Part shown: piece by piece, positions 1 to 64,000 of the stretch
How the letters are laid out: each line of letters opens with the position of its first letter
Numbering within the stretch: the first letter of the stretch is position 1
Origin: an uncultured Bryobacteraceae bacterium
Lineage (GTDB): Bacteria > Acidobacteriota > Terriglobia > Bryobacterales > Bryobacteraceae
DNA length: 64,000 nucleotides
Direction of reading: 5' to 3'
Assembly (NCBI GenBank): GCA_938003835.1
Contig: CALKXJ010000010.1
Span: forward strand, 1 to 64,000
Notes under the pieces: generated by a model
What the model was told of the DNA's origin: nothing
Seen by the model: only the letters and a program-made list of their open reading frames with translations
The model's database searches: none
Program-made: the position numbers and the translations under genes

Positions 1-17
1 TAAAGGCGGGCGGGAAA

Positions 18-140
18 ATGATTCTATGTCCGCATTGTGCGGAGCACAACGGCATTACGCCAGCCACTCTGCGCCCAGGCGCGAGCATTGGGCCCATTGG
101 CGAAGTGATTCTCGCGGCCGATAAAATTCTCGATTACTAG
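18..140 (+). CDS. short ORF with a CPHC motif, unknown
   Basis: This is a 40-codon ATG ORF preceded by a purine-rich stretch (GGCGGGCGGG). The product has a single CPHC pair near its N-terminus, so a half zinc-ribbon is possible, but no second Cys pair is present. It lies just upstream of the broken VapE gene and could be a small accessory phage/plasmid gene or chance. I do not recognise it. Confidence 0.2.
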   Translation: MILCPHCAEHNGITPATLRPGASIGPIGEVILAADKILDY

Positions 141-202
141 CAGCGGACGGGTAGAGAAAACGGAGCAATTCTAGAAAGCGTGCCGCCGTTTGCGCGGAGG
201 CG

Positions 203-1166
203 CTCAGCAGGGAATGGTTGCACCACCAGGGCATCTTCGTACCGGTCGACGTGACGGGCCAAGCCATCGAAACCGTTGCTTGGGAGCGCCCCTTCCATCC
301 CCTGCGGACCTATCTCAAAGAACTCACCTGGGACGGCACGTCGCCCCTGGAATCGTGGCTCTCGGAATAGCTCGGCGTCGATCCTTCGCCCTATGCGGCG
401 GCGGTCGGCTCGCCGGCTGATCTCGGCCGTGGCGCGCGGCTTCGAGCCCGGCTGGAAGGCAGACTGCTGCCCGATCCTCGAAGGCGAACAGGGTATCCGC
501 AAGTCGACCGCCCTGCGCATCCTGGCCGAGCCGTGGTTCACGGATGAAATTGCGGATCTCGGATCGAAGGACACCGCCCTGCAAACCCGGGGCGTGTGGG
601 TCATTGAGATCGCCGAGTTGGATTCGATGTCGCGGTCCGAGATTGGCCGGATCAAGGCGTTTATGAGCCGGGCGATCGACCGCTTCCGGCCGCCGTACGG
701 CAAACGCCTGATCACATCTCCGCGCCAGTGCGTCTTCGCCGGCAGCGTGAATCATGGCACGTACCTGCGGGATGAAACAGGCGGGCGCCGTCTCTGGCCG
801 GTCGAATGCAAGGCCGCGGTGATTGACACGGATGGGCTCGCCGTCATCCTGGATCAGCTTTGGGCCGAGGCGACGTACCTCTACTTCCAAGGCAGGCCGT
901 GGTGGCTCGATTCGGTACAGCGCAACCGCGAGGCGGCCGAAGAACAGGCCGAACGCTACGAGGGCGATCCGTGGGAGGAATCGATCCTCAAGTGGGTCGA
1001 GGGCCGGGAGCCAAAGATCCTCGCGCAGTGCATCGAGAAGAGGACCGAGATGTGTACGCAGATAGATCGCAACTGCCTGGCAAGGTGCCTGAGAGCGAAC
1101 GGATGGAAGCAGTACAAGGTCAGAGAAGCTGAGCGCCGTGAATGGAGGTATCGGCGCTTGTGGTAG
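203..1166 (+). pseudogene. VapE-type virulence-associated P-loop protein (phage/plasmid primase-helicase region), broken
   Basis: The C-terminal part reads from about 420 to 1166 and has the family's Walker A variant (EGEQGIRKST), a Walker B-like VIEIAELD and the VNHGTYLRDETGGRRLWPV block. The conserved segment upstream (HPLRTYLKELTWDGTSPLE) lies in another frame, is stopped by TAG at 368-370, and needs a further frameshift near 400 to join the P-loop part. VapE proteins occur in prophages and integrative elements next to replication and integration genes, and none of those is intact here. I read it as the remnant of an integrated element. The family call is from motifs only. Confidence 0.8.
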
Positions 1167-1190
1167 GTAGGTCCACGTCATGGCCTACCA

Positions 1191-2665
1191 GGCTGTGTCT
1201 AAAATGGCGATAAAATATTTGCGCATGAAAATGTCTCGCTTTATCATGGGGCATGGCCATGGGAGCACACCGCCACCGGCAGCGGCTGGGAGCGCTGTTC
1301 TACCACACCGAGCTGGTCTAGGCGCCGGGACACCCCTTGTACCGCAAGCTGAACGTGGTTCTCCGGGCGGCCGGCTTGGACGAGTTCTGCGAGCGCGACT
1401 GCCAGCGCTTCTAAGCCGAGCGGCGGAGGCGGCCGTCGCCGCCGGGCGTCTACTCCCGGCTGATGGTGGTGGGCTCTTTGCAGGGGCTCGAAAGCAAGCA
1501 AGCCATCGCCTGGCGGGCGGCCGACTCGTTGAGCGTGCGCGAGTTTCTCGGCTACGGGCTCGATGAGGCCGCGCCGCGCCACGTGACCGTGTCGCGCACC
1601 GGGCGGCTGATCGACAGTGGCACGCACCAGCGGGTCTTCGCCTGGGTGCCGGCGCAGCTGGCGCGGGCGGGGCTCATCCAGGGCAAGACGATCAGGGTGG
1701 ATGCCACCACGCTGGAGGCCAACGCCGCGATGCGCTCAATCGTGCGGCGGGACGCGGGCGAAAGCTACCGGGAGTATCTGGAGCGCCTGGCAGCCGGCGC
1801 GGGCCTGGAGGCGGCCGATCCGGCGGTCCTGCGGCGGATGGACGGCAAGCGGGCCAAGCAGCTCGCCAATGCCGAATGGGTGAGCGCGCACGAGGCGGAG
1901 GCCACGCGTCTCAGGGACGGCCGCACGGGGCTGGCTTACAAGGTCGAAGAGGCGGTGGACATGAGGAGCGGGGCGATCCTGGCGGTGACTGCTCACGGGG
2001 GAGCGGCGGCGGACACAGAAACGATTCCCCGGACGGTGGCTGCGGCCGGCGAGCAGGTGGCGGAGCTGATTCTGGTAGTGACCGCGGACGGCCAAGCGTT
2101 GGGTGCATCCGGAAGGGGTGAGCGAAGTGGTAGCTGACAAGGGCTATCCCAGCAACGAGGTGTTGCGCGCGCTGGAGGAGATGGGCGTACGGAGCTACAT
2201 TGGCGAGCCGGAGCGGGGAGGGCGCTGGTGGGAGAGGCGGGCAGCAAGGCAGCGGGCGATCTACGCCAACCGGCGGCGGATCCGTGGGGTGCGGGGCAAG
2301 CGGTTCGAGGCGGCGCGAGGCGAGAAGATCGAGCGCAATTTCGCCCATCAGTTCGCCAGCGGGGGACTCAGGCGCTTGACGGTGCGCGGCCGCCCGAACG
2401 TGCACAAGAAGGTCCTCTTGCAAGCGATGGCCTGCAATCTGGCGCTGCTGGTGCGGGCGCTCTATGGGGCGGGCAAGCCGAAGGCGGCTGCCGAGCGGGC
2501 CGCCGAACTCTTTTGGCTGCTTTTGGGGCTGCTGATGAGGCTCCTGCGGGGCTAAGCTGCTCCTCAAGGTCGAATCCACACTCGAGAAACCCTCCAGAGC
2601 CAGTAACCGGTGGCGTTTGCTCAAAGGTTCGCTCGTGGAAAACCGGCCTATTTTAGACACGGCCT
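1191..2665 (+). mobile_element. IS1182-family insertion sequence, decayed
   Basis: The element is bounded by imperfect inverted repeats. The left end reads GGCTGTGTCTAAAATGG at 1191-1207. The right end, read on the minus strand, begins GGCCGTGTCTAAAATAGG near 2664. The single transposase gene inside is broken three times. No convincing target-site duplication is visible in the flanks. The left end lies about 25 bases beyond the VapE remnant, so the element probably landed in an already decaying mobile region. Confidence 0.8.
1259..2555 (+). pseudogene. IS1182-family transposase, broken by two stops and a frameshift
   Basis: One frame starting at ATG 1259 gives GAHRHRQRLGALFYHTELV, then TAG at 1319. 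It continues through PLYRKLNVVLRAAGLDEF to TAA at 1412, then stays open through GIAWR-type and ISRTRRLID-type family motifs and VDATTLEANAAMRSIVRRD. Near 2100 the frame must shift by one to continue with EVVADKGYPSNEVL and the YANRRRIRG and FAHQF blocks to the end at 2555. These blocks are characteristic of IS1182-type DDE transposases. With three lesions the protein cannot be made. Confidence 0.85.
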
Positions 2666-2767
2666 GTTAAGCCTTGGGGATCAGTCGGAGTGCGCGGAAA
2701 CGACTCTTGCGTCGGCACCGAACGCGAGCGCCACAAGTAGTAGTAGCCGGTCAAGTCTTCCAAAAGC

Positions 2768-3988
2768 TCAGAGTGAGAAATACCCGAACAAAGTTAGGAA
2801 CCCAATGCTACAGCCCACGGCGGCTGTCACCATCGTCTTGGGCCGCCATTCTCGCATCGGCTGCGCCGCTAACATCAGGTACGGAAGTGACATCGCTGTA
2901 TACCGACTGGAATACTGACGGGCGGCGAATATCGGCGATACGGCAAGACACAACAACCCGGCGTTAATCGTTACCCGCTTCAAGTCTTTCCGGTCGTCCC
3001 AAGTCAGCTTGAGTAGCAGTGCCGAAAACACGATGCCACAACTGAGGAACAACGATCCGCAGAAATTGCCGAACGCGGGCATAGTGGACGCAGGCAGGTA
3101 TCGTTCTACCACGGAGCGAACCGGATAAAGAACGAACGCCTGCGTCAGCGCGTTCCCGATAGCAGTCAATACCACCAGCCCCATCAGGATCTTCGCAGGC
3201 AACCTTATTGATCGAGGTGCCAGCAGCATGAAGCAGATGCCGGTATAGCCGAGAGAGATGATACCGTTGGTCACTGAAAGCCCCTGTTGCACAGCCTGGT
3301 GAGAAGGCGGTACCAGACCCTTCCAGATTATGAAGAGTGGTAGCGCGAAGGCCGCCGTAACAACAGCAAAAACCAATGCCGATGTGCGGAGCCTGGGCTC
3401 CAGGAGGGCCAGCAGCACTGGTACGCCAGCTAGTAATAAGTAGGGTTGCCGCCCCCACACCGCAATTCCCAGCGAGATTCCGCTAGCGAGAAACCACCCC
3501 AGTGCGGAGCGGCTGAGTTCCAGCGCTCGCAACCCTTTCATCTGTAGGTAGAGGCTCAGTGTGACGAACACCATCGCCGGCATCTCCGAAAGTGCCATTC
3601 CGGCGATTACCCACGTCATCGGCACTACAAGCGCGGAGCAACTGGCGACGCCGTAGTCGGCACATTTTTGCTGTTTCAGCCATGCTGCCACCATCCCCGC
3701 AACGGCTACAAGCAGGAATACGTTGACAAAGCGCATCCTCACCGGCTGCAATTTCGTCACTGGTTCAAAGATGACGTGGATAAAAGCGTAGAGCGGTCCC
3801 ACTGTTCCCGTAAGCGAGTTCAGGAAAGCTGTGGTCGGCCCATACCGATGAAGCAGCGGGACATAATTCGCGAAGTAGGGCTCGTCCTACAAGAATCGAT
3901 CTGGCGATTTCGCTACAAGCATCACAAGCACAAGGAATGCAACGAGCAGAAACCCGCCTGTCGCACGCATTGCGAACCGATTCGACAT
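2768..3988 (-). pseudogene. GT-C (GT39-like) polytopic membrane glycosyltransferase split by one amber codon
   Basis: The downstream part is a polytopic membrane protein with about nine hydrophobic segments. The upstream part, starting at ATG 3988, encodes the first membrane segment (GGFLLVAFLVLVMLVAKS). The two are in the same frame and are separated only by a TAG at 3887-3889. Straight after it comes DEPYFANYVPLLHRYGPT, which resembles the catalytic Asp-Glu loop that follows TM1 in GT-C transferases. The DNA is visibly less G+C-rich than its neighbours, and the gene sits between two IS elements, so acquisition by transfer is likely. Acceptor and donor are unknown. Confidence 0.65.
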
Positions 3989-4128
3989 GCAGTTCAGTTT
4001 AGCAGTTAACGCCGCTCCCAATGTGTACCGCCCCCGATTTCGTGGACAGTTTTTTGAATCATCGTCATCCCTCCGTGCCAACATCAATGAGACACTTCTC
4101 GGCCCATTAATTACTGAGCAGGGCGAGA

Positions 4129-4656
4129 ATGGATTTCAGTGTGAGTCTCAAGAACAAACCTCTTCCCGCTCCAGCGGGTTTGCCCGCCGCGGAGCGGAGT
4201 GAGCCCGAGCGTAGCGAGGGCGAGCGCAGCGCAGCGGCGGGCAAACCCGCCGCCGAGTTGCGCGCCCTCCCCCGTCCCGATCCCGAGGTCGTCGCCAAAC
4301 CCCGGCGCCGTTCCTTCACCGCCGAATACAAGCTCCGCATCCTCCAGGAGGCCGACAACGCCCGCTTTTCCGGCACCATCGGCGCCTTCCTCCGCCGCGA
4401 GGGTCTGTACTCGTCCCACTTGGTCACCTGGCGGCGCGAACGTGAGGGCGGCACGCTCGAGGCCCTCACCCCCCTCAAGCGCGGCCCCAAGTCCAAGCAC
4501 CATCCCCTCGATGCGGAACTCCAGAAGCTCCGCCGCGAGAACGAGCGCCTCACCGAGCGGCTCCGCAAGGCCGAAATCATCATCGAGGTTCCAAAAAAAG
4601 TGGCTGCCCTGTTGGGCCGCCCGCTGCCGGAACCGGACCCGGAGGAGAACTCCTGA
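4129..4656 (+). CDS. IS3-family OrfA (helix-turn-helix, leucine-zipper protein)
   Basis: The product is 175 residues. After an unusual N-terminal stretch, residues about 60-110 carry the IS3/IS911 OrfA helix-turn-helix (RRRSFTAEYKLRILQEAD...). A heptad-like coiled coil follows (LDAELQKLRRENERLTERL). OrfA binds the IS ends and, fused to OrfB by -1 frameshifting, makes the active transposase. Its stop overlaps the start of orfB (TGATG). The first 60 residues, rich in Ala, Glu, Arg and Ser, come from a DNA hairpin and are not typical of the family. Confidence 0.8.
   Translation: MDFSVSLKNKPLPAPAGLPAAERSEPERSEGERSAAAGKPAAELRALPRPDPEVVAKPRRRSFTAEYKLRILQEADNARFSGTIGAFLRREGLYSSHLVTWRREREGGTLEALTPLKRGPKSKHHPLDAELQKLRRENERLTERLRKAEIIIEVPKKVAALLGRPLPEPDPEENS
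4174..4250. repeat. 77-bp hairpin with perfect 17-bp arms inside orfA
   Basis: GCGGGTTTGCCCGCCGC at 4174-4190 is the exact reverse complement of 4234-4250, with a 43-base loop. The loop itself is built of short GAGCG/GAGCC-like units. It is translated in frame as an Ala/Glu/Arg/Ser-rich insert in OrfA. The design resembles REP-type hairpins inserted into coding DNA, but no second copy was noticed in this window. Confidence 0.7.
4593..4599 (+). promoter_or_regulatory. programmed -1 frameshift site (A7) of IS3 orfA-orfB
   Basis: A run of seven A is phased as A AAA AAA in the orfA frame. A -1 slip here enters the orfB frame, which is open with no stop through to the orfB start at 4656. This would give an OrfAB fusion. 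Slippery A-runs at this place are well known in IS3-family elements. Confidence 0.65.
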
Positions 4657-5659
4657 TGCCCGCCGTCGCCGGACTCGCCGCCACCACCGGCGTCCGCCCC
4701 GCCTGCCAGGCCCTGAACGTGCCCCCGGCTTCCTTCCATCGCTGGCGCCAACGGGCCGCCGGCCAACCCTCGCGCGCGCCCCGCCCCCGCCAGGCCCGTG
4801 CCCTCACCGCCGCCGAGCAAACCATCGTCCTCGGCCACCTGCACAGCGAACGGTTTCAGAACCACGCGCCCGCCGCCGTCTATGCCACCCTGCTCGACGA
4901 GGGCCACTATCATTGCTCGATCCGCACCATGTACCGGCTGCTCAAACAGCGCGGCGAATCGCGCGAGCGCCGCGACCAGCTCACCCATCCGCCCTATCAG
5001 AAGCCCGAACTGCTCGCCACCGGCCCCAATCAGGTCTGGAGTTGGGACATCACCAAGCTGCTCGGGCCCACCAAGTGGACCTACTATTAGTCTACGTGAT
5101 CCTCGACGTGTTCAGCCGCTACGTCGTCGGCTGGATGGTGGCGCCGCGCGAAAGCGCCGAACTGGCCAAACGCCTGATCGAGGACGCCTGCGTCAAACAG
5201 AACATCCAGCCCGGCCAACTCACGGCCCACGCCGACCGCGGCTCGGCGATGACCTCGAAGCCTGTCGCCTTTCTACTGGCCGATCTGGGCGTGACCAAAT
5301 CGCACAGCCGGCCCTACGTCTCCGACGACAACCCGTATTCAGAAAGCCAGTTCCGGACCATGAAATACCGCCCGGAATTCCCGGACCGCTTCGGCTCGAT
5401 CCAGGATTCGCGAGCCTTCGGACACCACTTCTTCCCCTGGTACAACGACGATCACCGCCATTCGGCCCTCGGCCTGATGACCCCCGCCATGGTGCACTAC
5501 AACCTGGCCCCGCAGGTCCGTGAACAACGCCAGCGCATCCTCGATGCCGCCTACCTGGCCCACCCCGAACGATTCGTCCGCCACCCGCCCCAAGCGCCCC
5601 CACTGCAACAGGAGGTCTGGATCAACAAGCCGGCACAGTCAGAGAAAGAAAGTCACTAA
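4656..5659 (+). pseudogene. IS3-family OrfB DDE transposase with one frameshift
   Basis: The integrase core is readable. The first Asp is in WSWDITKLLG, the second in HADRGSAM, and the Glu in NPYSESQFRTMKYRP. After KWTYY the frame hits TAG at about 5088-5090, while the continuation VYVILDVFSRYVVGW lies in the next frame. One missing base (the family normally has an extra Tyr/Leu here) explains it. The rest, to 5659, is intact and includes the C-terminal WYNDDHRHSALG block. Confidence 0.8.
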
Positions 5660-5677
5660 ACTCCATGGCTTGGTGTC

Positions 5678-6588
5678 TCAAAGTTGTTGACACGCGCCGC
5701 ATGCGGCAGGCTCGAGGGCAAGCAGGGCCTCGTGGGCCTGCCGCGGGTATTGGAACTGGAGCCATTCGACCAGCCACTGCTCGTTGTAGCACTGGCGGAA
5801 TTCTGCGAGCGCTGCGGCGAGCTCCTCCAGGCTTTCGAAGTGCCGCACCCAGAGAAGCTGCTCCTTGAGAGTGCGGAAGAAGCGTTCGATGCAGCCGTTG
5901 CCTTCGGGTTCGCGCACGAAGGCCGGTGAAGACTCCAGGCCGAGAAAGCGGATCTCGCGCTGAAAGTCGTCGCTCATGAACTGCGAGCCGTGATCATGGC
6001 GCAGCTTGACGCCCAGGGCGATGCCCTCGCTGAAGCCGCCGAATTGTTCGCGCACGGCCTGGCGCACCGGCTCCAGCGCCTCGAACCGCGTGCCGCGTTT
6101 GGCCACATGGATGCCCAGGCAGAAGGCCGAGCAGTGGTCGATCCTGGCGAAAATCGGAACTTGTCCATCCCGGAGAGTGAAGCCGGCCGTGGCGTCGATG
6201 CCCCACATCTGGTTGGGCCGCTCGGCCACGATCGTTCCTTCATGCCGTTTCGGCTCGACCGGCTGCGGCTGCCGCTGCGGCGCCAGCAGTTGGTGTTGGC
6301 GCATCAGGCGCAGCACGCGCCGCAAAGACGTCCGCACGCCGGCAACGCGCAACCGCGCCCACACCTTGCGGTGGCCCTCGCCGCGGAAGGGCGATGTCTG
6401 GATCGTACGGCGAATCTCCCCCGTTGAGCTGCTCATCGGTGTAGTGCGTCTTCGGACCTCGCCTGGCGGGCAGGCGAGGCATGCAAGCGGCGCCGCTGGT
6501 AGAACGTCGACCGCGGCAGGCCCCACGCCTTGAGCACCCGAGCCCGCCCGTAACAACGTCCCGTGGAGATCGACCGGGCACGGCTCAT
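5678..6588 (-). pseudogene. IS3-family OrfB (element B), two frameshifts near the N-terminus
   Basis: The start is ATG 6588, overlapping the orfA stop (ATGA). The N-terminal WGLPRSTFYQRRR helix-turn-helix, the following ARRGPKTHYTDEQL and the IRRTIQTSPFRGEGHRKVW block lie in three different frames between about 6430 and 6500. From there the DDE core is open: WGIDATAGF, LRHDHGSQF and NGCIERFFRTLKEQLLW carry the D, D and E. The C-terminus runs to 5678. Confidence 0.75.
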
Positions 6589-6973
6589 CGTTTCGACCTC
6601 CACCGCAGAAAAGGCTTCTCGTCTTCCGTGCGCCGGATGCGCTCCCGCAACAGCTCGTTCTCCATCGCGAGTTCGGCGATCACCGACTTCATCCGGCGGC
6701 CCTGCTCGTCGACCAGATCCTCCTGCCGGATCTTCAGCCCTTCTTCGCCGGCCGCCAGGAAGGCCTCGCGCCACTCCGACAGGGTCGCTGCTGTGACGCC
6801 GTACTTGCGCCTCGTGGACTCCAGACCGGCGCCGCGGAGCAGTTCCAGAACCACGCTCATCTTGCGTTTGGCCGACCAGCGGCCCTTACCGCCGCGGCGG
6901 ACTCCGGCCCCGCTTCAGTCGCCCTCCGGGCTCCTTGCGCGGGCCCGGAATCCGCGTGTTTCGTGTTGGACAT
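6585..6973 (-). pseudogene. IS3-family OrfA (element B), frameshifted near its start
   Basis: The natural start is ATG 6973 with AAGGAG seven bases upstream. The first 25-30 codons (SNTKHADSGPAQGARR...) run in a different frame from the conserved KGRWSAKRKMSVVLELLRG and VTAATLSEWREAFLAAGEEGLK helix-turn-helix. A one-base change near 6890, in GCGGCGGTAAGGG, joins them. From 6860 onward the frame is open to 6585. Confidence 0.7.
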
Positions 6974-7020
6974 ACTGACACTCCTTATCGCAAATCAGTG
7001 TCCAATGAAATCGTGGGGCG

Positions 7021-7397
7021 GGGGAGCAGGAAAGTTCGTCGAGCTTCGCGCGGAATTCATACTGGCGCGCGGTGCGCTCCTGTTGGCTGAGCCCGGCTGC
7101 ACGAACATCCCATTGGTAGAACCTTCGGAGGAGGATGTTAAGCCGAAACCCGCATTCCAGCTCGTCGAGGATGAAAATTGGAAGAAGATCGACTCTTCAC
7201 TGTCGTTCCTTGTGCCATCGCCGACAGGGCGGATCGGACGAATCTTCGCCACGATCGAGGGACGTTTTGACTGGGCGTTTCAGCTTCGCCGCGGACGACG
7301 TGTACGTGTCGCGCAGCGTTATGGCCATGCAGCGCTTTTCGACTCCCGGCTCGTTATACATAGGGTCTCGACCGTCGAGTTGGTGCCACCGCATTGA
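7021..7397 (+). pseudogene. 3' remnant of an unknown gene, truncated by IS element B
   Basis: An open frame without its own start runs directly out of the IS end. The last residues (RIFATIEGRFDW... then RYGHAALFDSRLVIHRVS) look like the C-terminus of a real protein with a beta-strand plus YGH-containing block. I recall this kind of ending in small acidobacterial proteins of unknown function, but I cannot name a family. The 5' part was probably removed by the insertion. Confidence 0.4.
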
Positions 7398-8191
7398 GCA
7401 GGAGTCTGCGACGGGTGCATGATTTGAGCAAGGCCACGTAAAATCAATTACTTGGCGTGTTTCTCCGCGCCGCAAAACTCCCTTGGTTTGACTTGAGGAG
7501 CCAAACCTTTTTTCAGCACCTTCCCCAGCCCGTCCGTTAAAGCCTCTCTCCGTCCGTAACTGCGCAACTGGCCGTGTTTTCGGCACTTCCCCGTCTCTGG
7601 TTTGCGTTCCCTGTCCGGCTTGCCACGCCGATCTGCGCCCCTGCAAGGTTCACCGGAGGCACTTTTCTCCCCGTCTCCGGGCCTATCCAGGAATTGGTTA
7701 ACAGCTTCGCGAGGGTTGTCCAACCCCAAGCCGGACGTTCCGAAACCGGGCGGCGAATATACTTAACAGACACGGCAACACGCCGCGTCGATCCCTTCCA
7801 CCAGACGGCGTTTCGACCGCCAAGCGGAGATCGTCGTGGGTAGTCATTTTTGAACCGCGCAGCGTGCCTTCCGGCTGCGCGGGCAAGGAGACCGCTCATG
7901 CGCGAACGCGACGCCGCGGTCGATCTGGCCATCCTTGAGGTCGCCGCTATCCTTGGCGACCCGCCTGCTCTGGCTCTCCCAAGTTTCGCGACGGCCCAAC
8001 CGCTGTCGCACAGGGCGACGTTTGGAACGGGCAGGCAAAGGCGCACTCATACATGGCCGGCCGTCTCCAGCGCGTACAGGCCATTGTACGCACCAGAAAC
8101 AATCTTGGGCGCCCTTGGTCGCAATAACTCAGGAGATACAACGGCTTAGCAATGGAATGCGAGTGGTCGGCCGCATGCACAAATCTCCCAT
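7398..8191. other. no supportable gene (about 0.8 kb)
   Basis: Open frames exist on both strands, but none has a ribosome-binding site, recognisable motif or family-like composition. The stretch sits between IS debris and the two-component operon and is probably decayed sequence. Confidence 0.5.
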
Positions 8192-8527
8192 ATGCAACGC
8201 ACCGCGATCCTTCGAATCGCGCTTGCTGCGGGGATCTCCTTCCTCCTGCCGGCGCTGAGCCTCCATGCGGAGCCCGGTATTTCCGGACACCTTGTCCCCG
8301 GACCGGCTTGGGCCACCCGTCCACACCTCGTAGACGGATCGGCAATGACCAGCCGTCCCGTTGCGTCGGTCCCGACTGACACTCGCCTCCTTTTTGGCGG
8401 CGGAGGGGTGAACTGTTGGTTCCGGCCCAGGGTGGGGCTGCGGGTAGAAGCGCGAGACAGTGTGTTTACCGAGTTTGGCGGGAGGCGGCACTGGTGGACG
8501 GCGCGGCTCGGGCTCGTTATTCGGTGA
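8192..8527 (+). CDS. short exported protein with a beta-barrel-like C-terminus, possibly internally deleted
   Basis: The 111-residue product has a clear signal peptide (LRIALAAGISFLLPALSLHA, cut near residue 26). It ends in two amphipathic strands (GVNCWFRPRVGLRVEARD and RRHWWTARLGLVI) typical of the last strands of small outer-membrane barrels. It is far shorter than such proteins and the middle is low in structure, so an internal deletion of a longer barrel gene is likely. Its stop overlaps the convergent regulator gene by 11 bases. Confidence 0.45.
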   Translation: MQRTAILRIALAAGISFLLPALSLHAEPGISGHLVPGPAWATRPHLVDGSAMTSRPVASVPTDTRLLFGGGGVNCWFRPRVGLRVEARDSVFTEFGGRRHWWTARLGLVIR

Positions 8528-9920
8528 CGGGGTCATCATCCGGAGGAAGCGACGCCACATCGCCCAGCGAGAATTCCCGCATCTTTTTGTACAGCAGACG
8601 GCGGGAGATCCCAAGTTGGCGGGCCGCTTCAGACTTGTTCTGTCCGCACCGATCAAGCGCGCGGCCGATCAGAATCTTTTCCAGTTCAGCGACTGCTTCG
8701 TGAAAGGGGAGATCCAGGAACTGGGCTGAGCCCCGATTCACGGGCTCCGCCAGAAGCGGTCGCAGGTGATCGGCGGTGACGATGCGGCCCGTGATGAGGG
8801 CCGTTGCCTGCTGCACCATATTCTCCAATTCGCGCACGTTTCCTGGATAGTCGTACTGCTGGAGAAGGGTCATGGCATCCTCGGAAAACGTCGCTGCCGG
8901 GCCGCCCCTGGCTTGGCTATAGCGGGCCAGGAAGTGCTCCGCTAGCGAAGCAATATCGACTCGCCGTTCCCGCAGCGGCGGCAGCGGTATCATGATGACG
9001 TTGAGACGGTAGTAGAGGTCGCTCCTGAACTTACCATCGGCCACCGCGCTCTCCAGATCCCGATTGGTTGCGGCGATCACGCGCACATCGACGGAAAGCG
9101 TCTCTGCGCCCCCCACCCGTTCAAAGCTGCGTTCTTCCAGCACCCGCAGGAGCTTGGTCTGCATTTTGGCGGAGATGTCGCCGATCTCATCGAGAAAGAT
9201 CGTCCCGCGGTGAGCCAGTTCAAAGCGGCCCTGCCGGCGGGCGGTTGCGCCGGTAAAGGCGCCGCGCTCATGGCCGAACAATTCCGACTCGAGCAGTGTC
9301 TCGCTCAGCGCCGCGCTGTTGACGGCGACGAACCGTTGTTTTGCGCGAGCGCTGTAGCGGTGAATCGCGCTGGCCACCAATTCCTTGCCCGTGCCCGATT
9401 CGCCGCGAATCAGCACAGTCGAATCGTTTTGCGCTGCGCGGCCGATGAGTTTGAAGACTTCCAGCATGGGCTTGCTGTTGCCGATCATGCCGCCGACCGC
9501 TTCCACGGGCGGCACGGGGGCAAGCCGGGTGCGAGATTCCTGGTGGAGACGGGCGTAGGCCATGGCCCGGTCAGCGATCCGTTGGATATCGGCGAGGTCA
9601 CAGGGCTTGGTCAAAAAATCAAAGGCGCCGTACTTGCTGGCTTCGATGGCGGTATGGCTGCTGGCAAAGGCGGTGATCACGACAACGGGAGTATCGCGGT
9701 GCTCGGGCCGGGACCTCAACTTGCGAAGGAACTCGATGCCGTCCATACGCGGCATCTTCCAATCAGTAAAGACGAGCAGCGGGCACACGCGCTCGACCTG
9801 TTCGAGACCCTCCACTCCATCGGCGGCTTCCACCACGTCAAATCCGCGGCCTGCCAGGATTTCCGCCAGCGTGCGGCGAAGTCCGGCTTCATCCTCGACG
9901 ATCAGCACGGTGGCTTTCAT
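8517..9920 (-). CDS. NtrC-family sigma-54-dependent response regulator
   Basis: The product has 467 residues in three domains. Residues 1-120 are a receiver with phospho-acceptor Asp53 (LLVFTDWKMPRMDG) and Lys in FLTKP. Residues about 145-380 are the AAA+ domain with Walker A GESGTGKE, the sigma-54-contacting GAFTGA loop at about 220-225 and Walker B FLDEIGD. The C-terminus is a Fis-type helix-turn-helix (KSEAARQLGISRRLLYKKM). Its start overlaps the stop of the kinase gene (ATGA), so the two are translated together and almost certainly form a pair. It should activate sigma-54 promoters, and a good one lies in front of this same operon. Confidence 0.95.
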   Translation of the reverse strand: MKATVLIVEDEAGLRRTLAEILAGRGFDVVEAADGVEGLEQVERVCPLLVFTDWKMPRMDGIEFLRKLRSRPEHRDTPVVVITAFASSHTAIEASKYGAFDFLTKPCDLADIQRIADRAMAYARLHQESRTRLAPVPPVEAVGGMIGNSKPMLEVFKLIGRAAQNDSTVLIRGESGTGKELVASAIHRYSARAKQRFVAVNSAALSETLLESELFGHERGAFTGATARRQGRFELAHRGTIFLDEIGDISAKMQTKLLRVLEERSFERVGGAETLSVDVRVIAATNRDLESAVADGKFRSDLYYRLNVIMIPLPPLRERRVDIASLAEHFLARYSQARGGPAATFSEDAMTLLQQYDYPGNVRELENMVQQATALITGRIVTADHLRPLLAEPVNRGSAQFLDLPFHEAVAELEKILIGRALDRCGQNKSEAARQLGISRRLLYKKMREFSLGDVASLPPDDDPVTE

Positions 9921-11446
9921 CGGTCCTGCTCCGGGGCGGCCAGCGGGAGGACGACGCGAAACGCCGCGCCATTGCCGTGCTCGCTGGCCACTGAGATCTT
10001 TCCATTGTGCATCTCGACGATCTCATTCGAAATGGAAAGCCCCAGCCCGGAGCCGCGATCCTTGGTGGTCACAAAAGGATCGAACAGCCGGCCCAGGAGT
10101 TCCGGACTGACGCCACATCCGTTATCACAAATATCGAACCAGGCCGTCTGGCCCTCAATGCCGCTGCGGATTGTCACAACCCCTTCTCCCGGCTTGACCG
10201 CTTCGAGCGCGTTTTGAAGCAGGTTGTCAATCACCTGAACGATCTTCGGCTGATCGATGGCGGCGGGCACGGATTGCTCGTGCAGTCGGGCTTGCAGGCG
10301 AATCCCGAGGGAGTCGGCACGGTCCCGGAAATGATGGACGCGGTCTGACAGCAGCACATTAAGGTCAGCTCTCGAAGGGTCCACGGAAAATGTTCGGCCG
10401 AAAACCAGCAGCTTGTTGACCAGGGCGTCGAGCCGCTCGATCTCGCTGAGGATCTCCGCGCACGATTCCCGCTCGCGCTCACCGCCACACGATTCCATGA
10501 GCATCTGCGTGCGGAGCTTGACCGTGGCCAGCGGATTGCGTACCTCATGCGCCACGCCGGCCACAAGCTGCCCGAGCGATGCGAGCCGGTCGGCCTGGCG
10601 CGCCAATTCTTCCGTACGCTTCTGTGCGGCAATCTGTTCCTGCAACTGGTCAGCCAGCCGGTTCACGGTCTCGGCAATTTCCCGGACTTCCTCGCTGTGT
10701 CCCGCGCCGGGAATCCGGTAGTTCAGGTCATTACCGACCTGGCGCAAGCCCGCCTTCACGTGCTCGACGCCGGATTGGACGCTCCGGGAAAGGTAGAAAG
10801 CGAAGGCAACACAGAGCAGGGCTCCGAGTCCCAGCGTGAGCGTGGCGAAACTCGAGAGTCTGCCCTCCGGCGAGCGCAACCCGGACAGACGCTTCATCGC
10901 CCAGGCGACGCCTTCCGTCTGGCCGCCATGAAAAATGGGGACAGCGCGAAACAGGATGACATCGCGGACTCCCACGATCTGGTCGTCCACGGGCTTGCCC
11001 GAGCGCAGGGAACGGGCCGCCACGTCGAGAATGACGGGCCGTTCGGCCTCCGGGATATCCGTCTTCAGGCCGCCTTCGTGGGTGGGAAACGCATAGCCCA
11101 CTAGCGCGCCGGAGGCGGCGAAAAAGCCGCCCTCCACGCCGGGCGCGCTCTGCAAAGTCATCTCCGTGACCAGAGTGAGCAACTTCCTCGAACTCTCAGA
11201 GTCCGGTGTGGCCAAGGGAGAAGCGCGGCCTTCCGCGTCAAGGAATTCGGTGCGGCGCTCGACACCCCGCTTCAAAGCTTCCACGGATTCGGCCAGACGG
11301 CTGCGGTTGGCAGCTACGATCGCGGTTTCCGTATTGCGCGCGGCGGTCCAGACCACGGAAATTCCCCACAGCACGAGGAAAACCATCAGCGCGCCGAGAA
11401 TGTTGAGCTGCGAGCGGTAACTCAAACCTTGGAGCCAGCGATTCAT
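9917..11446 (-). CDS. membrane sensor histidine kinase, partner of the NtrC-type regulator
   Basis: The start ATG 11446 overlaps the stop of the upstream gene, and the product is 509 residues. TM1 is at about 15-35 and TM2 at about 200-220, enclosing a periplasmic sensor region of about 165 residues with an sCache-like look. HAMP follows. HisKA has His300 (LVAGVAHEVRNPLATVKLR). HATPase_c has the N box (DNLLQNALEAV), DICDNGCG, FDPFVTTK and GSGLGLSI. The layout is that of AtoS/ZraS-like kinases that phosphorylate NtrC-type regulators. The sensed signal is unknown; the co-transcribed envelope proteins suggest an envelope or periplasmic cue. Confidence 0.93.
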   Translation of the reverse strand: MNRWLQGLSYRSQLNILGALMVFLVLWGISVVWTAARNTETAIVAANRSRLAESVEALKRGVERRTEFLDAEGRASPLATPDSESSRKLLTLVTEMTLQSAPGVEGGFFAASGALVGYAFPTHEGGLKTDIPEAERPVILDVAARSLRSGKPVDDQIVGVRDVILFRAVPIFHGGQTEGVAWAMKRLSGLRSPEGRLSSFATLTLGLGALLCVAFAFYLSRSVQSGVEHVKAGLRQVGNDLNYRIPGAGHSEEVREIAETVNRLADQLQEQIAAQKRTEELARQADRLASLGQLVAGVAHEVRNPLATVKLRTQMLMESCGGERERESCAEILSEIERLDALVNKLLVFGRTFSVDPSRADLNVLLSDRVHHFRDRADSLGIRLQARLHEQSVPAAIDQPKIVQVIDNLLQNALEAVKPGEGVVTIRSGIEGQTAWFDICDNGCGVSPELLGRLFDPFVTTKDRGSGLGLSISNEIVEMHNGKISVASEHGNGAAFRVVLPLAAPEQDR

Positions 11447-12090
11447 TGTTTTTGCTGGAATGCGGAAGAGCTGTTCACACTCCCCTGTGCTTCCGTGCCC
11501 GCCATGGCCAGTTTCCTTCCGGCCGCCAGATGCCCGCCCGCAACGATGGCCGTATCGGCGGCGCGGGTCAAAGCAATTGCCCTCTGCCAATGGCCGGATT
11601 TCAGACAGCGTTCCGCCTCCTCCAGGATGGCTTTGGTCTTTCGGGAAATCGAATCCAGTGTGTTGTTCTTTATACCGGCTTGCTTGGCTTTCCCTTGCAA
11701 TTCCTGCGCGTTGGCTGACGTTCTTTGAAAATACCGGCGGGCGGATTGATCCGCCCCGCGCTCGCCCCGGCTGGTGGCGGGAGTTTGTTGCGCCTCCCAC
11801 AACAGTTCCTCGGCGCGCAACAGGAACCTGGCCGAAGCCGCCAGTTCCCGGGCTTCCAGATTGCGGTCCTGTTCAAAACTCGAAAGCGCTTCCTGATACG
11901 CGGCTTGCGCCTCCGGCACGAAGCGCGCCGCCAGAGCCATGCCCCGGCCGAGCTTTGCCCCCGCGTCTGCTTCCGCCAGCAATTCATGGGCGGTGCGGAT
12001 CTCTTGCCGGGCCGCTTCGAGCGGCGCAACGGCATCCTGGCCGAAGCCTGTCAGCGCCAGAACAAGGATTAGAATCGCAGGGTTTCTCAT
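11443..12090 (-). CDS. exported alpha-helical / coiled-coil protein of unknown function
   Basis: The product has 215 residues with a signal peptide (NPAILILVLALTGFGQ). The rest is almost wholly helical and rich in Ala, Glu and Arg. Repeated ALSSFEQDRNLEAREL-like and AERCLKSGHWQRAIAL-like helices recall TPR-type pairs. Both ends overlap their neighbours (ATGA with the kinase, four bases with the gene upstream), so it is a fixed member of the operon. A periplasmic partner of the kinase sensor domain is a reasonable guess, with no direct evidence. Confidence 0.75.
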   Translation of the reverse strand: MRNPAILILVLALTGFGQDAVAPLEAARQEIRTAHELLAEADAGAKLGRGMALAARFVPEAQAAYQEALSSFEQDRNLEARELAASARFLLRAEELLWEAQQTPATSRGERGADQSARRYFQRTSANAQELQGKAKQAGIKNNTLDSISRKTKAILEEAERCLKSGHWQRAIALTRAADTAIVAGGHLAAGRKLAMAGTEAQGSVNSSSAFQQKQ

Positions 12091-12779
12091 GGTTGGCCTG
12101 TCCTGAGTTGCTTCAGGGAAAACAATAAGCGTAACTCAGCCGGGGAGCCGAGCGGGCGATAGACAAGTTCGAGCGGCGCGGACTTTCTCTTGGCTTTGAT
12201 CGGGAAATAGAGATAGCCTTCGACATGTCCGTTCGGGATTCCTTCCGCCAACCCCTGATCCTTCAACTCGAATTCTCGCACCCGCTGGTCCGCCGGATGC
12301 GCGACAGTCCGCGCCTCACCGATACCGACCCCGACCCCAGCCGAGGTCCGGACGCCGCCGCCGCGGACTCTTCCCGCGTAGGGATCGTAGTAGCGGGGAC
12401 CGCTCTCATAGGAGATCGTGGTTTGTGGGCTGACGGTTACTTCGCGGACGGCCGGTGCGTTCTCGCCCAAATGGCGCGCCACTTTCGCCGCGTCCCATGC
12501 CTTCGCGCTGAAGTTGCCGCCGGATAGCGAAAAGTCCGCCAGCGCCACATCGAGCACGCGACCCGGTTCGACCTGCAACGTGACATGAGCCACCAGGAAG
12601 TCGCGCTCCAGTTCGGAAGAAAACCTGGCAGCAGTCTGTTTGGCCGTGAGGATCCGTGCTTGAAGCGCGACGCCGTCCCGCTCCACGCAGGCTCCGCCAT
12701 CAGGATTCGCAGGCGGACACATGTTCTGGGCTCCGCCCGCGCCAGTGAACAGCATCGCGATAAGTAACAGGCGGATCAT
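12087..12779 (-). CDS. exported protein of unknown function in the sigma-54 operon
   Basis: The product has 230 residues with a signal peptide (RLLLIAMLFTGAGGAQ) followed by a Cys pair region (NMCPPANPDGGACVERDG) that could form a disulfide. The middle is beta-rich, with a Tyr/Gly-rich patch (SGPRYYDPYAGRVRGGGV). The C-terminal half has beta strands ending in LELVYRPLGSPAELRLLFSL. I recognise no family. It overlaps both neighbours by four bases, so expression is coupled to the two-component genes. Confidence 0.7.
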   Translation of the reverse strand: MIRLLLIAMLFTGAGGAQNMCPPANPDGGACVERDGVALQARILTAKQTAARFSSELERDFLVAHVTLQVEPGRVLDVALADFSLSGGNFSAKAWDAAKVARHLGENAPAVREVTVSPQTTISYESGPRYYDPYAGRVRGGGVRTSAGVGVGIGEARTVAHPADQRVREFELKDQGLAEGIPNGHVEGYLYFPIKAKRKSAPLELVYRPLGSPAELRLLFSLKQLRTGQP

Positions 12780-13282
12780 GGTTTTGCTCCTTGCGGCTGC
12801 GGCTGGAGCGTGACCTCCAGACGCATAGTCTTGCCCGATAGGATGTACATCTTTTGTTGCTGCTCCTGAAAACCCGCCGAATCGAATTGAACCTGGAACA
12901 CCCCCGGGGGCAGCCGGAGCTCGCGCAACTCTTCAACAGTACCAGCGAAAGCCCCATTCAGTATGACGCGGGCCTGAGGCGGGGCCACCTTCAACCTGAC
13001 CGTTCCGGTCGGCAGGGCAGGATTCGGGGCCAGCCAAGGTGCGTATGGCCACCAGGGAGCGTATGGGCCGCCGTGCCACATTCCGCCCCACAGGAAGGGG
13101 TCGTACCACCCGTAAGGTGAACGGCCCCAGGATCCGCCCGCGCCCAGCGCAATGGGACCTAACCGGAGCCGGGTCACGGTCGCGCGCACTTCGCCTTTCG
13201 GCGCCTTGCCGGGTTGAGCGCCGAGGCCGGCGGCGAGCAAAAGACCGGCGAGCAGAGGCCAGGGAACGAATCGCATCAGCAT
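12776..13282 (-). CDS. exported PEGA-domain-like protein
   Basis: ATG 13282 is chosen because AAGGGAG lies eight bases upstream. The signal peptide (MRFVPWPLLAGLLLAAGLGAQ) follows. The product has 168 residues. A Trp/Tyr/Pro/Gly-rich stretch (about residues 55-95) precedes a C-terminal PEGA-like beta unit (GTVRLKVAPPQARVILNGAFAG, then LRLPPGVFQVQFDSAGFQ). PEGA-type domains are small beta-rich modules of surface proteins. Its stop overlaps the next gene in the operon by four bases. Confidence 0.75.
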   Translation of the reverse strand: MLMRFVPWPLLAGLLLAAGLGAQPGKAPKGEVRATVTRLRLGPIALGAGGSWGRSPYGWYDPFLWGGMWHGGPYAPWWPYAPWLAPNPALPTGTVRLKVAPPQARVILNGAFAGTVEELRELRLPPGVFQVQFDSAGFQEQQQKMYILSGKTMRLEVTLQPQPQGAKP

Positions 13283-13381
13283 GCCTATCACTCCCTTCTG
13301 TTGCATGAGAGAAGCCGTTCCTGACCCTGGTTGGGACAGGAACGGCATGGCGCAGTGCCTTGGATCCAAGCCAGCGGGCCT

Positions 13382-14023
13382 TTAGGGCTTGGGCTTGGGC
13401 TTGGCGGCTGACGGAGGTGGCGCGTTGTGGACCGTCATGCCATTCACCGTGGAAGCCTTTACGACCGTAACGCCAAGGACGGTTTGCTTTGCATAGCCGG
13501 TCACCGAGACATTGGAGCCCAACCCGGCCAGCCCGACCAGTGTGGCGCTGAAGTGCGGAGGCGTCTTTACGAACACTCCACTATCGAGCACAAAGCCGTC
13601 GATTTCGCCCCGGCTCGAGTAATTGTACTGTGCGAGGCGGCCCGAACCACTCCAGCTTGTCTCGCTGCCGGGCGTCGGAATCGTTATGTCCACGCCACGT
13701 GCGGCGTTTACAATTCTTGTGGGTTCAATGCGTTGGAAGCCAGAGTACGTGGTGGAGCCATAGCCGTCCACCTGTACGGTATCGCCCACGCGGAAAGAGG
13801 CGAGCAGGCAGGCAGCGGCGGGCGGCATCGTGACCAGCGTCTGACCGATCATAAAGCTTTTGGGTTCGCCTTCGCCACCGAAGTTGAATTGAGCGATTGT
13901 GCCGGACAGGCTGGTCGGGCTGCCGATTGGTTGATGATGAGGGGGTACTGGTTGCGCCAGCAATGGCAACGCCATTGCGAGCACGACGGAAATTGTAAAC
14001 ATCGTCTGGATGCTTGAGAACAT
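13382..14023 (-). CDS. exported OB-fold-like (DUF5666-type) protein, first gene of the sigma-54 operon
   Basis: ATG 14023 has AAAAGGAGAG ten bases upstream. A signal peptide follows (FTISVVLAMALPLLAQ). The body shows two similar beta units of the kind seen in DUF5666/OB-fold proteins: SLSGTIAQFNFGGEGEPKSF with VGDTVQVDGYG, and SGSGRLAQYNYSSRGEIDGF with NVSVTGYAKQT. The two halves look like an internal duplication. The C-terminus is Lys/Pro-rich. It lies 99 bases upstream of the PEGA gene and is the first gene behind the sigma-54-type promoter. Confidence 0.75.
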   Translation of the reverse strand: MFSSIQTMFTISVVLAMALPLLAQPVPPHHQPIGSPTSLSGTIAQFNFGGEGEPKSFMIGQTLVTMPPAAACLLASFRVGDTVQVDGYGSTTYSGFQRIEPTRIVNAARGVDITIPTPGSETSWSGSGRLAQYNYSSRGEIDGFVLDSGVFVKTPPHFSATLVGLAGLGSNVSVTGYAKQTVLGVTVVKASTVNGMTVHNAPPPSAAKPKPKP

Positions 14024-14071
14024 CGAGTGTCTCTCCTTTTGGGTTTGCACTTCTGTGTGCAATAGTATGGT

Positions 14072-14087
14072 AGCAGGCGGGCTGCCA
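14072..14087 (-). promoter_or_regulatory. sigma-54 (-24/-12) promoter candidate for the two-component operon
   Basis: The minus strand reads TGGCAGCCCGCCTGCT. The GG and GC dinucleotides have the exact -24/-12 spacing, and TGGCA plus TGC fit the consensus TGGCAC-N5-TTGCA. Transcription would start near 14061, giving a leader of about 38 bases with a good Shine-Dalgarno. The operon encodes its own sigma-54 activator. A perfect inverted repeat, TTGCAC-N6-GTGCAA, sits at 14045-14062 around the predicted start site. Confidence 0.6.
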
Positions 14088-14384
14088 AACCTGCAATCTG
14101 GCCAAGATGGTGCAAATACTCACGTTGTCGCTCCGGCCACACCGCCTGCCTAGTAGCGGCTGGAACCAAAGCGTACAGTCTTTGTGCCCGCCTGGCACGT
14201 TTGGTTACGGTTGACCATGATCTGAAGTTCGGCTACGCCGACAAAACCATTTCCCCGCACCGATTCCGGCACGCCCGTTGACTCCTCTCGCCACCCATAC
14301 CCCTGCGACTGGCCGTGTCTTTGCATGATCCGCCTCTACGCTTTGCGCCCCTCGTCCGCCGTGCCTCGCTGATCATCGCACAGG
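14088..14384. other. intergenic / decayed sequence between the sigma-54 operon and the RHS remnant
   Basis: No supportable gene is present. A short phrase on the plus strand near 14245 (KTISPHRFRHA) faintly resembles the HRxRH box of tyrosine recombinases, but nothing around it supports an integrase. Upstream activator sites for the operon, if they exist, should lie here. TGCACC-like half-sites occur near 14110 on the minus strand. Confidence 0.4.
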
Positions 14385-14406
14385 TTTCCGCAACCGCTTC
14401 CAGCCG

Positions 14407-16020
14407 GTGGCGGTCCGGCTGGGGACGGGAGCTGCATCGGGCTGCGCGATGCAGGCGGGCGATCTGCTCCGGCTCAGCTTCGACTACGGCACAACAAAGA
14501 ACAACGGGAATGTTTTGAGACGGCAGGGAATCCCCTCGCGCCCGCGCGAGGGCCTCCGCAACGGCTGCGGCTGCCACCAGAATCTTGCGCGGCCAGGATT
14601 TTCAGTCACGCAGACGTACACCTATGACGCCTATAATCGGATCCAGAAGGTGGAGGAAGGTAGCAACCACCGCGATTTCCAATACAAAGAGCCGGGCAAT
14701 ATGTACGTGCCGTCTTCGCAGGCAACGGGCTGGGCGCCCGGCAGCTTCACGCCAACCTCGCCGTCGTGGTTTGATGAGAAGAACCGATTGGTGACTCCAT
14801 TGCTGGGGACTCAGTACGACGCGGCGGGCAACCTGACGGCGATCGGGGGATTCACGTTTGAGTACGACGCCGAAAACCGCCGGGTGTCGAGCACGCTGAA
14901 CAGCGTGACAACGACCTACGCCTACGACGGCGAAGGGCGGCGGGTGAAGAAGGGCTCGGCGGTGATGGTCTATGACGCCTTCGGTCGGCTGGCGGCGGAC
15001 TACGGCGGCACGGCGGATCCGGTGGGGACGGAGTATTTGACGGCAGACCATCTGGGCTCGACGCGGCTGGTGACAAGCTCGACCGGCGCTGAGCGGCGGT
15101 GCCTGGACTATCTGCCGTTCGGCGAGCAGATGACGCAGGGCATGGGCACGCGCGGGTCGTGCTACGCCAGCTCCACCGAGCCCAGGGTGAAGTTTACCGG
15201 CAAGGAACGGAACGCCGAAAGCGGCCTAAATTACGTTTTTGCCCGTTACTACTCCGCAGCCCAAGGTCGATTCACATCACCCGATGAATTCCAAGGCGGC
15301 ATCGTCGATCCATTCACCGAGCAGCAGGTGGGTGCGCCGGGTCCGCTGCCATACGCGGACATCACAGACCCGCAAACGCTCAACAAGTACGCGTACGTAC
15401 GCAACAATCCGTTGCGGTATGTTGACCCAGACGGACATTGTCACTTCTACATCGGAGCGCTCCTCGGTGGGGTGGTCGCAGGAGGCGTCGAGTTTGCGAA
15501 GCAGCTATACACAACTTACAGGTGTGGGCAATCTCTACACTTTGATGGGCAGAAGATACTTGTGAAGACCGCTAACGGCGCGATTTTTGGAGGAACGGTC
15601 GCGGCTACGGGTGGGCTCCGCCTCGCAGGTACGACCCAGGCGTATAATACGACCGCGAGTATGGTTGGTGGTGCTGTCGAACGGAGCATCGACGCCGATT
15701 CCGACGCGGTAGTCCTGGCCGAGAAGGCAATTACCGCTGATGTTCTCACTGGCGCAGCTACGGGCCTAGTTGGTGGTGGGGCCAAAGAGCTGGCTAAGGG
15801 TGCAATAGCAGCTGGATCCAGGCAGGCCACCTCACGGGCTGAAAGCCTTCTTCGTCAGGCTGTCGAGTCGGGAGACCCTGCGAGGATCGCGAAGCGTGAA
15901 GCACAAGCGCAGGCCGTCCAATCCAGCGTAAACAGGCATGCAGTCGCTGCATCAGCAGCACAGCGCACAGCCGTGAAGACGGCTGTTGGCACCGTACTCA
16001 AGCCTGAGGAGCAGCGTTGA
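14407..16020 (+). CDS. RHS-repeat core with variable C-terminal toxin candidate, N-terminally truncated
   Basis: The first 370 residues or so are YD/RHS repeats (TYTYDAYNRIQKVEEG, YDAAGNLTAIGG, YAYDGEGRRVKKGS, TADHLGSTRLVT). They end in the RHS core signature (KFTGKERNAESGLNYVFARYY, then NKYAYVRNNPLRYVDPDG). After that comes an unrelated Gly/Ala-rich C-terminus of about 190 residues that matches no toxin family I know. The frame starts abruptly at a GTG inside the repeats (homology reaches back to about 14385), so the secretion part is missing. Full RHS proteins are several times longer. Its stop overlaps an immunity-like gene (TGATG). I read it as an orphan toxin module. Confidence 0.8.
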   Translation: MAVRLGTGAASGCAMQAGDLLRLSFDYGTTKNNGNVLRRQGIPSRPREGLRNGCGCHQNLARPGFSVTQTYTYDAYNRIQKVEEGSNHRDFQYKEPGNMYVPSSQATGWAPGSFTPTSPSWFDEKNRLVTPLLGTQYDAAGNLTAIGGFTFEYDAENRRVSSTLNSVTTTYAYDGEGRRVKKGSAVMVYDAFGRLAADYGGTADPVGTEYLTADHLGSTRLVTSSTGAERRCLDYLPFGEQMTQGMGTRGSCYASSTEPRVKFTGKERNAESGLNYVFARYYSAAQGRFTSPDEFQGGIVDPFTEQQVGAPGPLPYADITDPQTLNKYAYVRNNPLRYVDPDGHCHFYIGALLGGVVAGGVEFAKQLYTTYRCGQSLHFDGQKILVKTANGAIFGGTVAATGGLRLAGTTQAYNTTASMVGGAVERSIDADSDAVVLAEKAITADVLTGAATGLVGGGAKELAKGAIAAGSRQATSRAESLLRQAVESGDPARIAKREAQAQAVQSSVNRHAVAASAAQRTAVKTAVGTVLKPEEQR

Positions 16021-16454
16021 TGCGCTTAGGGTATTCGGCTGAGACGCCCGACGTTCTGGTTGCGGCCTATAACTCGTTATTCAGGTTGGTCTGGTCGGTG
16101 ATGGTGGGCATGGCTACAGCGATCATCTTCGGAGCCGCCGTCGCTGATGCACCGGCCCGGTCTACCGCAGAGCCCATTTTTACAATTGTGGCTACTGGCT
16201 ATATTCTTTTGGCTGGCGGCTTCCTACTTTCGATTTGGCGCAGCCGTGTTTCATTCAAAGAGGAAGGGATGCTCATCACCCGTCCGCTGAAAAGTGCGAT
16301 TTGGAGAACTTACGACGACATCGCAGCTGTCGAGCTCACTTCAGAACGGGTTGATCTTCGTTTCTCAGATGGCTCGAAGGCTTCAATCAACCGCCACATG
16401 GCCGATCTATCACAGATCCAGTCTCTGCTGGCCGCAAAGGCTTGGGGGCGATGA
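16020..16454 (+). CDS. immunity-protein candidate: two membrane segments plus a PH-like domain
   Basis: ATG 16020 overlaps the RHS stop. The product is 144 residues, with TM1 (LVWSVMVGMATAIIFGAAVA) and TM2 (IFTIVATGYILLAGGFLLSIW). A C-terminal soluble part of about 65 residues follows, with beta strands and a final helix like bacterial PH (YcxB-type) domains (RVSFKEEGMLITRPLKSAIW). Its place directly behind an RHS C-terminus, with coupled translation, is the usual position of a cognate immunity gene. A membrane immunity protein would fit a toxin that acts at the inner membrane. The function is inferred from position only. Confidence 0.6.
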   Translation: MRLGYSAETPDVLVAAYNSLFRLVWSVMVGMATAIIFGAAVADAPARSTAEPIFTIVATGYILLAGGFLLSIWRSRVSFKEEGMLITRPLKSAIWRTYDDIAAVELTSERVDLRFSDGSKASINRHMADLSQIQSLLAAKAWGR

Positions 16455-16460
16455 GATTGA

Positions 16461-16598
16461 GTGATTCGGCAGTTTACCGGCAAAGAATGGGATGCCGAAA
16501 CCGGGCTAGACTTTTGGGGTGCTCGGTATTATTCAGGGGCGCAGGGGAGATTTGCAACTGCGGACCCACTGAATCGGCCAACGGAGCAAACACTGTGA
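16461..16598 (+). pseudogene. displaced RHS core fragment (remnant of an older toxin tip)
   Basis: A 45-codon frame reads QFTGKEWDAETGLDFWGARYY, then SGAQGRFATADPLNRPTEQ before TGA. This is a second copy of the RHS core signature, different in sequence from the one at about 15195. It has no repeats before it and no toxin after it. Such silent core fragments downstream of an RHS gene are known leftovers of C-terminal tip exchange in polymorphic toxin loci. Confidence 0.75.
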
Positions 16599-16918
16599 AT
16601 AGCGCCCCGAAGGCAGCGCTTCCCATGCCCCTGAGACCATGGTTGTTCTGGCTGCCGTTCCTGCTGGGCAGCGGTGCACTGGCTTTGGGGGTCCTCTTAG
16701 CGCAGGTCCCCGGAAAAGACCGCACGTGTGACATGGTCGTCTTTTCCACCGCCACAGCCCTACTGGTAGGGGCTCCCTGGCTTGGGTTCTTCGTGTCAAA
16801 GGCACCGTACGGTCAAAGCTCAAGGTGGACCAAGCCGGTCTTGCAAGTCGTCACCGTCATGGAGCTTCTTTTCGCTGCATATGGTGCGTTTGGCGCTCTA
16901 ACGTATCGGGGCCTGTAA
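16595..16918 (+). CDS. small membrane protein, second immunity candidate
   Basis: GTG 16595 overlaps the stop of the RHS fragment (GTGA), which decides the start. The product is 107 residues with three hydrophobic segments (LFWLPFLLGSGALALGVLLA; MVVFSTATALLVGAPWLGFF; LQVVTVMELLFAAYGAFGAL). By position it is the immunity gene of the lost toxin whose core fragment precedes it. It could still protect against siblings carrying that toxin. No family was recognised. Confidence 0.55.
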   Translation: MNSAPKAALPMPLRPWLFWLPFLLGSGALALGVLLAQVPGKDRTCDMVVFSTATALLVGAPWLGFFVSKAPYGQSSRWTKPVLQVVTVMELLFAAYGAFGALTYRGL

Positions 16919-16936
16919 GCGTTCATTCCCCCGCCT

Positions 16937-17050
16937 CACGATTTCATTAGTCACTGATTTGCGATGAGGAGAATCACTCTATCCAACGCGAAACAGGCGG
17001 ATTTCGGGCCCGCTTCAGTCGCACTCAGGGTTTTTGCGCGAGCCGGGCGT
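16937..17050 (+). repeat. solo end fragment of IS3 element B with a small internal inversion
   Basis: Bases 16937-17011 match the outer end of element B (minus strand of 7015-6943), including CACTGATTTGCGAT and the GGATTYCGGGCCC region. Right after GGGCCC the match flips. Bases 17011-17044 (CGCTTCAGTCGC...) match the plus strand of 6911-6944 instead. So the scrap is an IS end in which about 35 bp were inverted between short GGGCC/GGCCC repeats. Confidence 0.65.
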
Positions 17051-17156
17051 CGGAGGAAGCAGGGAACATTCTCGAGCACAGAGGCGAGTTGAGCCGTTCA
17101 AGGCAAGCCGCAGAGAAGGACCTGCCGGACGAGCTGCGCCTGAGGCCCGGGCCGCC

Positions 17157-17591
17157 TCAGGCAGCGTCGCGCACTTCGACGGACATCTGTTTTCCAAGCA
17201 CGGCAAGGGCGGCCTGGATCTTTTCGGGCCTCGTGGCGTGCCGCGGGTCCAGCATGCGGCGGATGACGCGCTCATCGACGCCCAGGCGGCGCGCCAACGC
17301 GGAGTTGCTGACGCGCTGCTCGCGCATGGCGAGATAGAGAGCGAGCTTCGGCGCCAGCCAGAGCGGCACGGGCACCCGGCGCTGGCCGCGCTTGACGGGC
17401 GAGGGCGTGGGAATCTCCTCCCGGCGGGACAGGCGGATGGAAAGATCGGAGCCGAGAGCATCGATGGCTTCCTCCATGGCCTCGCGCTCGTCTTTGCCGT
17501 CCGTGGCCACACGGGGCAGATCGACAAACTCGACCAGCACGCGGCCGTCACTGCCGGTGATGAACTTCGCTGGATAGCTGAGCAGGGACAT
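17157..17591 (-). CDS. hicB: HicB-type antitoxin
   Basis: The product is 144 residues. The N-terminal part (LLSYPAKFITGSDGRVLVEF, then DLPRVATDGKDEREAMEEA) is the HicB partial-RNase-H-like fold with its GxxVEFPDLP-type strand and helix. The C-terminal half has a helix-turn-helix (SNSALARRLGVDERVIRRML) for binding its own operator. It lies 11 bases downstream of the HicA gene with GGAGG before its ATG, the usual hicAB order. HicB neutralises HicA and represses the operon. Confidence 0.88.
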   Translation of the reverse strand: MSLLSYPAKFITGSDGRVLVEFVDLPRVATDGKDEREAMEEAIDALGSDLSIRLSRREEIPTPSPVKRGQRRVPVPLWLAPKLALYLAMREQRVSNSALARRLGVDERVIRRMLDPRHATRPEKIQAALAVLGKQMSVEVRDAA

Positions 17592-17602
17592 ACTCTTGCC
17601 TC

Positions 17603-17845
17603 CTACAATTCACGCGGGTCGATCTTCAAGTCCGCGCACATCTTGGCCAGCAGGTCGCGGCCAATCTCCTTCTTGCGATCCTTGAGGGTGGTGAACTCGC
17701 CGCCAAAGTAAAGGCGGCCGTGGCTGCCTTTTCCCTTGCTGGCCACAAAGCGGCACGGGATCTTCCGGCGCCGCGCCAGCCTCCGGACCTTCCGCTCGAA
17801 CTCCGCACCGTTCACTCCACCAGTCTCGGACATTTCTGTCCGCAT
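17603..17845 (-). CDS. hicA: HicA-type mRNA interferase toxin
   Basis: The product is 80 residues from ATG 17845 (a second ATG four codons on is possible). It has the double-stranded-RNA-binding-like fold pattern (FERKVRRLARRRKIPCRFVA) and the catalytic GSHGRLYFGG block with the essential His. HicA cleaves mRNA and is held in check by HicB downstream. The pair sits beside the RHS toxin region and IS debris, a typical accessory position. Both genes look intact. Confidence 0.87.
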   Translation of the reverse strand: MRTEMSETGGVNGAEFERKVRRLARRRKIPCRFVASKGKGSHGRLYFGGEFTTLKDRKKEIGRDLLAKMCADLKIDPREL

Positions 17846-18406
17846 GTCAATAGCGTCATCCGTTGTCCACCGGTTGCTGAGTGCAGCGGCGGGCGACGAC
17901 GTGCCATCCGCCGAACGGCTCGAAAGGTACGAGGACGGCGTCCCGATGAGTGCGGTTGCTAAGCTCGCGGCCCCGGCGTATTTTGAGCAGGTCTTTTCTC
18001 ATCAATCACTTACAACTCCTCTCTCTGCCCCGATACACCCTTTGTTTGACCTGCCGAGCCAAACCAACTCCGCACCCGCATCCTTGCTGTAAATCTCGAA
18101 ATCAGTTTGGGTCCAGGGTCGCTCTTCGCGGGTGAGCTTTGCGACGGAGGCGCCGGCCTTCGGCTGAACTCCACTTCCCAGGCAGTAGAACTTCGTTGAC
18201 CTGCCGTTGCGCCTGTGCAGCACGCCGGCGTCCCGGTAAGGTCCTCCGTTCGAGACCCCTCGCCCGCCTGGTGGCGGAGGAGCCCCAATTGAGATCCAGA
18301 GATCCTGCCTTTTCGAAGTCGTCGACGGCAACAAACCCCAGATGAGGCCAGCAACGGCCCGCCGGCCAGTCCTCAAGCCGTCCCCCGTGGCCCCCGGCGC
18401 GTAAAG
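17846..18406. other. no supportable gene; probably the HicAB promoter plus decayed sequence
   Basis: The 100 bases upstream of hicA should hold its promoter and the HicB operator, but I see no clear -10/-35 pair. The remainder has fragments of coding-like sequence on the minus strand in more than one frame (for example VAKLTREERPWTQTDFEIY near 18110), suggesting a broken gene I cannot name. Confidence 0.4.
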
Positions 18407-19430
18407 GTGCTAACAGATGGGGGTGCGGAAGCGGAGCGTCACGGAGGAGGCTCCGCCCCCAAAAGGGTCCCAGGGAGATTCCCGGCACTGTTTGCAGTCA
18501 CGGCCTTTGTGTCGTTGCTTCTCAGGCCGGCCCATTCACAAGCCGGTACACCGATTACCGTGAGCATCCCCGGCTCGATCCGGACAGACATCACCGCCAT
18601 GAATGCCTCCGGGACGATGGCCGGCATCTACCTGACGGAACCGGACGGCGCCGTATACGGCTTCATAGCGAACAAGCCGGACTTGAGCGACTATGTCACG
18701 ATCGATATCGGCGCCCCTGGCGGCCTAACCCTGGTTTCCGGCATCGGCCCCGACGGCACCCTTGTCGGCGGCTACTGCGACGGAGAGGACTGCTCGTCGC
18801 CGGCGGTGAAACTTCATGGCTAACTGCGGAACAGATCGGGCGCGGTAGCGGTTTGGGACCATCCGGAAGCGGGCGGTCACTTCGCGCAGTTCTTCGATAT
18901 CAACGCGAGAGGCCAGATCGTTGGCCACTACGTGAACCGGAATACGGACCCGATCACGCAATCCGGATTCCTGCTGGACAGAATCGGGGCAAATCCGGTT
19001 CCCATTGGATAGCCGGACTCCAACTATTCTCACCTTTCCCTACGGAATCAACTCGCAGGGAACTGTCGTCGGCGAGGTTCGCCTCCGTTCGGCGCCCGTG
19101 AACGAGACCATGGCCTTCGTCTGGCGCGGCGGCGCACTTACGCTCTTCGCCGTGCCGGACGGCTCGGGCGGGACATACGGCACCCTGGCGACCTCGATCA
19201 ACGATCGCGGCGAGATCGTGGGCGCCTACTGGCTGCCGGAGCCGTGGCACACGGCCGGCTTCCGCCTGAGGGCCGGCGTGGTCACGAGCGTCACGGTCCA
19301 AGGCAAGGGCGTCCGCGTGAACGCGATCAACAACGCCGATGCGATGGTCGGCATTTGCTTCGAATACCTCGAGCCCGCAAAGATCGAGGGCCTGATCGTG
19401 CCGAAATGGCGCACAGCTCCGATGCCGGAT
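18407..19430 (+). pseudogene. exported HAF-repeat protein, broken by a stop and a frameshift
   Basis: A signal peptide (FPALFAVTAFVSLLLRPAHS) is followed by HAF-type repeats: ITAMNASGTMAGIYL, VSGIGPDGTLVGGY, FFDINARGQIVGHYV, INSQGTVVGEVR, SINDRGEIVGAYW and VNAINNADAMVGIC. These extracellular repeats of unknown function are common in soil bacteria. The frame is stopped by TAA at 18821-18823, resumes in the same frame, stops again near 19010, and then continues one frame over to about 19430. At least two lesions make it a pseudogene unless the sequence has errors. Confidence 0.75.
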
Positions 19431-19472
19431 CCGAGGGAACGCGCTCGCCAGCCTGCATCCCCCGAGGTCTCC

Positions 19473-22367
19473 CTTACCGCCTCCGCCAGACGCCGTTCAG
19501 CAGCCCATTGCCGGCCAGCGCAAGCCGCCGCCCGGCACACCTCTCGGCCGCCCGCGCGCGCTCGGCAAGCGAAGCCCACAACGGCAGCCGCACCAGATCG
19601 TCGAACAGCGAGTAGAAGACGGGCACCGCCAGCAGCGTCAACAGCAGGCAAAGCGATTGCCCCCAATGACCAGCAGGGCGATGGAGCGATTCGTGGCCGC
19701 GCCCGGCCCCGAGCCCAGCGCCAGCGGCGTCATGCCCGCCACCAGCGCCAGCGTGGTCATCAGGATGGGCCGCAAACGGTGGCGTTTGACCAGAGTGATC
19801 GCCTCGTAGCGCTCGAGCCCCTGCGAACGCAGCTCGTTGGTGTGGGCGATCTGAAGAATCGAGTTTTTCTTCACGATGCCGAACAGAAGCAAAACGCCCA
19901 GGGCGGAGAAGATGTTCAGCTTCTGGCCGGCAAGGAAGGTGGACAGCAGCGCGAACGGCACGGCCATCGGCACCGTGTGCAGGATCGTGATCGGGTGGAG
20001 GAAGGACTCGAACTGCGCCGCCAGCACGATGTTTCTGAAGATGAAGGAAAGCGCGAAGGCCAGGCCGAAGTAGTAACCGGCGCGGCCCAGCTCCTTCGAG
20101 CGGCCGGAGACGGCCGAGGTGTAACCGGGCTCCAGATCCATTTCTGCGACGAAGCGGCCGATGGAGGCCAGGGCCTCGTTCTCCGCTCCTCGCGGGGCGA
20201 GATTCGCGAAGAGCGTCACCTGCCGCTGCCGGCTCAACCGGTCGATCACCGCCGTCCCGGTGGTGTGCTTCAGGTTGACGACATTCGCCAGCAATACGGG
20301 AGCGCCGGTGGCCGATGGCACGGTCGTCTCCAGGAGAGCCGACGGGGCGCGCCGGAAACGCTCCTCCGCCTGGACGACGACGTCATACTGGCGCGTCCCC
20401 TCGTTGTACGTGGTGACCTCGTCGCCGGCGATCAGCAGGTTCAGCGTCTGCGCGATGTCGGCCACCCGGACGCCGAGGTCGGCGGCGCGACGCCGGTCGA
20501 TCTCCACCCGCACTTCGGGCTTGCCCGGAATGAGCGAACGGTCCACGTCCACCATGTTGGGGTCGTTGCGCATGTGCTCGAGCAGGCGGCGGGAATACTC
20601 GTCAAGCTTCTCGAGATCCGGACCGCTCAGCACATACTGGATGGCCGCGTTGCGCGTGCCGGCGATGCGCAGCGGCGACGGCGGCTGCACCGAAATGACG
20701 AACTCGGCCGGATAGGTCGAAAGCAGATCCCGCGCGCGGCTGATCAGCTCCGCCTGGGAGAACCCCCGCTGGCGGGCCGGCCACAGCTTGACGAAGATCG
20801 TGCCCTCGTTGGGCTGCCGCTGCGCGCCGAAACCGGCGACGGCCATGGTATGGCGGACCCCGGGCAGGCGCTCGCGCAGGTCCCGCGCGATCCGCTCGAG
20901 CACGGACTGGGTCGCGGCAACGCTCGTCCCCTCGGGCGCCCGGAGCGTCACCTCGAACTGCGATTCGTCCTCGTCCGGGATGAAGTTGATGCCCGCCAGC
21001 AGGAACAACGCGACGGTGCTCAAGCTGACCAGCACGCTGGCGATCACGATGGTCTTGCGGTGCGCCATGGCCCACTCGAGCATCCGCGTGTAGGCGGAAT
21101 CGATGGGCCGGTAAAAGCGCGACTCTTTCGAAGTCTCCCTGGCTCGTTCTCCGTTCTCCCGCGCCCGGATCCAACGGGAGCACAACATCGGTGTCAGCGT
21201 GAAGGCGACAATCAGGCTGACGGCGATCGCCGCGGAGGCCGTCAGACCGAACGAGGACATGAAGCGCCCCACAACGCCGCCTGAGCGCGAAGGCCGAGAT
21301 AAGCGACGTGGGAATCGAGATCGCCGCAAACAGCGTCGAGCGGAAGTTCAGCAGGAAGACGAAGACGACCAGCGCCGCGAACAGCCCGCCCAGCTCCAGG
21401 TGCTCCTCGATGGCGGCGAGCGAGGCTTTGATGAACTCCGACTGGTCATAGGAGAGGGTGATCCGGACGTCCTCCGGCAGCAGCTTCTGGATCTCGGCCA
21501 TCTTGGCCTCGACGGCCTCGGCCACCGCCACGGCGGTGACGCCGTCCAGAGCCGCAGCGGAGTCCGGTGTGGCGCCCCCGTCGACCGCGTAGCCGACATC
21601 GCGCAGCTTGATCGGGTAGCCGCCCCAGGTGCGGATGACGACCTCGTTGAAGTCCTCCGGGCGGGTGACGCGTCCGGCGGTGCGGACCATGACTTCGCGC
21701 TCGCCCTGATCGATCTTGCCGCCGGGCAGCTCCAGATTCTGGGCGCGGAGCGCCTGGGCGACCTCCAGAACCGAGAGGTTGTAGGCGCGCAGGCGCTCGG
21801 GATCGAGTTGGATGCGAACCTGGCGTTTCCGGCCTCCGTAGATGGTGACCTCGCCCACGCCGTTGACCGTCTGAAGGCGCTCTTTGACCTCGCGGTCGAC
21901 CAGCTCGGCAAGTTCGACCACCGAGCGGTTGGCGCTGACGGCATAGAACATGATCGGCAGCGCCTCCAGATCCACCTTCTGCACGATGGGGAGGTCCGCC
22001 GTGGTAGGCAGATCCCGGAGCACGAGGTCCACCTTCTGCCGCACTTCCTGGACGGCTACGTCGGCGTCCTTTTCCAGGTCGAAGACGGCGACCACCGTGG
22101 AGAGGCCCTCCACCGAGATCGAGCGCAACTCGTCAAGCCCGGAGACGGTGTTCACTGCGCCCTCGATGACGTCGGTGACCTCGGTTTGATCTCCTGCGGT
22201 GAGGCGCCCGGGTTGAAGGTGATCACCGTGACCACGGGCATGTCGACGTTCGGGAACCGGTCCACGCCGAGAGAGAAGAAGGAGAAGGCTCCCGCCACCA
22301 CCAGCGACAGCACCAGCATGGTGGCGAACACCGGCCGATGGACGCAGATTTCGGCCAGCTTCTGCAT
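19473..22367 (-). pseudogene. RND (AcrB/HAE1-type) efflux pump with frameshifts and a core deletion
   Basis: ATG 22367 starts [20 protein letters not shown] (TM1). The porter domains are well preserved (for example LPIVQKVDLEALPIMFYAVS). Frame changes are needed near 22185, 21275 and 19655. At about 21275 the sequence jumps from ISIPTSLISAFAL straight to GGVVGRFMSSFGLT, whereas AcrB-like pumps have about 100 residues between these points, including the TM4 Asp-Asp proton relay. The C-terminus (LLAVPVFYSLFDDLVRL) ends at 19473. The gene lies two codons behind its adaptor gene, the normal order, but cannot make a working pump. Confidence 0.85.
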
Positions 22368-22370
22368 AGG

Positions 22371-23540
22371 CTACGCTCCCGGCCTGGCTCGGACCGGCGC
22401 TCCGTCGTAGAGACGATCTAGGTTCGCGACCGCTACCAGGGCGCCCGCCTGAATCCCGCTCGCGACCTGTACCCAGTCCCCTTCCTGTCCTCTGCCGAGC
22501 TGGACGACGCGCAAGCGCGCCCGGTCGCCCTCGACGACCCAGACCCGATACGACTCCGTGTTCGGGTCGCGCCGGATGGCGCTCCGCGGCACGAGGACCG
22601 CCTCCTCGCCGGCAGTTTGCTCGATCTCGGCAATGGCAAACATCCCGGGCAGCAGCCGGCCCTCGGGATTGGGCAACAGAGCTTCCGCGGTCAAGGCGCG
22701 CGATCCAGGGTCCACGGCAGGATTGATGATTGTGAGGCGACCTTTGAAACGCCGGTCGGCGTAGGCCTGCACCACCGCGATCGCCTTCATCCCCACCCGC
22801 AGCCGGGCTGCCTCCCGCTCGGGAACCTGGAGGCGCAGCTTGATGGGGTCGATCCGGGCCAGCCGGACGATCTTGCTGGTCCGGTTCATCGCGCCGCTTC
22901 CACCGCGCTGTAGGCCTGGCGGGCGGCATTGCGCGCCGCTTCATACTGCTTCGACGCAGCGCTGGCCTGCTCTTCGGCCGTCCGGGCCCGGGTCTGCGCC
23001 TGAGCGAAGCTGCTCTGGGAGACGTCGCCGGTCTTGAAGAGAGCCGCCAAGCGCTCGGCATCCGACCGGGCCTGCCGGGCCGCAGCCAGCGCGGCCTCGT
23101 AGTTGGCCCGCGCGGCCGCGACATCGGGGACCGTACTTTCATCGAACGCGGCGCCTTCCGTGAGACCCAGCCTCGCTTCGGCCTGCCGCAATGCGGCTTC
23201 GGCCTGTTCCAACCGCAGCCGCGCCGTGCGGTCGTCCAGCCGGAAGAGCACATCTCCTTTTCTGACGAAACGGCCGGCATCGACCGGCGTTTCGATGACA
23301 ATCCCGTCGGCTTCGGAGGCGACGTCGGCTGTCTCGTCGGCCAGGAAACTTCCAGTCGCCCGGACCACCACCGGAACCCGGCGGCCAACCGCCGGGACCG
23401 CCGTCACCTCGATGACGCCACGATTGCCCTCGCCGGCAGGTTCCGCCTTGGATCGAGCTTCGGATTGCGTGCCGCGGCAGGCGCATGCCCCAATCGCCAG
23501 CAGGGTGAAGAAAAGCGCCTTTGCGCCGCCGGCGCCTGGG
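22371..23540 (-). pseudogene. RND adaptor (membrane fusion protein), deleted and frameshifted
   Basis: The N-terminal part has a lipoprotein-like signal (FFTLLAIGACAC) without a clear start codon. It continues with the biotinyl-lipoyl half (IVIETPVDAGRFVRKGDVLF) and the coiled-coil hairpin up to AARQAYSAVEAA. The frame then stops, and the C-terminal half starts in an overlapping frame with NRTSKIVRLARIDPIKLRL. Adaptors have about 30 more residues here (the second lipoyl half), so a small out-of-frame deletion near 22887 is the simplest reading. It is the partner of the broken pump downstream. Confidence 0.8.
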
Positions 23541-23701
23541 ATGAGCAGGCGTGCGCTATTCGGAGTTACCGGCTCGCCTCCCTTCCTCGGAGGGCGCGCT
23601 TGAGCCGCCTCGCATTCCCCGCCCCCGGGCAGGCACTGACTTCACTATATCAAGGTCTGATGAGCCGAAATTGCGGGGGCAAAGCCCGCTGAACCCTGCG
23701 T

Positions 23702-24139
23702 TCAATAGTCCAGTGAGAGAATTCTGCCGGAGGTGAAGGAAAAGAACTTCGCCTTGTCCGCCACCTGGACGCCCGGCGCCAGATCCGAAGCCGATTTGCC
23801 CGCAGCCTTGAGGCAACCCGGGCAGGCCATCAGCGTCACGCCGCGCTTCACCAGATCGGCGAGCGCCTTCTTCGAGGAAGTGAAGTGAGCGTACTGTATG
23901 TCCGGGCTGCTCTTGAGCACCACCTCGATCCCCTTGATGTCGAAATAGACGAGGACCGGGTGGTCGGCGGCCATCATGGCGGCCATGCTCAGCGCCATCG
24001 CCACCCGGTGCGGATCCTCCGGGCCGCGGGAGAGATGGATGAAGACGCCGTCGCGCGTTTCGGCCGCCCGCGTTGTCACCGCGGCCAGCATCAAGGCGGC
24101 GGCAAGGCTCAAGCCAAAAAATCTCTTTGCCTGGGACAC
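23702..24139 (-). CDS. exported DsrE-family protein
   Basis: GTG 24139 is chosen because AAGGAGG lies seven bases upstream. The product is 145 residues with a signal peptide (KRFFGLSLAAALMLAAVTTRA). The body has the DsrE/DsrF alpha-beta pattern: DGVFIHLSRGPEDPHRVAMA, HPVLVYFDIKGIEVVL and ALADLVKRGVTLMACPGCLK. The CPGC in the last block puts two Cys in the region where DsrE-type proteins carry their sulfur-transfer Cys. Export is unusual for sulfur relay proteins. It stands alone, with the opposite-strand GH106 gene upstream. Confidence 0.8.
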   Translation of the reverse strand: MSQAKRFFGLSLAAALMLAAVTTRAAETRDGVFIHLSRGPEDPHRVAMALSMAAMMAADHPVLVYFDIKGIEVVLKSSPDIQYAHFTSSKKALADLVKRGVTLMACPGCLKAAGKSASDLAPGVQVADKAKFFSFTSGRILSLDY

Positions 24140-24277
24140 AGACAAACCTCCTTGGGCGAGCTCGAGAACGATTCGGGCACTCTCCGGCGTGCCTCGACGA
24201 AATCTTAGCAGGGATTCGGCCCCGCGGCGCCCGGGAGTGTGCAAGAATCGGCGAGTGACAATGGCAGGAACACGGTG

Positions 24278-26959
24278 ATGAGCGCAACACCTCCCGCAGC
24301 GTGCCTGATCATTGCCGTCTGCGCGCTCACTGCCGGCGAAGTTTCGCCGTGGCCGGAGGCCGGCGCCGAAGCCCGGCCCTGGAGCTATTGGTGGTGGATG
24401 GGCAGCGCGGTCGACGAGGCCAACCTCAGGCGCGAGCTCGAACTGGTCCGCGCGGCCGGCTGGGGCGGCCTGCACATCATCCCCATTTACGGCGCTAAGG
24501 GCTGGGAGGCCCGCTACATCGAGTACCTGAGCCCGAAGTGGCTTGGGATGCTCAAGTACACCGCGAGCGAAGCGAAGCGACTCGGCCTCGGCATCGACAT
24601 GACCACCGGCACCGGCTGGTGCTTCGGTGGGCCGAACATCGGCCCCCGCGAAGCCTGCGCCACAGTCGCCGCCCAGAGCTTCGAGCTCGGCCCCGGCGCG
24701 CGCCTGGAGCAGCGCCTGGATCCCGGCTCGACGCAACTGGTGGCGGCTTACTCCGCCGACGGTCAATGGGTCGATCTGACACGGAAGCTGGCCGAGGATG
24801 GTCGCCTGAATTGGACTGCCGGGCCCGGTACCTGGCACGTCTGGACGATCTCCCAGCGGATCTGCCGCACCCCGGTGAAGCGCGCCGCCCCGGGCGGCGA
24901 AGGTCCCATGCTGAACCCCTTCTACGGCGCCGCGATGGAGCGGTATCTGGAGCGCTTCACACAGGCCTTCGGCTCCTATGACGGCCCTCTGCCCCGGGCC
25001 ATGTACCATGACTCGTTCGAGTACGGCGCCAACTGGTCGCCGGATCTGTTCGAAGAATTCAGGCGCCGCCGGGGCTACGACCTCGAAAAGGAAATTCCGG
25101 CGTTGTTCGGCGTTGGCGATCGCGATCGGATCGCGCGCGTCAAGTCCGACTACCGCGAGACCCTCTCGGATCTGATGGTCGAAAACGTCTTTCCGGTTTG
25201 GACCGGCTGGTGCCGCCGGCGGGGCATCCTCACGCGCAACCAGGCACACGGCTCCCCCGGGAATCTGCTCGACCTCTATGTCCTGGCCGACATCCCCGAA
25301 ACCGAGATGTTCCACCGGGACCGGAGTACGCTGGTGGCCAAGCTCGCTTCCTCGGCCGCGCATGTGTCGGGCAAGAAGCTCGTAGCCGCTGAAACCGGAA
25401 CGTGGCTCAAGGAGCACTTCCAGGAGACGCTCGCCGATCTCAAGGAGCTCGTCGACCAGTTGTTCGTCTCCGGGGTCAATCACGTCGTTTACCACGGCAC
25501 CTGCTACTCGCCCGCGGACGCGCCCTGGCCGGGTTGGCTCTTCTACGCCTCCACGCAGATGAATTGGCGCAATCCCATCTGGCGCGATGTTCCCGCGCTG
25601 AACCGTTACATTGCGAGGGTTCAGGCGGTGCTTCAGTCGACCCGGCCGGACAACGACATCTTGCTGTACTGGCCCATCTACGACCTGTGGGCGCAGCCTG
25701 AGGGCTTGAACATCAACCTCACCGTGCACCACCGGGGATGGCTCGAAGATCAGCCGCTCGGCGCGACGGCAGGGAGGCTCTGGGAACGCGGTTATACCTT
25801 CGACTACGTCTCCGACCGCCTGCTCTCCGGGGCCAACGCCCGCAAAGGCGCCGTTGCCGTTCCCGGGGGAACCTACCAGGTCGTGGCCGTGCCGCCCTGT
25901 CGCTTCATGCCGGTGGAAACGCTCCAGAAGCTTCTCGAGCTCGCCCGCGCCGGCGCCACTGTCGTCTTCGAAGGCGATCTGCCGCACGACGTTCCCGGTC
26001 TCGGCCGGCTGGAGGAGCGGCGGGCGCAATTTCGGAGCCTGCTCGGGCACGTGCGGCTGAGCGGTGCAGGCCCCGTCCGCGAGGCCAGGCTTGGAAGCGG
26101 ACGAATCCTCACCGGAGATCTCCTCGCGGCCCTTGAACGCGCCGGCGTGGAGCGGGAGACGCTCGCAGACCGGGCGGGGCTCGAATTCGTTCGCGGCGCA
26201 CACTCGCGGGGGCGCTACTACTTCCTTGCCAACCGCGGCGGCCAGCCGATCGAGGGATGGGTTCCGCTGGCGACGCGAGCAGGCTCGGCGCTGCTCATGG
26301 ATCCCATGCGCGGGCAGACCGGCGAGGCGGCCGTGCGCATTTCCGGTAACGGCAAGCTCGAGGTTTACCTCCAGCTCGAAGCGGGCCGGAGCATCATTAT
26401 CCGCACGGCGTCATCAGCGCCCGGCAGCTTGCGTTGGCCCTACTGGCGCGCGCGGTCGGAGCGGGCTCCAATTTCCGGCCTCTGGCAGGTGGAACCCGTC
26501 GTGGGAGGCCCGGAATTGCCCCCTCCGTTCGAGACGGCGACTCTCGACACCTGGACACAGCGCGGAGAAGCCTGGGAACGCTTCGCCGGCACGGCGCGCT
26601 ACCGGATCCGCTTCGACGCACCGGCCGCCGGCGCCTGGTTGCTCGACCTCGGCGAGGTGCGCGAGAGCGCCCGCGTCCGCCTGAACGGCCGGGAACTCGA
26701 CACCTTGATCGCGCCCCCGTACCGAGTCCTGCTCCCGGAGCTTGAAAGGAAGAACAACCTGCTGGAGGTCGAAGTGACCAACCTGGCGGCCAACCGGATC
26801 CGCGATCTTGACCGGCGAGGCGTCGTGTGGCGGATCTTCCGGGACATCAACTTCGTCAACATCGACTACAAGCCTTTCGATGCCTCCGGCTGGCCGGTTC
26901 GCGACTCAGGCCTTCTGGGTCCGGTGACGTTGCGAGCCGCCACGCGCCTGAGACCTTGA
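24278..26959 (+). CDS. exported GH106-type alpha-L-rhamnosidase
   Basis: The product is 893 residues from ATG 24278, with a signal peptide (AACLIIAVCALTAG). The N-terminal barrel has the family's opening RPWSYWWWMGSAVD and GGLHIIPIYGAKGWE, then IDMTTGTGWCFGGPN. Acidic residues in MYHDSFEYGANW and AAETGTWLKEHF are candidates for the active site. The last 180 residues or so are a jelly-roll carbohydrate-binding module (ARVRLNGRELDTLIAPPYRV). GH106 enzymes remove terminal rhamnose from plant polysaccharides such as rhamnogalacturonan II. The exact substrate cannot be read from sequence. Confidence 0.82.
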   Translation: MSATPPAACLIIAVCALTAGEVSPWPEAGAEARPWSYWWWMGSAVDEANLRRELELVRAAGWGGLHIIPIYGAKGWEARYIEYLSPKWLGMLKYTASEAKRLGLGIDMTTGTGWCFGGPNIGPREACATVAAQSFELGPGARLEQRLDPGSTQLVAAYSADGQWVDLTRKLAEDGRLNWTAGPGTWHVWTISQRICRTPVKRAAPGGEGPMLNPFYGAAMERYLERFTQAFGSYDGPLPRAMYHDSFEYGANWSPDLFEEFRRRRGYDLEKEIPALFGVGDRDRIARVKSDYRETLSDLMVENVFPVWTGWCRRRGILTRNQAHGSPGNLLDLYVLADIPETEMFHRDRSTLVAKLASSAAHVSGKKLVAAETGTWLKEHFQETLADLKELVDQLFVSGVNHVVYHGTCYSPADAPWPGWLFYASTQMNWRNPIWRDVPALNRYIARVQAVLQSTRPDNDILLYWPIYDLWAQPEGLNINLTVHHRGWLEDQPLGATAGRLWERGYTFDYVSDRLLSGANARKGAVAVPGGTYQVVAVPPCRFMPVETLQKLLELARAGATVVFEGDLPHDVPGLGRLEERRAQFRSLLGHVRLSGAGPVREARLGSGRILTGDLLAALERAGVERETLADRAGLEFVRGAHSRGRYYFLANRGGQPIEGWVPLATRAGSALLMDPMRGQTGEAAVRISGNGKLEVYLQLEAGRSIIIRTASSAPGSLRWPYWRARSERAPISGLWQVEPVVGGPELPPPFETATLDTWTQRGEAWERFAGTARYRIRFDAPAAGAWLLDLGEVRESARVRLNGRELDTLIAPPYRVLLPELERKNNLLEVEVTNLAANRIRDLDRRGVVWRIFRDINFVNIDYKPFDASGWPVRDSGLLGPVTLRAATRLRP

Positions 26960-27007
26960 CTGCCGTCCCGGCGCGGCGCCACCTTGCTGGTCCGCCAAAC
27001 GCTGAAG

Positions 27008-27013
27008 TATGAT
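27008..27013 (+). promoter_or_regulatory. -10 box for the Tat-exported dehydrogenase
   Basis: TATGAT lies 18 bases downstream of TTGCTG (26984-26989), a weak -35. ATG 27030 follows with GAGAGGAG in between. Transcription probably starts near 27020. Confidence 0.4.
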
Positions 27014-27029
27014 CGGCCTGAGAGGAGCC

Positions 27030-28307
27030 ATGAACCGCCGCAGCTTCCTTCGCCACGGCCTCGTCCTGTCCGCGTTTCCGGCCATTCATGCCCAGCCGCG
27101 CGGCAAGTACCGCACCGCGCTCATCGGCTCCGGCTGGTGGGGCACGAACATCCTGCGTGAAGCGATCCGCTCCGGCGCCTGCCAGGTGGTGGCGCTCTGC
27201 GATGTCGACGAAAACCAGCTCAAGACCGCGCTGGCTGAGGTCAACAAGCTAACCTCGGACCAACCCAAACTCTACCGGGATTACCGCGAGCTGCTGGCCA
27301 AAGAAAACGTTCAGATCGCCATCGTCGCCACGCCCGATCACTGGCACCCCTTGTGTACCATCGCGGCCATCGAAGCCGGCGCGCACGTCTATGTGGAGAA
27401 GCCGATCGGGCATACCATCCTCGAAGGGCGCGCCATGGTGAACGCGGCGCGCGCGGCCCGGCGGGTGGTTCAGGTCGGCACGCACCGGCGCGTTTCGCCG
27501 CACAACATCTCGGCCATGAAGTTCCTCCGCTCCGGTGCGGTGGGCACGATTGGCATGGTGCGGGCCTTTGTCCATTCGGCCGGCGGGCCCGGCGAGCGCA
27601 CGCCCGACAGCGAGCCGCCGCCGGGGCTGGACTGGGATTTCTGGTGCGGGCCGGCGCCGCTCAGGCCGTTCAACAAGGCCATCCACCCGCGCGGCTTCCG
27701 CCAGTTCCTCGACTACGCCAACGGGACGCTCGGCGACTGGGGCATCCACTGGTTCGATCAGATCCTCTGGTGGACGGAAGAGAAATATCCCAGGCGCGTC
27801 TTCTCGACCGGGGGCCGCTTTGTGCGCCGCGACGCCTCCGACGCGCCCGACACGCAGATTGTCCTCTACGAGTTCGAAAGCTTCCGCCTGAGCTGGGAAC
27901 ACCGCCAGTACGCGGGCAATCACGCCGAGAAGACGCCGCTCGGCTGCTATTTTTACGGCACCAACGGGACGCTCCATCTGGGCTGGCGGGACGGCTGGAC
28001 CTTCTACCCGGCCAAGGCCAACGAACCGCCCGTGCACGAGGATGCGCGGCTGAACCAGCCGGACGACCAGAACATCGCCGAGTCGTTCGCCGACTTTCTC
28101 GAGGCGATCCGGACCAACCGGCGGCCCGTCTCCGATATCGAGACCGGGCACCTGGCCACCAACATGTCGCTGCTGGGCATGATCTCCTACAAGCTGGGGC
28201 GCAGCATCGTTTGGGACGGCGAACGCGAGCGCATCGTGGGCGATCCGGACGCGAACGCGCTGCTCAGCCGGCCTTACCGCGCGCCGTGGCGGTACCCTTC
28301 GATCTGA
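27030..28307 (+). CDS. Tat-exported Gfo/Idh/MocA-family NAD(P)-dependent oxidoreductase
   Basis: ATG 27030 with GAGAGGAG is chosen, and the product is 425 residues. A twin-arginine signal (NRRSFLRHGLVLSAFPAIHA) is followed by a Rossmann fold (ALIGSGWWGTNILREAI, VVALCDVDENQL). EKPIGHTILEG contains the family's Lys, and WGIHWFDQILWW carries the catalytic His/Asp region. Exported members carry tightly bound cofactor and act on sugars in the periplasm. Between a rhamnosidase and other sugar genes, a role in oxidising or rearranging released sugars is likely. It is convergent with the GT2 gene, nine bases apart. Confidence 0.88.
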   Translation: MNRRSFLRHGLVLSAFPAIHAQPRGKYRTALIGSGWWGTNILREAIRSGACQVVALCDVDENQLKTALAEVNKLTSDQPKLYRDYRELLAKENVQIAIVATPDHWHPLCTIAAIEAGAHVYVEKPIGHTILEGRAMVNAARAARRVVQVGTHRRVSPHNISAMKFLRSGAVGTIGMVRAFVHSAGGPGERTPDSEPPPGLDWDFWCGPAPLRPFNKAIHPRGFRQFLDYANGTLGDWGIHWFDQILWWTEEKYPRRVFSTGGRFVRRDASDAPDTQIVLYEFESFRLSWEHRQYAGNHAEKTPLGCYFYGTNGTLHLGWRDGWTFYPAKANEPPVHEDARLNQPDDQNIAESFADFLEAIRTNRRPVSDIETGHLATNMSLLGMISYKLGRSIVWDGERERIVGDPDANALLSRPYRAPWRYPSI

Positions 28308-28316
28308 AGCCGGCGC

Positions 28317-29045
28317 TCAGCGGTACAGCCCCCGGAGCTGATTGAGGCGCACGCGAAGGAGATCGAGGAACATGCGCACGCTATCGCGCCACAGGCGCAC
28401 CTTGGTGCCCTCGACGTGATTCCACCTCACCGGCACTTCCACCACCCGGAAGCCCAGCTTGCGCGCAAGGAACAGCGCCTCGACGTCGAAGCCGAAGCCC
28501 TCCAGGCGGACGCGGCGGAAGACCTCGCGCGCCGCGTGGGCGGAGAAGACCTTGAAGCCGCACTGGGTGTCCCAGAACGGCAGGCCCACCAGAAGCCGCA
28601 CCATCAGGTTGAAGATGCGGCCGGCCTGTTCGCGAAACCAGGATTGGTGCACGCCGATGAGCGAGCGGTCCAGAGCGCGCGAGCCGATGGCCACATCAGC
28701 CCGATGCTCCTCCACCGCGCGCATGAGTTTGTCGAGCTCGGCGATCGGGGCCGAGAGGTCCGCGTCCGTGAACAACACCCAGTCGCCCTCGGCGCGGAGC
28801 ATCCCGTGCCGCACGGAAAAGCCCTTGCCGCGGTTGCCGGGGTTGGCAAGCACGCGCACTCGAGGGTGTCTGGTGGCGAAACCCTCGGCGATGGCGCGCG
28901 TGGCATCGGTCGAGCCGTCGTCCACCACCAGGATTTCAAAACCCGACCAGTCGCCCTGCTCCAAGTGCGCCAGCACGGCTTCGAGCGTCGCGGGTAGCCG
29001 CGCCTGTTCGTTGAAGGCGGGAATGACGACGGAGATGACGGCCAA
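28317..29045 (-). CDS. GT2 glycosyltransferase, dolichyl/polyprenyl-phosphate glucosyltransferase-like
   Basis: GT-A motifs are clear: VVIPAFNEQARLP, LVVDDGSTDAT, NRGKGFSVRHGM, FTDADLSAP (the DxD), GSRALDRS and DTQCGFKVF. They match the Alg5/DPG-synthase-like branch that moves a sugar to polyprenyl phosphate. The product is 242 residues from TTG 29045. That start is preferred over GTG 29072 because a TATAAT (29053-29058, minus strand) ends seven bases upstream of it, so the mRNA would be nearly leaderless. No membrane segments are present. Confidence 0.85.
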   Translation of the reverse strand: MAVISVVIPAFNEQARLPATLEAVLAHLEQGDWSGFEILVVDDGSTDATRAIAEGFATRHPRVRVLANPGNRGKGFSVRHGMLRAEGDWVLFTDADLSAPIAELDKLMRAVEEHRADVAIGSRALDRSLIGVHQSWFREQAGRIFNLMVRLLVGLPFWDTQCGFKVFSAHAAREVFRRVRLEGFGFDVEALFLARKLGFRVVEVPVRWNHVEGTKVRLWRDSVRMFLDLLRVRLNQLRGLYR

Positions 29046-29052
29046 GGGGACA

Positions 29053-29058
29053 ATTATA
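29053..29058 (-). promoter_or_regulatory. -10 box (TATAAT) directly before the GT2 start
   Basis: A perfect TATAAT on the minus strand lies seven bases before TTG 29045. No good -35 is visible. It implies a leaderless or near-leaderless transcript. Confidence 0.45.
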
Positions 29059-29122
29059 CCCGCTTCACCCACAGCGGCCCGCTGCGGCCGGTTGATAGAG
29101 TATTGGGTTCTCGGAAGAATTC

Positions 29123-30916
29123 ATGCGAACCGCACTGGTCGTCTTGTTCACGATGCCATGCCTTGCCGGCGCCGCCCTCGAAATGCTGCCCGAGTACGCG
29201 CGGCCCGATCCGTTCGGCGGCCTCGTGGCGCCGGACCAGGGCGCACGAAACGCGCCGGTTGTGCTTCGCGGCGCGCGTGGGGGATGGATCTCCCTCCAGT
29301 TCGTCGTCAAGCTCCCGGAGCCGGGGCCGTACCGGCTGGACGTGCGCCTGAAAGCGCCGGACGGCGGCATTCAGGTCGAGCTGTTCCGCGAATGGTTCCA
29401 CTGGGTGCCGCGCCAGAAGCGCTACTACCCGGACGCGCTGGTGCCGGTTTCGCTACCGGTCTCCTCGCGCCTGCCCGAACCCGACAACCGCATCGAGAAG
29501 CAGACCGCCCAGGCCTATTGGGCGGATCTCTGGATCCCCAAGAACGCCCCGGCCGGCGTGGTGCGGGGTGAGGCGCGGCTTGAAGCGCAAGGCCGCACCG
29601 AACGGTTGCCGTTCGAGCTCGAGGTGCTGCCCGTCGCGATCCCCGAGGAGGAAATCCCGACCATCGATCACAACTCGTACGGCAGCTCCTGGCTGGCGAA
29701 CTTCTACAAAGAGCCGGGCGAAAGCGACCAGGAGTTTTTCTCGAGCGACCGCTTCTTCGAGCTAATCCACGCCCATCACCGGATCTTCTACGAACACCGC
29801 GGCGTCTTCCACCAGCTCGGCTACGGGCACGGGGGCAAAGTCGGCCCGGAGTTCGCCCCGGCGCTCACAGGCTCGGGCCGCACGCGGCGCGTCGCCGACT
29901 GGATGCTCTTCGACCGCCATTACGGGCCGCTGCTCGATGGCTCAGCCTTCGCGAACACGCGCCGGGGCCGCCGCCCCATCCGCTTCGTCTATCTGCCCAT
30001 CAACCCGGAGTGGCCGGCATCGTTTCTGTGGTGGGGCGAGCCGGGCTACGAGACCGAGTTCGTCAACGTCGTCTCGGAAATGGAACGCCACTTCCGCGCG
30101 AAAGGCTGGACCCAGACTTACTTCGAACTGTTTTTCAATCACAAAAAGCGTTACAAGGCCTTCCCCTGGGACGGCGACGAGGCACGTTTCCCCGAGGACG
30201 ATGACTACTTCGCCGAATACCACCGGCTGCTCCAGCGCGCCGTGCCTGCCGGCAGCCCCGTGCGTTTCCTGTTCCGCAACGACGCGAGCTGGGCGATGGA
30301 ACGCCAGTTCAAAACCCTGGCCGGGAAGGTGAACTTCTGGGTGCTGAGCCGTTCCATCCTGAGCTGGTACGACTATGCGCCTAAAATGCTCAAGGAGCGC
30401 GGCGACATCGTGTGGTTCTACTCCGGTCCGCCGCCGGTGACCGAGGTCTCCTCGGCCGTCACAAAGTTTCCGCTGACGGCCTGGATGTGGGGCATCGACG
30501 GCTACATCCACTGGCTGACGGTGAGTCCCGGCGACGACCCGTGGTTTGCCTTCACGGGCGGTGACACCGCGCTGGTCTATCCCGGCGCGCGCTTCGGCAT
30601 ACGCGCGCCGATCCCGTCGATCCGGCTGAAGCTCCAGCGCAACTGCGTGCAGGACCTGGCGCTGCTTGAAAGGTTCGCCGGCCGGCGGCCTCGCGAAGAG
30701 TTGCGAAGCGAGGTCGCAGCCCGTTACAACCGGTCGCAGCCCGGCGACTGGTGGACCCGGCGACCGAGGCTCGCCGATACGCCACCCTACGAATGGTCCA
30801 ACACGGACATTGACGAGGTGACCGATCTGGACGAGCGCCTCTTTGCCCGGCTCGATGCGGCGGCGTGGCAGAGGGTGCGCGACTGGGTTCACGAGCTGGT
30901 CAAGGAGGGTCGATGA
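29123..30916 (+). CDS. exported DUF4091-type glycoside-hydrolase-like protein
   Basis: The product is 597 residues with a signal peptide (RTALVVLFTMPCLAGAA). An N-terminal beta domain (about 20-170) is followed by a TIM-barrel-like region (DHNSYGSSWLANFY, RFVYLPINPEWPASFLWW, YFELFFNHKKRYK). The C-terminus has the DUF4091 pattern (LTAWMWGIDGYIHW, GDTALVYPG, SIRLKLQRNCVQDLALL). The family is widespread in polysaccharide-degrading bacteria and predicted to be hydrolytic; activity is unproven. Its stop overlaps the next gene (ATGA), so the two are co-translated. Confidence 0.78.
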   Translation: MRTALVVLFTMPCLAGAALEMLPEYARPDPFGGLVAPDQGARNAPVVLRGARGGWISLQFVVKLPEPGPYRLDVRLKAPDGGIQVELFREWFHWVPRQKRYYPDALVPVSLPVSSRLPEPDNRIEKQTAQAYWADLWIPKNAPAGVVRGEARLEAQGRTERLPFELEVLPVAIPEEEIPTIDHNSYGSSWLANFYKEPGESDQEFFSSDRFFELIHAHHRIFYEHRGVFHQLGYGHGGKVGPEFAPALTGSGRTRRVADWMLFDRHYGPLLDGSAFANTRRGRRPIRFVYLPINPEWPASFLWWGEPGYETEFVNVVSEMERHFRAKGWTQTYFELFFNHKKRYKAFPWDGDEARFPEDDDYFAEYHRLLQRAVPAGSPVRFLFRNDASWAMERQFKTLAGKVNFWVLSRSILSWYDYAPKMLKERGDIVWFYSGPPPVTEVSSAVTKFPLTAWMWGIDGYIHWLTVSPGDDPWFAFTGGDTALVYPGARFGIRAPIPSIRLKLQRNCVQDLALLERFAGRRPREELRSEVAARYNRSQPGDWWTRRPRLADTPPYEWSNTDIDEVTDLDERLFARLDAAAWQRVRDWVHELVKEGR

Positions 30917-31464
30917 AACCGCTGGTGTTCATCCTGGCATTCGCGGCGGCGGGCGGCGCCGACACGCCGAGCCGCCTGGAAGAGGTGGCGCGCATCGCTT
31001 CGGTGATGGTGGACGGCGACGTTGCCAAACGGATCGTCACCGAGCGCGCCATGCGCTACATGCTCAAGCAGGATCCGCGCGATCCCTATCTTGCCTCCGA
31101 TAATTACGACGTCAATCACGAGGCCTTCATCCAGACCAAGAAGACCCTCATGCGCCTGGCGCGCCTGGTGGACTTCCCCTCCGACGTCAACCTCTGGATG
31201 CCCATTCCCACCGATCCTCCGCGCATTCACCTGGTCATCCGCAACGTGAACGAGTTCAGCCGTTTCTGGAGGTGGGGCGCGCTCCATCAGGAAATGTTTC
31301 CCGAAATGAAGCAGGTGCTCGCGACGGGCAAGCCCCTGACGCTGACCGACCGGCCGGGCTGGGTCGCCGTTCTGGCGCCCGTTTATGACAGCCGGGGCGA
31401 CGTCGTGGGTCTGGTGGAGGTGGTGAGCCGCATGAATCCCGATCCGCGGGAGAACGTCAAGTGA
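30913..31464 (+). CDS. exported cache/PAS-like small protein, unknown
   Basis: ATG 30913 overlaps the stop of the DUF4091 gene. The product has 183 residues with a signal peptide (KPLVFILAFAAAGGAD). A helical first half ends in IQTKKTLMRLARLVDFPSDV. A beta-rich second half follows, in which WVAVLAPVYDSRGDVVGLVEV is the typical final strand pair of single-cache ligand-binding domains. As a free periplasmic domain it could bind a small organic acid and work with the SLC13 transporter 23 bases downstream. That is inference from position. Confidence 0.6.
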   Translation: MKPLVFILAFAAAGGADTPSRLEEVARIASVMVDGDVAKRIVTERAMRYMLKQDPRDPYLASDNYDVNHEAFIQTKKTLMRLARLVDFPSDVNLWMPIPTDPPRIHLVIRNVNEFSRFWRWGALHQEMFPEMKQVLATGKPLTLTDRPGWVAVLAPVYDSRGDVVGLVEVVSRMNPDPRENVK

Positions 31465-31487
31465 AGCCGCTGGCGGAGCAGAGCTGA

Positions 31488-33047
31488 ATGTTGCCTCACG
31501 AGCCCTTCGGCCTGCGGCGCCTGGCCGGCTTTTTCGGCGGAATCCTCCTGTTCGTGGTTTTCCTTCTCGCGCCTCCGCCGGCAGGCATGAGTCCCCAGGC
31601 GCAAAAGATGGCCGCCGTGGTGGCGCTGATGGCCACCTGGTGGATCACGGAGGCCACGCACATCTCTGTGACGGCGCTCCTTCCCCTGGCGGCCTACCCG
31701 CTGCTCGGCATCATGCCCAGCACCGAGGTGGCGCCGCACTACGCCAACCACTTGATCTTTCTTTACGTGGGCGGCTTCGTCGTCGCGCTGGCCATGGAGA
31801 AATGGAACCTGCACCGCCGCGTCGCACTGGCCACCATCGCCAGGGTCGGCACCCGGCCCCGGCGGCTGGTGCTCGGCTTCATGATCGCCACCGCGATGTT
31901 GTCGATGTGGGTCTCCAACACGGCCACCACCATGATGATGCTTCCCGTGGCCATGGCGGTCGTGCTCCAGATTGCCGAATCGGCGCGCATCGACGGCCGG
32001 CGGGAGGAGGACACCCCGGAGCGCGTCAAGACCGCTTTCGGCCGCGTCCTGCTGCTCGGCGTGGCCTATTCGGCCAGCATCGGCGGCATCGGCACCATCG
32101 TCGGCACGCCCACGAACGTCGCCTTTCTCGGTTTCGCCGCCGAACGCTTCCCGCATCTGAGGCCGATCAGCTTCCTGGACTGGTGCGTGGTGGCCGTGCC
32201 CGTCGTCGCCGTCTTCCTTCCCATCGCGTGGATCTATCTGTGCCGGTTCGGCGGCGAGCTGTCGCTGGCGCGGATCGAATTCACGGCCTCGGCCACGGTC
32301 ATCGACGAGGAGCGGCGGAAGCTCGGCCCTATGTCCGCGCCGGAGAAGACCGTGGTGGCGGTATCGGCGACGACGGCCTTGCTCTGGATCTTCCGCCAGC
32401 CGATCCGGCTCGGGGAGGTCACCATCCCCGGCTGGTCGATGCTGTTTCCCGAAGCCGGCTTCCTGCACGACGCCACGGTCGCCATGGCCGCCGCCGTGGT
32501 GCTGTGCCTGCTGCCGGTGAACCGCTCCGGAGGCATGGAGTGGCGAGGCCGCTGGGAGCGCTTCGTCATGGACTGGCGCACCATCGAGCAAGGCCTGCCC
32601 TGGGGCATCGTCTTCCTGTTCGGCGGCGGCTTCGCCCTGGCTGCGGGCATGGAGCAGAGCGGGCTGGCCGCCTGGTTCGGCCAGGGACTGGCCAACCTGA
32701 GCGGGACGCCGGTCTGGGTCATCTTCCCGGCAGCCTGTATTCTCGCCGTCTTGCTCACCGAGATGACCTCGAACGTAGCCACCGTGCTGATGATCTCGCC
32801 GGTTCTGGCCGAGGCAGCCATCGAATTCGGCGTGCACCCCTACCTGCTGCTATTTCCGGCGACGCTGATGGCCTCCTTCGCCTTCATGCTGCCGGTGGCC
32901 ACTCCGCCGAACGCAGTGGTCTTCTCGAGCGGCTGGATCACCGTCCCGGCGATGTTCAAGGCCGGCGTGGTGCTGGACGCGCTCGCGCTTCTGATCGTTC
33001 CGGCGATTGTTTACCTTTTAGGGTCGATGGTGTTTCACTTCGGCTAG
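31488..33047 (+). CDS. SLC13/DASS-family sodium:dicarboxylate (anion) symporter
   Basis: The product has 519 residues with about 12 hydrophobic segments. Both SNT sodium/substrate motifs of the family are present: SMWVSNTATTMMMLPVA in the first half and TEMTSNVATVLMISPV in the second. The inverted-repeat hairpin loops GIGTIVGTPTNVAF and LPVATPPNAVVFSSG are also present. Members import succinate-type dicarboxylates, sulfate or other anions with sodium at the inner membrane. It closes the plus-strand group begun by the DUF4091 gene. Confidence 0.9.
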   Translation: MLPHEPFGLRRLAGFFGGILLFVVFLLAPPPAGMSPQAQKMAAVVALMATWWITEATHISVTALLPLAAYPLLGIMPSTEVAPHYANHLIFLYVGGFVVALAMEKWNLHRRVALATIARVGTRPRRLVLGFMIATAMLSMWVSNTATTMMMLPVAMAVVLQIAESARIDGRREEDTPERVKTAFGRVLLLGVAYSASIGGIGTIVGTPTNVAFLGFAAERFPHLRPISFLDWCVVAVPVVAVFLPIAWIYLCRFGGELSLARIEFTASATVIDEERRKLGPMSAPEKTVVAVSATTALLWIFRQPIRLGEVTIPGWSMLFPEAGFLHDATVAMAAAVVLCLLPVNRSGGMEWRGRWERFVMDWRTIEQGLPWGIVFLFGGGFALAAGMEQSGLAAWFGQGLANLSGTPVWVIFPAACILAVLLTEMTSNVATVLMISPVLAEAAIEFGVHPYLLLFPATLMASFAFMLPVATPPNAVVFSSGWITVPAMFKAGVVLDALALLIVPAIVYLLGSMVFHFG

Positions 33048-33057
33048 AATGTGGCGG

Positions 33058-33814
33058 ATGGGGGGCTTGCCGGGATCTCGCGCAACGCCTTTCGGACTCG
33101 CTGCAACTGGGCATCCCGCCGGTCGCCGTCGCCCTGATGAAGGAGCCTCCCGCGGATTTCACCCCGAACGTTGCCGTGGCCCCGCCTTCCGGCTGCGTCT
33201 TCTGGCAGCAGGCGGCCCGGCAGATCCTGATCACCTTGCCGCGCGATCACCGCTTCTGCGCCATCGGCATGTACACCCACAATCTGGAGATGACCCCGGC
33301 CGAGCAGGCGGACTTGCGGGACGCGCTCGAGCTATTCGCCGGAATCGGCTATCTTCTCCCGGAGGAGATCCCGGGCATCCCGGTGCTCGCGGAGCGTCCC
33401 TCGTCCGTGCTCGATGCTCCACTGGCAGCGGCGCCGGTGGCTCCGGACGTCGTGCTCTTGTTGGTCCAGCCGAACCAGGCCCTGTTATTGGCCGAGGCCT
33501 GCCAGGCCGCCGATCGAGGCGCCGTGTCGGCGATCGGCAGGCCGGCCTGCGCCCTGGTGCCGATGGTCCGCGCGAGCGGCCGGGCCGCCATGAGCCTGGG
33601 TTGCTGCGGCGCCCGGACCTACGTCGATCTTCTCGGCCCGGGCATCGCCGTCTGGGCGCTGCCGGGATCGAGGATCGACGAGGACGCCGACCGGATCGAG
33701 TCGCAACGCCAAGCCCACACCGAGCTGGCGCGCTTTCACCAGTTGCGGCGCCAGGATGTCGAAGCGGGCCGCCGGCCGACCATCAAAGCCTCGAGACCCC
33801 GCCTCGACCTGTGA
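33058..33814 (+). pseudogene. DUF169-family protein with a one-base slip after the start codon
   Basis: From about 33066 the frame encodes a typical DUF169 protein (RDLAQRLSDSLQLGIPPVAVAL, FTPNVAVAPPSGCVFWQQAA, MYTHNLEMTPAEQ, RAAMSLGCCGARTYVDLL) to the stop at 33814. It has no usable in-frame start. ATG 33058 lies in the preceding frame and is followed by six G, and removing one G joins it to MGACRDLAQRL. A TAGAAT ends seven bases before this ATG. So the gene is either off by one base here or silenced or phase-variable. DUF169 function is unknown; the conserved Cys suggest a metal or corrinoid role. Confidence 0.65.
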
Positions 33815-33830
33815 GCCTGAGCCGCGCCGT

Positions 33831-35774
33831 TCAGCGATAGAACGGCTGCCAGGTCAGCCAGCGGGGACCGTAATGCGGCGCCGGCAGTCCCACCTCGAGC
33901 GCTCCGAGATCGGGCGCTTTGCCCGTGAAGTCGTCGTTGACGCCCGGAATGCGCACGCCGGCGTCGACAGCCTTGCTCCCCGGTCGAAGCCGGAAGTCGA
34001 GATCCATGGCGTGATAGGCGGCGTGGCGCTTTGACGGGTCGGGCGGCGTCATGCGCTCGAAGATGTCGAAGTCGACTTCGATCGAGTGCGTCTCCTGCCC
34101 GGTGGCCTTGCGCAGCTCCTCGAGCGTGGCGAACGCCTGCCAGTCCTCTTTCTTCGCCTCGTAAAGGAGCTGGCCCGGCCGGGGCGCGAGCACAAGGTAC
34201 TGGTCGCGCACACCGCGGTTCGGCCGGTAGCCGTTGTAGTCCGAGCTCCAGTGTTCGGTGGCGTTGGCCAGCCGCAGGATGCCGCGGCCGGGCGTATCGC
34301 GCCCCAGGAACAGGTTGTTGCGAAAGTGCATGTTCGACGAAGGATCCGAGATCAGGTGCTCGCCGATGATCGTGTTGTGCCAGACGTACAGGCCGGCGGG
34401 CTTGGCGCTGAACTTGAAGGCCACGCCGCTCGGCACGTGGTAGAGCAGGTTGCGGTAGAAATAGGCCGGCCCGCCGAAAACCGGCTGCGCGCTGTAGCCG
34501 CCGTGCGCGGCGTTGACGCCGCGATTGTTGAAGACGCGAATGTTGTGGACGCCGCCGTCGGTCTCGATGAAGTCGTCGCCCAGCATGTGCATGTCGTTGT
34601 TGTAGATGTCGATGGCTGAAGCGCGCCGCTCGGGGTCGGGCTCCGGCGTGCCGTAGGTGGAGATGCCGATGGCGTCGTGGAAATAGGCGATCGCGTTGTG
34701 GGCAATGATGTGCCCGGGCCCGTAAACCTTCACCGCATAGTAGCTCGAGAGCGGGTGCGAACCGTAGGGACCGGCCGAGGCCCACATCGGCCCCGTCCAG
34801 CCGATCAGCCGGAAGCGATCCAGTTTTCCGATGAAGAGGTTGTCGGCGATGTAGAACTCGCGCGAGCCGGCGTATTCGGTCCAAATGCCGAAGCCGACCT
34901 CTTCGAAGCGGCAGTTGCGCACCGTCAGGCCGACGGCGCCGCCCACCTCTTTTTGCCCGGCGAAGATCGCCACACCGGTGTTGCGGAAGGTGATGCCTTC
35001 GACGATGTGCCAGGCCGAGGCCATCATGTTCCACAGCACCGCGTTGCCGTCGCCGTCGAAGACCACCTCGCCGTCGCCAGCTGCCTTGATCGTGATCGGC
35101 CGCTCGGGCGTGCCCTTGAGCGTCAGCCACATCTGGCCGTCGAAAGGCGCCATGTGCGGGTCGACATAGTTGAACCGTTCCGGTTTGTACAGCCCGGCGT
35201 GCAGCAGGATCGTGTCGCCGGGCTGGGCGCGGCGCTCCCAGACAACGCTCCAGTCGCCGAGCCCCGCCCCGTAATAGGCCTGGAGGAGACTGGTGAAGTG
35301 CGGCTCGACCTTCGGCGGGCCTTCGTAGCCCGGCGGGTAGACGTGCAGGACGCGGCCGCCCTCGTAAGATTTGGGTTCCGTCCTGGTGCGCACCTTGACG
35401 GTGTGCACGGCCTGCCCTTCGACGCCGTCCGGATCGCTCAGCGTGAGCCGGCACTCGTACTCGGTTCCCGGCTTGAGACTCAGGATGCTGCCGGCGAAGC
35501 CGTGGGGCACCCTGTATTCGAGGTGCTCCCGGTGACGGAAGACGCGCTCGCCGCCCATGCGCAACAGCGGCAATCCCTGGCGCCACTGGCTCGCGCCGGA
35601 CTCGCGGTATTCGACGGCGACGGACGCGTTGCGGTTGGCGTCGCCCTCGATTGACCACTCGAAGCCCAGGTTATAAAGCGTCGGGGGCTCGACATGGAGG
35701 CGTCCCGCCCTGGTGGCGTTCTGGCCCCAAAGCGCCGAAGCGAAAACCAGCAATACGGCAACGATCGCTCGCAT
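33831..35774 (-). CDS. exported right-handed beta-helix protein
   Basis: The product has 647 residues with a signal peptide (RAIVAVLLVFASALWGQ). An N-terminal fibronectin-III-like domain (about 25-135; LSLKPGTEYECRLTLSD) precedes a long stretch of parallel beta-helix coils (AWHIVEGITFRNTGVAIF, VRNCRFEEVGFGIWTEYA, SAIDIYNNDMHMLGDDFIET, NIRVFNNRGVNAAHGGYS). The ending DLGALEVGLP is typical of such secreted proteins. Polysaccharide lyases share this fold, but I see no lyase signature. A role in binding or cleaving plant polysaccharide fits the neighbourhood. Confidence 0.8.
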   Translation of the reverse strand: MRAIVAVLLVFASALWGQNATRAGRLHVEPPTLYNLGFEWSIEGDANRNASVAVEYRESGASQWRQGLPLLRMGGERVFRHREHLEYRVPHGFAGSILSLKPGTEYECRLTLSDPDGVEGQAVHTVKVRTRTEPKSYEGGRVLHVYPPGYEGPPKVEPHFTSLLQAYYGAGLGDWSVVWERRAQPGDTILLHAGLYKPERFNYVDPHMAPFDGQMWLTLKGTPERPITIKAAGDGEVVFDGDGNAVLWNMMASAWHIVEGITFRNTGVAIFAGQKEVGGAVGLTVRNCRFEEVGFGIWTEYAGSREFYIADNLFIGKLDRFRLIGWTGPMWASAGPYGSHPLSSYYAVKVYGPGHIIAHNAIAYFHDAIGISTYGTPEPDPERRASAIDIYNNDMHMLGDDFIETDGGVHNIRVFNNRGVNAAHGGYSAQPVFGGPAYFYRNLLYHVPSGVAFKFSAKPAGLYVWHNTIIGEHLISDPSSNMHFRNNLFLGRDTPGRGILRLANATEHWSSDYNGYRPNRGVRDQYLVLAPRPGQLLYEAKKEDWQAFATLEELRKATGQETHSIEVDFDIFERMTPPDPSKRHAAYHAMDLDFRLRPGSKAVDAGVRIPGVNDDFTGKAPDLGALEVGLPAPHYGPRWLTWQPFYR

Positions 35775-35806
35775 GGCACTCTCCTCGATTCAGCGATTCG
35801 ACAATC

Positions 35807-36952
35807 TCACGCCGCCACACCGGCGCCGGCATAGACGCACCGGCGGCCCTCCTCGAACATGGCAATGACGTTCTCCGGCGGCACGTCAGGCTGAATGTTG
35901 TGCACTGCGGCCAGCACCCACCCGCCGCCCGGACCCATGATCTCGAACATGCGGCGCACGCCGGCCGCCACCTCCTCGGGCCTGCCGTGCGGCAGCAGAT
36001 GCTGGCTGTCGATGCCGCCCCAGAACGAGATCCGGTCGCCGAACTCGCGTTTGAGCCGCTCCGGATCCATGTGGCGGGCGCTCACCTGCACCGGGTTCAG
36101 CGCGTCGATGCCGATCTCGATGAAGTCACTGATGTAGTGGTACACCGAACCGCAGGTGTGGTAGAGGATCTTGGCGTTCGTGTAGCGCCGGATGGTTTCG
36201 ACGATGCGCTCCTGGAACGGCCGGATCAGCTTGCGGTAGAGCGGCACCGAGCAGACGGGTCGATCCTGGAGCCCGATGTCGTCGCCCATGGCGACCACGT
36301 CCACCAAGTCCCCCACCTCCTCGAGCGCCCGGCTGTTCATGGCGATCAGGTTCTCCACCACCGCCTCCATCAGGCATCGGAAGAGCTCGTGGTTGCCGGC
36401 CAGATCGCAATACCAGTCCTCGAAACCCCGCAAGTACTGGGTTTGATGGACCAGATGGAAGCGCGCGTTGAACATCACCGCGTAGTCGGTGGTCTCGCGC
36501 AGCCGCCGCGCCCGTTCGCGCAAACCCCTAAAGCGCCCCGGATCGGTCGGGTCGGGCATGGGGTAGCGGGCGATGGCCTCGGCGGTGATCGGGCCGGCCA
36601 GCGGGCTTTCGGCAAGCTCATAGAAATGACAGCCGGGCGGCTGCACGCGCGTCACACCCCACTCGTCCTTCCAGCGCCCGTCCGGGTAGATCTCCTCGCG
36701 GTTGCGATCCGGCGCGCCGAGCGAGACGGCGCGGGCGTCCACGTCGAGATATTCGAGCACCCGCTCGTCCATCTCGTAGAGCTGCTGCATGCGGTCGATC
36801 AACGGGCCGAGCTCGCCGAAGCCCAGGTAACGGCACAGGCGCTCGTAGGCTTCCTTCACCATGCCGGTAAAGCGCGCGGTGCCGAGATCCATGGGCACGC
36901 GGTCGGGCTCGCGGTGGTTGAGCGCGGCCAGCAGCCGCTCGCGGTGGGTCAT
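35807..36952 (-). CDS. UroD-family protein (corrinoid-methyltransferase-like)
   Basis: ATG 36952 has GAGGAAG upstream. The product has 381 residues. The N-terminus (THRERLLAALNHREPDRVPM) and the later GDDIGLQDRPVCSVPLYRKL, YHTCGSVYHYISDFIEIGID, NPVQ and SFWGGIDSQHLLPHG motifs belong to the large uroporphyrinogen-decarboxylase-like group found outside haem clusters. HTCGS supplies the zinc-binding His/Cys seen in methylcobamide:CoM-like methyltransferases. True HemE is unlikely here. In sugar gene clusters such proteins may handle methoxyl groups; this is inference. A TACAAT on the minus strand at 36983-36978 is a plausible -10. Confidence 0.8.
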   Translation of the reverse strand: MTHRERLLAALNHREPDRVPMDLGTARFTGMVKEAYERLCRYLGFGELGPLIDRMQQLYEMDERVLEYLDVDARAVSLGAPDRNREEIYPDGRWKDEWGVTRVQPPGCHFYELAESPLAGPITAEAIARYPMPDPTDPGRFRGLRERARRLRETTDYAVMFNARFHLVHQTQYLRGFEDWYCDLAGNHELFRCLMEAVVENLIAMNSRALEEVGDLVDVVAMGDDIGLQDRPVCSVPLYRKLIRPFQERIVETIRRYTNAKILYHTCGSVYHYISDFIEIGIDALNPVQVSARHMDPERLKREFGDRISFWGGIDSQHLLPHGRPEEVAAGVRRMFEIMGPGGGWVLAAVHNIQPDVPPENVIAMFEEGRRCVYAGAGVAA

Positions 36953-37022
36953 CGTCAGCTTCCTCCCTCGGCACCCCATTGTATGGGAAGCGCTGCCGTT
37001 GCCGCGTGATGAGCCCGAAGAG

Positions 37023-37562
37023 ATGGCTGCGACGACGCTGCTGACCGTCAAGGATTTCCTCGGACAAAAGTTCGCCGAGGGCGAGCGCGTCGAGCTCGCT
37101 CAAGGAGAGATCGTCCACATGGGCACGGCCGGAGCCCGCCATGAGCATGTGAAAAGCAACATCTTGCGCTGCTTAACCGCATTCACGCTCGAGAGACCTG
37201 TCGGCAGGGTCTATGTAGATACCATGTTCCAGCTCTCCGAGACCGAAGCGCGGACCCCGGACGTCTCGCTGCTTTTGAACGAGCAGATCCCCTCGCCGCT
37301 TCCGGACGGGCTTCTTGAAGGCGCCCCCGCGCTGGCCGTCGACGTGGTCTCTTCGGAAAGCGCCGCGGAACTCGAACGCAAGGTCAGGCTCTATCTCGAG
37401 AAAGGCAGCCGTTCCGTCTGGATCGTCTACCCCGAACAACGCGTCGTCCATGTCTATTTGCCGGATGGATCCGGACGGCGCCTGCGCGGCTCGCAGGTAA
37501 TCGAGCTGGACTGGCTGCCCGGCCTGGCCATCCCGGCGGAGCGGTTCTTCGAAGGCCTGTAA
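37023..37562 (+). CDS. Uma2-family (DUF820) PD-(D/E)XK nuclease-like protein
   Basis: The product has 179 residues from ATG 37023. Signature pieces are FAEGERVELAQGEIVHMG, RTPDVSLLLNEQIPSPLPDG, PALAVDVVSSESAAELERK and SVWIVYPEQRVVHVYL, giving the D...ExK-like core of the Uma2 group. Function in vivo is unknown. These genes are common in multicellular or soil bacteria and often stand alone, as here, divergent from the UroD gene across 70 bases. Confidence 0.82.
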   Translation: MAATTLLTVKDFLGQKFAEGERVELAQGEIVHMGTAGARHEHVKSNILRCLTAFTLERPVGRVYVDTMFQLSETEARTPDVSLLLNEQIPSPLPDGLLEGAPALAVDVVSSESAAELERKVRLYLEKGSRSVWIVYPEQRVVHVYLPDGSGRRLRGSQVIELDWLPGLAIPAERFFEGL

Positions 37563-37572
37563 CCGGCGCCGT

Positions 37573-37578
37573 TACAAT
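37573..37578 (+). promoter_or_regulatory. -10 box (TACAAT) eight bases before a start codon
   Basis: TACAAT ends eight bases before ATG 37587 of the GH95-like gene. No Shine-Dalgarno is visible in the gap. A leaderless transcript is implied. Confidence 0.4.
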
Positions 37579-37586
37579 GGCGGGTT

Positions 37587-40097
37587 ATGAAGCTCACCCG
37601 CCGGTCTTTCCTTGGAACGATGGGCGCGCCTGCTCTGGCCGCGCCATCCTCGCTGCCTGACGCCGCGCAGATCGCCCGCCGTCACCGGATCGTGCGGCGG
37701 CTCCCCACGCCGGACTTCTTCGAGGGCATGCTGCTCGGCAACGGAGACATCGGCGTTTCTCTTGTGGTGCGACCAGACGCGCTCGGCCTGCATCTCGGCA
37801 AGCTCGACGTCTGGGACATCCGGGTCAGCGAGGACCATATCCGTCATCTGCTTCCCTTTGACGAGCTTCTGGCAATGTGGCGGCGGGCGAGCGAGCGCGC
37901 CAAACAGGCCGGCCGTGCCGATGCGATTTACCTGGAGAACGAGGACCCGGAACTGGTCGAATACGTCAAGAAAATGCGCTCCTCTTACGCCAAGCCGTGG
38001 CCGCGGCCCTGGCCCTGCGGAACCGTCTGGTTGCACTGGGACGCGCGGCAGGTCGCCGTCGAGGAGCAGGAGCTGGACATCGCGAGCGGGCGCTACCGGC
38101 TACTGGCAGCCTGCGACGATCTCCGGGGCAACCGCTCGCAGCGCGGCCTGGAGTGCTTCGTGAGCTGGACCGCAGGTCACGTGCTGATCGCCGGTGATCT
38201 GCCGATCCACTCCATCGCCTACTATCCTCACGTCGACCGCGACTCGGGAATGCCCGCCCCGGAACTCGCCCCCGCCCCGGGCGGCTTCCTCTGCCACCAG
38301 CGGCTGCCGGCCACGGCGCCGACCGAGGAGCAGCCCAGGCCTGGCCCTTCGCGCGACGACCGCAGCTTCAGCCTCTCGGTGCATCTTAACGGCGGCTGGA
38401 GCCTGACGCCGGGCGGCGAGCGGCCAGGGGCGCCCGGTGTCCGTCCCGGCGGGCAGTGGACGACCGGCGCCGGGCCCAGCGAGCGGCCCCGCGCCTTCTT
38501 TGAGCGCAGCCCGATGGGAACCTGGCGCGTCGACGTGGCCCTCATTAGCTCTCTCGATCATGCTTCGCCGCGCGAGCATGCGCCCGCCGAGGCCCAGCGC
38601 CTCGCTCGCGTCCCCGTCGCCGAGCTGCGGCGCCAAACAGCGCGCGCCTGGTACGAGTACTGGTCGAAATCCGCGGTCGAACTCGAAGATCGCGAGCTCG
38701 AGCGCATCTGGTATCACAACCAGTACTGGCTGGCCTGCTGCCTCCGGCCCGGCAAGGTCGCCCCGGGATTGTTCGGCAACTGGTCGATGGGCAACATCGG
38801 CACCGCCTGGCACGGCGACTACCACATGAACTACAACACGCAGCAAGTCTTCTGGGGTGTCTTCTCGAGTAACCACGTGGAGCAGCACCTTCCCTACGTC
38901 GATCTGGTGGAGAAGCTGATGCCGATGGCGGAGTGGAACGCGCGCGTCCAGTTCGGACTGCCGGGCGCCTACTTTCCGCACACGGCCTATCCGGTGCCGA
39001 GCAACGTCAATCCATACCCGGTGCCGCCCTGGGGTTACGAAATCTGCGAAACGCCGTGGACGGTTCAAAGCTTGTGGTGGCACTACGAGTACACACTCGA
39101 TGAGGATTATTTGCGGCGCGTCTATCCCCTCATGAAAGCTGCCACCGATTTCCTGGTGGCTTACCTCAAGAAAGGCGACGACGGCAAGTACCACATCGCA
39201 CCGAGCGTCTCGCCCGAGAACTGGGGCCTCACGGTCGACTTTCGCCTCAATCGCGACTGCATCATCGACCTGGCGCTGACCGAATTCCTGCTCGATGCCA
39301 TGCTCGAGGCCTCGAGGATTCTGGGACGCGACGCGGAGCTTCGGCCTCGGTGGCGGGAGATCCGCGAGAACCTGGCGCCGTATCCCGAGGGCGAAGGTCC
39401 CTACGGGCGCGTGTGGCTGGACGTCGTCGACGCGCCGCTCGAGTGGGTCTATAACGTCCCGGTGACCACCTCTCCGGTCTTCCCCTGCGAGCAGGTGGGG
39501 CTCGATCGCCGCCGGGAACTGCTCGAGATCGCCAGAAGAACCGTGGAGACGGTGCGCCTGGAAGGTGGCAACGACCTGGTCTGGCTCCCGCTGGTCCGCG
39601 CCCGGCTCGGGATGCTCAATCTCGAATGGTTCAAACGCGAAGTGCGTTACTGCCTCATCCCCAACGGCGTCGCCAACGACCGCGTGCGGCAGATCGGGGG
39701 CCGCTACCGCGACGCGACCAACTTCGACTTCATGATGCGCATGGGCATCTGGACGGAGAACCTTTCACTGCCCGCGGTGATCAACGAGTGCCTGCTCCAG
39801 AGCACTCATGGCGTCATCCGGCTCTTCCCGAACACCACGAATCTCGGCCCGGCGCGTTTCCGCCACCTGCGCGCCAAGGGCGCGTTCCTGGTGAGCGCGG
39901 CCTGGGACGGCTACAAGGTCACCGAGGCGGAGGTTCTCAGTGAAAAGGGTGGCCAGGTGCGCCTGCTCAGCCCGTGGCCTGAGACGTTGGTGCTGTCGGG
40001 CAACCGCGAGATCCCTGCGGCGCTGGCGGGCGGCATCCTCGAGTTCGCCACCGCGCCAGGCGAAACCTACCGGATCGTCCCGCGGGGCTGGGCGTAA
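37587..40097 (+). CDS. Tat-exported GH95-like (alpha/alpha)6-barrel glycoside hydrolase
   Basis: The product has 836 residues. A twin-arginine signal (KLTRRSFLGTMGAPALAAP) is followed by an N-terminal beta-sandwich opening (DFFEGMLLGNGDIGVSLVV, LGKLDVWDIR). The helical barrel has WHGDYHMNYNTQQVFWGVFS, ETPWTVQSLWWHYEYTLDE, YHIAPSVSPENWGL and LPAVINECLLQSTHGVIRLFP. A C-terminal beta domain closes it. The layout matches GH95 and related fucosidase/galactosidase families. The substrate is unknown but a side-chain sugar of plant polysaccharide fits. Confidence 0.8.
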   Translation: MKLTRRSFLGTMGAPALAAPSSLPDAAQIARRHRIVRRLPTPDFFEGMLLGNGDIGVSLVVRPDALGLHLGKLDVWDIRVSEDHIRHLLPFDELLAMWRRASERAKQAGRADAIYLENEDPELVEYVKKMRSSYAKPWPRPWPCGTVWLHWDARQVAVEEQELDIASGRYRLLAACDDLRGNRSQRGLECFVSWTAGHVLIAGDLPIHSIAYYPHVDRDSGMPAPELAPAPGGFLCHQRLPATAPTEEQPRPGPSRDDRSFSLSVHLNGGWSLTPGGERPGAPGVRPGGQWTTGAGPSERPRAFFERSPMGTWRVDVALISSLDHASPREHAPAEAQRLARVPVAELRRQTARAWYEYWSKSAVELEDRELERIWYHNQYWLACCLRPGKVAPGLFGNWSMGNIGTAWHGDYHMNYNTQQVFWGVFSSNHVEQHLPYVDLVEKLMPMAEWNARVQFGLPGAYFPHTAYPVPSNVNPYPVPPWGYEICETPWTVQSLWWHYEYTLDEDYLRRVYPLMKAATDFLVAYLKKGDDGKYHIAPSVSPENWGLTVDFRLNRDCIIDLALTEFLLDAMLEASRILGRDAELRPRWREIRENLAPYPEGEGPYGRVWLDVVDAPLEWVYNVPVTTSPVFPCEQVGLDRRRELLEIARRTVETVRLEGGNDLVWLPLVRARLGMLNLEWFKREVRYCLIPNGVANDRVRQIGGRYRDATNFDFMMRMGIWTENLSLPAVINECLLQSTHGVIRLFPNTTNLGPARFRHLRAKGAFLVSAAWDGYKVTEAEVLSEKGGQVRLLSPWPETLVLSGNREIPAALAGGILEFATAPGETYRIVPRGWA

Positions 40098-40104
40098 CGC
40101 CGGG

Positions 40105-40903
40105 TCAGTGGCGCTTCGCCGGCTCCACCACTTCCGGCACGAAATCTTTGCGCTTTTGCCCCACCGCGAGGGACTTTCCGACGAACAGCATGTGCCGGTC
40201 GACCGGAAGCGACTTGTAGTCCAATTCGCTGAGGAAGCGGCCCATCGTGCTGCGAATCACTCGCTGCTTTTCGAGCTCTCTGGCGTCGGAGACGACCGCC
40301 ACCGAAGTGTTCTCCGGATAGTGGCGCTTCAACGCTTCAAACAGCCGCGGGTAGTTCAGATGCATCGTGTAGAAGACCATGGGGCCTCCGGTCGCCATCA
40401 ATTTCTCGTTGACGTCCACCCGACAGGGCCAGTCTTCCAGGGTCAGGATCACCGCGTTGGTGTCGTATCCGTGTGGCGGGCTGCCCTTCGACGCGGCGCT
40501 CGCCGCCTGGAAGGCGCCGACTCCCGGAACGACTTCGGTCGGGATGTCGGGAAGCAGCAAGTCGAGAAACAGCGTCATGCCGTACATCATCGGATCGGCG
40601 CTCTAAAGATTGGCGACGATTTTCCCTCCTGGCGCCGTAGAACCTGCGGAGACCGTGCGCCTCTTCCCAGACCTCCTTTCCCGCTGCCTATCCGGACCAC
40701 ATGGACCGGACGGCGCCCTCTTCGGCCACCGGGATGTCCATGCGGGCGATCACCTTCTGCGCCCGGACGGTGACGAGATCCGGGGCGGTTCCCATCCCGA
40801 CGATAAAGAATTAAGCGGGAGCAGCGCTCTGTGCCGGGCCGAGCCCGGCCAGGATCAGAAGAGGCACTAGCCGGAAGGCAACTCGGATCGGATGCCTCTT
40901 CGA
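40105..40903 (-). pseudogene. exported tetrapyrrole-methylase-family protein, broken by several lesions
   Basis: A signal peptide (VPLLILAGLGPAQSAAPA) runs into TAA near 40812. The same frame then gives FFIVGMGTAPDLVTVRAQKV, the N-terminus of SAM-dependent tetrapyrrole (precorrin) methylases. Further on, KIVANL-stop-SADPMMYGMTLFLDLLL has a TAG where the family has Glu. From 40590 the C-terminal half is open (TEVVPGVGAFQAASAA, YPENTSVAVVSDA). At least two stops and one frameshift are present. Export of a precorrin-methylase-like enzyme is odd and probably reflects a different substrate. Confidence 0.7.
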
Positions 40904-41067
40904 GAACGACCTCCAGGAAAGACAGTGGATTGAATTCCTGCCCGTCGTTCAGGCGGGTCGGAATCGAAACGGACCGGAGCGAGCATCGGCAGTGCTCGTG
41001 TCATCCCGTCCCAGATACACGACCATGTCAACTTATCACGACAGCCTCATGATACGCGAGAGGATTC

Positions 41068-42393
41068 GTGGGTGCTCCGGGCATGAAAAGGCTGCTATCG
41101 CTGCGCGGTCTCTCGCTGAACCTGCCCCTGGCGCAGTCCAGTGCTCCGGTCATCGAATGGTTGACCCGGTTGCAGTCCCTCGAGTCCACTCTCCGCGGCA
41201 TCCCGGACGGAGCGGCGGCAGAGATCCGGCGCCCCAAGGGGGATCTTCGCCTCCTGCGCCGCGAGATGGAAGCGCATCCGGAAACCGAAGGCTTTGATCT
41301 GCCGCCACCGGCCCCGAGCGGCGATCGCGCCGCCCTACCGGCGGAGGCGTCCGCCATGCGGGCCGTGCTCGAAGAACAGCGGCGGAGGAAACCGGGAACC
41401 GCTTTCCACCTGGCCAGGATCGAATTCAACGTCACGGCCGCCGTCGAACAGCTTTCGACTGCCACGACGCTCGATGAGAGCCACTACCGGCGGCGAAATC
41501 GGAGAACCGTCCCCGACGCCCTCAGCCTCATCCCCGGCGTCTCCCCTCAGCGCGTGGGGCCGCGCACCGGGAGGGCAACCTCGGCGAGCCGACGGGCAGC
41601 TTTTGCCGCCAAGTCTTCTCTATCGGCTTCGAAGACACCCTCCGGCTGAGTCAGCGCGTTTCGACGATCTTTGGATTCAGCGCCGACCGCCTCCAGGTGT
41701 TCAACGCGGAGAATTTCGCCGCCGGCTTCATCACGCCGTTTCCCAAAAACGACCTTTGGGTCTGGAATCCGCAAGCGGCGCTCTTTTACAGTCTCGGCGA
41801 ATGCACGAAACTGCACCTGACATTCGCGCGCAAGACTCGGCGCCCAACCATCAAGCATCGCTACTCCAATCGCCGGCCGGCGCACCTTCCTCGAGGTCAA
41901 TCTGTTCCGGAGCGACGTATCCAACTCGACGCAGCGGTTCTTCGTCCAGCCCAACGTCTTGCAACTGCGAAATCTTGGTGAGGCCCGGTATCTGGGCGGC
42001 GAGTTGGGAATTCACCCGGCTCTGACTTCGCGGCTCCAATTGCAGGCCGATTACACCTATCTGAGCCGCCGCAACATGAGCAACCCTGCTCTGCCGATGG
42101 TCGACACGCCGCGCCACAAGACCTCCGGCGCCCTCATCGATCCATTGGGCTCGCGCGTCTAGCTGATGGCGGACCTTCGTTACCAAGCCGGCCGCTTCTA
42201 TCAGAACGACGCGGAAAGGTTCAGCCGCGCCAGTAACTATGCGGTCGCCGACTTCGGCGGATCGGTCCGCCTCTACCGCCAGGCCGAATTGCAGGCCGGC
42301 GTGCAGAACGCCCTCGACCGGAACGATTTTCTGGTCGATGGATATCCGGAAGCCGGCAGCACAGCCTTTGTGAATCTCCGCTATCGTTTCTGA
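41068..42393 (+). pseudogene. TonB-dependent receptor, internally deleted and frameshifted
   Basis: The first part (about 41068-41570) ends in RRRNRRTVPDALSLIPGVSPQRVGPR, the plug entry of a TonB receptor. From 41568 the frame gives QVFSIGFEDTLRLSQRVSTI and other barrel strands, then breaks near 41840. Later pieces (YLGGELGIHPALTSRLQLQA, a stop near 42160, then VADFGGSVRLYRQAELQAGV) lead to the terminal VNLRYRF with the C-terminal Phe of outer-membrane barrels. It is far shorter than normal receptors, so most of the plug and barrel is gone. Confidence 0.75.
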
Positions 42394-42409
42394 GAGGAAG
42401 GCCGAGGTC

Positions 42410-43433
42410 ATGTCTGTCGAAAGCCGCCTGTCGGTGATCCGCCGGACCCGGGGCATCCGAGCGGCGGAGCTGGCTCGTCGCGTGGGCGTCAGCCGGCAGA
42501 CCATTTACGCCATCGAGTCGGGCAACTAAGTCCCGAACACGGCCCTCGCGCTGCGTCTCGCCCGCGAACTGGAGGTTACCGTCGAGGACCTGATTTCACT
42601 CGGCGAAGCGGCGCCCCCGGCGGCAACGACGGTGCGGGCGACGCTGCCCAGCTCATCCCACCAGGAACGGAATCGGCTGGTGAAGCTTGCGCGCGTGAAA
42701 GACCGGTGGCCGGCCGCCGCGGTCGAAAGAGTGCCGGCTTACCTTCCGGACGTCGAAGGCATCGTCTCGCGTGTACCTAAGGGAGCCTCGCCGGCCGTCG
42801 TCGAGCTTCTCAGCAGCCCCGAATCGTTCAGCAAGCGCCTTCTCATCGCCGGCTGCGATCCCCCCTGGGGTTACTGGCCCATTGGACCGAAAGGATCGCG
42901 GGCTTCGAAATCGTGACGGTTCCCGCCTCGAGCCGGCGCTCCATCGAGTGGCTCAAACGCGGGCTCGTCCACATCGCCGGCAGTCACCTCGAAGACCCCG
43001 AGACCGGAGAATTCAACGTGCCCCTGCTCCAGCGGCTGATGTCGCGGGAGGAGCTGGTCGTGGTGACATTCGCCCGCTGGGAGGAGGGCTTCGTCGTGGC
43101 GCGGGGCAATCCGCTCGGCATCCGGGAGATTGCAGATCTGCTCCATCCAAAGGTCCGGCTCATCAATCGCGAGGTCGGCTCAGGCAGCCGCGCGGTGCTC
43201 GATTCCCTGCTGCAAAAGGAGGGGATTGCTCCCCGCAGAGTGCGCGGCTACGATCAGATCGCCTCGGGCCACCCCGACGCCGCGCTGCGCATCGCCACGC
43301 CCTCCGCCGCGAGCTGCTCAACCTTCCGGCCGTCCAAGCCCTTCTCGACGTGCTCCGGCGCGCCACCTTGCAGCGCAAGCTGGAGTCTCTGGCCGGCTAC
43401 GACGCCGCGAAAACCGGCCGCGTCCTGACCTGA
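42410..43433 (+). pseudogene. XRE helix-turn-helix / molybdate-type substrate-binding regulator, broken
   Basis: ATG 42410 begins SVESRLSVIRRTRGIRAAEL, a Cro/CI helix-turn-helix, interrupted by TAA at 42527 where a Tyr is expected (IESGN-stop-VPNTALALRLARELEV). The PBP-like domain follows. A slip in the C-run near 42860 shifts the frame before TVPASSRRSIEWLKRGLVHI and RLINREVGSGSRAVLDSLLQ. The end of that domain is deleted, and the last 45 codons (ELLNLPAVQALLDVLRRATL) lie in a third frame. ModE-like regulators of this design sense oxyanions or cofactors. Confidence 0.8.
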
Positions 43434-43443
43434 CGGGCAAGGC
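43298..43443 (+). repeat. 146-bp direct repeat, copy 1
   Basis: This copy is nearly identical (about four differences) to 45146-45291, exactly 1848 bases downstream. It encodes the C-terminus of the broken XRE/substrate-binding regulator. Confidence 0.85.
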
Positions 43444-44398
43444 GCTCCGCAGTGAGCATCACCAGCCCGTGGCCCGATCCAGCCGCGGTTTCGACAGAAC
43501 CCGAAGTTCGGTTCCGCCCGCCGGGCGGCATCATCGAAATCGCGGCGCGGCCGGGGGAGATAGGTCGCGTCCTCGCGTGCGCCCCGTCATGGACCGGCGC
43601 CTCATCGCCCACTCCGGACCAGGAGCACCCGATCCCCGCGAGGTCGTCGCATCCGGGAAGCTCCCCCGCATGGGATCCTCGCGAGGCCACGGTGCGGGCC
43701 GGGCTAATCGCAGGTGGCAGCCACTGGGCCGGCGCCCCCGCACGGCGCCACCGAACCTTCTCTGCCCCCGCCCGAGAGGTCGCGCGGAGAACCTCGGTTT
43801 GATATGGGAACGATTACGCCTGCGTTGCCTTTCGAGACATGCTCGGCAATGCCTCACCTGCGAAGCCGAGCTGCGGAACATCCCATGGCAGCCCACCTGC
43901 ACGTCGTCCCCCGCGCAGTCAAAAAGCCGGAGTTTGGCTCTCGCCTGCTGATTGGTATCGGTATGTGACCGGGCGCCCCGATGTGCCGGCCTTACTGCAC
44001 CTGGAGTATCAGGACCGCGCGGCCGGCCGTGCTCGACATCACGGGTGCCGCTGCCGACCCAGTGACGCAAACTGAGGTCACGCGCCGGCTCGGCGTCTCG
44101 CATCCGAACGCGCGCCGGCTTGCGGGCGCTCCGGCAATCGAGGGATCGCGCGAGATCTGCGCGCCTCCGAGGGGCAGGCGGGTCGGCCCCCCCCGCCTCA
44201 ACCCCCGCACCGTGCAGAGGCATTCTCCTTGCTGGTCCCGCCGCGAAGTTGCGCTCGCCCTCCCCCAACGACGGCGCTTTGGTCTGTGGAAACGCGTGCG
44301 CGCCGCCCCGGGGCAAAGCCCACGCGACGGTGCCTGTCAAGTGCCGGCCAACGGATGCAACGCAGCGGAAGGCGGATTGATCGACGGCGAAGCCCAGT
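43434..44398. other. no supportable gene (about 1 kb)
   Basis: Open frames on both strands lack motifs and translation signals. A short phrase near 44070 (QTEVTRRLGVSHPNARR) looks like one helix-turn-helix but has no domain around it. The stretch is probably decayed coding DNA inside the direct-repeat interval. Confidence 0.45.
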
Positions 44399-44914
44399 TC
44401 AGCTTACTGAATGCAGGCGATAGAAGCGATCGAAGGTTTCCTGCCAGAGGCGCCCCTCGCGGCGGCCCTGGAGCTCCTCGAGAGCGATGCCGGGCCCGTG
44501 CATAAACCAGGGCTCAAAGTGGCTGCCCAAAACAGGTAGGTTGTGAAGAGCCCCCTCATTTCGGCGCCCGATTCGCCAGCGCAAATGGGGCAGCGCCTCT
44601 TGCAGCCGCACGGCGACCAGCAGTCCCAGATCGCGCGCCAGCTCAACTCCGGCGGGGGTCAGGTGCCAGCAGACGAACTCCGGCGGGAATTCGTAAGGAT
44701 CTCTGGGGTTGCGCGGGGGCAGTTGGCGTTCTTCGTAAAAGCAGTAGTCTGGCCCGGACAGCGTCCGGATGGCGGCTTGGCCGACTTGCAACAGGTCTCC
44801 GGGAAACCGCTGTTGAACCGCCTGGGCGCGCGGGAGGAGTTGTTGCATCAGCCAGTCGAAAAAGGCTTGCGCTTGGGCTCGTGTCCACCGGGCGGGATTC
44901 TCGGGGAGGTCCAT
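44399..44914 (-). CDS. unknown soluble protein inside the direct-repeat interval
   Basis: ATG 44914 is preferred over upstream starts because the preceding residues look random. The product has 171 residues. The N-terminal helices (RWTRAQAQAFFDWLMQQLLP) are followed by GPDYCFYEERQLPPRNPRDP, FVCWHLTPAGVELARDLGLL and LVAVRLQEALPHLRWRIGRR, ending FDRFYRLHSVS. Composition is that of a normal globular protein, and the frame is intact among broken neighbours. I recognise no family. Confidence 0.6.
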   Translation of the reverse strand: MDLPENPARWTRAQAQAFFDWLMQQLLPRAQAVQQRFPGDLLQVGQAAIRTLSGPDYCFYEERQLPPRNPRDPYEFPPEFVCWHLTPAGVELARDLGLLVAVRLQEALPHLRWRIGRRNEGALHNLPVLGSHFEPWFMHGPGIALEELQGRREGRLWQETFDRFYRLHSVS

Positions 44915-45011
44915 ATTGCTTTTGATCGTCAGGGCGCCGCGAGCTCGCTTGCCCCGCAAGGCAACCCAGGTTCTTCGCGCGGCAAACTTTGACGGGCTCT
45001 ATAAGTGTAAG

Positions 45012-45092
45012 TGCCCGCGCTTTCACGCCGCGCGGCAGGCGCGGCTGTCGCTGCCGCCGGCCGTCTAGCCCCGGCTGATGCTCGTGCGCCTC
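45012..45092 (+). pseudogene. possible short remnant of a second IS1182-family transposase
   Basis: The frame reads CPRFHAARQARLSLPPAV, stop, PRLMLV. This lines up with the N-terminal block of the IS1182-type transposase at 1400-1475 (CQRF-stop-AERRRRPSPPGVYSRLMVV). Only about 80 bases are recognisable, and they lie just upstream of repeat copy 2. Confidence 0.4.
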
Positions 45093-45145
45093 AGCCCCGG
45101 CCGGGCGGGCGGTCTCGCTCCGATTCAGGCCGAGCGATTCGGCTT

Positions 45146-45291
45146 CGCCCTCCGCCGCGAGCTGCTCAACCTTCCGGCCGTCCGAGCCCTTCTCGACGTG
45201 CTCCGGCGCGCCACCTTGCAGCGCAAGCTGGAGTCTCTGGCCGGCTACGACGCCGCGGAAACCGGCCGCGTCCTGGCCTGGCGGGCAAGGC
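45146..45291 (+). repeat. 146-bp direct repeat, copy 2
   Basis: This is the second copy of the regulator C-terminus (ELLNLPAVRALLDVLRRATL). About 25 bases before it (IQAERFGFALRR) look like the intact version of what is missing in copy 1. It ends 13 bases before the stop of the TonB receptor gene. Confidence 0.85.
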
Positions 45292-45303
45292 CCCGAGCCG
45301 GTC

Positions 45304-48300
45304 TTAGAACAGCAGCTTCAGGCCAAACTGGATCTGCCGGGCCGGGTATGACTGCGTGATCACCCCGAAGGCCGGCGAGGAGCGGTTCGGATTCGGCGCC
45401 CGGAAGTTGGTCTTGTTGAACAAATTAAACGCCTCCGTCCGGAACTGAAGCTGGAACCGCTCGCTGAGCCGGAAGTGCTTCTGTACGCCGGTGTCGATCT
45501 GCCAGAACGACGGTCCATAGACGCTATTGCGGCCGGCGTTTCCGAAGGGCCGGCTCGGATCGGTCGGAATTACGACGGTTGCCGGATTGAGATACCGATT
45601 GGGGCCACGCTCTGCCTCGCCCACCAGCGGATCGCCGATGACATTCGGCCGGTAGGCGATCGCGCCGCGCCAGTCGGGACCGATGTCGGAGACCTGAAAA
45701 TTCGTCGGCGGCGCGTAGCGCAAATTGATCGGCTCGCCCGAAGTGGCCATCGAGATCGCGCTAATCTGCCAACCGCCCAGGATCGCCTCCGCTGCGCCGG
45801 GCAGCGAGCCAAGGTATCGGCGGCCTTTGCCCACGGGGACTTCCCAGAGGATCGCCGTGGTGTTGTTCAGCCGCTGATCGTAGCCTGAGGGCCCCTTCTC
45901 GGCGCGCAGGTCATAGAAGTTCTGCGGGCTGGAGGCGTTGCCGTTGCCCTGATCCTCGAGCGCCTGGCCGACGTTGTCCATCGACTTCGACCAGGTGAAG
46001 CTATTGAGCAGCGACAGGCCGGCCGCGTACCGCCGTTCCACTTTGAACTGGAACCCGTGGTAGTTGTGCCAGCCCGACGGGCTGGTGATGGTGATCCCGG
46101 CGAAGCCCGGAATCGGCCGGCGCGCTTGAAGCGGCGCGTTTTCGCCGGGGTTCTGCGGCCGTGCCTGGTTGAAGTCGGCGAACATGATCAGCTTGTTCGA
46201 GCGGCTGCCGACATAGGCCAGATCGAAGACCACGCCCGCGATATCGCGCTGGATCGAGAAAAACCAGTTCTGCACGTAGCCGGTGCGCGTCTCGCGCGGG
46301 ATGTAGGAAATGTTGGCCCGCAGCGGATTAAACTTGTCCGGGCTGGTTAATCCCTCCGGATAGCCCTGTTCGGTCAGGCGGAAGCCGGGCTCGCCCGGTC
46401 GCTGGTTAACCACCGCCGTCACCACCTGGGGCCCGTTGATGGCCAGGATGTTGCCTCCGCCGGAGCGGTTGAAGTGCACGTAGCTGATGCCGTAGCCGCT
46501 GCGAATCGCCGTCTTGGGATTCAGCGCGTAAGCGAAGCCGATGCGCGGCGCCCAGTTGTTGCGGTCCGGATTGACCTGGGCCCGATCGGCGATCGAGCCG
46601 GCCTTGGCCTGGATGATCCGGTTGGTGATCGGGTCGTAGTTCGAAAGCAGGTTGTCACGCTCCCACTGAGGCGTGAAGAATTCGTAGCGCACGCCGAGAT
46701 TGAGCGTCAGCCGCTGGGTGACGCGGTAATCATCCTGGATGTAAGTCATGTGACCCACCTGCCGGTACTGGGCGATGAAGAAGTTGGTTAGCGAGTATCG
46801 GCTGCGCAGGCCGAAGATGAAGTCCGCCAGGGCGTGCCCGCTGAAGGCGCCCTGGTAGAAATCCTGCCCGTAGAGCGGGTTCACATCCTGAATCTCGGTG
46901 TGGATCCTTTGATATTCATAACCGGTCTTTAGCGAGTGCCGGCCCAGCATGTGAGAGTAGTTCAGGCGCGGGTTGTAGAGGAACGGGTGCTGCCATTGCG
47001 GATTCGTGGGCTGGCGGCCGAAGCGGGAAAAGCCGGTCACCTCCTGGGCGGTGATCCCGCCCGTCAGGCGCGGGTCCTCCGACAGCCCCGGAATGCCGAA
47101 CCGCGCCTTCATGCTTGGCCCGCCGATCTCCGGCGGCTCCTTGCCGGCGCGGGTCTTCGACAGGCCCAGCCGCGCCTCGAGGAGCGAAAACGGCGAGACG
47201 GTCCAGGTGACGCCCGTGGCCAGTTGCTGGTTGAGAATCCGGATGAAGCCGTTGCCGTCGCCGCCCGCCGGGCCGGGAATGTTCGGCGCCTGGAAGATGT
47301 TCGTCTTGCGGTGGCTGGCGCGCACGAATACGGAGACGCCGCTGCTTAACTGCCCGTCGAGCTTGACGTCGCCCTTGTCGGTGTTGTTACGGTCCTTGCG
47401 CAGGTGGTTGAACAGGTTCGGATTGACAGGCGAGTTCGGAAGCGGCAGGTTGTCCAGGATGTAGGCGGCGAAGGCGGTGAAGTCCTGCCGCGGGATGCCG
47501 GTGTTCGGTGCGTAAACCTTCCCGGTCAGCGGGTGGCGGATGGTAACCGGGAAGATGCCCCGCCGCTGATCGGCCGTCGGCAGCGTCGAGCTCACAAGGA
47601 AGCTCTCACGCTCGCGGAAGCCCTCGTAATCGGTGAAGAAGAAGACGCGATCCCGCACGATCGGGCCGCCGAGGACGAAGCCGAACTGGTTGCGGCGCAG
47701 CGTCGGTTTGGCGTTGTCGCGCGGTTTGAAGAAGCCGACGGCGTTGAGCTTGTCATTGCGCATGAACTCCCACAGCGTGCCGTGAAACTGGTTCGTGCCG
47801 CTGCGCATGGCGGCGTTGATCATGGCCCCCGAGGTGCGGCCGTACTCGGCGCTCATGTTGTTGGTCACCACGCGGAATTCGGCGATGGCGTCCGGCGGCA
47901 GATTGATCACCTGGTTGCTGAATCCCTGGTTGCTGGTTCCATAAGCGTTGTTGTCGACGCCGTCGAGCAGGAAGTTGTTGAAGGTGGACCGCTGGCCGTT
48001 GACGTTGAACGAGGCCTCGCGCGGCGGATTGGCCACGGCGTAGCTCGAGCGGCGCACGCCCGCCGAGAGCAGCGCCAGATCGGCATAGTTGCGGCCATTG
48101 AGCGGAAGCTCGACGATCTGCCGCTGGGGGATGACCTGGCTGCGCTGGCTCGAATCGGACTCGATTCGGGGGACATAGGCCACCACCTCGACCGTCTCGG
48201 CCACCTGGCCCACCGCCAGCTCGATGTCCACCCGCTGGCGCGCCAGCACGCTCACGATGAAGGTGTCGGTGACGGCCGGGGCGAAGCCCGCCTTCTCGGC

Positions 48301-48537
48301 CTGGACCTGATAGCGGCCCGGGCGGACGTTGAAGAACTCGTAACCGCCGTTTTCGCCCGTCAGCGTCTTCACCGTGATGTTGGTGTCGACGTTGCGGAGC
48401 GTCACGGTCACGCCGGGCACCACCGCCTGTGTGGCGTCACGAACCGTGCCCAGCACGGCGCCGGATTCAAACTGCGCCCTCGCCGCCGAGGCGGCGAGCA
48501 GGCAGAAGGCAAACAGGCACACTGCTGTTGCTCGCAT
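45304..48537 (-). CDS. Oar-like TonB-dependent receptor with N-terminal carboxypeptidase-regulatory domain
   Basis: ATG 48537 starts a signal peptide (RATAVCLFAFCLLAASAARA). The product has 1077 residues. Residues about 25-110 are the CarboxypepD_reg-like Ig fold (GTVRDATQAVVPGVTVTLRN, NGGYEFFNVRPGRYQVQAEK). The plug domain follows (QIVELPLNGRNYADLALLSA, NNFLLDGVDNNAYG), then a long barrel ending in FGLKLLF with the C-terminal aromatic. Such receptors are hugely expanded in Solibacter-type acidobacteria and take up large substrates across the outer membrane. The substrate is unknown. It looks complete. Confidence 0.93.
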   Translation of the reverse strand: MRATAVCLFAFCLLAASAARAQFESGAVLGTVRDATQAVVPGVTVTLRNVDTNITVKTLTGENGGYEFFNVRPGRYQVQAEKAGFAPAVTDTFIVSVLARQRVDIELAVGQVAETVEVVAYVPRIESDSSQRSQVIPQRQIVELPLNGRNYADLALLSAGVRRSSYAVANPPREASFNVNGQRSTFNNFLLDGVDNNAYGTSNQGFSNQVINLPPDAIAEFRVVTNNMSAEYGRTSGAMINAAMRSGTNQFHGTLWEFMRNDKLNAVGFFKPRDNAKPTLRRNQFGFVLGGPIVRDRVFFFTDYEGFRERESFLVSSTLPTADQRRGIFPVTIRHPLTGKVYAPNTGIPRQDFTAFAAYILDNLPLPNSPVNPNLFNHLRKDRNNTDKGDVKLDGQLSSGVSVFVRASHRKTNIFQAPNIPGPAGGDGNGFIRILNQQLATGVTWTVSPFSLLEARLGLSKTRAGKEPPEIGGPSMKARFGIPGLSEDPRLTGGITAQEVTGFSRFGRQPTNPQWQHPFLYNPRLNYSHMLGRHSLKTGYEYQRIHTEIQDVNPLYGQDFYQGAFSGHALADFIFGLRSRYSLTNFFIAQYRQVGHMTYIQDDYRVTQRLTLNLGVRYEFFTPQWERDNLLSNYDPITNRIIQAKAGSIADRAQVNPDRNNWAPRIGFAYALNPKTAIRSGYGISYVHFNRSGGGNILAINGPQVVTAVVNQRPGEPGFRLTEQGYPEGLTSPDKFNPLRANISYIPRETRTGYVQNWFFSIQRDIAGVVFDLAYVGSRSNKLIMFADFNQARPQNPGENAPLQARRPIPGFAGITITSPSGWHNYHGFQFKVERRYAAGLSLLNSFTWSKSMDNVGQALEDQGNGNASSPQNFYDLRAEKGPSGYDQRLNNTTAILWEVPVGKGRRYLGSLPGAAEAILGGWQISAISMATSGEPINLRYAPPTNFQVSDIGPDWRGAIAYRPNVIGDPLVGEAERGPNRYLNPATVVIPTDPSRPFGNAGRNSVYGPSFWQIDTGVQKHFRLSERFQLQFRTEAFNLFNKTNFRAPNPNRSSPAFGVITQSYPARQIQFGLKLLF

Positions 48538-48648
48538 AGCCACAGGGTAGCGGCGGTCTGTCAAAATTCGATGACGCCTAAGTGACGAATCGGCTAGAGT
48601 GCGGGATCAAAACGCGCCGAAGTGTGCGCCGGACGGGCTCGTCCGCCG

Positions 48649-49581
48649 CTACCCACCCGCCGGCACGCCCAGGTCCGGCGCCCTGAGCGGCGACATGACG
48701 AGCTCGGGCGCCTGGCGCTTGATGAGCTCGAGGGCGATCTCGGCCCGGCGGACGCGCTCGCGGGAGAGCGCCACCACCGTGTGCTCGATGTGCGTGCCGC
48801 TCGGGTAGACGTCGGGCGCATTCCTCAGGCCGAACTTCAGATAGATGGGCGAGGCCACGCGCACCAGGTCGGCCGCCTCGTAGTAGCGGATGAAGCCGCC
48901 GATGTTGTCCGGGGCCTCGAGATAGAAATCGATCACCGCGTCGATGGCCGCCCGGATCGAGGCCACCTGGGTAAGCGCCAGGTCCGATGGAATGTTGATC
49001 GTATTGGCGCCGAGATCCTCGAGGATCCGCGCGCTGGCCGGATTGGCCGGCGCCATCATCACCGACGTCTTGATGACGAGCTCCCTCGGCAGATCGCCCG
49101 CCTCGCGCATCTTGCCGATCAGCCCAAGCACGCCGATATCGGAAACCAGCACGCTGCGGAGGCCGAACTCGACGGCGCGCCGCAGGTCCTCGATGGCGTA
49201 GCGGAGCTGATCGGCGCCGCGGAGGCTCAAACCCAGCGTCCGGCCGGCGGCCGAAAAGGCCTGCGCACCGACGTCGAAGGTTGCGCGCGGCCCGATGAAG
49301 AGATTCACCTCGATGCCGTGCTCGCGGCCGATGGCGCACATCTCGGCGATCTCGGCCGCCGTCATCAGCATCATGCCGCTGCCCTGGCTGATGCGGTGGA
49401 CGGGCACGTTGCGCTTCTCGGCCTCGGCCAGCGTGGCGCGCAGCACTACCGGGCCTTCCGTGCTCGGGATCTCGATGCGGTACTGCCCGCCGTCGGGGAA
49501 CCGCTTCTTCGAAATCGGAAGCTCGGCCGGATCGCGCGCCGGGCAGCCCAAAGCCTCCATCGCTTCTTGAACGGACCTCAT
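48649..49581 (-). CDS. peptidase-U32-like TIM-barrel protein
   Basis: The product has 310 residues. HRISQGSGMMLMTAAEIAEM, GIEVNLFIGPRATFDVGAQA, LRSVLVSDIGVLGLIGKM, ELVIKTSVMMAPANPASARI and IGGFIRYYEAADLVRVASPI resemble the U32 barrel, but the usual C-terminal U32 Cys cluster is absent. Many U32-like proteins are not peptidases and act in RNA or cofactor hydroxylation. Its start overlaps the stop of thrB (ATGA), so the two are co-translated. A biosynthetic rather than proteolytic role is possible. Confidence 0.7.
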   Translation of the reverse strand: MRSVQEAMEALGCPARDPAELPISKKRFPDGGQYRIEIPSTEGPVVLRATLAEAEKRNVPVHRISQGSGMMLMTAAEIAEMCAIGREHGIEVNLFIGPRATFDVGAQAFSAAGRTLGLSLRGADQLRYAIEDLRRAVEFGLRSVLVSDIGVLGLIGKMREAGDLPRELVIKTSVMMAPANPASARILEDLGANTINIPSDLALTQVASIRAAIDAVIDFYLEAPDNIGGFIRYYEAADLVRVASPIYLKFGLRNAPDVYPSGTHIEHTVVALSRERVRRAEIALELIKRQAPELVMSPLRAPDLGVPAGG

Positions 49582-50543
49582 CGTGATTCCTCCCGGGCGG
49601 CTAGCGGAGCCGCCGCATCGAATGTTTCCTCCACGAGTTCATAGCCGCGGCGGGCGATCTCGACCCACAGAATCTCGGCCTCGTGGCCTTTCAGCGCGAA
49701 GATCTGCCGCACCAGGTCGCAGACCTGCTCGAAGCCGCGCTCATAAAAGACCAGGATCGAGGGGCCGGCGCCGCTCAACGCGCAACCGAGCAGGCCGGGC
49801 GCCCGGAGCTTCAAAATCTCCTCCAGGCCCGGCACCAGGCGCATGCGGTAGGGCTGGTGCACCCGGTCCTCGAGCGCGGTGGGGAAGGCGGTGGTGGAGC
49901 CCTTGGCCAGCGCCGCCACGAGCAGGGCCGCCCGCTGCACGTTGAAGATCGCGTCGGCCCGGCTGTAGCATTCCGGCAGCGCCAGGCGCGCCTGCTCGGT
50001 GGGCAGCACGAAATCGGGCACCACGACGGCGACGCCAAAGCGCGCCGGCAGCTCCAGCCGGACGGCGCGGGCTACGCCTCCGGAGTCGATGGCGCTCGCC
50101 ACGATGGAGCCGAGCACGCAGGCGGCGACGTTGTCCGGGTGGCCTTCGATCCGGGCCGCTTCATCGAGAATGCGCAGCGGCTTCCAGCCGAGGGAGAGCA
50201 GCATGTCGGCGATCACCACTCCGGCTGTCAGCGCCGCGGCGCTCGAACCCAGGCCTTTGCCGATAGGGATGTCGTTGGCGATCTCGAGCTCGATCGGCGG
50301 AAGCTCCGAGTGGACGTCGCGCGCCACGCGCAGCGCCGTCTGCCAGATCAGATTGTCCTCGCCGAGCGAGATCAGCTCCGCGTCGCGGCCGGTGGCGTGG
50401 ATCCGCAAGCGATCGCTCTGCTTAAACCGGCATTCCAGATAGAGCCCGAGCGCCAGTCCGAGCGCGTCAAAGCCGGGGCCGAGGTTGGCGCTCGAAGCGG
50501 GCACACGGACCTTCCAAACCTGCGGTTTGGACGTCCTAGCCAT
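49578..50543 (-). CDS. thrB: homoserine kinase
   Basis: The product has 321 residues with GHMP-kinase motifs in order: VRVPASSANLGPGFDALGLA, IPIGKGLGSSAAALTAGVV (the phosphate loop), ARIEGHPDNVAACVLGS and LLGCALSGAGPSILVFYE. It phosphorylates L-homoserine for threonine synthesis. thrA and thrC are not in this window. It overlaps the dehydrogenase gene upstream by eight bases and the U32-like gene downstream by four, so it sits in a minus-strand operon. Confidence 0.93.
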   Translation of the reverse strand: MARTSKPQVWKVRVPASSANLGPGFDALGLALGLYLECRFKQSDRLRIHATGRDAELISLGEDNLIWQTALRVARDVHSELPPIELEIANDIPIGKGLGSSAAALTAGVVIADMLLSLGWKPLRILDEAARIEGHPDNVAACVLGSIVASAIDSGGVARAVRLELPARFGVAVVVPDFVLPTEQARLALPECYSRADAIFNVQRAALLVAALAKGSTTAFPTALEDRVHQPYRMRLVPGLEEILKLRAPGLLGCALSGAGPSILVFYERGFEQVCDLVRQIFALKGHEAEILWVEIARRGYELVEETFDAAAPLAAREESR

Positions 50544-51552
50544 CCAGCGTCACTTTACCCCCTTCCCGGCAGGATCGGTAAGCGGCCAGCACCAGCTCGA
50601 GCGCGCGGTAGCCCTCTTCGCCCGAGACCGCCGGCTTGCGCCCGGTCTCGATCGCCTCGCCGAAATCCCGGAACTGGCGCTCGAAGGGCGTGAGCGGAAT
50701 GGCCATGGGATCGGCCGAGCCCGACAGCACCTCCCTGGCGAGCGGCGGCGGCTCGCCCTCGTAATCCCGCACGTCCCAGGCCGCGAGCTTGTCGCCGGCC
50801 AGGATCGCCGTGCCCTTGGTCCCATGGATCTCCACCCGCTCGGTATAGCCGGGCCAGAAGGCGGTCGAGGCCTGAATGACGCCCTGGGCGCCGCTCGCGT
50901 AACGCATCAGCACGCTGATGACGTCTTCGGATTCGATCTTGTGCATGCCGCCGAGCTGCCAGAGCGCGAAGACCTCGCGCACCGGGCCGATCAGCCACAA
51001 CAGGATGTCCACCTGGTGGATGGCCTGGTTGATGAGCGCGCCTCCGCCCTCGACCGCCCAGCTCCCCTTGATCGGCCGCGAATAGTATTCCGGAGTCCGG
51101 TACCACTTCACGTAGGCATCGGCCTCGAGAATCTTGCCCAGCTTGCCGTCGGCAATCGCCCGGGAGATGAACAGGCTGGCGTCGTCGAAGCGGTGCTGGC
51201 TGACCACGCCGAGCGGAATGCCGGCGCTCCTGGCCGTCTCGATCATCTTTCGCGCCGTCTCCAGGTTGGTTGCGATCGGCTTCTGCACCTGAATCGGCTT
51301 CCTGGCTTTTGCGCAGGCCTCGACCGGCTGGAGCCGGAAGTCGGGGAAGGTGCAGACGTCGACGAAATCGACCTCGGGATGTTCGCACACCTCCTCGTAG
51401 GTGGGCACGAACCGCGCGCCCCAGCGCTCGGCAAAGCGCCGGCCGGCCTCCTCGTTGATGTCGGTGCAGACAGTGACCTGGTAGCCGATGTTGCGGTACG
51501 CCTCGGCGTGTTTGTTCGAAATCGCTCCGGTACCGATAATTCCTACTCGCAC
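50536..51552 (-). CDS. cytoplasmic Gfo/Idh/MocA-family oxidoreductase
   Basis: GTG 51552 has AGGAGG eight bases upstream. The product has 338 residues with no export signal. VGIIGTGAISNKHAEAYRNI is the dinucleotide fold, QVQKPIATNLETARKMIETA has the family's Lys, and GGALINQAIHQVDILLWLIG has the His/Asp segment. It probably oxidises a sugar or inositol-type substrate in the cytoplasm. It lies 37 bases behind the FucI-like isomerase gene, so the two may act in one sugar pathway. Confidence 0.88.
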   Translation of the reverse strand: MRVGIIGTGAISNKHAEAYRNIGYQVTVCTDINEEAGRRFAERWGARFVPTYEEVCEHPEVDFVDVCTFPDFRLQPVEACAKARKPIQVQKPIATNLETARKMIETARSAGIPLGVVSQHRFDDASLFISRAIADGKLGKILEADAYVKWYRTPEYYSRPIKGSWAVEGGGALINQAIHQVDILLWLIGPVREVFALWQLGGMHKIESEDVISVLMRYASGAQGVIQASTAFWPGYTERVEIHGTKGTAILAGDKLAAWDVRDYEGEPPPLAREVLSGSADPMAIPLTPFERQFRDFGEAIETGRKPAVSGEEGYRALELVLAAYRSCREGGKVTLDG

Positions 51553-51589
51553 TCGAGAAACCTCCTCGAAAACGCCTCGCGCGCGGGCC

Positions 51590-53206
51590 TCAAAGCGCCA
51601 GCCCGTGCTCGGAGCCGCAAACGTAAACTTCGATGCCGAGGTTGCGGAACACGCAGGCTTTGGCCGCCAGGGCGAGGTTGGCGCCCGCGGCGTCCGGCGC
51701 GTAGGCCACCTGGATGTGATTTGCCTTGTGGCGCGCCATCATCTGATCGCGCGTGATGCCGTAGGTCACCGCATGCATGATCGGCCACTGCCGGGTGGTG
51801 ATGGCCCAGCGGCGCTCGGTCTCCTCGCGCGGCAGCTCCACGACTTTCGCCCGGCCCAGATCGGCCTTCAGCCGCCCGTCCTCGAGGAAGATGCGGCTCC
51901 AGACGATCTCGCCCGGCTTGCTGATGCCCTTGAGCGTTCCGCCGCCCGAGGGGAAGTACATCGGCGGCTGCCGCTCGCTGACAGCGCCCTGATATTCGCC
52001 GATGAAGTGCTTGGGCGGCGCCGCGCCGGAGATCTCGAACACCCAGACGAACTCCTCGACGCCGTTGACCGGATACGGTTCCCCGTAGCGGACGTCGTGC
52101 AGCGTCGTCTCCGGATCGAAGCCGAGTTTCGTCCAGACGCGGTTGGTGATGAGCGCATCGAGGCCGGCGCACTCGTCCACCTCGTTGAAGTGGGGCAGCG
52201 CCTGGCCTTCATAGAGAATGCGGCCGGTGATGGCGTGGCGCACCGGCGGCCGGTCCACATTGTTCAGCAGGCCCTCCACCAGATCCGAAGCCGGCGCCAG
52301 ATCCTTCAGCCCCTGCTGGTACTGTATGCCGATCGTGTCGCAGCCGAACTCATCGGCCATCCGCAGCGCCGCGATGTACATGCGGCACTGGTCGAGAATC
52401 TGGGCGTCGGTGAGGTCGGTTTCGTGGTTCGGTCCGGTGAGGAACTTCATGCCCTTGGCGTCGAGCCAGGAGCGGATCTGCTGCGCTTCGGCGTCGGTGA
52501 CCGCCAGCATCGCCGCGTACAGCGCCGACTGGCTTAACCGCTCCTTGAAGACGCCGGTCGGATGCAGCAGCTCGTCGGGAATGATGGCGTTGTACATGCC
52601 CATGCAGCCTTCATCGAAGACGCCCATGATCGCTTTCTCGCGCATCAGACGGGTGGCGAGCTCTTCGCCGATTCGCTCGGCCTGCTCGGGCAGCTTCGCC
52701 CCGTTCAACGCCTTGACGTGGCTGGTGTCGTGCACCACCGGCTGGCCCTCGAGCCACTTGCGCAAGCCGTTGAGGAAGAACTCATCGGTGAAATCGACGC
52801 TCCACAGCGTGCTGTATTTGACGCCCGCCTTCGTCAGCGAGCCGTTGAGGTTCAGCATGCCGACCAGCCCGGGCCACTGCCCGCTCCAGTTGGCAACGGT
52901 CAGGATGGGGCCCTTATGGCTATAAAGCCCGTGAAGAATATGATGCGAGTACTGCCACACCGCCTCGACGACCATCAGCGGCGCCTCCGGCGGAATGTGG
53001 CGGAACACCTGCATGCCGTATTTCTGGCTGTCGATAAACCCGTGCTCTTTCACCGGGTCGACCGGATGGCCCCGCCGGACTTCACGGCCCAGGCGGCGCA
53101 CCGCCTCCATGACCGCCGCCTCGGCCTGCTGCTGGGCCGGCCAGCAGACGCGGTTGGCGGAAAGTCTCAAATCTCCGTTCGCGATGAGGATGACAGGTTC
53201 CGGCAT
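51590..53206 (-). CDS. L-fucose/L-arabinose-isomerase-like protein
   Basis: The product has 538 residues from ATG 53206 (a GTG two codons earlier is possible). The N-terminal part ([60 protein letters not shown]) and the C-terminal barrel with [20 protein letters not shown], then [20 protein letters not shown], match the fucose-isomerase-like superfamily. Acidic residues such as the Glu in [10 protein letters not shown] and Asp/Glu in NEVDECAG are metal-ligand candidates. True FucI proteins are similar in length. A ketose-aldose isomerase of a deoxy or plant sugar is the likely role. Confidence 0.82.
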
Positions 53207-53259
53207 GTCCACTATTTAACCACGGAGGCCGGTCGGCCGAAGCGTTGGATGGCGCGCGG

Positions 53260-53265
53260 TATAAT
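53260..53265 (+). promoter_or_regulatory. -10 box (TATAAT) six bases before the oxidoreductase start
   Basis: A perfect TATAAT is followed six bases later by GTG 53272. There is no Shine-Dalgarno in between, so the mRNA is probably leaderless. A -35 is not obvious. Confidence 0.5.
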
Positions 53266-53271
53266 CGCCAA

Positions 53272-55323
53272 GTGTCCCCTGCCGGAGGGTTCCGCCGTTC
53301 GGTCTGCGCCCTGGATTGTCCCGACGCCTGCGCCGTGCTCGTCCAGGTGGAGGACGGCCGCGCCTTCCGGCTCCGCGGCGATCCGGCGCATCCCATCACG
53401 CGCGGCTTTCTTTGCGCCAAGGTGACCCGCTACCTCGAACGCGAATACTCGCCCGAGCGGCTGCTCTATCCGCTGATGCGCACCGGACTCAAAGGCGAGG
53501 GGCGATTCATGCGCGTCTCCTGGGAGACCGCGCTCGACCTCATTGCGGAGCGGCTCCGGGAGATCAGCGACTACTACGGCCCGGAGGCCATTCTCCCTTA
53601 CAGCTACACGGGCACCATGGGCCTGCTGAACGGCTCGAGCATGGACCGGCGCTTCTTCCACCGCCTCGGCGCCTCCCGCCTGGACCGCACCATCTGCTCG
53701 GCCGCCGGCTCGGCGGCGCTCACGGCTTCGCTGGGCTACCGCTACGGCACCGATCCCGAGCAGTTCCCTGAAGCCCGCCTGATTCTGGCCTGGGGCGCCA
53801 ACATCCTGGCCACAAACGTTCACCTTTGGCCCTTCATCGTCGAGGCGCGCCGCCGCGGCGCCCGCTTCTATGTGATCGACCCGGTCCAGACGCGCACGGC
53901 GGAAGTGGCGGACAAGCATTTCGCCATCGAGCCCGGCACAGATCTGGCGCTCGCCCTCGGCATGATGCACGTCATCATCGGCGAAGGGCTTTACGATGCG
54001 GGTTACGTCGCCCGGCACTGTTCGGGTTTCGAAGAGTTGAGCGAGCTGGTCCGCCAGTACCCGCCCGAGCGCGCCGCCTCGCTCACCGGGCTCCAGCCGG
54101 AGGAAATTGTAGGCTTGGCCCGGGAGTATGCCACCCGGCGACCCGCGGTGATTCGCCTCAACTACGGCGTGCAGCGGACCGACTACGGGGGCGCGGCTGT
54201 GCGGGGGATCGCCGCCCTGCCTGCCCTGACGGGCTCCTGGCGCGAACCGGGCGGCGGCCTGCTGCTCAGCACGACGCACGCCTTCGCCTTCGACCGCCAG
54301 GCGCTCGAACGGCCCGACCTCGAACTGGCCTCGCCGCTCGGCCGGGAGGCGCGCCGGGTGAACATGAACGAGCTCGGTAAGGCCCTCACGTCGCTCGTCG
54401 ATCCCCCGATCCAGGCCCTCGTTGTCTATAACTCGAACCCCGCCGCCGTGGCGCCCAATCAGAATCTGGTGCTCGAGGGATTGCGCAGGCCGGACCTCTT
54501 CACCGTCGTCATCGAGCAGTTCCAGACCGACACAGCCGACTACGCCGACGTGGTGCTGCCGGCTACCACCTTTCTCGAGCACACCGATCTCTATTACTCC
54601 TGGGGCCATTACTACCTGCAACTGGCGCGGCCCGCGGTCGAGGCGCCGGGCGAGTGCAAGTCGAATTTCGAGATCTTCCGCCTGCTGGCGCAACGCATGG
54701 GTTTCCAAGAGCCCTGTTTCCGCGAGACGGAAGAGGAGGCCATCCGGGCGGCCTTAGCGAGCGGTCATCCTTTTCTCGAAGGGATCACCTACGAGCGGCT
54801 TTCGAGCGAGCCCTGGGTGCGCCTCAACCTGGGCGAACTTTTCCTGCCCTTCGCCGCAGGCGGCTTCGGGACTCCCTCCGGCAAGTGCGAGTTTGGCGCC
54901 GCGCAACTCGATTTCCGGCCCCCGATCGAGTCCCGCCGGGGTGACGAGGTGCTCCGGCGGCGCTACTCGCTCGAGCTGGTTTCCCTCAAGGCCGCCGAGG
55001 GGCTGAACTCGAGCTTCGGCAACTGGCCGGAGGTCGACCGGGCGACCTCGGTGGCCTGGCTGAATGCCCAAGACGCTGCCGCGCGCGGTATCCGCGATGG
55101 GGACCTGGTGCGCCTGTTCAACGACCGGGGAAGTTGCCTGCTGCGCGCCTCCGTGAACGGCAAAGTCCGGCCGGGCATCGTGGCCGCGCCCTCCATCCGC
55201 TGGGCGCGCCTTGCGCCCGGCGGGCGGAACGTCAACGCCCTCACCTCCGACCGGCTCGCCGACCTTGGCGGCGGCGCAGTATTCTACAGTTGTCTGGTTG
55301 AAGTGGAGCGATGCGACGACTGA
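53272..55323 (+). CDS. molybdopterin-dependent oxidoreductase with an N-terminal [4Fe-4S] site
   Basis: GTG 53272 is chosen from the adjacent TATAAT. The product has 683 residues. Cys12, Cys16, Cys20 and Cys48 (SVCALDCPDACAVLVQ, then GFLCAKV) form the iron-sulfur motif. The molybdopterin domains follow (SYTGTMGLLNGSSMDRRFFH, ILAWGANILATNVHLWP, VIDPVQTRTAEVADKHFAIE, YNSNPAAVAPNQNLVLEGL), with a C-terminal molydop-binding barrel (DAAARGIRDGDLVRLFNDRG). It has no Tat signal, so it acts in the cytoplasm. The group includes formate-dehydrogenase-like and other oxidoreductases; the substrate is unclear. It overlaps the lipoprotein gene by 13 bases. Confidence 0.9.
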   Translation: MSPAGGFRRSVCALDCPDACAVLVQVEDGRAFRLRGDPAHPITRGFLCAKVTRYLEREYSPERLLYPLMRTGLKGEGRFMRVSWETALDLIAERLREISDYYGPEAILPYSYTGTMGLLNGSSMDRRFFHRLGASRLDRTICSAAGSAALTASLGYRYGTDPEQFPEARLILAWGANILATNVHLWPFIVEARRRGARFYVIDPVQTRTAEVADKHFAIEPGTDLALALGMMHVIIGEGLYDAGYVARHCSGFEELSELVRQYPPERAASLTGLQPEEIVGLAREYATRRPAVIRLNYGVQRTDYGGAAVRGIAALPALTGSWREPGGGLLLSTTHAFAFDRQALERPDLELASPLGREARRVNMNELGKALTSLVDPPIQALVVYNSNPAAVAPNQNLVLEGLRRPDLFTVVIEQFQTDTADYADVVLPATTFLEHTDLYYSWGHYYLQLARPAVEAPGECKSNFEIFRLLAQRMGFQEPCFRETEEEAIRAALASGHPFLEGITYERLSSEPWVRLNLGELFLPFAAGGFGTPSGKCEFGAAQLDFRPPIESRRGDEVLRRRYSLELVSLKAAEGLNSSFGNWPEVDRATSVAWLNAQDAAARGIRDGDLVRLFNDRGSCLLRASVNGKVRPGIVAAPSIRWARLAPGGRNVNALTSDRLADLGGGAVFYSCLVEVERCDD

Positions 55324-55844
55324 TCCCCTTGTTGAGCCTCTGGGCCGCTGGCATGTTCCTCACCGGCTGCCGGGCGCCCGAGTCGGTGCCGGTGGAGACC
55401 ATCGAAGAGGCGCCCCCGGCGCCCTTGGCGCCCATGGTTCACGCGGCCGATCCCAAGGCCGCCTTTCAACTGGTGAAAGGTTTTTACGAAATCGAGCAAA
55501 ACGCCTGGCGCTGGACTGCCCGGGAGTTCTCGGTGACGCTGCGCCCGCCGGCGCGCGCCGACGAGAAGGGCGCTGTCCTGCGGCTGAAGCTGACGGTGCC
55601 TGAGCCGGTCATCGCGAAGCTGAAGTCGGTTCAATTGAGCGCCCGGGTAGGCGAAGCGGCGCTCGAGCCGGAGACCTACTCCAAGCCAGGCGAGTACATT
55701 TACGCGCGCGACGTCCCGGCAAGCGCCCTCGGCGGCGACGCCGTCACAGTGGACTTTTCCCTCGACAAGGCCCTTCCGCCCGGCGAGGTGGACCAGCGCG
55801 AGCTGGGCATCGTGGTGACCTCGGTCGGGCTCGAGCTCAAATGA
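55311..55844 (+). CDS. lipoprotein of unknown function
   Basis: The product has 177 residues. The signal ends in lipobox LTGC with Cys20. After a Pro-rich linker (EEAPPAPLAPM) the mature part is a beta-sandwich-like domain (FYEIEQNAWRWTAREFSVTL, AVLRLKLTVPEPVIAKLKSV, GEYIYARDVPASALGGDAVT), as in carbohydrate-binding or DUF-type envelope modules. It overlaps both neighbours, four bases with the GT-C gene downstream (ATGA). The pair may act together on envelope glycans. Confidence 0.75.
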   Translation: MRRLIPLLSLWAAGMFLTGCRAPESVPVETIEEAPPAPLAPMVHAADPKAAFQLVKGFYEIEQNAWRWTAREFSVTLRPPARADEKGAVLRLKLTVPEPVIAKLKSVQLSARVGEAALEPETYSKPGEYIYARDVPASALGGDAVTVDFSLDKALPPGEVDQRELGIVVTSVGLELK

Positions 55845-57709
55845 AGCGCGCCCTGCGCGCCGCCTGGCTGGCAGCCCCGGTTGCGGTCTTCCTGGCTTTC
55901 TACTGGCGGGGGCTCTTCATCTGGTTTGCGCAGGATGACTTTGCGTGGCTCAATCTCAGCCTCCGGTTTAACGAGGGCTATAGCCTGTGGCGACTCGCTC
56001 TGGAGCCGGCCGCCCAAGGTACCATCCGGCCTTTGAGCGAGCGGCTGTTTTTCATCGGCTTCCACCAGTGGTTCGGCCTGGACGCGCTTCCCTACCGTGC
56101 TCTGATCTACCTGACGCAGGCCGCCAACCTCCTCCTGGTGACCCTGATCGCCCGCCGCCTCACCGGTTCGCCCCTCGCTGCGGCTGTGGCGGCGATCTTT
56201 TGGACGCTCAACGCCGGCGTCGCCGCAAGTCTCTCGTGGACATCTACTTACAATCAAATCCTCTGCTGCTTCTTCATCCTCGCCGCCTTCCTCTTCTTTC
56301 TCCGATACACCGAAACCGGCGAGCGCCGTTACTACGCCGCGCAGTGGCTGGCCTTTCTGGCCGGCTTCGGAGCACTCGAGTTGAATGCTGCCTACCCGGC
56401 GCTGGCAGGGCTCTACGCTCTCGTCCGGGCCAAGCGATACCTCGCAAGCACCCTGCCCCTGTTCGCGGTCTCGGCTGTCTACGCCATCCTTCATCAAACC
56501 GTGTCGCCGAAGCCTGCCTCTGGCCCTTATGCCTTTCATTGGGGCTGGGATATGTTTGCCACCCTCATCGAATACGTGAAGTGGATGGCGGGCGGTGTGC
56601 GCTTCCAGGAGATCTTTGGGCTTCACCGGTTGGATTGGCTGGGATGGCTCACGACCGTCGCTGTAGGCCTTGCCCTGGCGGCGTTTCTCGTCCTGAGGCT
56701 CGCTCACCGGGATTGGCGCCCCGTCTTTTTTGCCGGCTGGTTCCTCATCTTCCTGGCGCCTGTGCTTCCCCTTCGAGATCACTTCTCCGGCTACTACCTG
56801 ACTCTGCCGGCCATTGGTCCGGCGCTCCTTGGCGGTTGGGCATTCGCTTCGGCGTGGCAGGCGCGGCGTGGCCGCCGCGCAGCAGCCGTCGTAGTGGCCG
56901 GCTTATACCTCGGCGTCTCGACCGCGGTGGCGCATGCGACACTCTCTTGGCAGCTCGTCCGAACCGAACAGGCGCGCCGCCTCGTACTTGGCATCGGTCG
57001 CGCGCAGGCGCTCCACCAAGGAAAGGTCATTCTATTAGAGGGGGTTAGCAATGAGATCTTCTGGGGTTGCGTCAGGGACAGGCCCTTTCCCTTGGTGGGC
57101 GCCGCCCACGTCTACCTCGCCCCTGGATCAACCCGCGCCATCGAACCTCATCCGGAGCTGGCCGAGCTGAGCGAGTACGAGCTCCCAGCGCGACCCGCCG
57201 CGCGCCTGCTCCGCGCGGGCGAAGCCGTCGTTTATGACGTCTCCGGACGCAGGCCCAGGAACGTCACGCGCCTGTTTCGAGCCTCGCTGGGCCCACCGGA
57301 ACGCCTGCCTCCGGCACGCTGGATCGATGCCGGAAAGCCGTGGTTTGCGGACCAGATCGGTCCGGGCTGGCATCCGGAAGAGCGCGGCTACCGGTGGATG
57401 GGAAGACAAGCGGAGTTGAGACTCGGCGGGCCGCAGAAACCGGGCGAGGTCCTTTACATCGCGGGCTTCTGCCCGGCACGCCAGCTTGTGCAGGGGCCTC
57501 TCGAGCTCAGGGTCGGCATTGAAGGCGGCGAGCCGTACCGCGTCCGTCTGACCAGACCCGATGCCGGCTTCGAGTTCCGCTTCCCGCTCGCCCCGGAACT
57601 CATGGGTAAAGAATCGGTTCTTGTATCTCTCGAGGTGGAGCGAACCTTCGTGGCGCCCGGCGAGAACCGCCAGCTTGGCTTGGCCTTCGGCATCTTCGCC
57701 ATACGCTAA
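55841..57709 (+). CDS. GT-C-type polytopic membrane protein with a C-terminal beta domain
   Basis: The product has 622 residues. About ten hydrophobic segments fill residues 1-370. After TM1 comes IWFAQDDFAWLNLSLRF, whose acidic pair sits where GT-C transferases have the catalytic Asp. RPLSERLFFIGFHQWFGLD follows, as in O-mannosyl or lipid-linked-sugar transferases. The last 250 residues are soluble and beta-rich (GEVLYIAGFCPARQLVQGPL, LRVGIEGGEPYRVRL), like a carbohydrate-binding module. It probably transfers a sugar from polyprenyl phosphate in the periplasm. Confidence 0.75.
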   Translation: MKRALRAAWLAAPVAVFLAFYWRGLFIWFAQDDFAWLNLSLRFNEGYSLWRLALEPAAQGTIRPLSERLFFIGFHQWFGLDALPYRALIYLTQAANLLLVTLIARRLTGSPLAAAVAAIFWTLNAGVAASLSWTSTYNQILCCFFILAAFLFFLRYTETGERRYYAAQWLAFLAGFGALELNAAYPALAGLYALVRAKRYLASTLPLFAVSAVYAILHQTVSPKPASGPYAFHWGWDMFATLIEYVKWMAGGVRFQEIFGLHRLDWLGWLTTVAVGLALAAFLVLRLAHRDWRPVFFAGWFLIFLAPVLPLRDHFSGYYLTLPAIGPALLGGWAFASAWQARRGRRAAAVVVAGLYLGVSTAVAHATLSWQLVRTEQARRLVLGIGRAQALHQGKVILLEGVSNEIFWGCVRDRPFPLVGAAHVYLAPGSTRAIEPHPELAELSEYELPARPAARLLRAGEAVVYDVSGRRPRNVTRLFRASLGPPERLPPARWIDAGKPWFADQIGPGWHPEERGYRWMGRQAELRLGGPQKPGEVLYIAGFCPARQLVQGPLELRVGIEGGEPYRVRLTRPDAGFEFRFPLAPELMGKESVLVSLEVERTFVAPGENRQLGLAFGIFAIR

Positions 57710-57841
57710 GAGGACCCAGCAGCCTGCGTAGCGAGGTCCGCCTTGACCCTATAGGAGAGGCTGGCGGCGGCCGATATGGATTAAGCGCATGCGGCCCGCT
57801 GTCCGGTTCAGGCCTGGTTGGAAAACGCGTCGATCTCTGAA

Positions 57842-57880
57842 ACTTTCCTGTCAAGAAAGTCGTCACACGTGTGCTATGAT
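57842..57880 (+). promoter_or_regulatory. promoter with operator-like palindromes upstream of the DksA/TraR gene
   Basis: TGCTATGAT at 57872-57880 is an extended -10. Immediately overlapping it is the perfect palindrome CACACGTGTG (57864-57873). Further up is ACTTTC-N7-GAAAGT (57842-57860). Both are well placed for a repressor or activator. No consensus -35 is visible, which fits an extended -10 promoter. Confidence 0.5.
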
Positions 57881-57887
57881 CTTTGGT

Positions 57888-58126
57888 CAGGCGCTGACCA
57901 GCCGGTCCGGGCCGGGGAGGACCGTCGAGCCGAGGCGCCCGGGCTGCTCCCCGGTTCCGGCGGCCTTACGCTTTTTGCAACTTTCCTGCCGTCCCTGCGT
58001 CTCTATTAAAGCGCAAGACAAGGAGGTGCGACGAAAGGACCGGACCTGACTGGAATGCGCGTGGTTTGAGTAAAGGCGGGTTGGCTAACCGGCCACCCCC
58101 AGGAGCCGAAAGGAGAAGGAAGAGCC
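57888..58126 (+). other. long G+C-rich leader with alternative hairpins upstream of the DksA/TraR gene
   Basis: CGGTCC (57903-57908) pairs with GGACCG (57919-57924). CCGGGGAG (57912-57919) pairs perfectly with CTCCCCGG (57947-57954). The two stems compete for the same bases, so they may be alternative folds. A short AGCC/GGCT stem lies between the arms of the second. A coding function is unlikely here. It may be a structured 5' leader or a separate small RNA. A strong GAAAGGAGAAGG site precedes the gene at 58127. Confidence 0.4.
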
Positions 58127-58510
58127 ATGGTTAACAAGACCGAATTGAAAAAGTTCAGGAAGATTCTCGAGGCGAAGCAAGCTGAGCTGGCTCGCGTGCT
58201 TCGCAACCGCGAAGCCATCGCGATCGAGAAGAGCGCCGACGCCATTGACGAAGTTCAGCACGCCGCCGAACGGGAATTGGCCATCCGCAACCTGGACCGC
58301 GAGTCTCAACTTCTCCGCATGGTGAAACTGGCGCTCCAGCGCATGGACGAGGGAAGCTACGGCATCTGTCTACACTGCGAAGAGCCGATCAACCCGAAAC
58401 GGCTGGCGGCCGTGCCGTGGGCTCCTTACTGTATCCGCTGCCAGGAGGCGATCGACCAGCAGCAGGAGACCGAGGACATCCTCGAGGACCTGCTCGTCAA
58501 CGCCGCGTAA
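58127..58510 (+). CDS. DksA/TraR-family zinc-finger protein
   Basis: The product has 127 residues. The N-terminal coiled-coil (LKKFRKILEAKQAELARVLR) has acidic residues near its tip (SADAIDEVQ). The C-terminal C4 zinc finger has CLHCEEPINP and CIRCQEAID, with the GSYGICLHCEE entry typical of the family. DksA-type proteins enter the RNA polymerase secondary channel and tune transcription with ppGpp; TraR-type members can act without it. GAAAGGAGAAGG gives strong translation initiation. The long structured leader suggests tight control. Confidence 0.9.
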   Translation: MVNKTELKKFRKILEAKQAELARVLRNREAIAIEKSADAIDEVQHAAERELAIRNLDRESQLLRMVKLALQRMDEGSYGICLHCEEPINPKRLAAVPWAPYCIRCQEAIDQQQETEDILEDLLVNAA

Positions 58511-58523
58511 TTCGTCTGGACCG

Positions 58524-58548
58524 GGGCGCGGGATCTCTTCCCGCGCCC
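58524..58548. terminator. terminator hairpin between convergent genes
   Basis: GGGCGCGGGA pairs with TTCCCGCGCCC through a perfect ten-base stem around a five-base loop. It lies 13 bases after the stop of the DksA/TraR gene and nine before the convergent pgeF stop. The following bases (TTGGTGTCT) are only moderately T-rich, so it may serve both directions weakly. Confidence 0.65.
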
Positions 58549-58556
58549 TTGGTGTC

Positions 58557-59243
58557 TCAGGGCTCCCGAATGCCGATCACCGACCACATCCTTCCCCGGA
58601 GTAAGGGTTCCCGGCGGTGGGAGTGGAACTCTTCCGGAGAGCAGCAAGTGCACAGGTCCGCCGTCCAGATCCGCTCCGCCGCCACGCTCGCCGCAATCAG
58701 CTCACGCCGGTTCGCCTCCACGAGGTCAAGCCGGACGCTGCCCTGAGACCCATTCAGTTCGGGCAGCAGGCTCCGGAACCGTTCCGCGACCTCCGGACCC
58801 ACTTCATAACAGCACACCCCGATGCCGGGCCCGATTGCCACGACCAGATCCTCCGGTCGGCAGGAGAAGCTCCGGCGCAGGGTTTCCACGGTCCGGCGGA
58901 CAATGCCTCGCGCCGTCCCGCGCCAGCCCGCATGGACTGCGGCGACAACCCGCCGCCTCGGGTCCGCCATCAGAATGGGAAGGCAGTCGGCCGTCTTCAC
59001 GCCCAGAAGCAGCCCGGGCCGGTCGGTGGCGACAGCATCTCCCTCTCCGATGCAACCCAAGGCTCCATCGGCGATTCGCACGACGTCACTGTGGGTCTGC
59101 GCCAGGGAAACCAGCCGGCTGCGGTCCGGCCAACCGTGGGTGTTCCGCGTGCCGAAACCGTGCTCGAGCCAATCGAGGGCGTCGAGCAGGGGGCTCCGGT
59201 AGACGGAACCCTCCTTCAGCAGGGCGGAGGGCATCCGGGACAC
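58557..59243 (-). CDS. pgeF: peptidoglycan editing factor, laccase-domain (YfiH) family
   Basis: The product has 228 residues. Family motifs are in order: QTHSDVVRI, KTADCLPILMAD, VAAVHAGWRGTARGIVRRT, VAIGPGIGVCCYEVGPEV and WTADLCTCCSPEEFHSHRRE, including the metal-binding His and Cys residues. In E. coli the protein removes mis-incorporated amino acids from peptidoglycan precursors; older names call it polyphenol oxidase. Its ATG is directly behind the stop of the nuoB gene, so the two share a transcript. Confidence 0.92.
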   Translation of the reverse strand: MSRMPSALLKEGSVYRSPLLDALDWLEHGFGTRNTHGWPDRSRLVSLAQTHSDVVRIADGALGCIGEGDAVATDRPGLLLGVKTADCLPILMADPRRRVVAAVHAGWRGTARGIVRRTVETLRRSFSCRPEDLVVAIGPGIGVCCYEVGPEVAERFRSLLPELNGSQGSVRLDLVEANRRELIAASVAAERIWTADLCTCCSPEEFHSHRREPLLRGRMWSVIGIREP

Positions 59244-59807
59244 TCAGGCTGGGTGCGGCGTTTGGGCGATCATCACCTTGCGCTTGAACTGCTCCAGCAT
59301 GCTCTCATCCAGGCGGACCTCGGTCGGCCGCCGCACCAGGTAGGGCATCCGGTCGATCTTGTCCTGAAGCTTCATCAGGCCGTAAAACAGATTCTCCGGA
59401 CGCGGCGGGCAGCCTGTGATGTAGACGTCCACCGGCACGATCTTATCCACGCCCTGGAGCACGCAGTAGGTGTTGAAGGGTCCCCCGACGCTCGAGCAGG
59501 CGCCCATCGAGATCACCCATTTCGGATCCGGCATCTGGTCGTAGATCCGCTTGAGCACCGGCGCCATCTTGAGCGTCACCGTGCCGGCCACAATCATTAA
59601 GTCGGACTGGCGCGGGCTGGGCCGGAAGACCTCGGCGCCGAACCGGGCGATATCGAACCGCGCGGTGCTGGCCGTGATCATTTCGATGGCGCAGCAGGCC
59701 AGCCCGAAGGTGAGCGGCCACAGCGACGACTCGCGCGCCCAGTTGAAGACGTAGTCCACCGTCGTGGTCAGGAAATTCTTTTCGAACTGATTCTGGAGAA
59801 AGGACAT
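59244..59807 (-). CDS. nuoB: NADH-quinone oxidoreductase subunit B, standalone copy
   Basis: The product has 187 residues. The four Cys that bind the N2 [4Fe-4S] cluster are present: the pair in [11 protein letters not shown], one in [10 protein letters not shown] and one in [12 protein letters not shown]. It is the soluble subunit of complex I that hands electrons to quinone. The other nuo genes are not adjacent, and the C-terminus ([15 protein letters not shown]) is normal. A TAGAAT (59850-59855, minus strand) is a plausible -10. The genome probably has another complete nuo operon, or a split one. Confidence 0.93.
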
Positions 59808-59886
59808 CCTGCCGGCTCCCGGCCGATTGAGTTGTGCAGCCTACCCGACATTCTAGCATTGCCGCCCTGAGCAGCCCCCAGGCCGG

Positions 59887-62037
59887 CTACGCCTCCGGCT
59901 CGAGCGAGACGGCACAGCGGAATCCGATGGTCGCGCAGCGGTCCATCCCCGGCCACATCAGCAGGAATTTCATGCCGAAAGCGGCCGGCTGGGGGCCGCC
60001 ATCGGCGTACCAATGGGAACCTTCCGCCCTGAAATAAGAACCGCCGCGAACAATGGCAAAACGCGTTCGACCGTCCGAGTACTCGCTTTCGGTCCACTCC
60101 CACGTATTGCCGCACATGTCGTAGCAGCCGAATGGTGACCGGCCATCCGGGAAAGCTCGCACGGGTGTGCTGCCGCCCCGGGAGCCGTCGTTGGCTCGTC
60201 CCGGTAGCATCTGGTTCCCCCACGGGTAGGTCAATCCGTCAGGCCCCTCCGCCGCATACTGCCATTCGAGCTCGGTCGGCAGGCGCTTGCCCGCCCAGCG
60301 GGCGTAGGCGCGGGCGTCCTCCAGGTCCACATACACCACAGGGTGATCCTCCAGGCCCTCCGGAGGCCCGCCGGCGCTCCAATGCCTGAGAAAATTCTCG
60401 GTGTGGCGCGGGCGGTAGCCGAACTCGCGCAGGAAGCGGGCAAACTCCCGATTGGTTACCGGGGTGAGATCGATGGCGTAGCGGGCCAGGCGGGCGCGGC
60501 GGCGAATCCGGATCAACTGATGGATCCGCGGGTGGCCCTGGCCGGGTGTGTAGTCCATCGACGTGAGCTGGCCGCACTCGCGGATCCGGTAGAGGCAGTC
60601 GCGATCGAAGTCGACCGGCCCGATGGCCACCATGCCTCCGGGAACTTTGCGGGCCGCGGGCGCCGGCGGCGGAGCTTTCCAGACCGTCTGCCGCGCCGGA
60701 AATACGGTGGAGCTCGAGGCGCGGGATTCTGTGCGCGCCTGCCGTTCGAGCAGTTCCCGTTCGCCGGCGCGCCGGGCCCGGGGCGGCCGCGCCAGGAAGC
60801 AGCCAATGCCTCGCGGGCGGAGCGTGCCTTCAAGCACTACCGAGCCCCCTGCCAGGACCGGCCGGAGCGGGCGGCCCCGTACGAGGTCGAAGTACTCCTC
60901 CTGCGGCTTTGCCTCGATCTTGAGCAGCGACCCGCTCGCCTCCGATTCGCCGCGGTTGACCAGCGTCCACAGCCTCGTCCCGCCGCCCTCCCACAGACTG
61001 GCGTAAACTTCCGGGGCCTCGGTCTCGACCAGCGGTGTCCAGCCTTCGCCGGCGAACAGGTCTGCATAGGCGCGCTGGATCGGCAGCATCGCCCGGAGAA
61101 TCGAGCGGTCGCGCGCGTTCCAGCCCACCCAGCTGCCAAAGACGTTCTCCCAAACCAGAATCCCGGAGCCGTTCATCCATGCCGTGTGCAGCTCCGCGGA
61201 GTGGTCGTGGCTCCAGCGCCGGATCTGATGCTGCATGTGGCGCCGCTCGAACCACTTGTTGCGCAGGATGCCGGGAACGGGGCTGTCTTTGAAGCCTTGC
61301 GCCCACGACAGGTGATGGTCGTGAACGCGCTCGAGCGGTAGCGCCAGCTCGCTTTCGAGCACCACGCCCGGCCGCACCGCATCGAGCCGGGCGCGAAATC
61401 CGGCGGCGCCCTGACGCAGGGTATCGAGAAAGATGCCGTCGGCGTCGATAGCGCTTACCAGTTCGGCCACTGCCTCCACGTCGTTCTTGCTCTCCCGCCG
61501 GGTTCCGGTGTCCCAGGGTTTGTAGGGGACATAGGCCCTGACGCCTCGCCGGTGAAGCAGGGCGACCAAACCGGCCAGCTCCTTGAGCCCGCCGGGCATG
61601 ACCCGGAAGAAGTCGAACTGGTTGCGATGGTCAACTCCGATGCGCGGGTAGGCCTGCCAGAAGACGAGCGAATCGTAGCCGCCGAATTCGCGCTCGCCCT
61701 CGTCAAGCCACTCCTCGAGCCGGTAGCGCGACTCCCTGGCGTGCCAGAACCGCTCGTCCCAGACCAACATGAAGCTACAGGCAAACGAGGAGGCGGCCCA
61801 GGCGAACTCGCTCCGGCGATAGAGCTTGTCGTCATGGCCCAGCTCGGCCCGCCGCGCCTGGCGCCAGGCGGCCAGCGCTGCCCGGAAAGCCGGCCACTGG
61901 CGTGCGTCTTCCGGCGCCGGGATCAGGTCGGCTTCGAAAGTCTCCGGGGAAAAGGGTCCCGGCGCCTGCTCGGTCCGCCCGCGGAGTCCGGCCAGAGAGG
62001 CCAGGGCAGCCCGGAGAAACTCTCTGCGGATGAGCAT
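59887..62037 (-). CDS. exported glycosidase-like barrel fused to a formylglycine-generating-enzyme-like domain
   Basis: The product has 716 residues. A Tat-like signal (IRREFLRAALASLAGLRG) is followed by a TIM-barrel-like domain to about residue 400 (FGGYDSLVFWQAYPRIGVDH, GVRAYVPYKPWDTG, DADGIFLDTLRQGAAGF). A short beta domain and linker come next. The last 245 residues or so are an FGE/SUMF1-type domain (YAIDLTPVTNREFARFLREF, WAGKRLPTELEWQYAAEGPD, YDMCGNTWEWTESEY, AIVRGGSYF, IGFRCAVS). Such domains are often non-catalytic carbohydrate or peptide binders. I have not seen this fusion described. Confidence 0.78.
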   Translation of the reverse strand: MLIRREFLRAALASLAGLRGRTEQAPGPFSPETFEADLIPAPEDARQWPAFRAALAAWRQARRAELGHDDKLYRRSEFAWAASSFACSFMLVWDERFWHARESRYRLEEWLDEGEREFGGYDSLVFWQAYPRIGVDHRNQFDFFRVMPGGLKELAGLVALLHRRGVRAYVPYKPWDTGTRRESKNDVEAVAELVSAIDADGIFLDTLRQGAAGFRARLDAVRPGVVLESELALPLERVHDHHLSWAQGFKDSPVPGILRNKWFERRHMQHQIRRWSHDHSAELHTAWMNGSGILVWENVFGSWVGWNARDRSILRAMLPIQRAYADLFAGEGWTPLVETEAPEVYASLWEGGGTRLWTLVNRGESEASGSLLKIEAKPQEEYFDLVRGRPLRPVLAGGSVVLEGTLRPRGIGCFLARPPRARRAGERELLERQARTESRASSSTVFPARQTVWKAPPPAPAARKVPGGMVAIGPVDFDRDCLYRIRECGQLTSMDYTPGQGHPRIHQLIRIRRRARLARYAIDLTPVTNREFARFLREFGYRPRHTENFLRHWSAGGPPEGLEDHPVVYVDLEDARAYARWAGKRLPTELEWQYAAEGPDGLTYPWGNQMLPGRANDGSRGGSTPVRAFPDGRSPFGCYDMCGNTWEWTESEYSDGRTRFAIVRGGSYFRAEGSHWYADGGPQPAAFGMKFLLMWPGMDRCATIGFRCAVSLEPEA

Positions 62038-62117
62038 CGGGGACCTCCCGCTTATTGGCGCACTGCCGAATCCGCATCATAGCCGCAAACCGGGTGCGGC
62101 GTGTCGCCGGCGACGCA

Positions 62118-63071
62118 TTACCGGGCGGTTGCCGCCAGCGTCCGGCGCTGCCACTCGAGCGTGCGGCGCAGTCCCTCCTCCAGGCTGAAGCGAGGCGCAT
62201 GGCTGAGATCCCGGACCGCAGCGGTGATGTCGGCGCGCGAGTGGCGCACGTCACCAGGCCGCGGCGGTGCGTAATTCGGTTCGAGCGAGACGCCCTCGAT
62301 CTGCTGGAGCAGGCGCCAGATCTGGTTCAGCGTGTACTGCCCGCCGTTGCCCGCGTTGTAGAGCTTGCCCGCCACATTCGGCGCCCGGGAGGCTTTGATG
62401 GTGAGCGAGACCACATCCTCGACATAAGTGAAATCGCGCGACTGTTCGCCGTCGCCGAAGATGGTGGGCCGCCGCCGCTCGAGAATCGCGCGAAGAAAGA
62501 TGGAAATCACGCCCGAGTAGGGACTGGACGGGTCCTGCCGCGGCCCGTAGACGTTGAAGTAGCGCAGCGAGACCGTCTCGAGCCCGTAACAGGAATAAAA
62601 GACCCGGGCGTAATACTCGCCGGTCAGCTTCTGCAAGGCGTAGGGAGACAGCGGCTGGGGCGCCATCGTCTCCACCTTGGGCAGCACCGGCGTGTCGCCG
62701 TAAGCCGACGAAGAGGCCGCGTAGACCACGCGCCGAACGCCGCCGGCCACGCAGGCCCGGAGCACCTGAAACGTCCCGTCGATATTCACCTCGTGCGAAG
62801 GCACCGGATCCTCGATCGAACGCGGCACCGAGGGGATCGCCGCCAGGTGGAAAACCGTGTCCGCGCCGCGCAGCAGAGAGGCGATCGCGTCGTAATCGCG
62901 GATGTCCACCGCATGGAACGCGATCCGGTCCCAAATCTCGGCCAGATTCTCCCGCTTGCCCGTGAGCAGGTTGTCGATCACGGTCACCTGGCCGTCACCT
63001 TCTTCGAGCAGGCGCCGCACCAGCGCCGAACCGATGAAACCGGCGCCCCCGGTCACCACGTACCGTTTCAT
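62118..63071 (-). CDS. NAD-dependent epimerase/dehydratase, UDP-glucose 4-epimerase-like
   Basis: ATG 63071 overlaps the stop of the gene upstream (ATGA). The product has 317 residues. VVTGGAGFIGSALVRRLLEE is the NAD fold, VFHLAAIPSVPRSIEDP is typical, and SSSAYGD and SPYALQKLTGEYY give the Ser-Tyr-x3-Lys active site. SLRYFNVYGPRQDP follows. It interconverts nucleotide sugars for glycan synthesis (GalE or a related specificity). Longer upstream readings of the same frame overlap the isomerase gene and are not coding. Confidence 0.9.
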   Translation of the reverse strand: MKRYVVTGGAGFIGSALVRRLLEEGDGQVTVIDNLLTGKRENLAEIWDRIAFHAVDIRDYDAIASLLRGADTVFHLAAIPSVPRSIEDPVPSHEVNIDGTFQVLRACVAGGVRRVVYAASSSAYGDTPVLPKVETMAPQPLSPYALQKLTGEYYARVFYSCYGLETVSLRYFNVYGPRQDPSSPYSGVISIFLRAILERRRPTIFGDGEQSRDFTYVEDVVSLTIKASRAPNVAGKLYNAGNGGQYTLNQIWRLLQQIEGVSLEPNYAPPRPGDVRHSRADITAAVRDLSHAPRFSLEEGLRRTLEWQRRTLAATAR

Positions 63072-63919
63072 AGCCTCAGCTTGGCGATCTGCGTCTCGAT
63101 ATATCGTAGGGAATCGCGGGCAATGTTCTCGGCGCCGGGCGAGAAATCGAACACTTCGAGCGACAGCCAGCCCGGATAATTGCGGCGCGCCAGCACCTCG
63201 AGCACCGGAACGAAATTGTAGTCGCCCGTTCCCGGGTGGCGGCCGTCGGTCTCGTTGATGTGCACGTGGCGGATGAACTCGAAGTAGCGGTCCACGAGCT
63301 GCGCGTGCGGCTCCACTTCGTCCACGGCGTTGTGCGTGTCGAACATGGTCCGCACCGCGGGGCTGTTGATCTCCTGCACGGCGCGCACGGCCTCCTCGAG
63401 CGAAAGCATGACGTCGCACTGGTTGCGCGGCAGCGGCTCGATGAGAATCGTCACCCGGCGCTGCTCGGCATGAGGGGCCACCCCGGCCAGCCCCTCGATC
63501 AGGTGACGCGTCGCGGCCTCGCGGCTCAGGCCGCCGGTGGTGCGCCGCTGCTGGGGCGAACCGAAGACCATGACGCCGTTGTCGGCACGGTCGCCCGCCA
63601 GATCCGCGCAAAGATCGATGAGCCGGTCGACATGGAGCCAGCTCTTTTTGCGCAGCTCCTTGTCCGGGGTGGTCACGTGGAGTCCCTTCGGGGCCAGCAG
63701 CAGCCAGTGCAGGCCGACGAAATACAGGCCTTCGCCCTCCATGATGGACCGGTACTCGCGGCGCTTTTCCTCGCTCAACGCGGCGGGATCCTCGGCCAGG
63801 GTGAACGGGGCGATCTCGATACCCTCATAGCCGATGCGGCGCATCGACCGGCAGGCCTCCATAAAAGACCAGCCTTTGTAGATCTCATTGCAGATGGCGT
63901 GGCGAAATCGGTAGCTCAT
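63068..63919 (-). CDS. sugar phosphate isomerase/epimerase (xylose-isomerase-like barrel)
   Basis: The product has 283 residues. FRHAICNEIYKGWSFMEACR, IGYEGIEIAPFTLAEDP, VTILIEPLPRNQCDVMLSLE, MFDTHNAV, IRHVHINETDGRHPGTGDYN and GWLSLEVFDFSPG show the AP-endonuclease-2-like barrel with its metal-binding Glu, Asp, His and Glu. Members isomerise keto-sugars or inosose. It is followed by the epimerase gene with a four-base overlap, so the pair forms one operon. Confidence 0.87.
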   Translation of the reverse strand: MSYRFRHAICNEIYKGWSFMEACRSMRRIGYEGIEIAPFTLAEDPAALSEEKRREYRSIMEGEGLYFVGLHWLLLAPKGLHVTTPDKELRKKSWLHVDRLIDLCADLAGDRADNGVMVFGSPQQRRTTGGLSREAATRHLIEGLAGVAPHAEQRRVTILIEPLPRNQCDVMLSLEEAVRAVQEINSPAVRTMFDTHNAVDEVEPHAQLVDRYFEFIRHVHINETDGRHPGTGDYNFVPVLEVLARRNYPGWLSLEVFDFSPGAENIARDSLRYIETQIAKLRL

Positions 63920-64000
63920 GGCACCTCGCTACGGATTGGGAAGAGCGCACCGGGCGCGGGCGCGGGGCCGGCCAAGAACTCTTCTCGACTCAGTGTATTT
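63920..64000. other. upstream region of the isomerase gene, window end
   Basis: Eighty G+C-rich bases carry no recognisable promoter. GGTGCCATGAG-type context is seen at the start of the isomerase, but no strong Shine-Dalgarno. Confidence 0.4.

Follow-up and report, generated by a model that had tools for sequence, protein, structure and literature searches.

The 64,000-nucleotide stretch analysed here (hereafter the window) carries between positions 14407 and 16918 two RHS gene fragments, each followed by a gene for a small membrane protein. A preliminary description had read this arrangement as the exchange of an RHS toxin tip caught in the act, a new tip having displaced an old one and left its immunity gene behind. 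The locus thus raises the question of how the two modules came to stand in tandem and of what their tip and membrane proteins are for. The reading that we favour, with moderate confidence, is that of a headless array of RHS 3' cassettes, in which tips would be swapped at an FTGKER motif, a membrane-active glycine-zipper tip would be paired with a 144-aa immunity protein, and the whole would be used for protection or storage. The RHS ORF, the 144-aa gene, the second RHS fragment and the 107-aa gene described previously were all recovered, and the locus is organised as follows.

14407-16020, forward strand: first RHS ORF, 537 aa, assigned to RHS by profile.
14386-15190, forward strand: RHS core with YD repeats, truncated in 5' (PF05593, TIGR03696), of host-like GC3 (0.70-0.93).
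15191-15228, forward strand: FTGKER motif, copy 1, the core/tip-cassette swap junction (repeat, switch of identity relative to genome G474, GC3 step).
15424-15780, forward strand: DPDG end of the core and glycine-zipper domain of the tip (~115 residues), homologous in 8 of 8 loci.
15781-16017, forward strand: tail of the tip, 79 residues, charged, Ala-rich, helical and unconserved across the family.
16020-16454, forward strand: 144-aa immunity candidate with two TM helices (TM scan) and a soluble C-terminal domain; homologues lie behind homologous tips.
16461-16598, forward strand: second RHS core fragment, 45 codons and stop, with FTGKER copy 2 (16471-16508) at its start, interrupted short of the core's end and thus before its tip (TIGR03696).
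16595-16918, forward strand: 107-aa three-TM protein, orphan immunity gene with a homologue in genome G011 (dN/dS 0.23).

The start of the 144-aa gene lies within the stop of the first RHS ORF (TGATG overlap) and the 107-aa gene overlaps the stop of the second RHS fragment by GTGA. This second fragment, in which the starting motif reads FTGKEW, had been described as in phase with the RHS gene of the first module; it is actually in phase with the 144-aa gene. The arrangement is no assembly artefact, since an independent assembly (contig L005, CALAMI010000039.1) is arranged alike, with 99.7% identity to the window over 4.8 kb, corresponding to eight substitutions and one 6-base indel. This contig is filed under a Candidatus Binatia MAG and, given its identity to the window, was probably misbinned. 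None of the eight SNPs of the 4.8 kb falls inside the 2.77-kb RHS block (window 14294-17067), for which the chance is about 0.001 if they are evenly spread; the RHS block may have recently spread by recombination.

By profile search, the first RHS ORF matches both the RHS-associated core (TIGR03696, E=3.4e-18) and the YD repeats (PF05593, E=2.7e-11). Its frame is open from 14329, with a GTG at 14407 as first likely start, and RHS-like sequence begins at about 14386, just past a stop, leaving only ~340 core residues. Nothing RHS-like was detected in the window upstream of about 14386, where the sequence is unrelated, and this ORF has neither the complete N-terminal region nor the cage that a deployable RHS protein would possess. 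Searching the whole genome with the core and PF05593 returned only the two RHS fragments of the locus: no full-length RHS gene was recovered, and no intact main rhs gene was found upstream of the module in the window or elsewhere in the genome. As the genome is rated 100% complete (38 contigs), we consider it possible but unlikely that a full-length RHS gene was missed by the assembly. The first module, being truncated in 5' in a genome with no RHS match besides the second fragment, cannot be deployed as a weapon in its present form. The two tandem modules of the preliminary description are supported, but its "active module" is not, the first RHS gene being itself a headless fragment. What the locus does exhibit is the composition of orphan rhs-CT/rhsI modules, i.e. 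a core fragment, a variable tip and an overlapping immunity gene, in tandem, and the same units were found in genomes G011, G566, G459 and G474.

Such a locus could be the inert debris of a dead RHS gene decaying without function. The missing N-terminus, the lack of a full-length RHS gene in the genome, the deletion of the second tip and an extra in-frame stretch of ~19 codons in the core relative to G474 all agree with this idea. However, the core, the tip and both immunity genes retain long intact frames with dN/dS values of 0.17-0.28 and, even if much of this constraint may predate the truncation, we hold inert debris to be unlikely. The extra in-frame stretch (window about 14521-14590, examined over 14515-14612), which contains a GC-rich palindrome and is absent from G474, was also considered as a mobile repeat; this was rejected, the stretch being single copy in the genome.

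The history of the first module could be traced by comparison with G474, a one-contig genome of the same family. The window core is 86-87% identical to two of the G474 cores, and the G474 core is headless as well. The G474 array is ordered as core A with tip A, a free cassette B (zipper tip and immunity gene) starting just before FTGKER, and core C with a third tip. Up to FTGKER the window follows G474 core A, with 27-29 of 30 bases matching; from 15243 on it follows cassette B (28-29 of 30), whereas upstream of FTGKER only 8-12 of 30 bases match this cassette. Between the two matching zones lie ~36 bases resembling all G474 copies poorly. At the same junction GC3 falls from 0.93 to 0.53, and the two FTGKER copies of the window (15191-15228 and 16471-16508) form a 38-nt direct repeat (84%). 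The G474 comparison is thus direct evidence that a tip was swapped at FTGKER. The swap is an old event, given the synonymous divergence of about 0.3 per site between the window and G474, so that the exchange previously described as caught in the act can be seen at FTGKER but is not recent.

How the swap proceeded can be explained in two ways. A deletion between FTGKER copies within one array would yield the window state, and import of a cassette may have done so as well. In the direction taken by the preliminary description, a new tip came in and displaced the old one, so that the second core fragment and the immunity gene belonging to it ended up downstream. The order of a new module followed by a fragment and an immunity gene fits the classical C-terminal displacement (PMC8125069), and the GC3 of the tip and immunity gene is lower than that of the core. 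On the other hand, in G474 this tip is found on a free cassette next to a homologous core that bears another tip, and a deletion between FTGKER copies of a single array explains the fusion without any import; the headless state of the G474 core also speaks against a newcomer. The retention of the old immunity gene is supported, but the G474 comparison speaks at least as strongly for a fusion, at FTGKER, between the core and the cassette next to it, and displacement by a newly arrived tip appears to us rather less probable than its opposite.

The second RHS fragment was recognised by profile search (TIGR03696, E=1.4e-9). The 107-aa protein behind it exhibits 77% identity over its full length, with the same GTG start, to the product of a G011 gene that overlaps the stop of an RHS tip. 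Matches of this G011 tip to papain-like families are weak (Lnb_N, 1.4e-4; Peptidase_C97, 0.005). The dN/dS of the 107-aa gene is 0.23 in its own frame versus 1.5 and 1.6 in the other two. Because its homologue of equal length lies directly behind a papain-like RHS tip and its own frame is constrained, the 107-aa gene can be considered the immunity gene of a tip since lost, as had been proposed; a search for it behind other RHS tips had been suggested, and G011 offers such a case. The second module is thus a core fragment without its tip, next to the immunity gene that went with it, and the lost tip would have been of the G011 kind. The stop of the 107-aa homologue in G011 is immediately succeeded by a further FTGKER cassette, and the same succession, a gene behind a tip and then straight away another FTGKER fragment, was seen in G011, G566 and G459.

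These arrays suggest a cassette unit running from FTGKER through the end of the core and the tip to the immunity gene, with recombination between FTGKER repeats as the means by which tips are exchanged. In the window, as the G474 comparison shows, FTGKER is the point where a truncated core was joined to a cassette carrying a glycine-zipper tip and a two-TM immunity protein; as homology to G011 shows, the next cassette dropped its tip and retained the 107-residue immunity gene.

The tip itself, counted after DPDG (15424-15435), has 194 residues, close to the about 190 previously given. For neither the tip nor the immunity protein did Pfam, NCBIfam, PADLOC or PDB sequences give a significant match, and no enzyme is recognisable in the tip; the best single-member match was DUF6560 (2.6e-4) for one immunity homologue, the others being weaker. 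The view that the C-terminus matches no known toxin family holds for Pfam, NCBIfam and PDB. Profile search and structure prediction had been recommended for the residues after NPLRYVDPDG: the profiles gave no family match and the AlphaFold models were poor (pLDDT 50 and 64). The TM scan of the tip detected no segment above the standard threshold (best 19-residue mean 1.39). As single sequences, the tip and immunity protein had no match in 60 relatives or in plasmids, and a scan of genome contigs returned only the near-identical contig L005.

Using a two-row profile, seven homologous tips were identified (G409, G474, G498, G487, G566, G496 and G459), making eight loci with the window. In leave-one-out searches of 4,668 open frames, with the window and G474 removed together, the tips were recognised with E-values of 8e-13 to 4e-36. 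The similarity sits in the first ~115 glycine-rich residues, which scored 39-103 bits in leave-one-out, a level reached by 0 of 100 shuffles in any member tested, while the tail scores stayed within the range of their own shuffles for six of the seven members tested. Nothing in these results showed the C-terminus to be a non-toxic conserved RHS end. The phylum-wide search with the tip as a single sequence returned G409 as a real homologue; the other weak matches examined were frame noise, except contig L043 (G067), which later scored 2.7e-13 with the tip profile and has a different gene behind its tip. In G474, a Mutator-family transposase interrupts the zipper tip and leaves the immunity gene intact (contig L103, 7666-8925). 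A further RHS tip, in G008, matches the T6SS effector family TseH (L065, 2806-3618, minus strand coordinates; PF25218, E=6e-19).

We then considered the genes behind the zipper tips. In the window, G409, G498, G487, G566 and G459 (6 of 8 loci), the gene directly behind the tip codes for a protein of 143-171 residues that has two TM stretches and, at its C-terminus, a homologous soluble domain, in agreement with the overlapping membrane immunity candidate proposed earlier. G474 is the seventh locus, with a 91% identical gene behind the transposase that splits its tip; counting it as linked presumes that the IS insertion is later than the tip/gene pairing. By leave-one-out, homology of the downstream gene holds in 7 of 8 loci and fails in G496, where a two-TM gene one place further on had first been counted as a homologous immunity gene and was discarded (E=73). 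When 40 distinct RHS tips for which the downstream sequence was available were counted automatically, the gene was the immediate neighbour of 5 of 8 zipper tips versus 0 of 32 others (p=8.5e-5), one of the five positives being G496, without which p=8e-4 by hand; the motif used missed G487 and G459, and the three misses were G067, G119 and the IS-split G474. Weak matches to the 144-aa and 107-aa genes, examined in the phylum-wide single-sequence search, had no RHS core beside them. We did not find the two membrane proteins to be genes that occur away from RHS genes, an outcome that the preliminary description had held against itself.

What is conserved in the 144-aa family is the soluble domain and not the helices, and this domain goes with the zipper, the sole conserved part of the tip. 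By its pattern the C-terminal domain might be PH-like, with no Pfam PH match and a weak AlphaFold model; a fold search of the immunity model returned nothing at E<=0.001. Relative to G474, dN/dS is 0.17 for the 144-aa gene and 0.17-0.27 for tip and immunity gene. The glycine-zipper tip/immunity family appears uncatalogued, no Pfam or NCBIfam model matching it.

The best reading of the pair is that the tip is membrane-active (pore or depolarising) and that the 144-aa protein is its immunity, in the manner of Tse5/Tsi5. The zipper tip would most likely enter the inner membrane of the target and depolarise it, and the 144-aa membrane protein would block it via its soluble C-terminal domain. The main rival on mechanism is that the zipper only serves as a pre-toxin translocation domain, the true toxin being lost or consisting of the short variable tail, and the module being a decayed effector. 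Indeed, in G119 a diverged zipper stands on a full-length RHS protein and is followed by a further C-terminal domain, deaminase-like as read by eye (no Pfam match), and by another kind of gene, which suggests that the zipper can also serve in translocation; Tde1 provides an experimental precedent for a glycine zipper used in this way (PMC10240207), and the tip tails are unconserved. Yet the eight tips end without a recognised enzyme and the intact ones end close to the immunity gene, the end of the tip and the TGATG overlap are common to the window and G474, the conserved domain of the immunity protein goes with the zipper, and dN/dS is 0.2-0.27. We thus find a translocation-only zipper improbable and retain the membrane-active tip.

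As the genome has no RHS gene capable of delivering the tip, the present function is probably protection against neighbours carrying these tips, or a reserve of tips. More tentatively, and perhaps a little less likely than its opposite, the loci would define a new polymorphic family in which zipper RHS tips kill by making the inner membrane leaky, two-helix proteins neutralise them via a soluble domain recognising the zipper, and FTGKER-bounded cassettes are maintained as a stock of immunity, even by genomes lacking any full-length RHS gene. The locus brings an uncatalogued toxin/immunity pair together with several homologous pairs, and it narrows both the edge of the cassette and the point of exchange in the RHS arrays of this group down to a few dozen bases. 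It also provides a genome that has retained orphan immunity genes while lacking a full-length RHS gene, in which their use as pure protection becomes testable.

Some features of the flanks are shared with G474. A gene pair at 17157-17845 (minus strand) flanks the array on one side in the window and on both sides in G474 (C1 2097440-2098165 and 2106137-2106942), with 83-86% DNA identity; the rest of the surroundings differs. We take this pair to resemble HicB/HicA toxin-antitoxin genes, a naming that no Pfam model supports. An 87-bp inverted repeat pair (86%) lies at 16930-17018, directly behind the 107-aa gene, and at 6939-7025, and a copy also adjoins the G474 array.

C-terminal displacement of RHS tips and arrays of displaced tips are already known (PMC8125069, PMC3967940, PMC3482391). 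As in the orphan rhs-CT-rhsI modules of Enterobacteriaceae and bee gut symbionts, the window exhibits tandem fragments of 3' core, tip and immunity gene that arose by recombination within a common part of the core, and orphan immunity genes are kept (PMC3967940, PMC8125069). It differs from them by the lack of an intact main rhs gene and by the size of the shared hook, 38 nt at FTGKER versus 522 bp; in Salmonella, main and orphan rhs genes were fused over longer homology than in the window (PMC3967940). A headless array without main gene is unusual but not unique, as G474 is headless and Gilliamella apicola genomes hold only orphan tips (PMC8125069). Among glycine-zipper effectors, EsxX (PMC12744356), the CDI ionophores (PMC11630599) and Tde1 (PMC10240207) likewise bring zipper helices to the target membrane, as toxin or entry device; their carriers are others (T7SS, CDI, T6SS cargo), and the likeness is one of feature. 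Finally, in the part of the report available (PMC9637101), Tse5 of Pseudomonas aeruginosa is a pore-forming RHS tip and Tsi5 its two-TM immunity protein. Pore formation is shown there only for Tse5, no soluble C-terminal domain such as that of the 144-aa protein is described for Tsi5, and the likeness is drawn by features, not sequence. The window pair nevertheless shares with Tse5/Tsi5 an RHS tip of similar size without enzyme motifs or catalytic domain, accompanied by a membrane immunity protein with two TM helices.

Follow-up and report, generated by a model that had tools for sequence, protein, structure and literature searches.

What controls a DksA-like gene when the 417 bp of intergenic DNA in front of it contain palindromes, potential hairpins and an extended -10? 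The gene lies within a 64,000-nucleotide stretch from an uncultured Bryobacteraceae bacterium (the window, meaning the whole of the DNA analysed), on contig C10 of a 5.0-Mb genome in 38 contigs. The original prediction had proposed operators at the promoter together with competing RNA folds in the leader, or an independent small RNA. Comparison with related genomes suggests another answer: the intergenic region is probably a stacked array of predicted promoters for several sigma factors, all serving one DksA-like gene. Such an array is a case of the known multi-sigma promoter region and not a new RNA element.

The prediction of a DksA/TraR-type gene was correct, both in its start (ATG at 58127) and in its protein class. 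The product carries a C4-type zinc finger of the zf-dskA_traR family (PF01258, 48.7 bits against a cut-off of 24.9). Two acidic residues at the tip of the coiled coil have a functional role in DksA, and the acidic pair is retained here, where the DAID stretch of the 127-aa protein aligns with DPVD of E. coli DksA (1tjl), its best solved relative. The DksA equivalog model TIGR02420 gives 76.5 bits, below its cut-off of 115.5; the protein is thus DksA-like and stands outside NCBI's curated DksA proper. A homolog is present in 198 of 200 family genomes, and the closest of the 89 other orthologs shares 77.8% identity with the gene at 58127-58510. The nearest DksA-like paralog in the same genome (G000:C2:892-1221) was considered as the true ortholog and rejected, its best identity being 58.2% vs 77.8%; upstream of this paralog (locus L005), GAAACCTCTCACCCCCCACCGTCGTC shows an ECF-like layout with a spacer of 17. 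In a class-wide search, homologs outside the Bryobacteraceae-like family drop to 33-45% identity among the matches listed. Three loci titled Acidimicrobiia, Bordetella parapertussis and Arcobacter (L097, L163 and L167) carry the family's DksA-like gene at 75%, 66% and 67% identity, respectively, and look like mistitled metagenome bins. Elsewhere in the window, positions 53245-55323 encode a molybdopterin oxidoreductase (692 aa) from the formate dehydrogenase / DMSO reductase group, which scores under the curated cut-off in each of the 25 families listed. The features in and around the intergenic region are collected in the table.

Table. Features of the DksA-like gene and its upstream region, in window coordinates.
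Feature	Position	Strand	Observation
Predicted sigma28/WhiG-type promoter element, TATA-N17-CCGATATG	57750..57778	+	11 of 12 positions match
Predicted upstream ECF-type element, GAAACTTTCC..CGTCAC (GAAAC-N17-CGTCAC)	57839..57866	+	Spacer 17; 9 of 11 positions match
Predicted extended -10, TGTGCTATGAT (housekeeping-sigma type)	57870..57880	+	Exact match; no recognisable -35
Leader stems, CGGTCC/GGACCG and CCGGGGAG/CTCCCCGG	57903..57954	+	Strings real; structure unsupported
Predicted gene-proximal ECF-type element, GCAACTTTCC..CGTCTC (GCAAC-N16-CGTCTC)	57977..58003	+	Spacer 16; 9 of 11 positions match
Ribosome-binding site (probable), AGGAG	58111..58115	+	From the sequence
DksA/TraR-like gene	58127..58510	+	127 aa; C4 zinc finger; profile and structure match

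The ortholog set comprises one match per genome from 90 genomes, including that of the window. These are the best 90 of the 198 genomes with a match and, having been picked from the top of the list, under-represent low-identity homologs; they span 40 genera of Bryobacteraceae-like Acidobacteria, and the relatives sampled include Bryobacteraceae, Bryobacterales, Solibacter, Paludibaculum and generic Acidobacteria. For each ortholog the 480 nt 5' of the gene were scanned, with three of the 90 stretches shorter (216, 299 and 429 nt). Two-part blocks were first spotted by eye in 30 upstream regions, then in 90. The ECF pattern was GAAMC-N16/17-CGTCTA (11 positions, at least 10 matching), in keeping with the ECF promoter features of AAC in the -35 and CGT in the -10, with a 16+/-1 spacer for ECF41, given in the available part of PMC3426412. 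The sigma28/WhiG pattern was TAAW-N16..18-CCGATAWG (12 positions, at least 11), beside a flagellar-clade consensus of TAAA for the -35 and GCCGATAA for the -10 (PMC8325347, in part), and the sigma54 pattern was TGGCAC-N5-TTGCW (11 positions, at least 10), with PMC3844500, in part, as the source of the consensus. The extended -10 had to be exactly TGTGNTATNAT. Controls were shuffled upstream regions, the reverse strand, and the regions upstream of 55 mechanical ORFs of the window (at least 200 aa, as distinct from annotated genes). A hold-out of 20 sequences was obtained from 80 further loci after removal of 59 duplicates and one sequence that was too short.

The ECF-type pattern is found in 86 of the 90 upstream regions, against 1.0 of 90 in shuffles, 4 of 90 on the reverse strand and 0 of 55 controls. 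The sigma54 box occurs in 62 of 90 (shuffles 1.4/90, reverse strand 1/90, controls 0/55), the sigma28/WhiG-type element in 52 (0.6/90, 0/90 and 0/55, respectively) and the exact extended -10 in 33 (0.0/90, 0/90 and 0/55). The extended -10 proposed ahead of the gene is supported. With the threshold lowered by one, the sigma54 box reaches 79 of 90 (shuffles 7.2/90, reverse strand 11/90, controls 3/55), while chance matches rise to 12.0/90 shuffles and 3/55 controls for sigma28 and to 1.8/90 and 1/55 for the extended -10. The hold-out sequences are relatives of the orthologs that served to sharpen three of the patterns (ECF, sigma28 and extended -10). They contain the ECF element in all 20 (shuffles 0.1), sigma54 in 15 (0.0), sigma28 in 13 (0.2) and the exact extended -10 in 3 (0.0), or 8 of 20 at the looser threshold. 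Counted by genus, at least one carrier is found in 39 of 40 for ECF, 29 for sigma54, 28 for sigma28 and 27 for the extended -10 (looser threshold).

The elements also keep their order and internal geometry. Of 110 sequences, 3 depart from the succession distal ECF, sigma28, sigma54, extended -10, proximal ECF, and 7 of the 110 have a single element. Since position enters in part into the definition of the distal and proximal ECF sites, the order of these two relative to each other is no evidence. At the 79 sigma54 sites scoring at least 9, GG is kept in all and GG-N10-GC in 76. ECF sites have a spacer of 16 in 102 cases vs 17 in 15, counting these two spacers only, and 83 of the 90 upstream regions have a proximal ECF site scoring at least 9 within the last 215 nt. 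The spacer of the sigma28-like element is 17 in 45 of 52 cases, that of the E. coli FliA site being one shorter. As for the corresponding sigma factors, RpoN is encoded in 195 of 200 family genomes and a FliA/WhiG sigma scores over the cut-off in 193, the window's own genome included in both cases. Co-occurrence of element and sigma factor was therefore set aside as uninformative, the two sigma factors being nearly universal across the family.

Two further features were seen in the orthologs. A dyad, TKAGY-N7-RCTMA, lies just 5' of the proximal ECF -35 (for instance in L086, L087 and L094), and its arms are exactly 7 nt apart in 34 of 83 orthologs, in a search that accepted any gap of 4-9 nt. 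Both of its variable positions are complementary in only 15 of these 34, which makes a protein operator likelier than an RNA stem; the dyad is not present in the window. The sigma54 spacer can contain a housekeeping -35-like TTGAAT; at 17 of 79 sites a -10-like hexamer follows it at a distance of exactly 16 nt, and in 50 of the 79 no such hexamer is found 14-19 nt downstream of it. It is possible that sigma54 and housekeeping polymerase compete for these sites, and for part of the family only.

How does the window compare with its relatives? Judged by these patterns, it is a weaker and derived version of the array that the family carries. It has no sigma54 box: the best match reaches 8 of 11 in the wrong place and GG-N10-GC is not found. 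A sigma70 scan requiring a -35 found no two-hexamer site in 56500-59500, and the sharper ECF patterns described below have no match across the window's genome. Both ECF-type sites combine AAC in the -35 and CGT in the -10 with a spacer near 16. Their score of 9 of 11 is not rare in itself: shuffling yields it in 14.2 of 90 regions, and 6 of 55 controls reach it. What sets the two sites apart is a common 10-mer, AACTTTCCTG, which occurs only twice on the plus strand of the 64 kb. In addition, the proximal element takes in 8 of the 9 columns that are invariant in a 13-leader alignment, and a pattern built from that element is unique in the window's genome. Only the extended -10 and the strings GAAACTTTC and CAACTTTC are notable, since strings like them turn up again in related genomes.

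The reading that started this work, operator palindromes followed by a leader that acts like an attenuator through two stems excluding each other, or else a separate small RNA, now seems highly improbable, true as it is that every string it named exists. ACTTTC (57842) and GAAAGT (57855) are separated by 7 nt, CACACGTGTG begins at 57864 and overlaps the extended -10, CGGTCC (57903) can pair with GGACCG (57919) and CCGGGGAG (57912) with CTCCCCGG (57947), and the two stems have base 57919 in common. The 110 sequences contain 39 extended -10 sites, and the window's is the single one to overlap a palindrome of at least 8 bp; perfect 10-bp palindromes number 112 in the 64 kb, or 0.73 per 417 bp. 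The ACTTTC/GAAAGT pair, allowing a gap of 5-9 nt, occurs in 2 of the 110, the window included. ACTTTC, the left half of this pair, forms the -35 side of the upstream ECF-like element, which spans all of ACTTTC-N7-GAAAGT plus three bases from the start of CACACGTGTG; the second such element sits inside the leader of about 240 bases. Perfect stems of 6 bp are found in 92% of 240-nt windows and of 8 bp in 17%, and the folding energy of the leader lies within the range of dinucleotide shuffles (z = +0.81 for 57887-58126, -0.16 for 57887-57976 and +0.31 for 57887-57960). For the alignment, the window was joined to 12 orthologs chosen for an extended -10 and high identity; in each of the 12, both stems lack some of their pairs (4 of 6 and 4 of 8 being the most that any retains), and RNAalifold returned 0 pairs for the 13 leaders. 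With a mean column identity of 31% the alignment is poor, so the lack of a conserved, covarying structure counts as missing support and does not disprove one. No terminator-like site was found in a simple scan of 56500-59500. As for a small RNA, an Rfam search of the window brought up no match that reaches the gathering score, and the invariant leader columns are, with one exception, those of the proximal ECF element. A conserved leader was also sought by DNA search in 61 genomes and given up; apart from the window itself it returned two matches of 30-32 bases, one inside a 671-codon reading frame and the other over the apparent start of another frame. Of the dual control originally proposed, complex control at the promoter stands and RNA folding is not supported. 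The palindromes and hairpins are mostly chance or fragments of promoter signals, and the leader is probably mere distance between promoters, no conserved structure having been detected in it.

Are all the blocks promoters? It may be that only one or two are, such as the extended -10 and the proximal ECF element, the CCGATA and TGGCA-N-TTGC blocks being sites for other proteins or relics. Uneven retention (86 of 90 for ECF against 62 and 52 for sigma54 and sigma28-like) and the missing sigma54 box of the window would suit this view, which we nevertheless hold unlikely: the elements are strand-specific and their two-part spacing, seen in the GG-N10-GC of sigma54 and the preferred ECF spacer, fits recognition by a holoenzyme. 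A different doubt concerns the GAAMC-N16-CGTCTA block, which could be the site of a dedicated two-part regulator instead of an ECF promoter. Genome-wide searches bear on this, with patterns that were shaped on the promoters of the DksA-like gene and are biased towards it. The sharpest, TTGAAACTTTT-N12/13-CGTCTAW, has 6 matches in 101 genomes (0 for the backward control), all 6 just upstream of the DksA-like gene. The pattern TGAAMYTT-N14/15-CGTCTA has 45 matches in 37 of the 101 genomes, while the backward control has 20 in sum. A DksA-like gene lies 66-224 nt downstream in 20 of the 30 loci retrieved, and 6 of the remaining 15 matches fall at known coordinates of the gene, giving at least 26 of 45. 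Of the 19 others, 10 were inspected and none has a DksA-like gene; away from the gene the pattern is at background (19 against 20), which speaks for a dedicated regulator. No ECF sigma gene was found beside the matches among 6 downstream ORFs scanned at the 10 non-dksA loci. Against such a regulator, AAC and CGT with about 16 nt between the two parts make up the ECF layout given in the available part of PMC3426412, the strand and distance to the ATG suit a start site, and the pattern also precedes an HlyD-type gene in two species of one genus. We regard the dedicated regulator as quite improbable. In L204 and L205 (position 1501) the ECF-type pattern stands 53-55 nt before this HlyD-type membrane-fusion gene, and the ECF regulon may on that account exceed one gene.

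If the multi-sigma array is the correct reading, each element would be used by its own holoenzyme, and transcription would start at successive sites. Sigma54 with an enhancer-binding protein, a flagellar-clade sigma and an ECF stress sigma might then each raise the level of the DksA-like protein, a secondary-channel factor that tunes RNA polymerase. The window has lost the sigma54 box and carries a second ECF-like copy immediately 5' of the extended -10. A bolder and rather doubtful extension is that an ECF-type sigma has the DksA-like gene as its main target. A stress signal would then work through the secondary-channel factor, reprogramming RNA polymerase everywhere without a wide regulon of its own, and sigma28- and sigma54-type inputs would join the same node.

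A recurring array of this kind predicts that the amount of the DksA-like factor is itself a signal with several inputs in this family, and it gives exact, testable promoter positions in the Bryobacteraceae-like group. A literature search covering few subscription papers found no work on dksA promoters in Acidobacteria or Solibacter, and the titles or abstract openings of the best-ranked dksA/sigma matches describe no such array.

The closest precedents are found in enteric bacteria. The rpoH gene of E. coli and Salmonella has sigma70 and sigmaE promoters. In the available part of PMC3844500, rpoH is listed among the sigma54 operons and has additional promoters; it is likewise one regulatory gene with sigma54 and further promoters. 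Its product is sigma32, whereas here it is a DksA-like protein and a sigma28/WhiG-type element is added, and, unlike rpoH, the array belongs to another phylum and a 40-genus sample (39 genera for ECF-type, 27-29 for the others). For ECF41, the part of PMC3426412 available likewise gives a CGTC -10 and a 16+/-1 spacer, reported there for a single transcript; its -35 is TGTCACA against GAAMC here, where the target is the DksA-like gene. As to dksA itself, ppGpp is in E. coli the variable partner of a constant DksA. That constant level is attributed to negative feedback in the accessible text of PMC4370453. For the dksA gene of E. coli and Shigella, three promoters were reported (Kang and Craig, 1990, cited by PMC3542578, in part), and a DksA-type gene is thus served by several promoters there as well. 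The sections available of PMC3542578 and PMC4370453 describe no sigma54, sigma28 or ECF promoter for E. coli dksA, and in contrast to the constant level in E. coli, the layout of the array suggests a supply of the DksA-like factor that depends on conditions.
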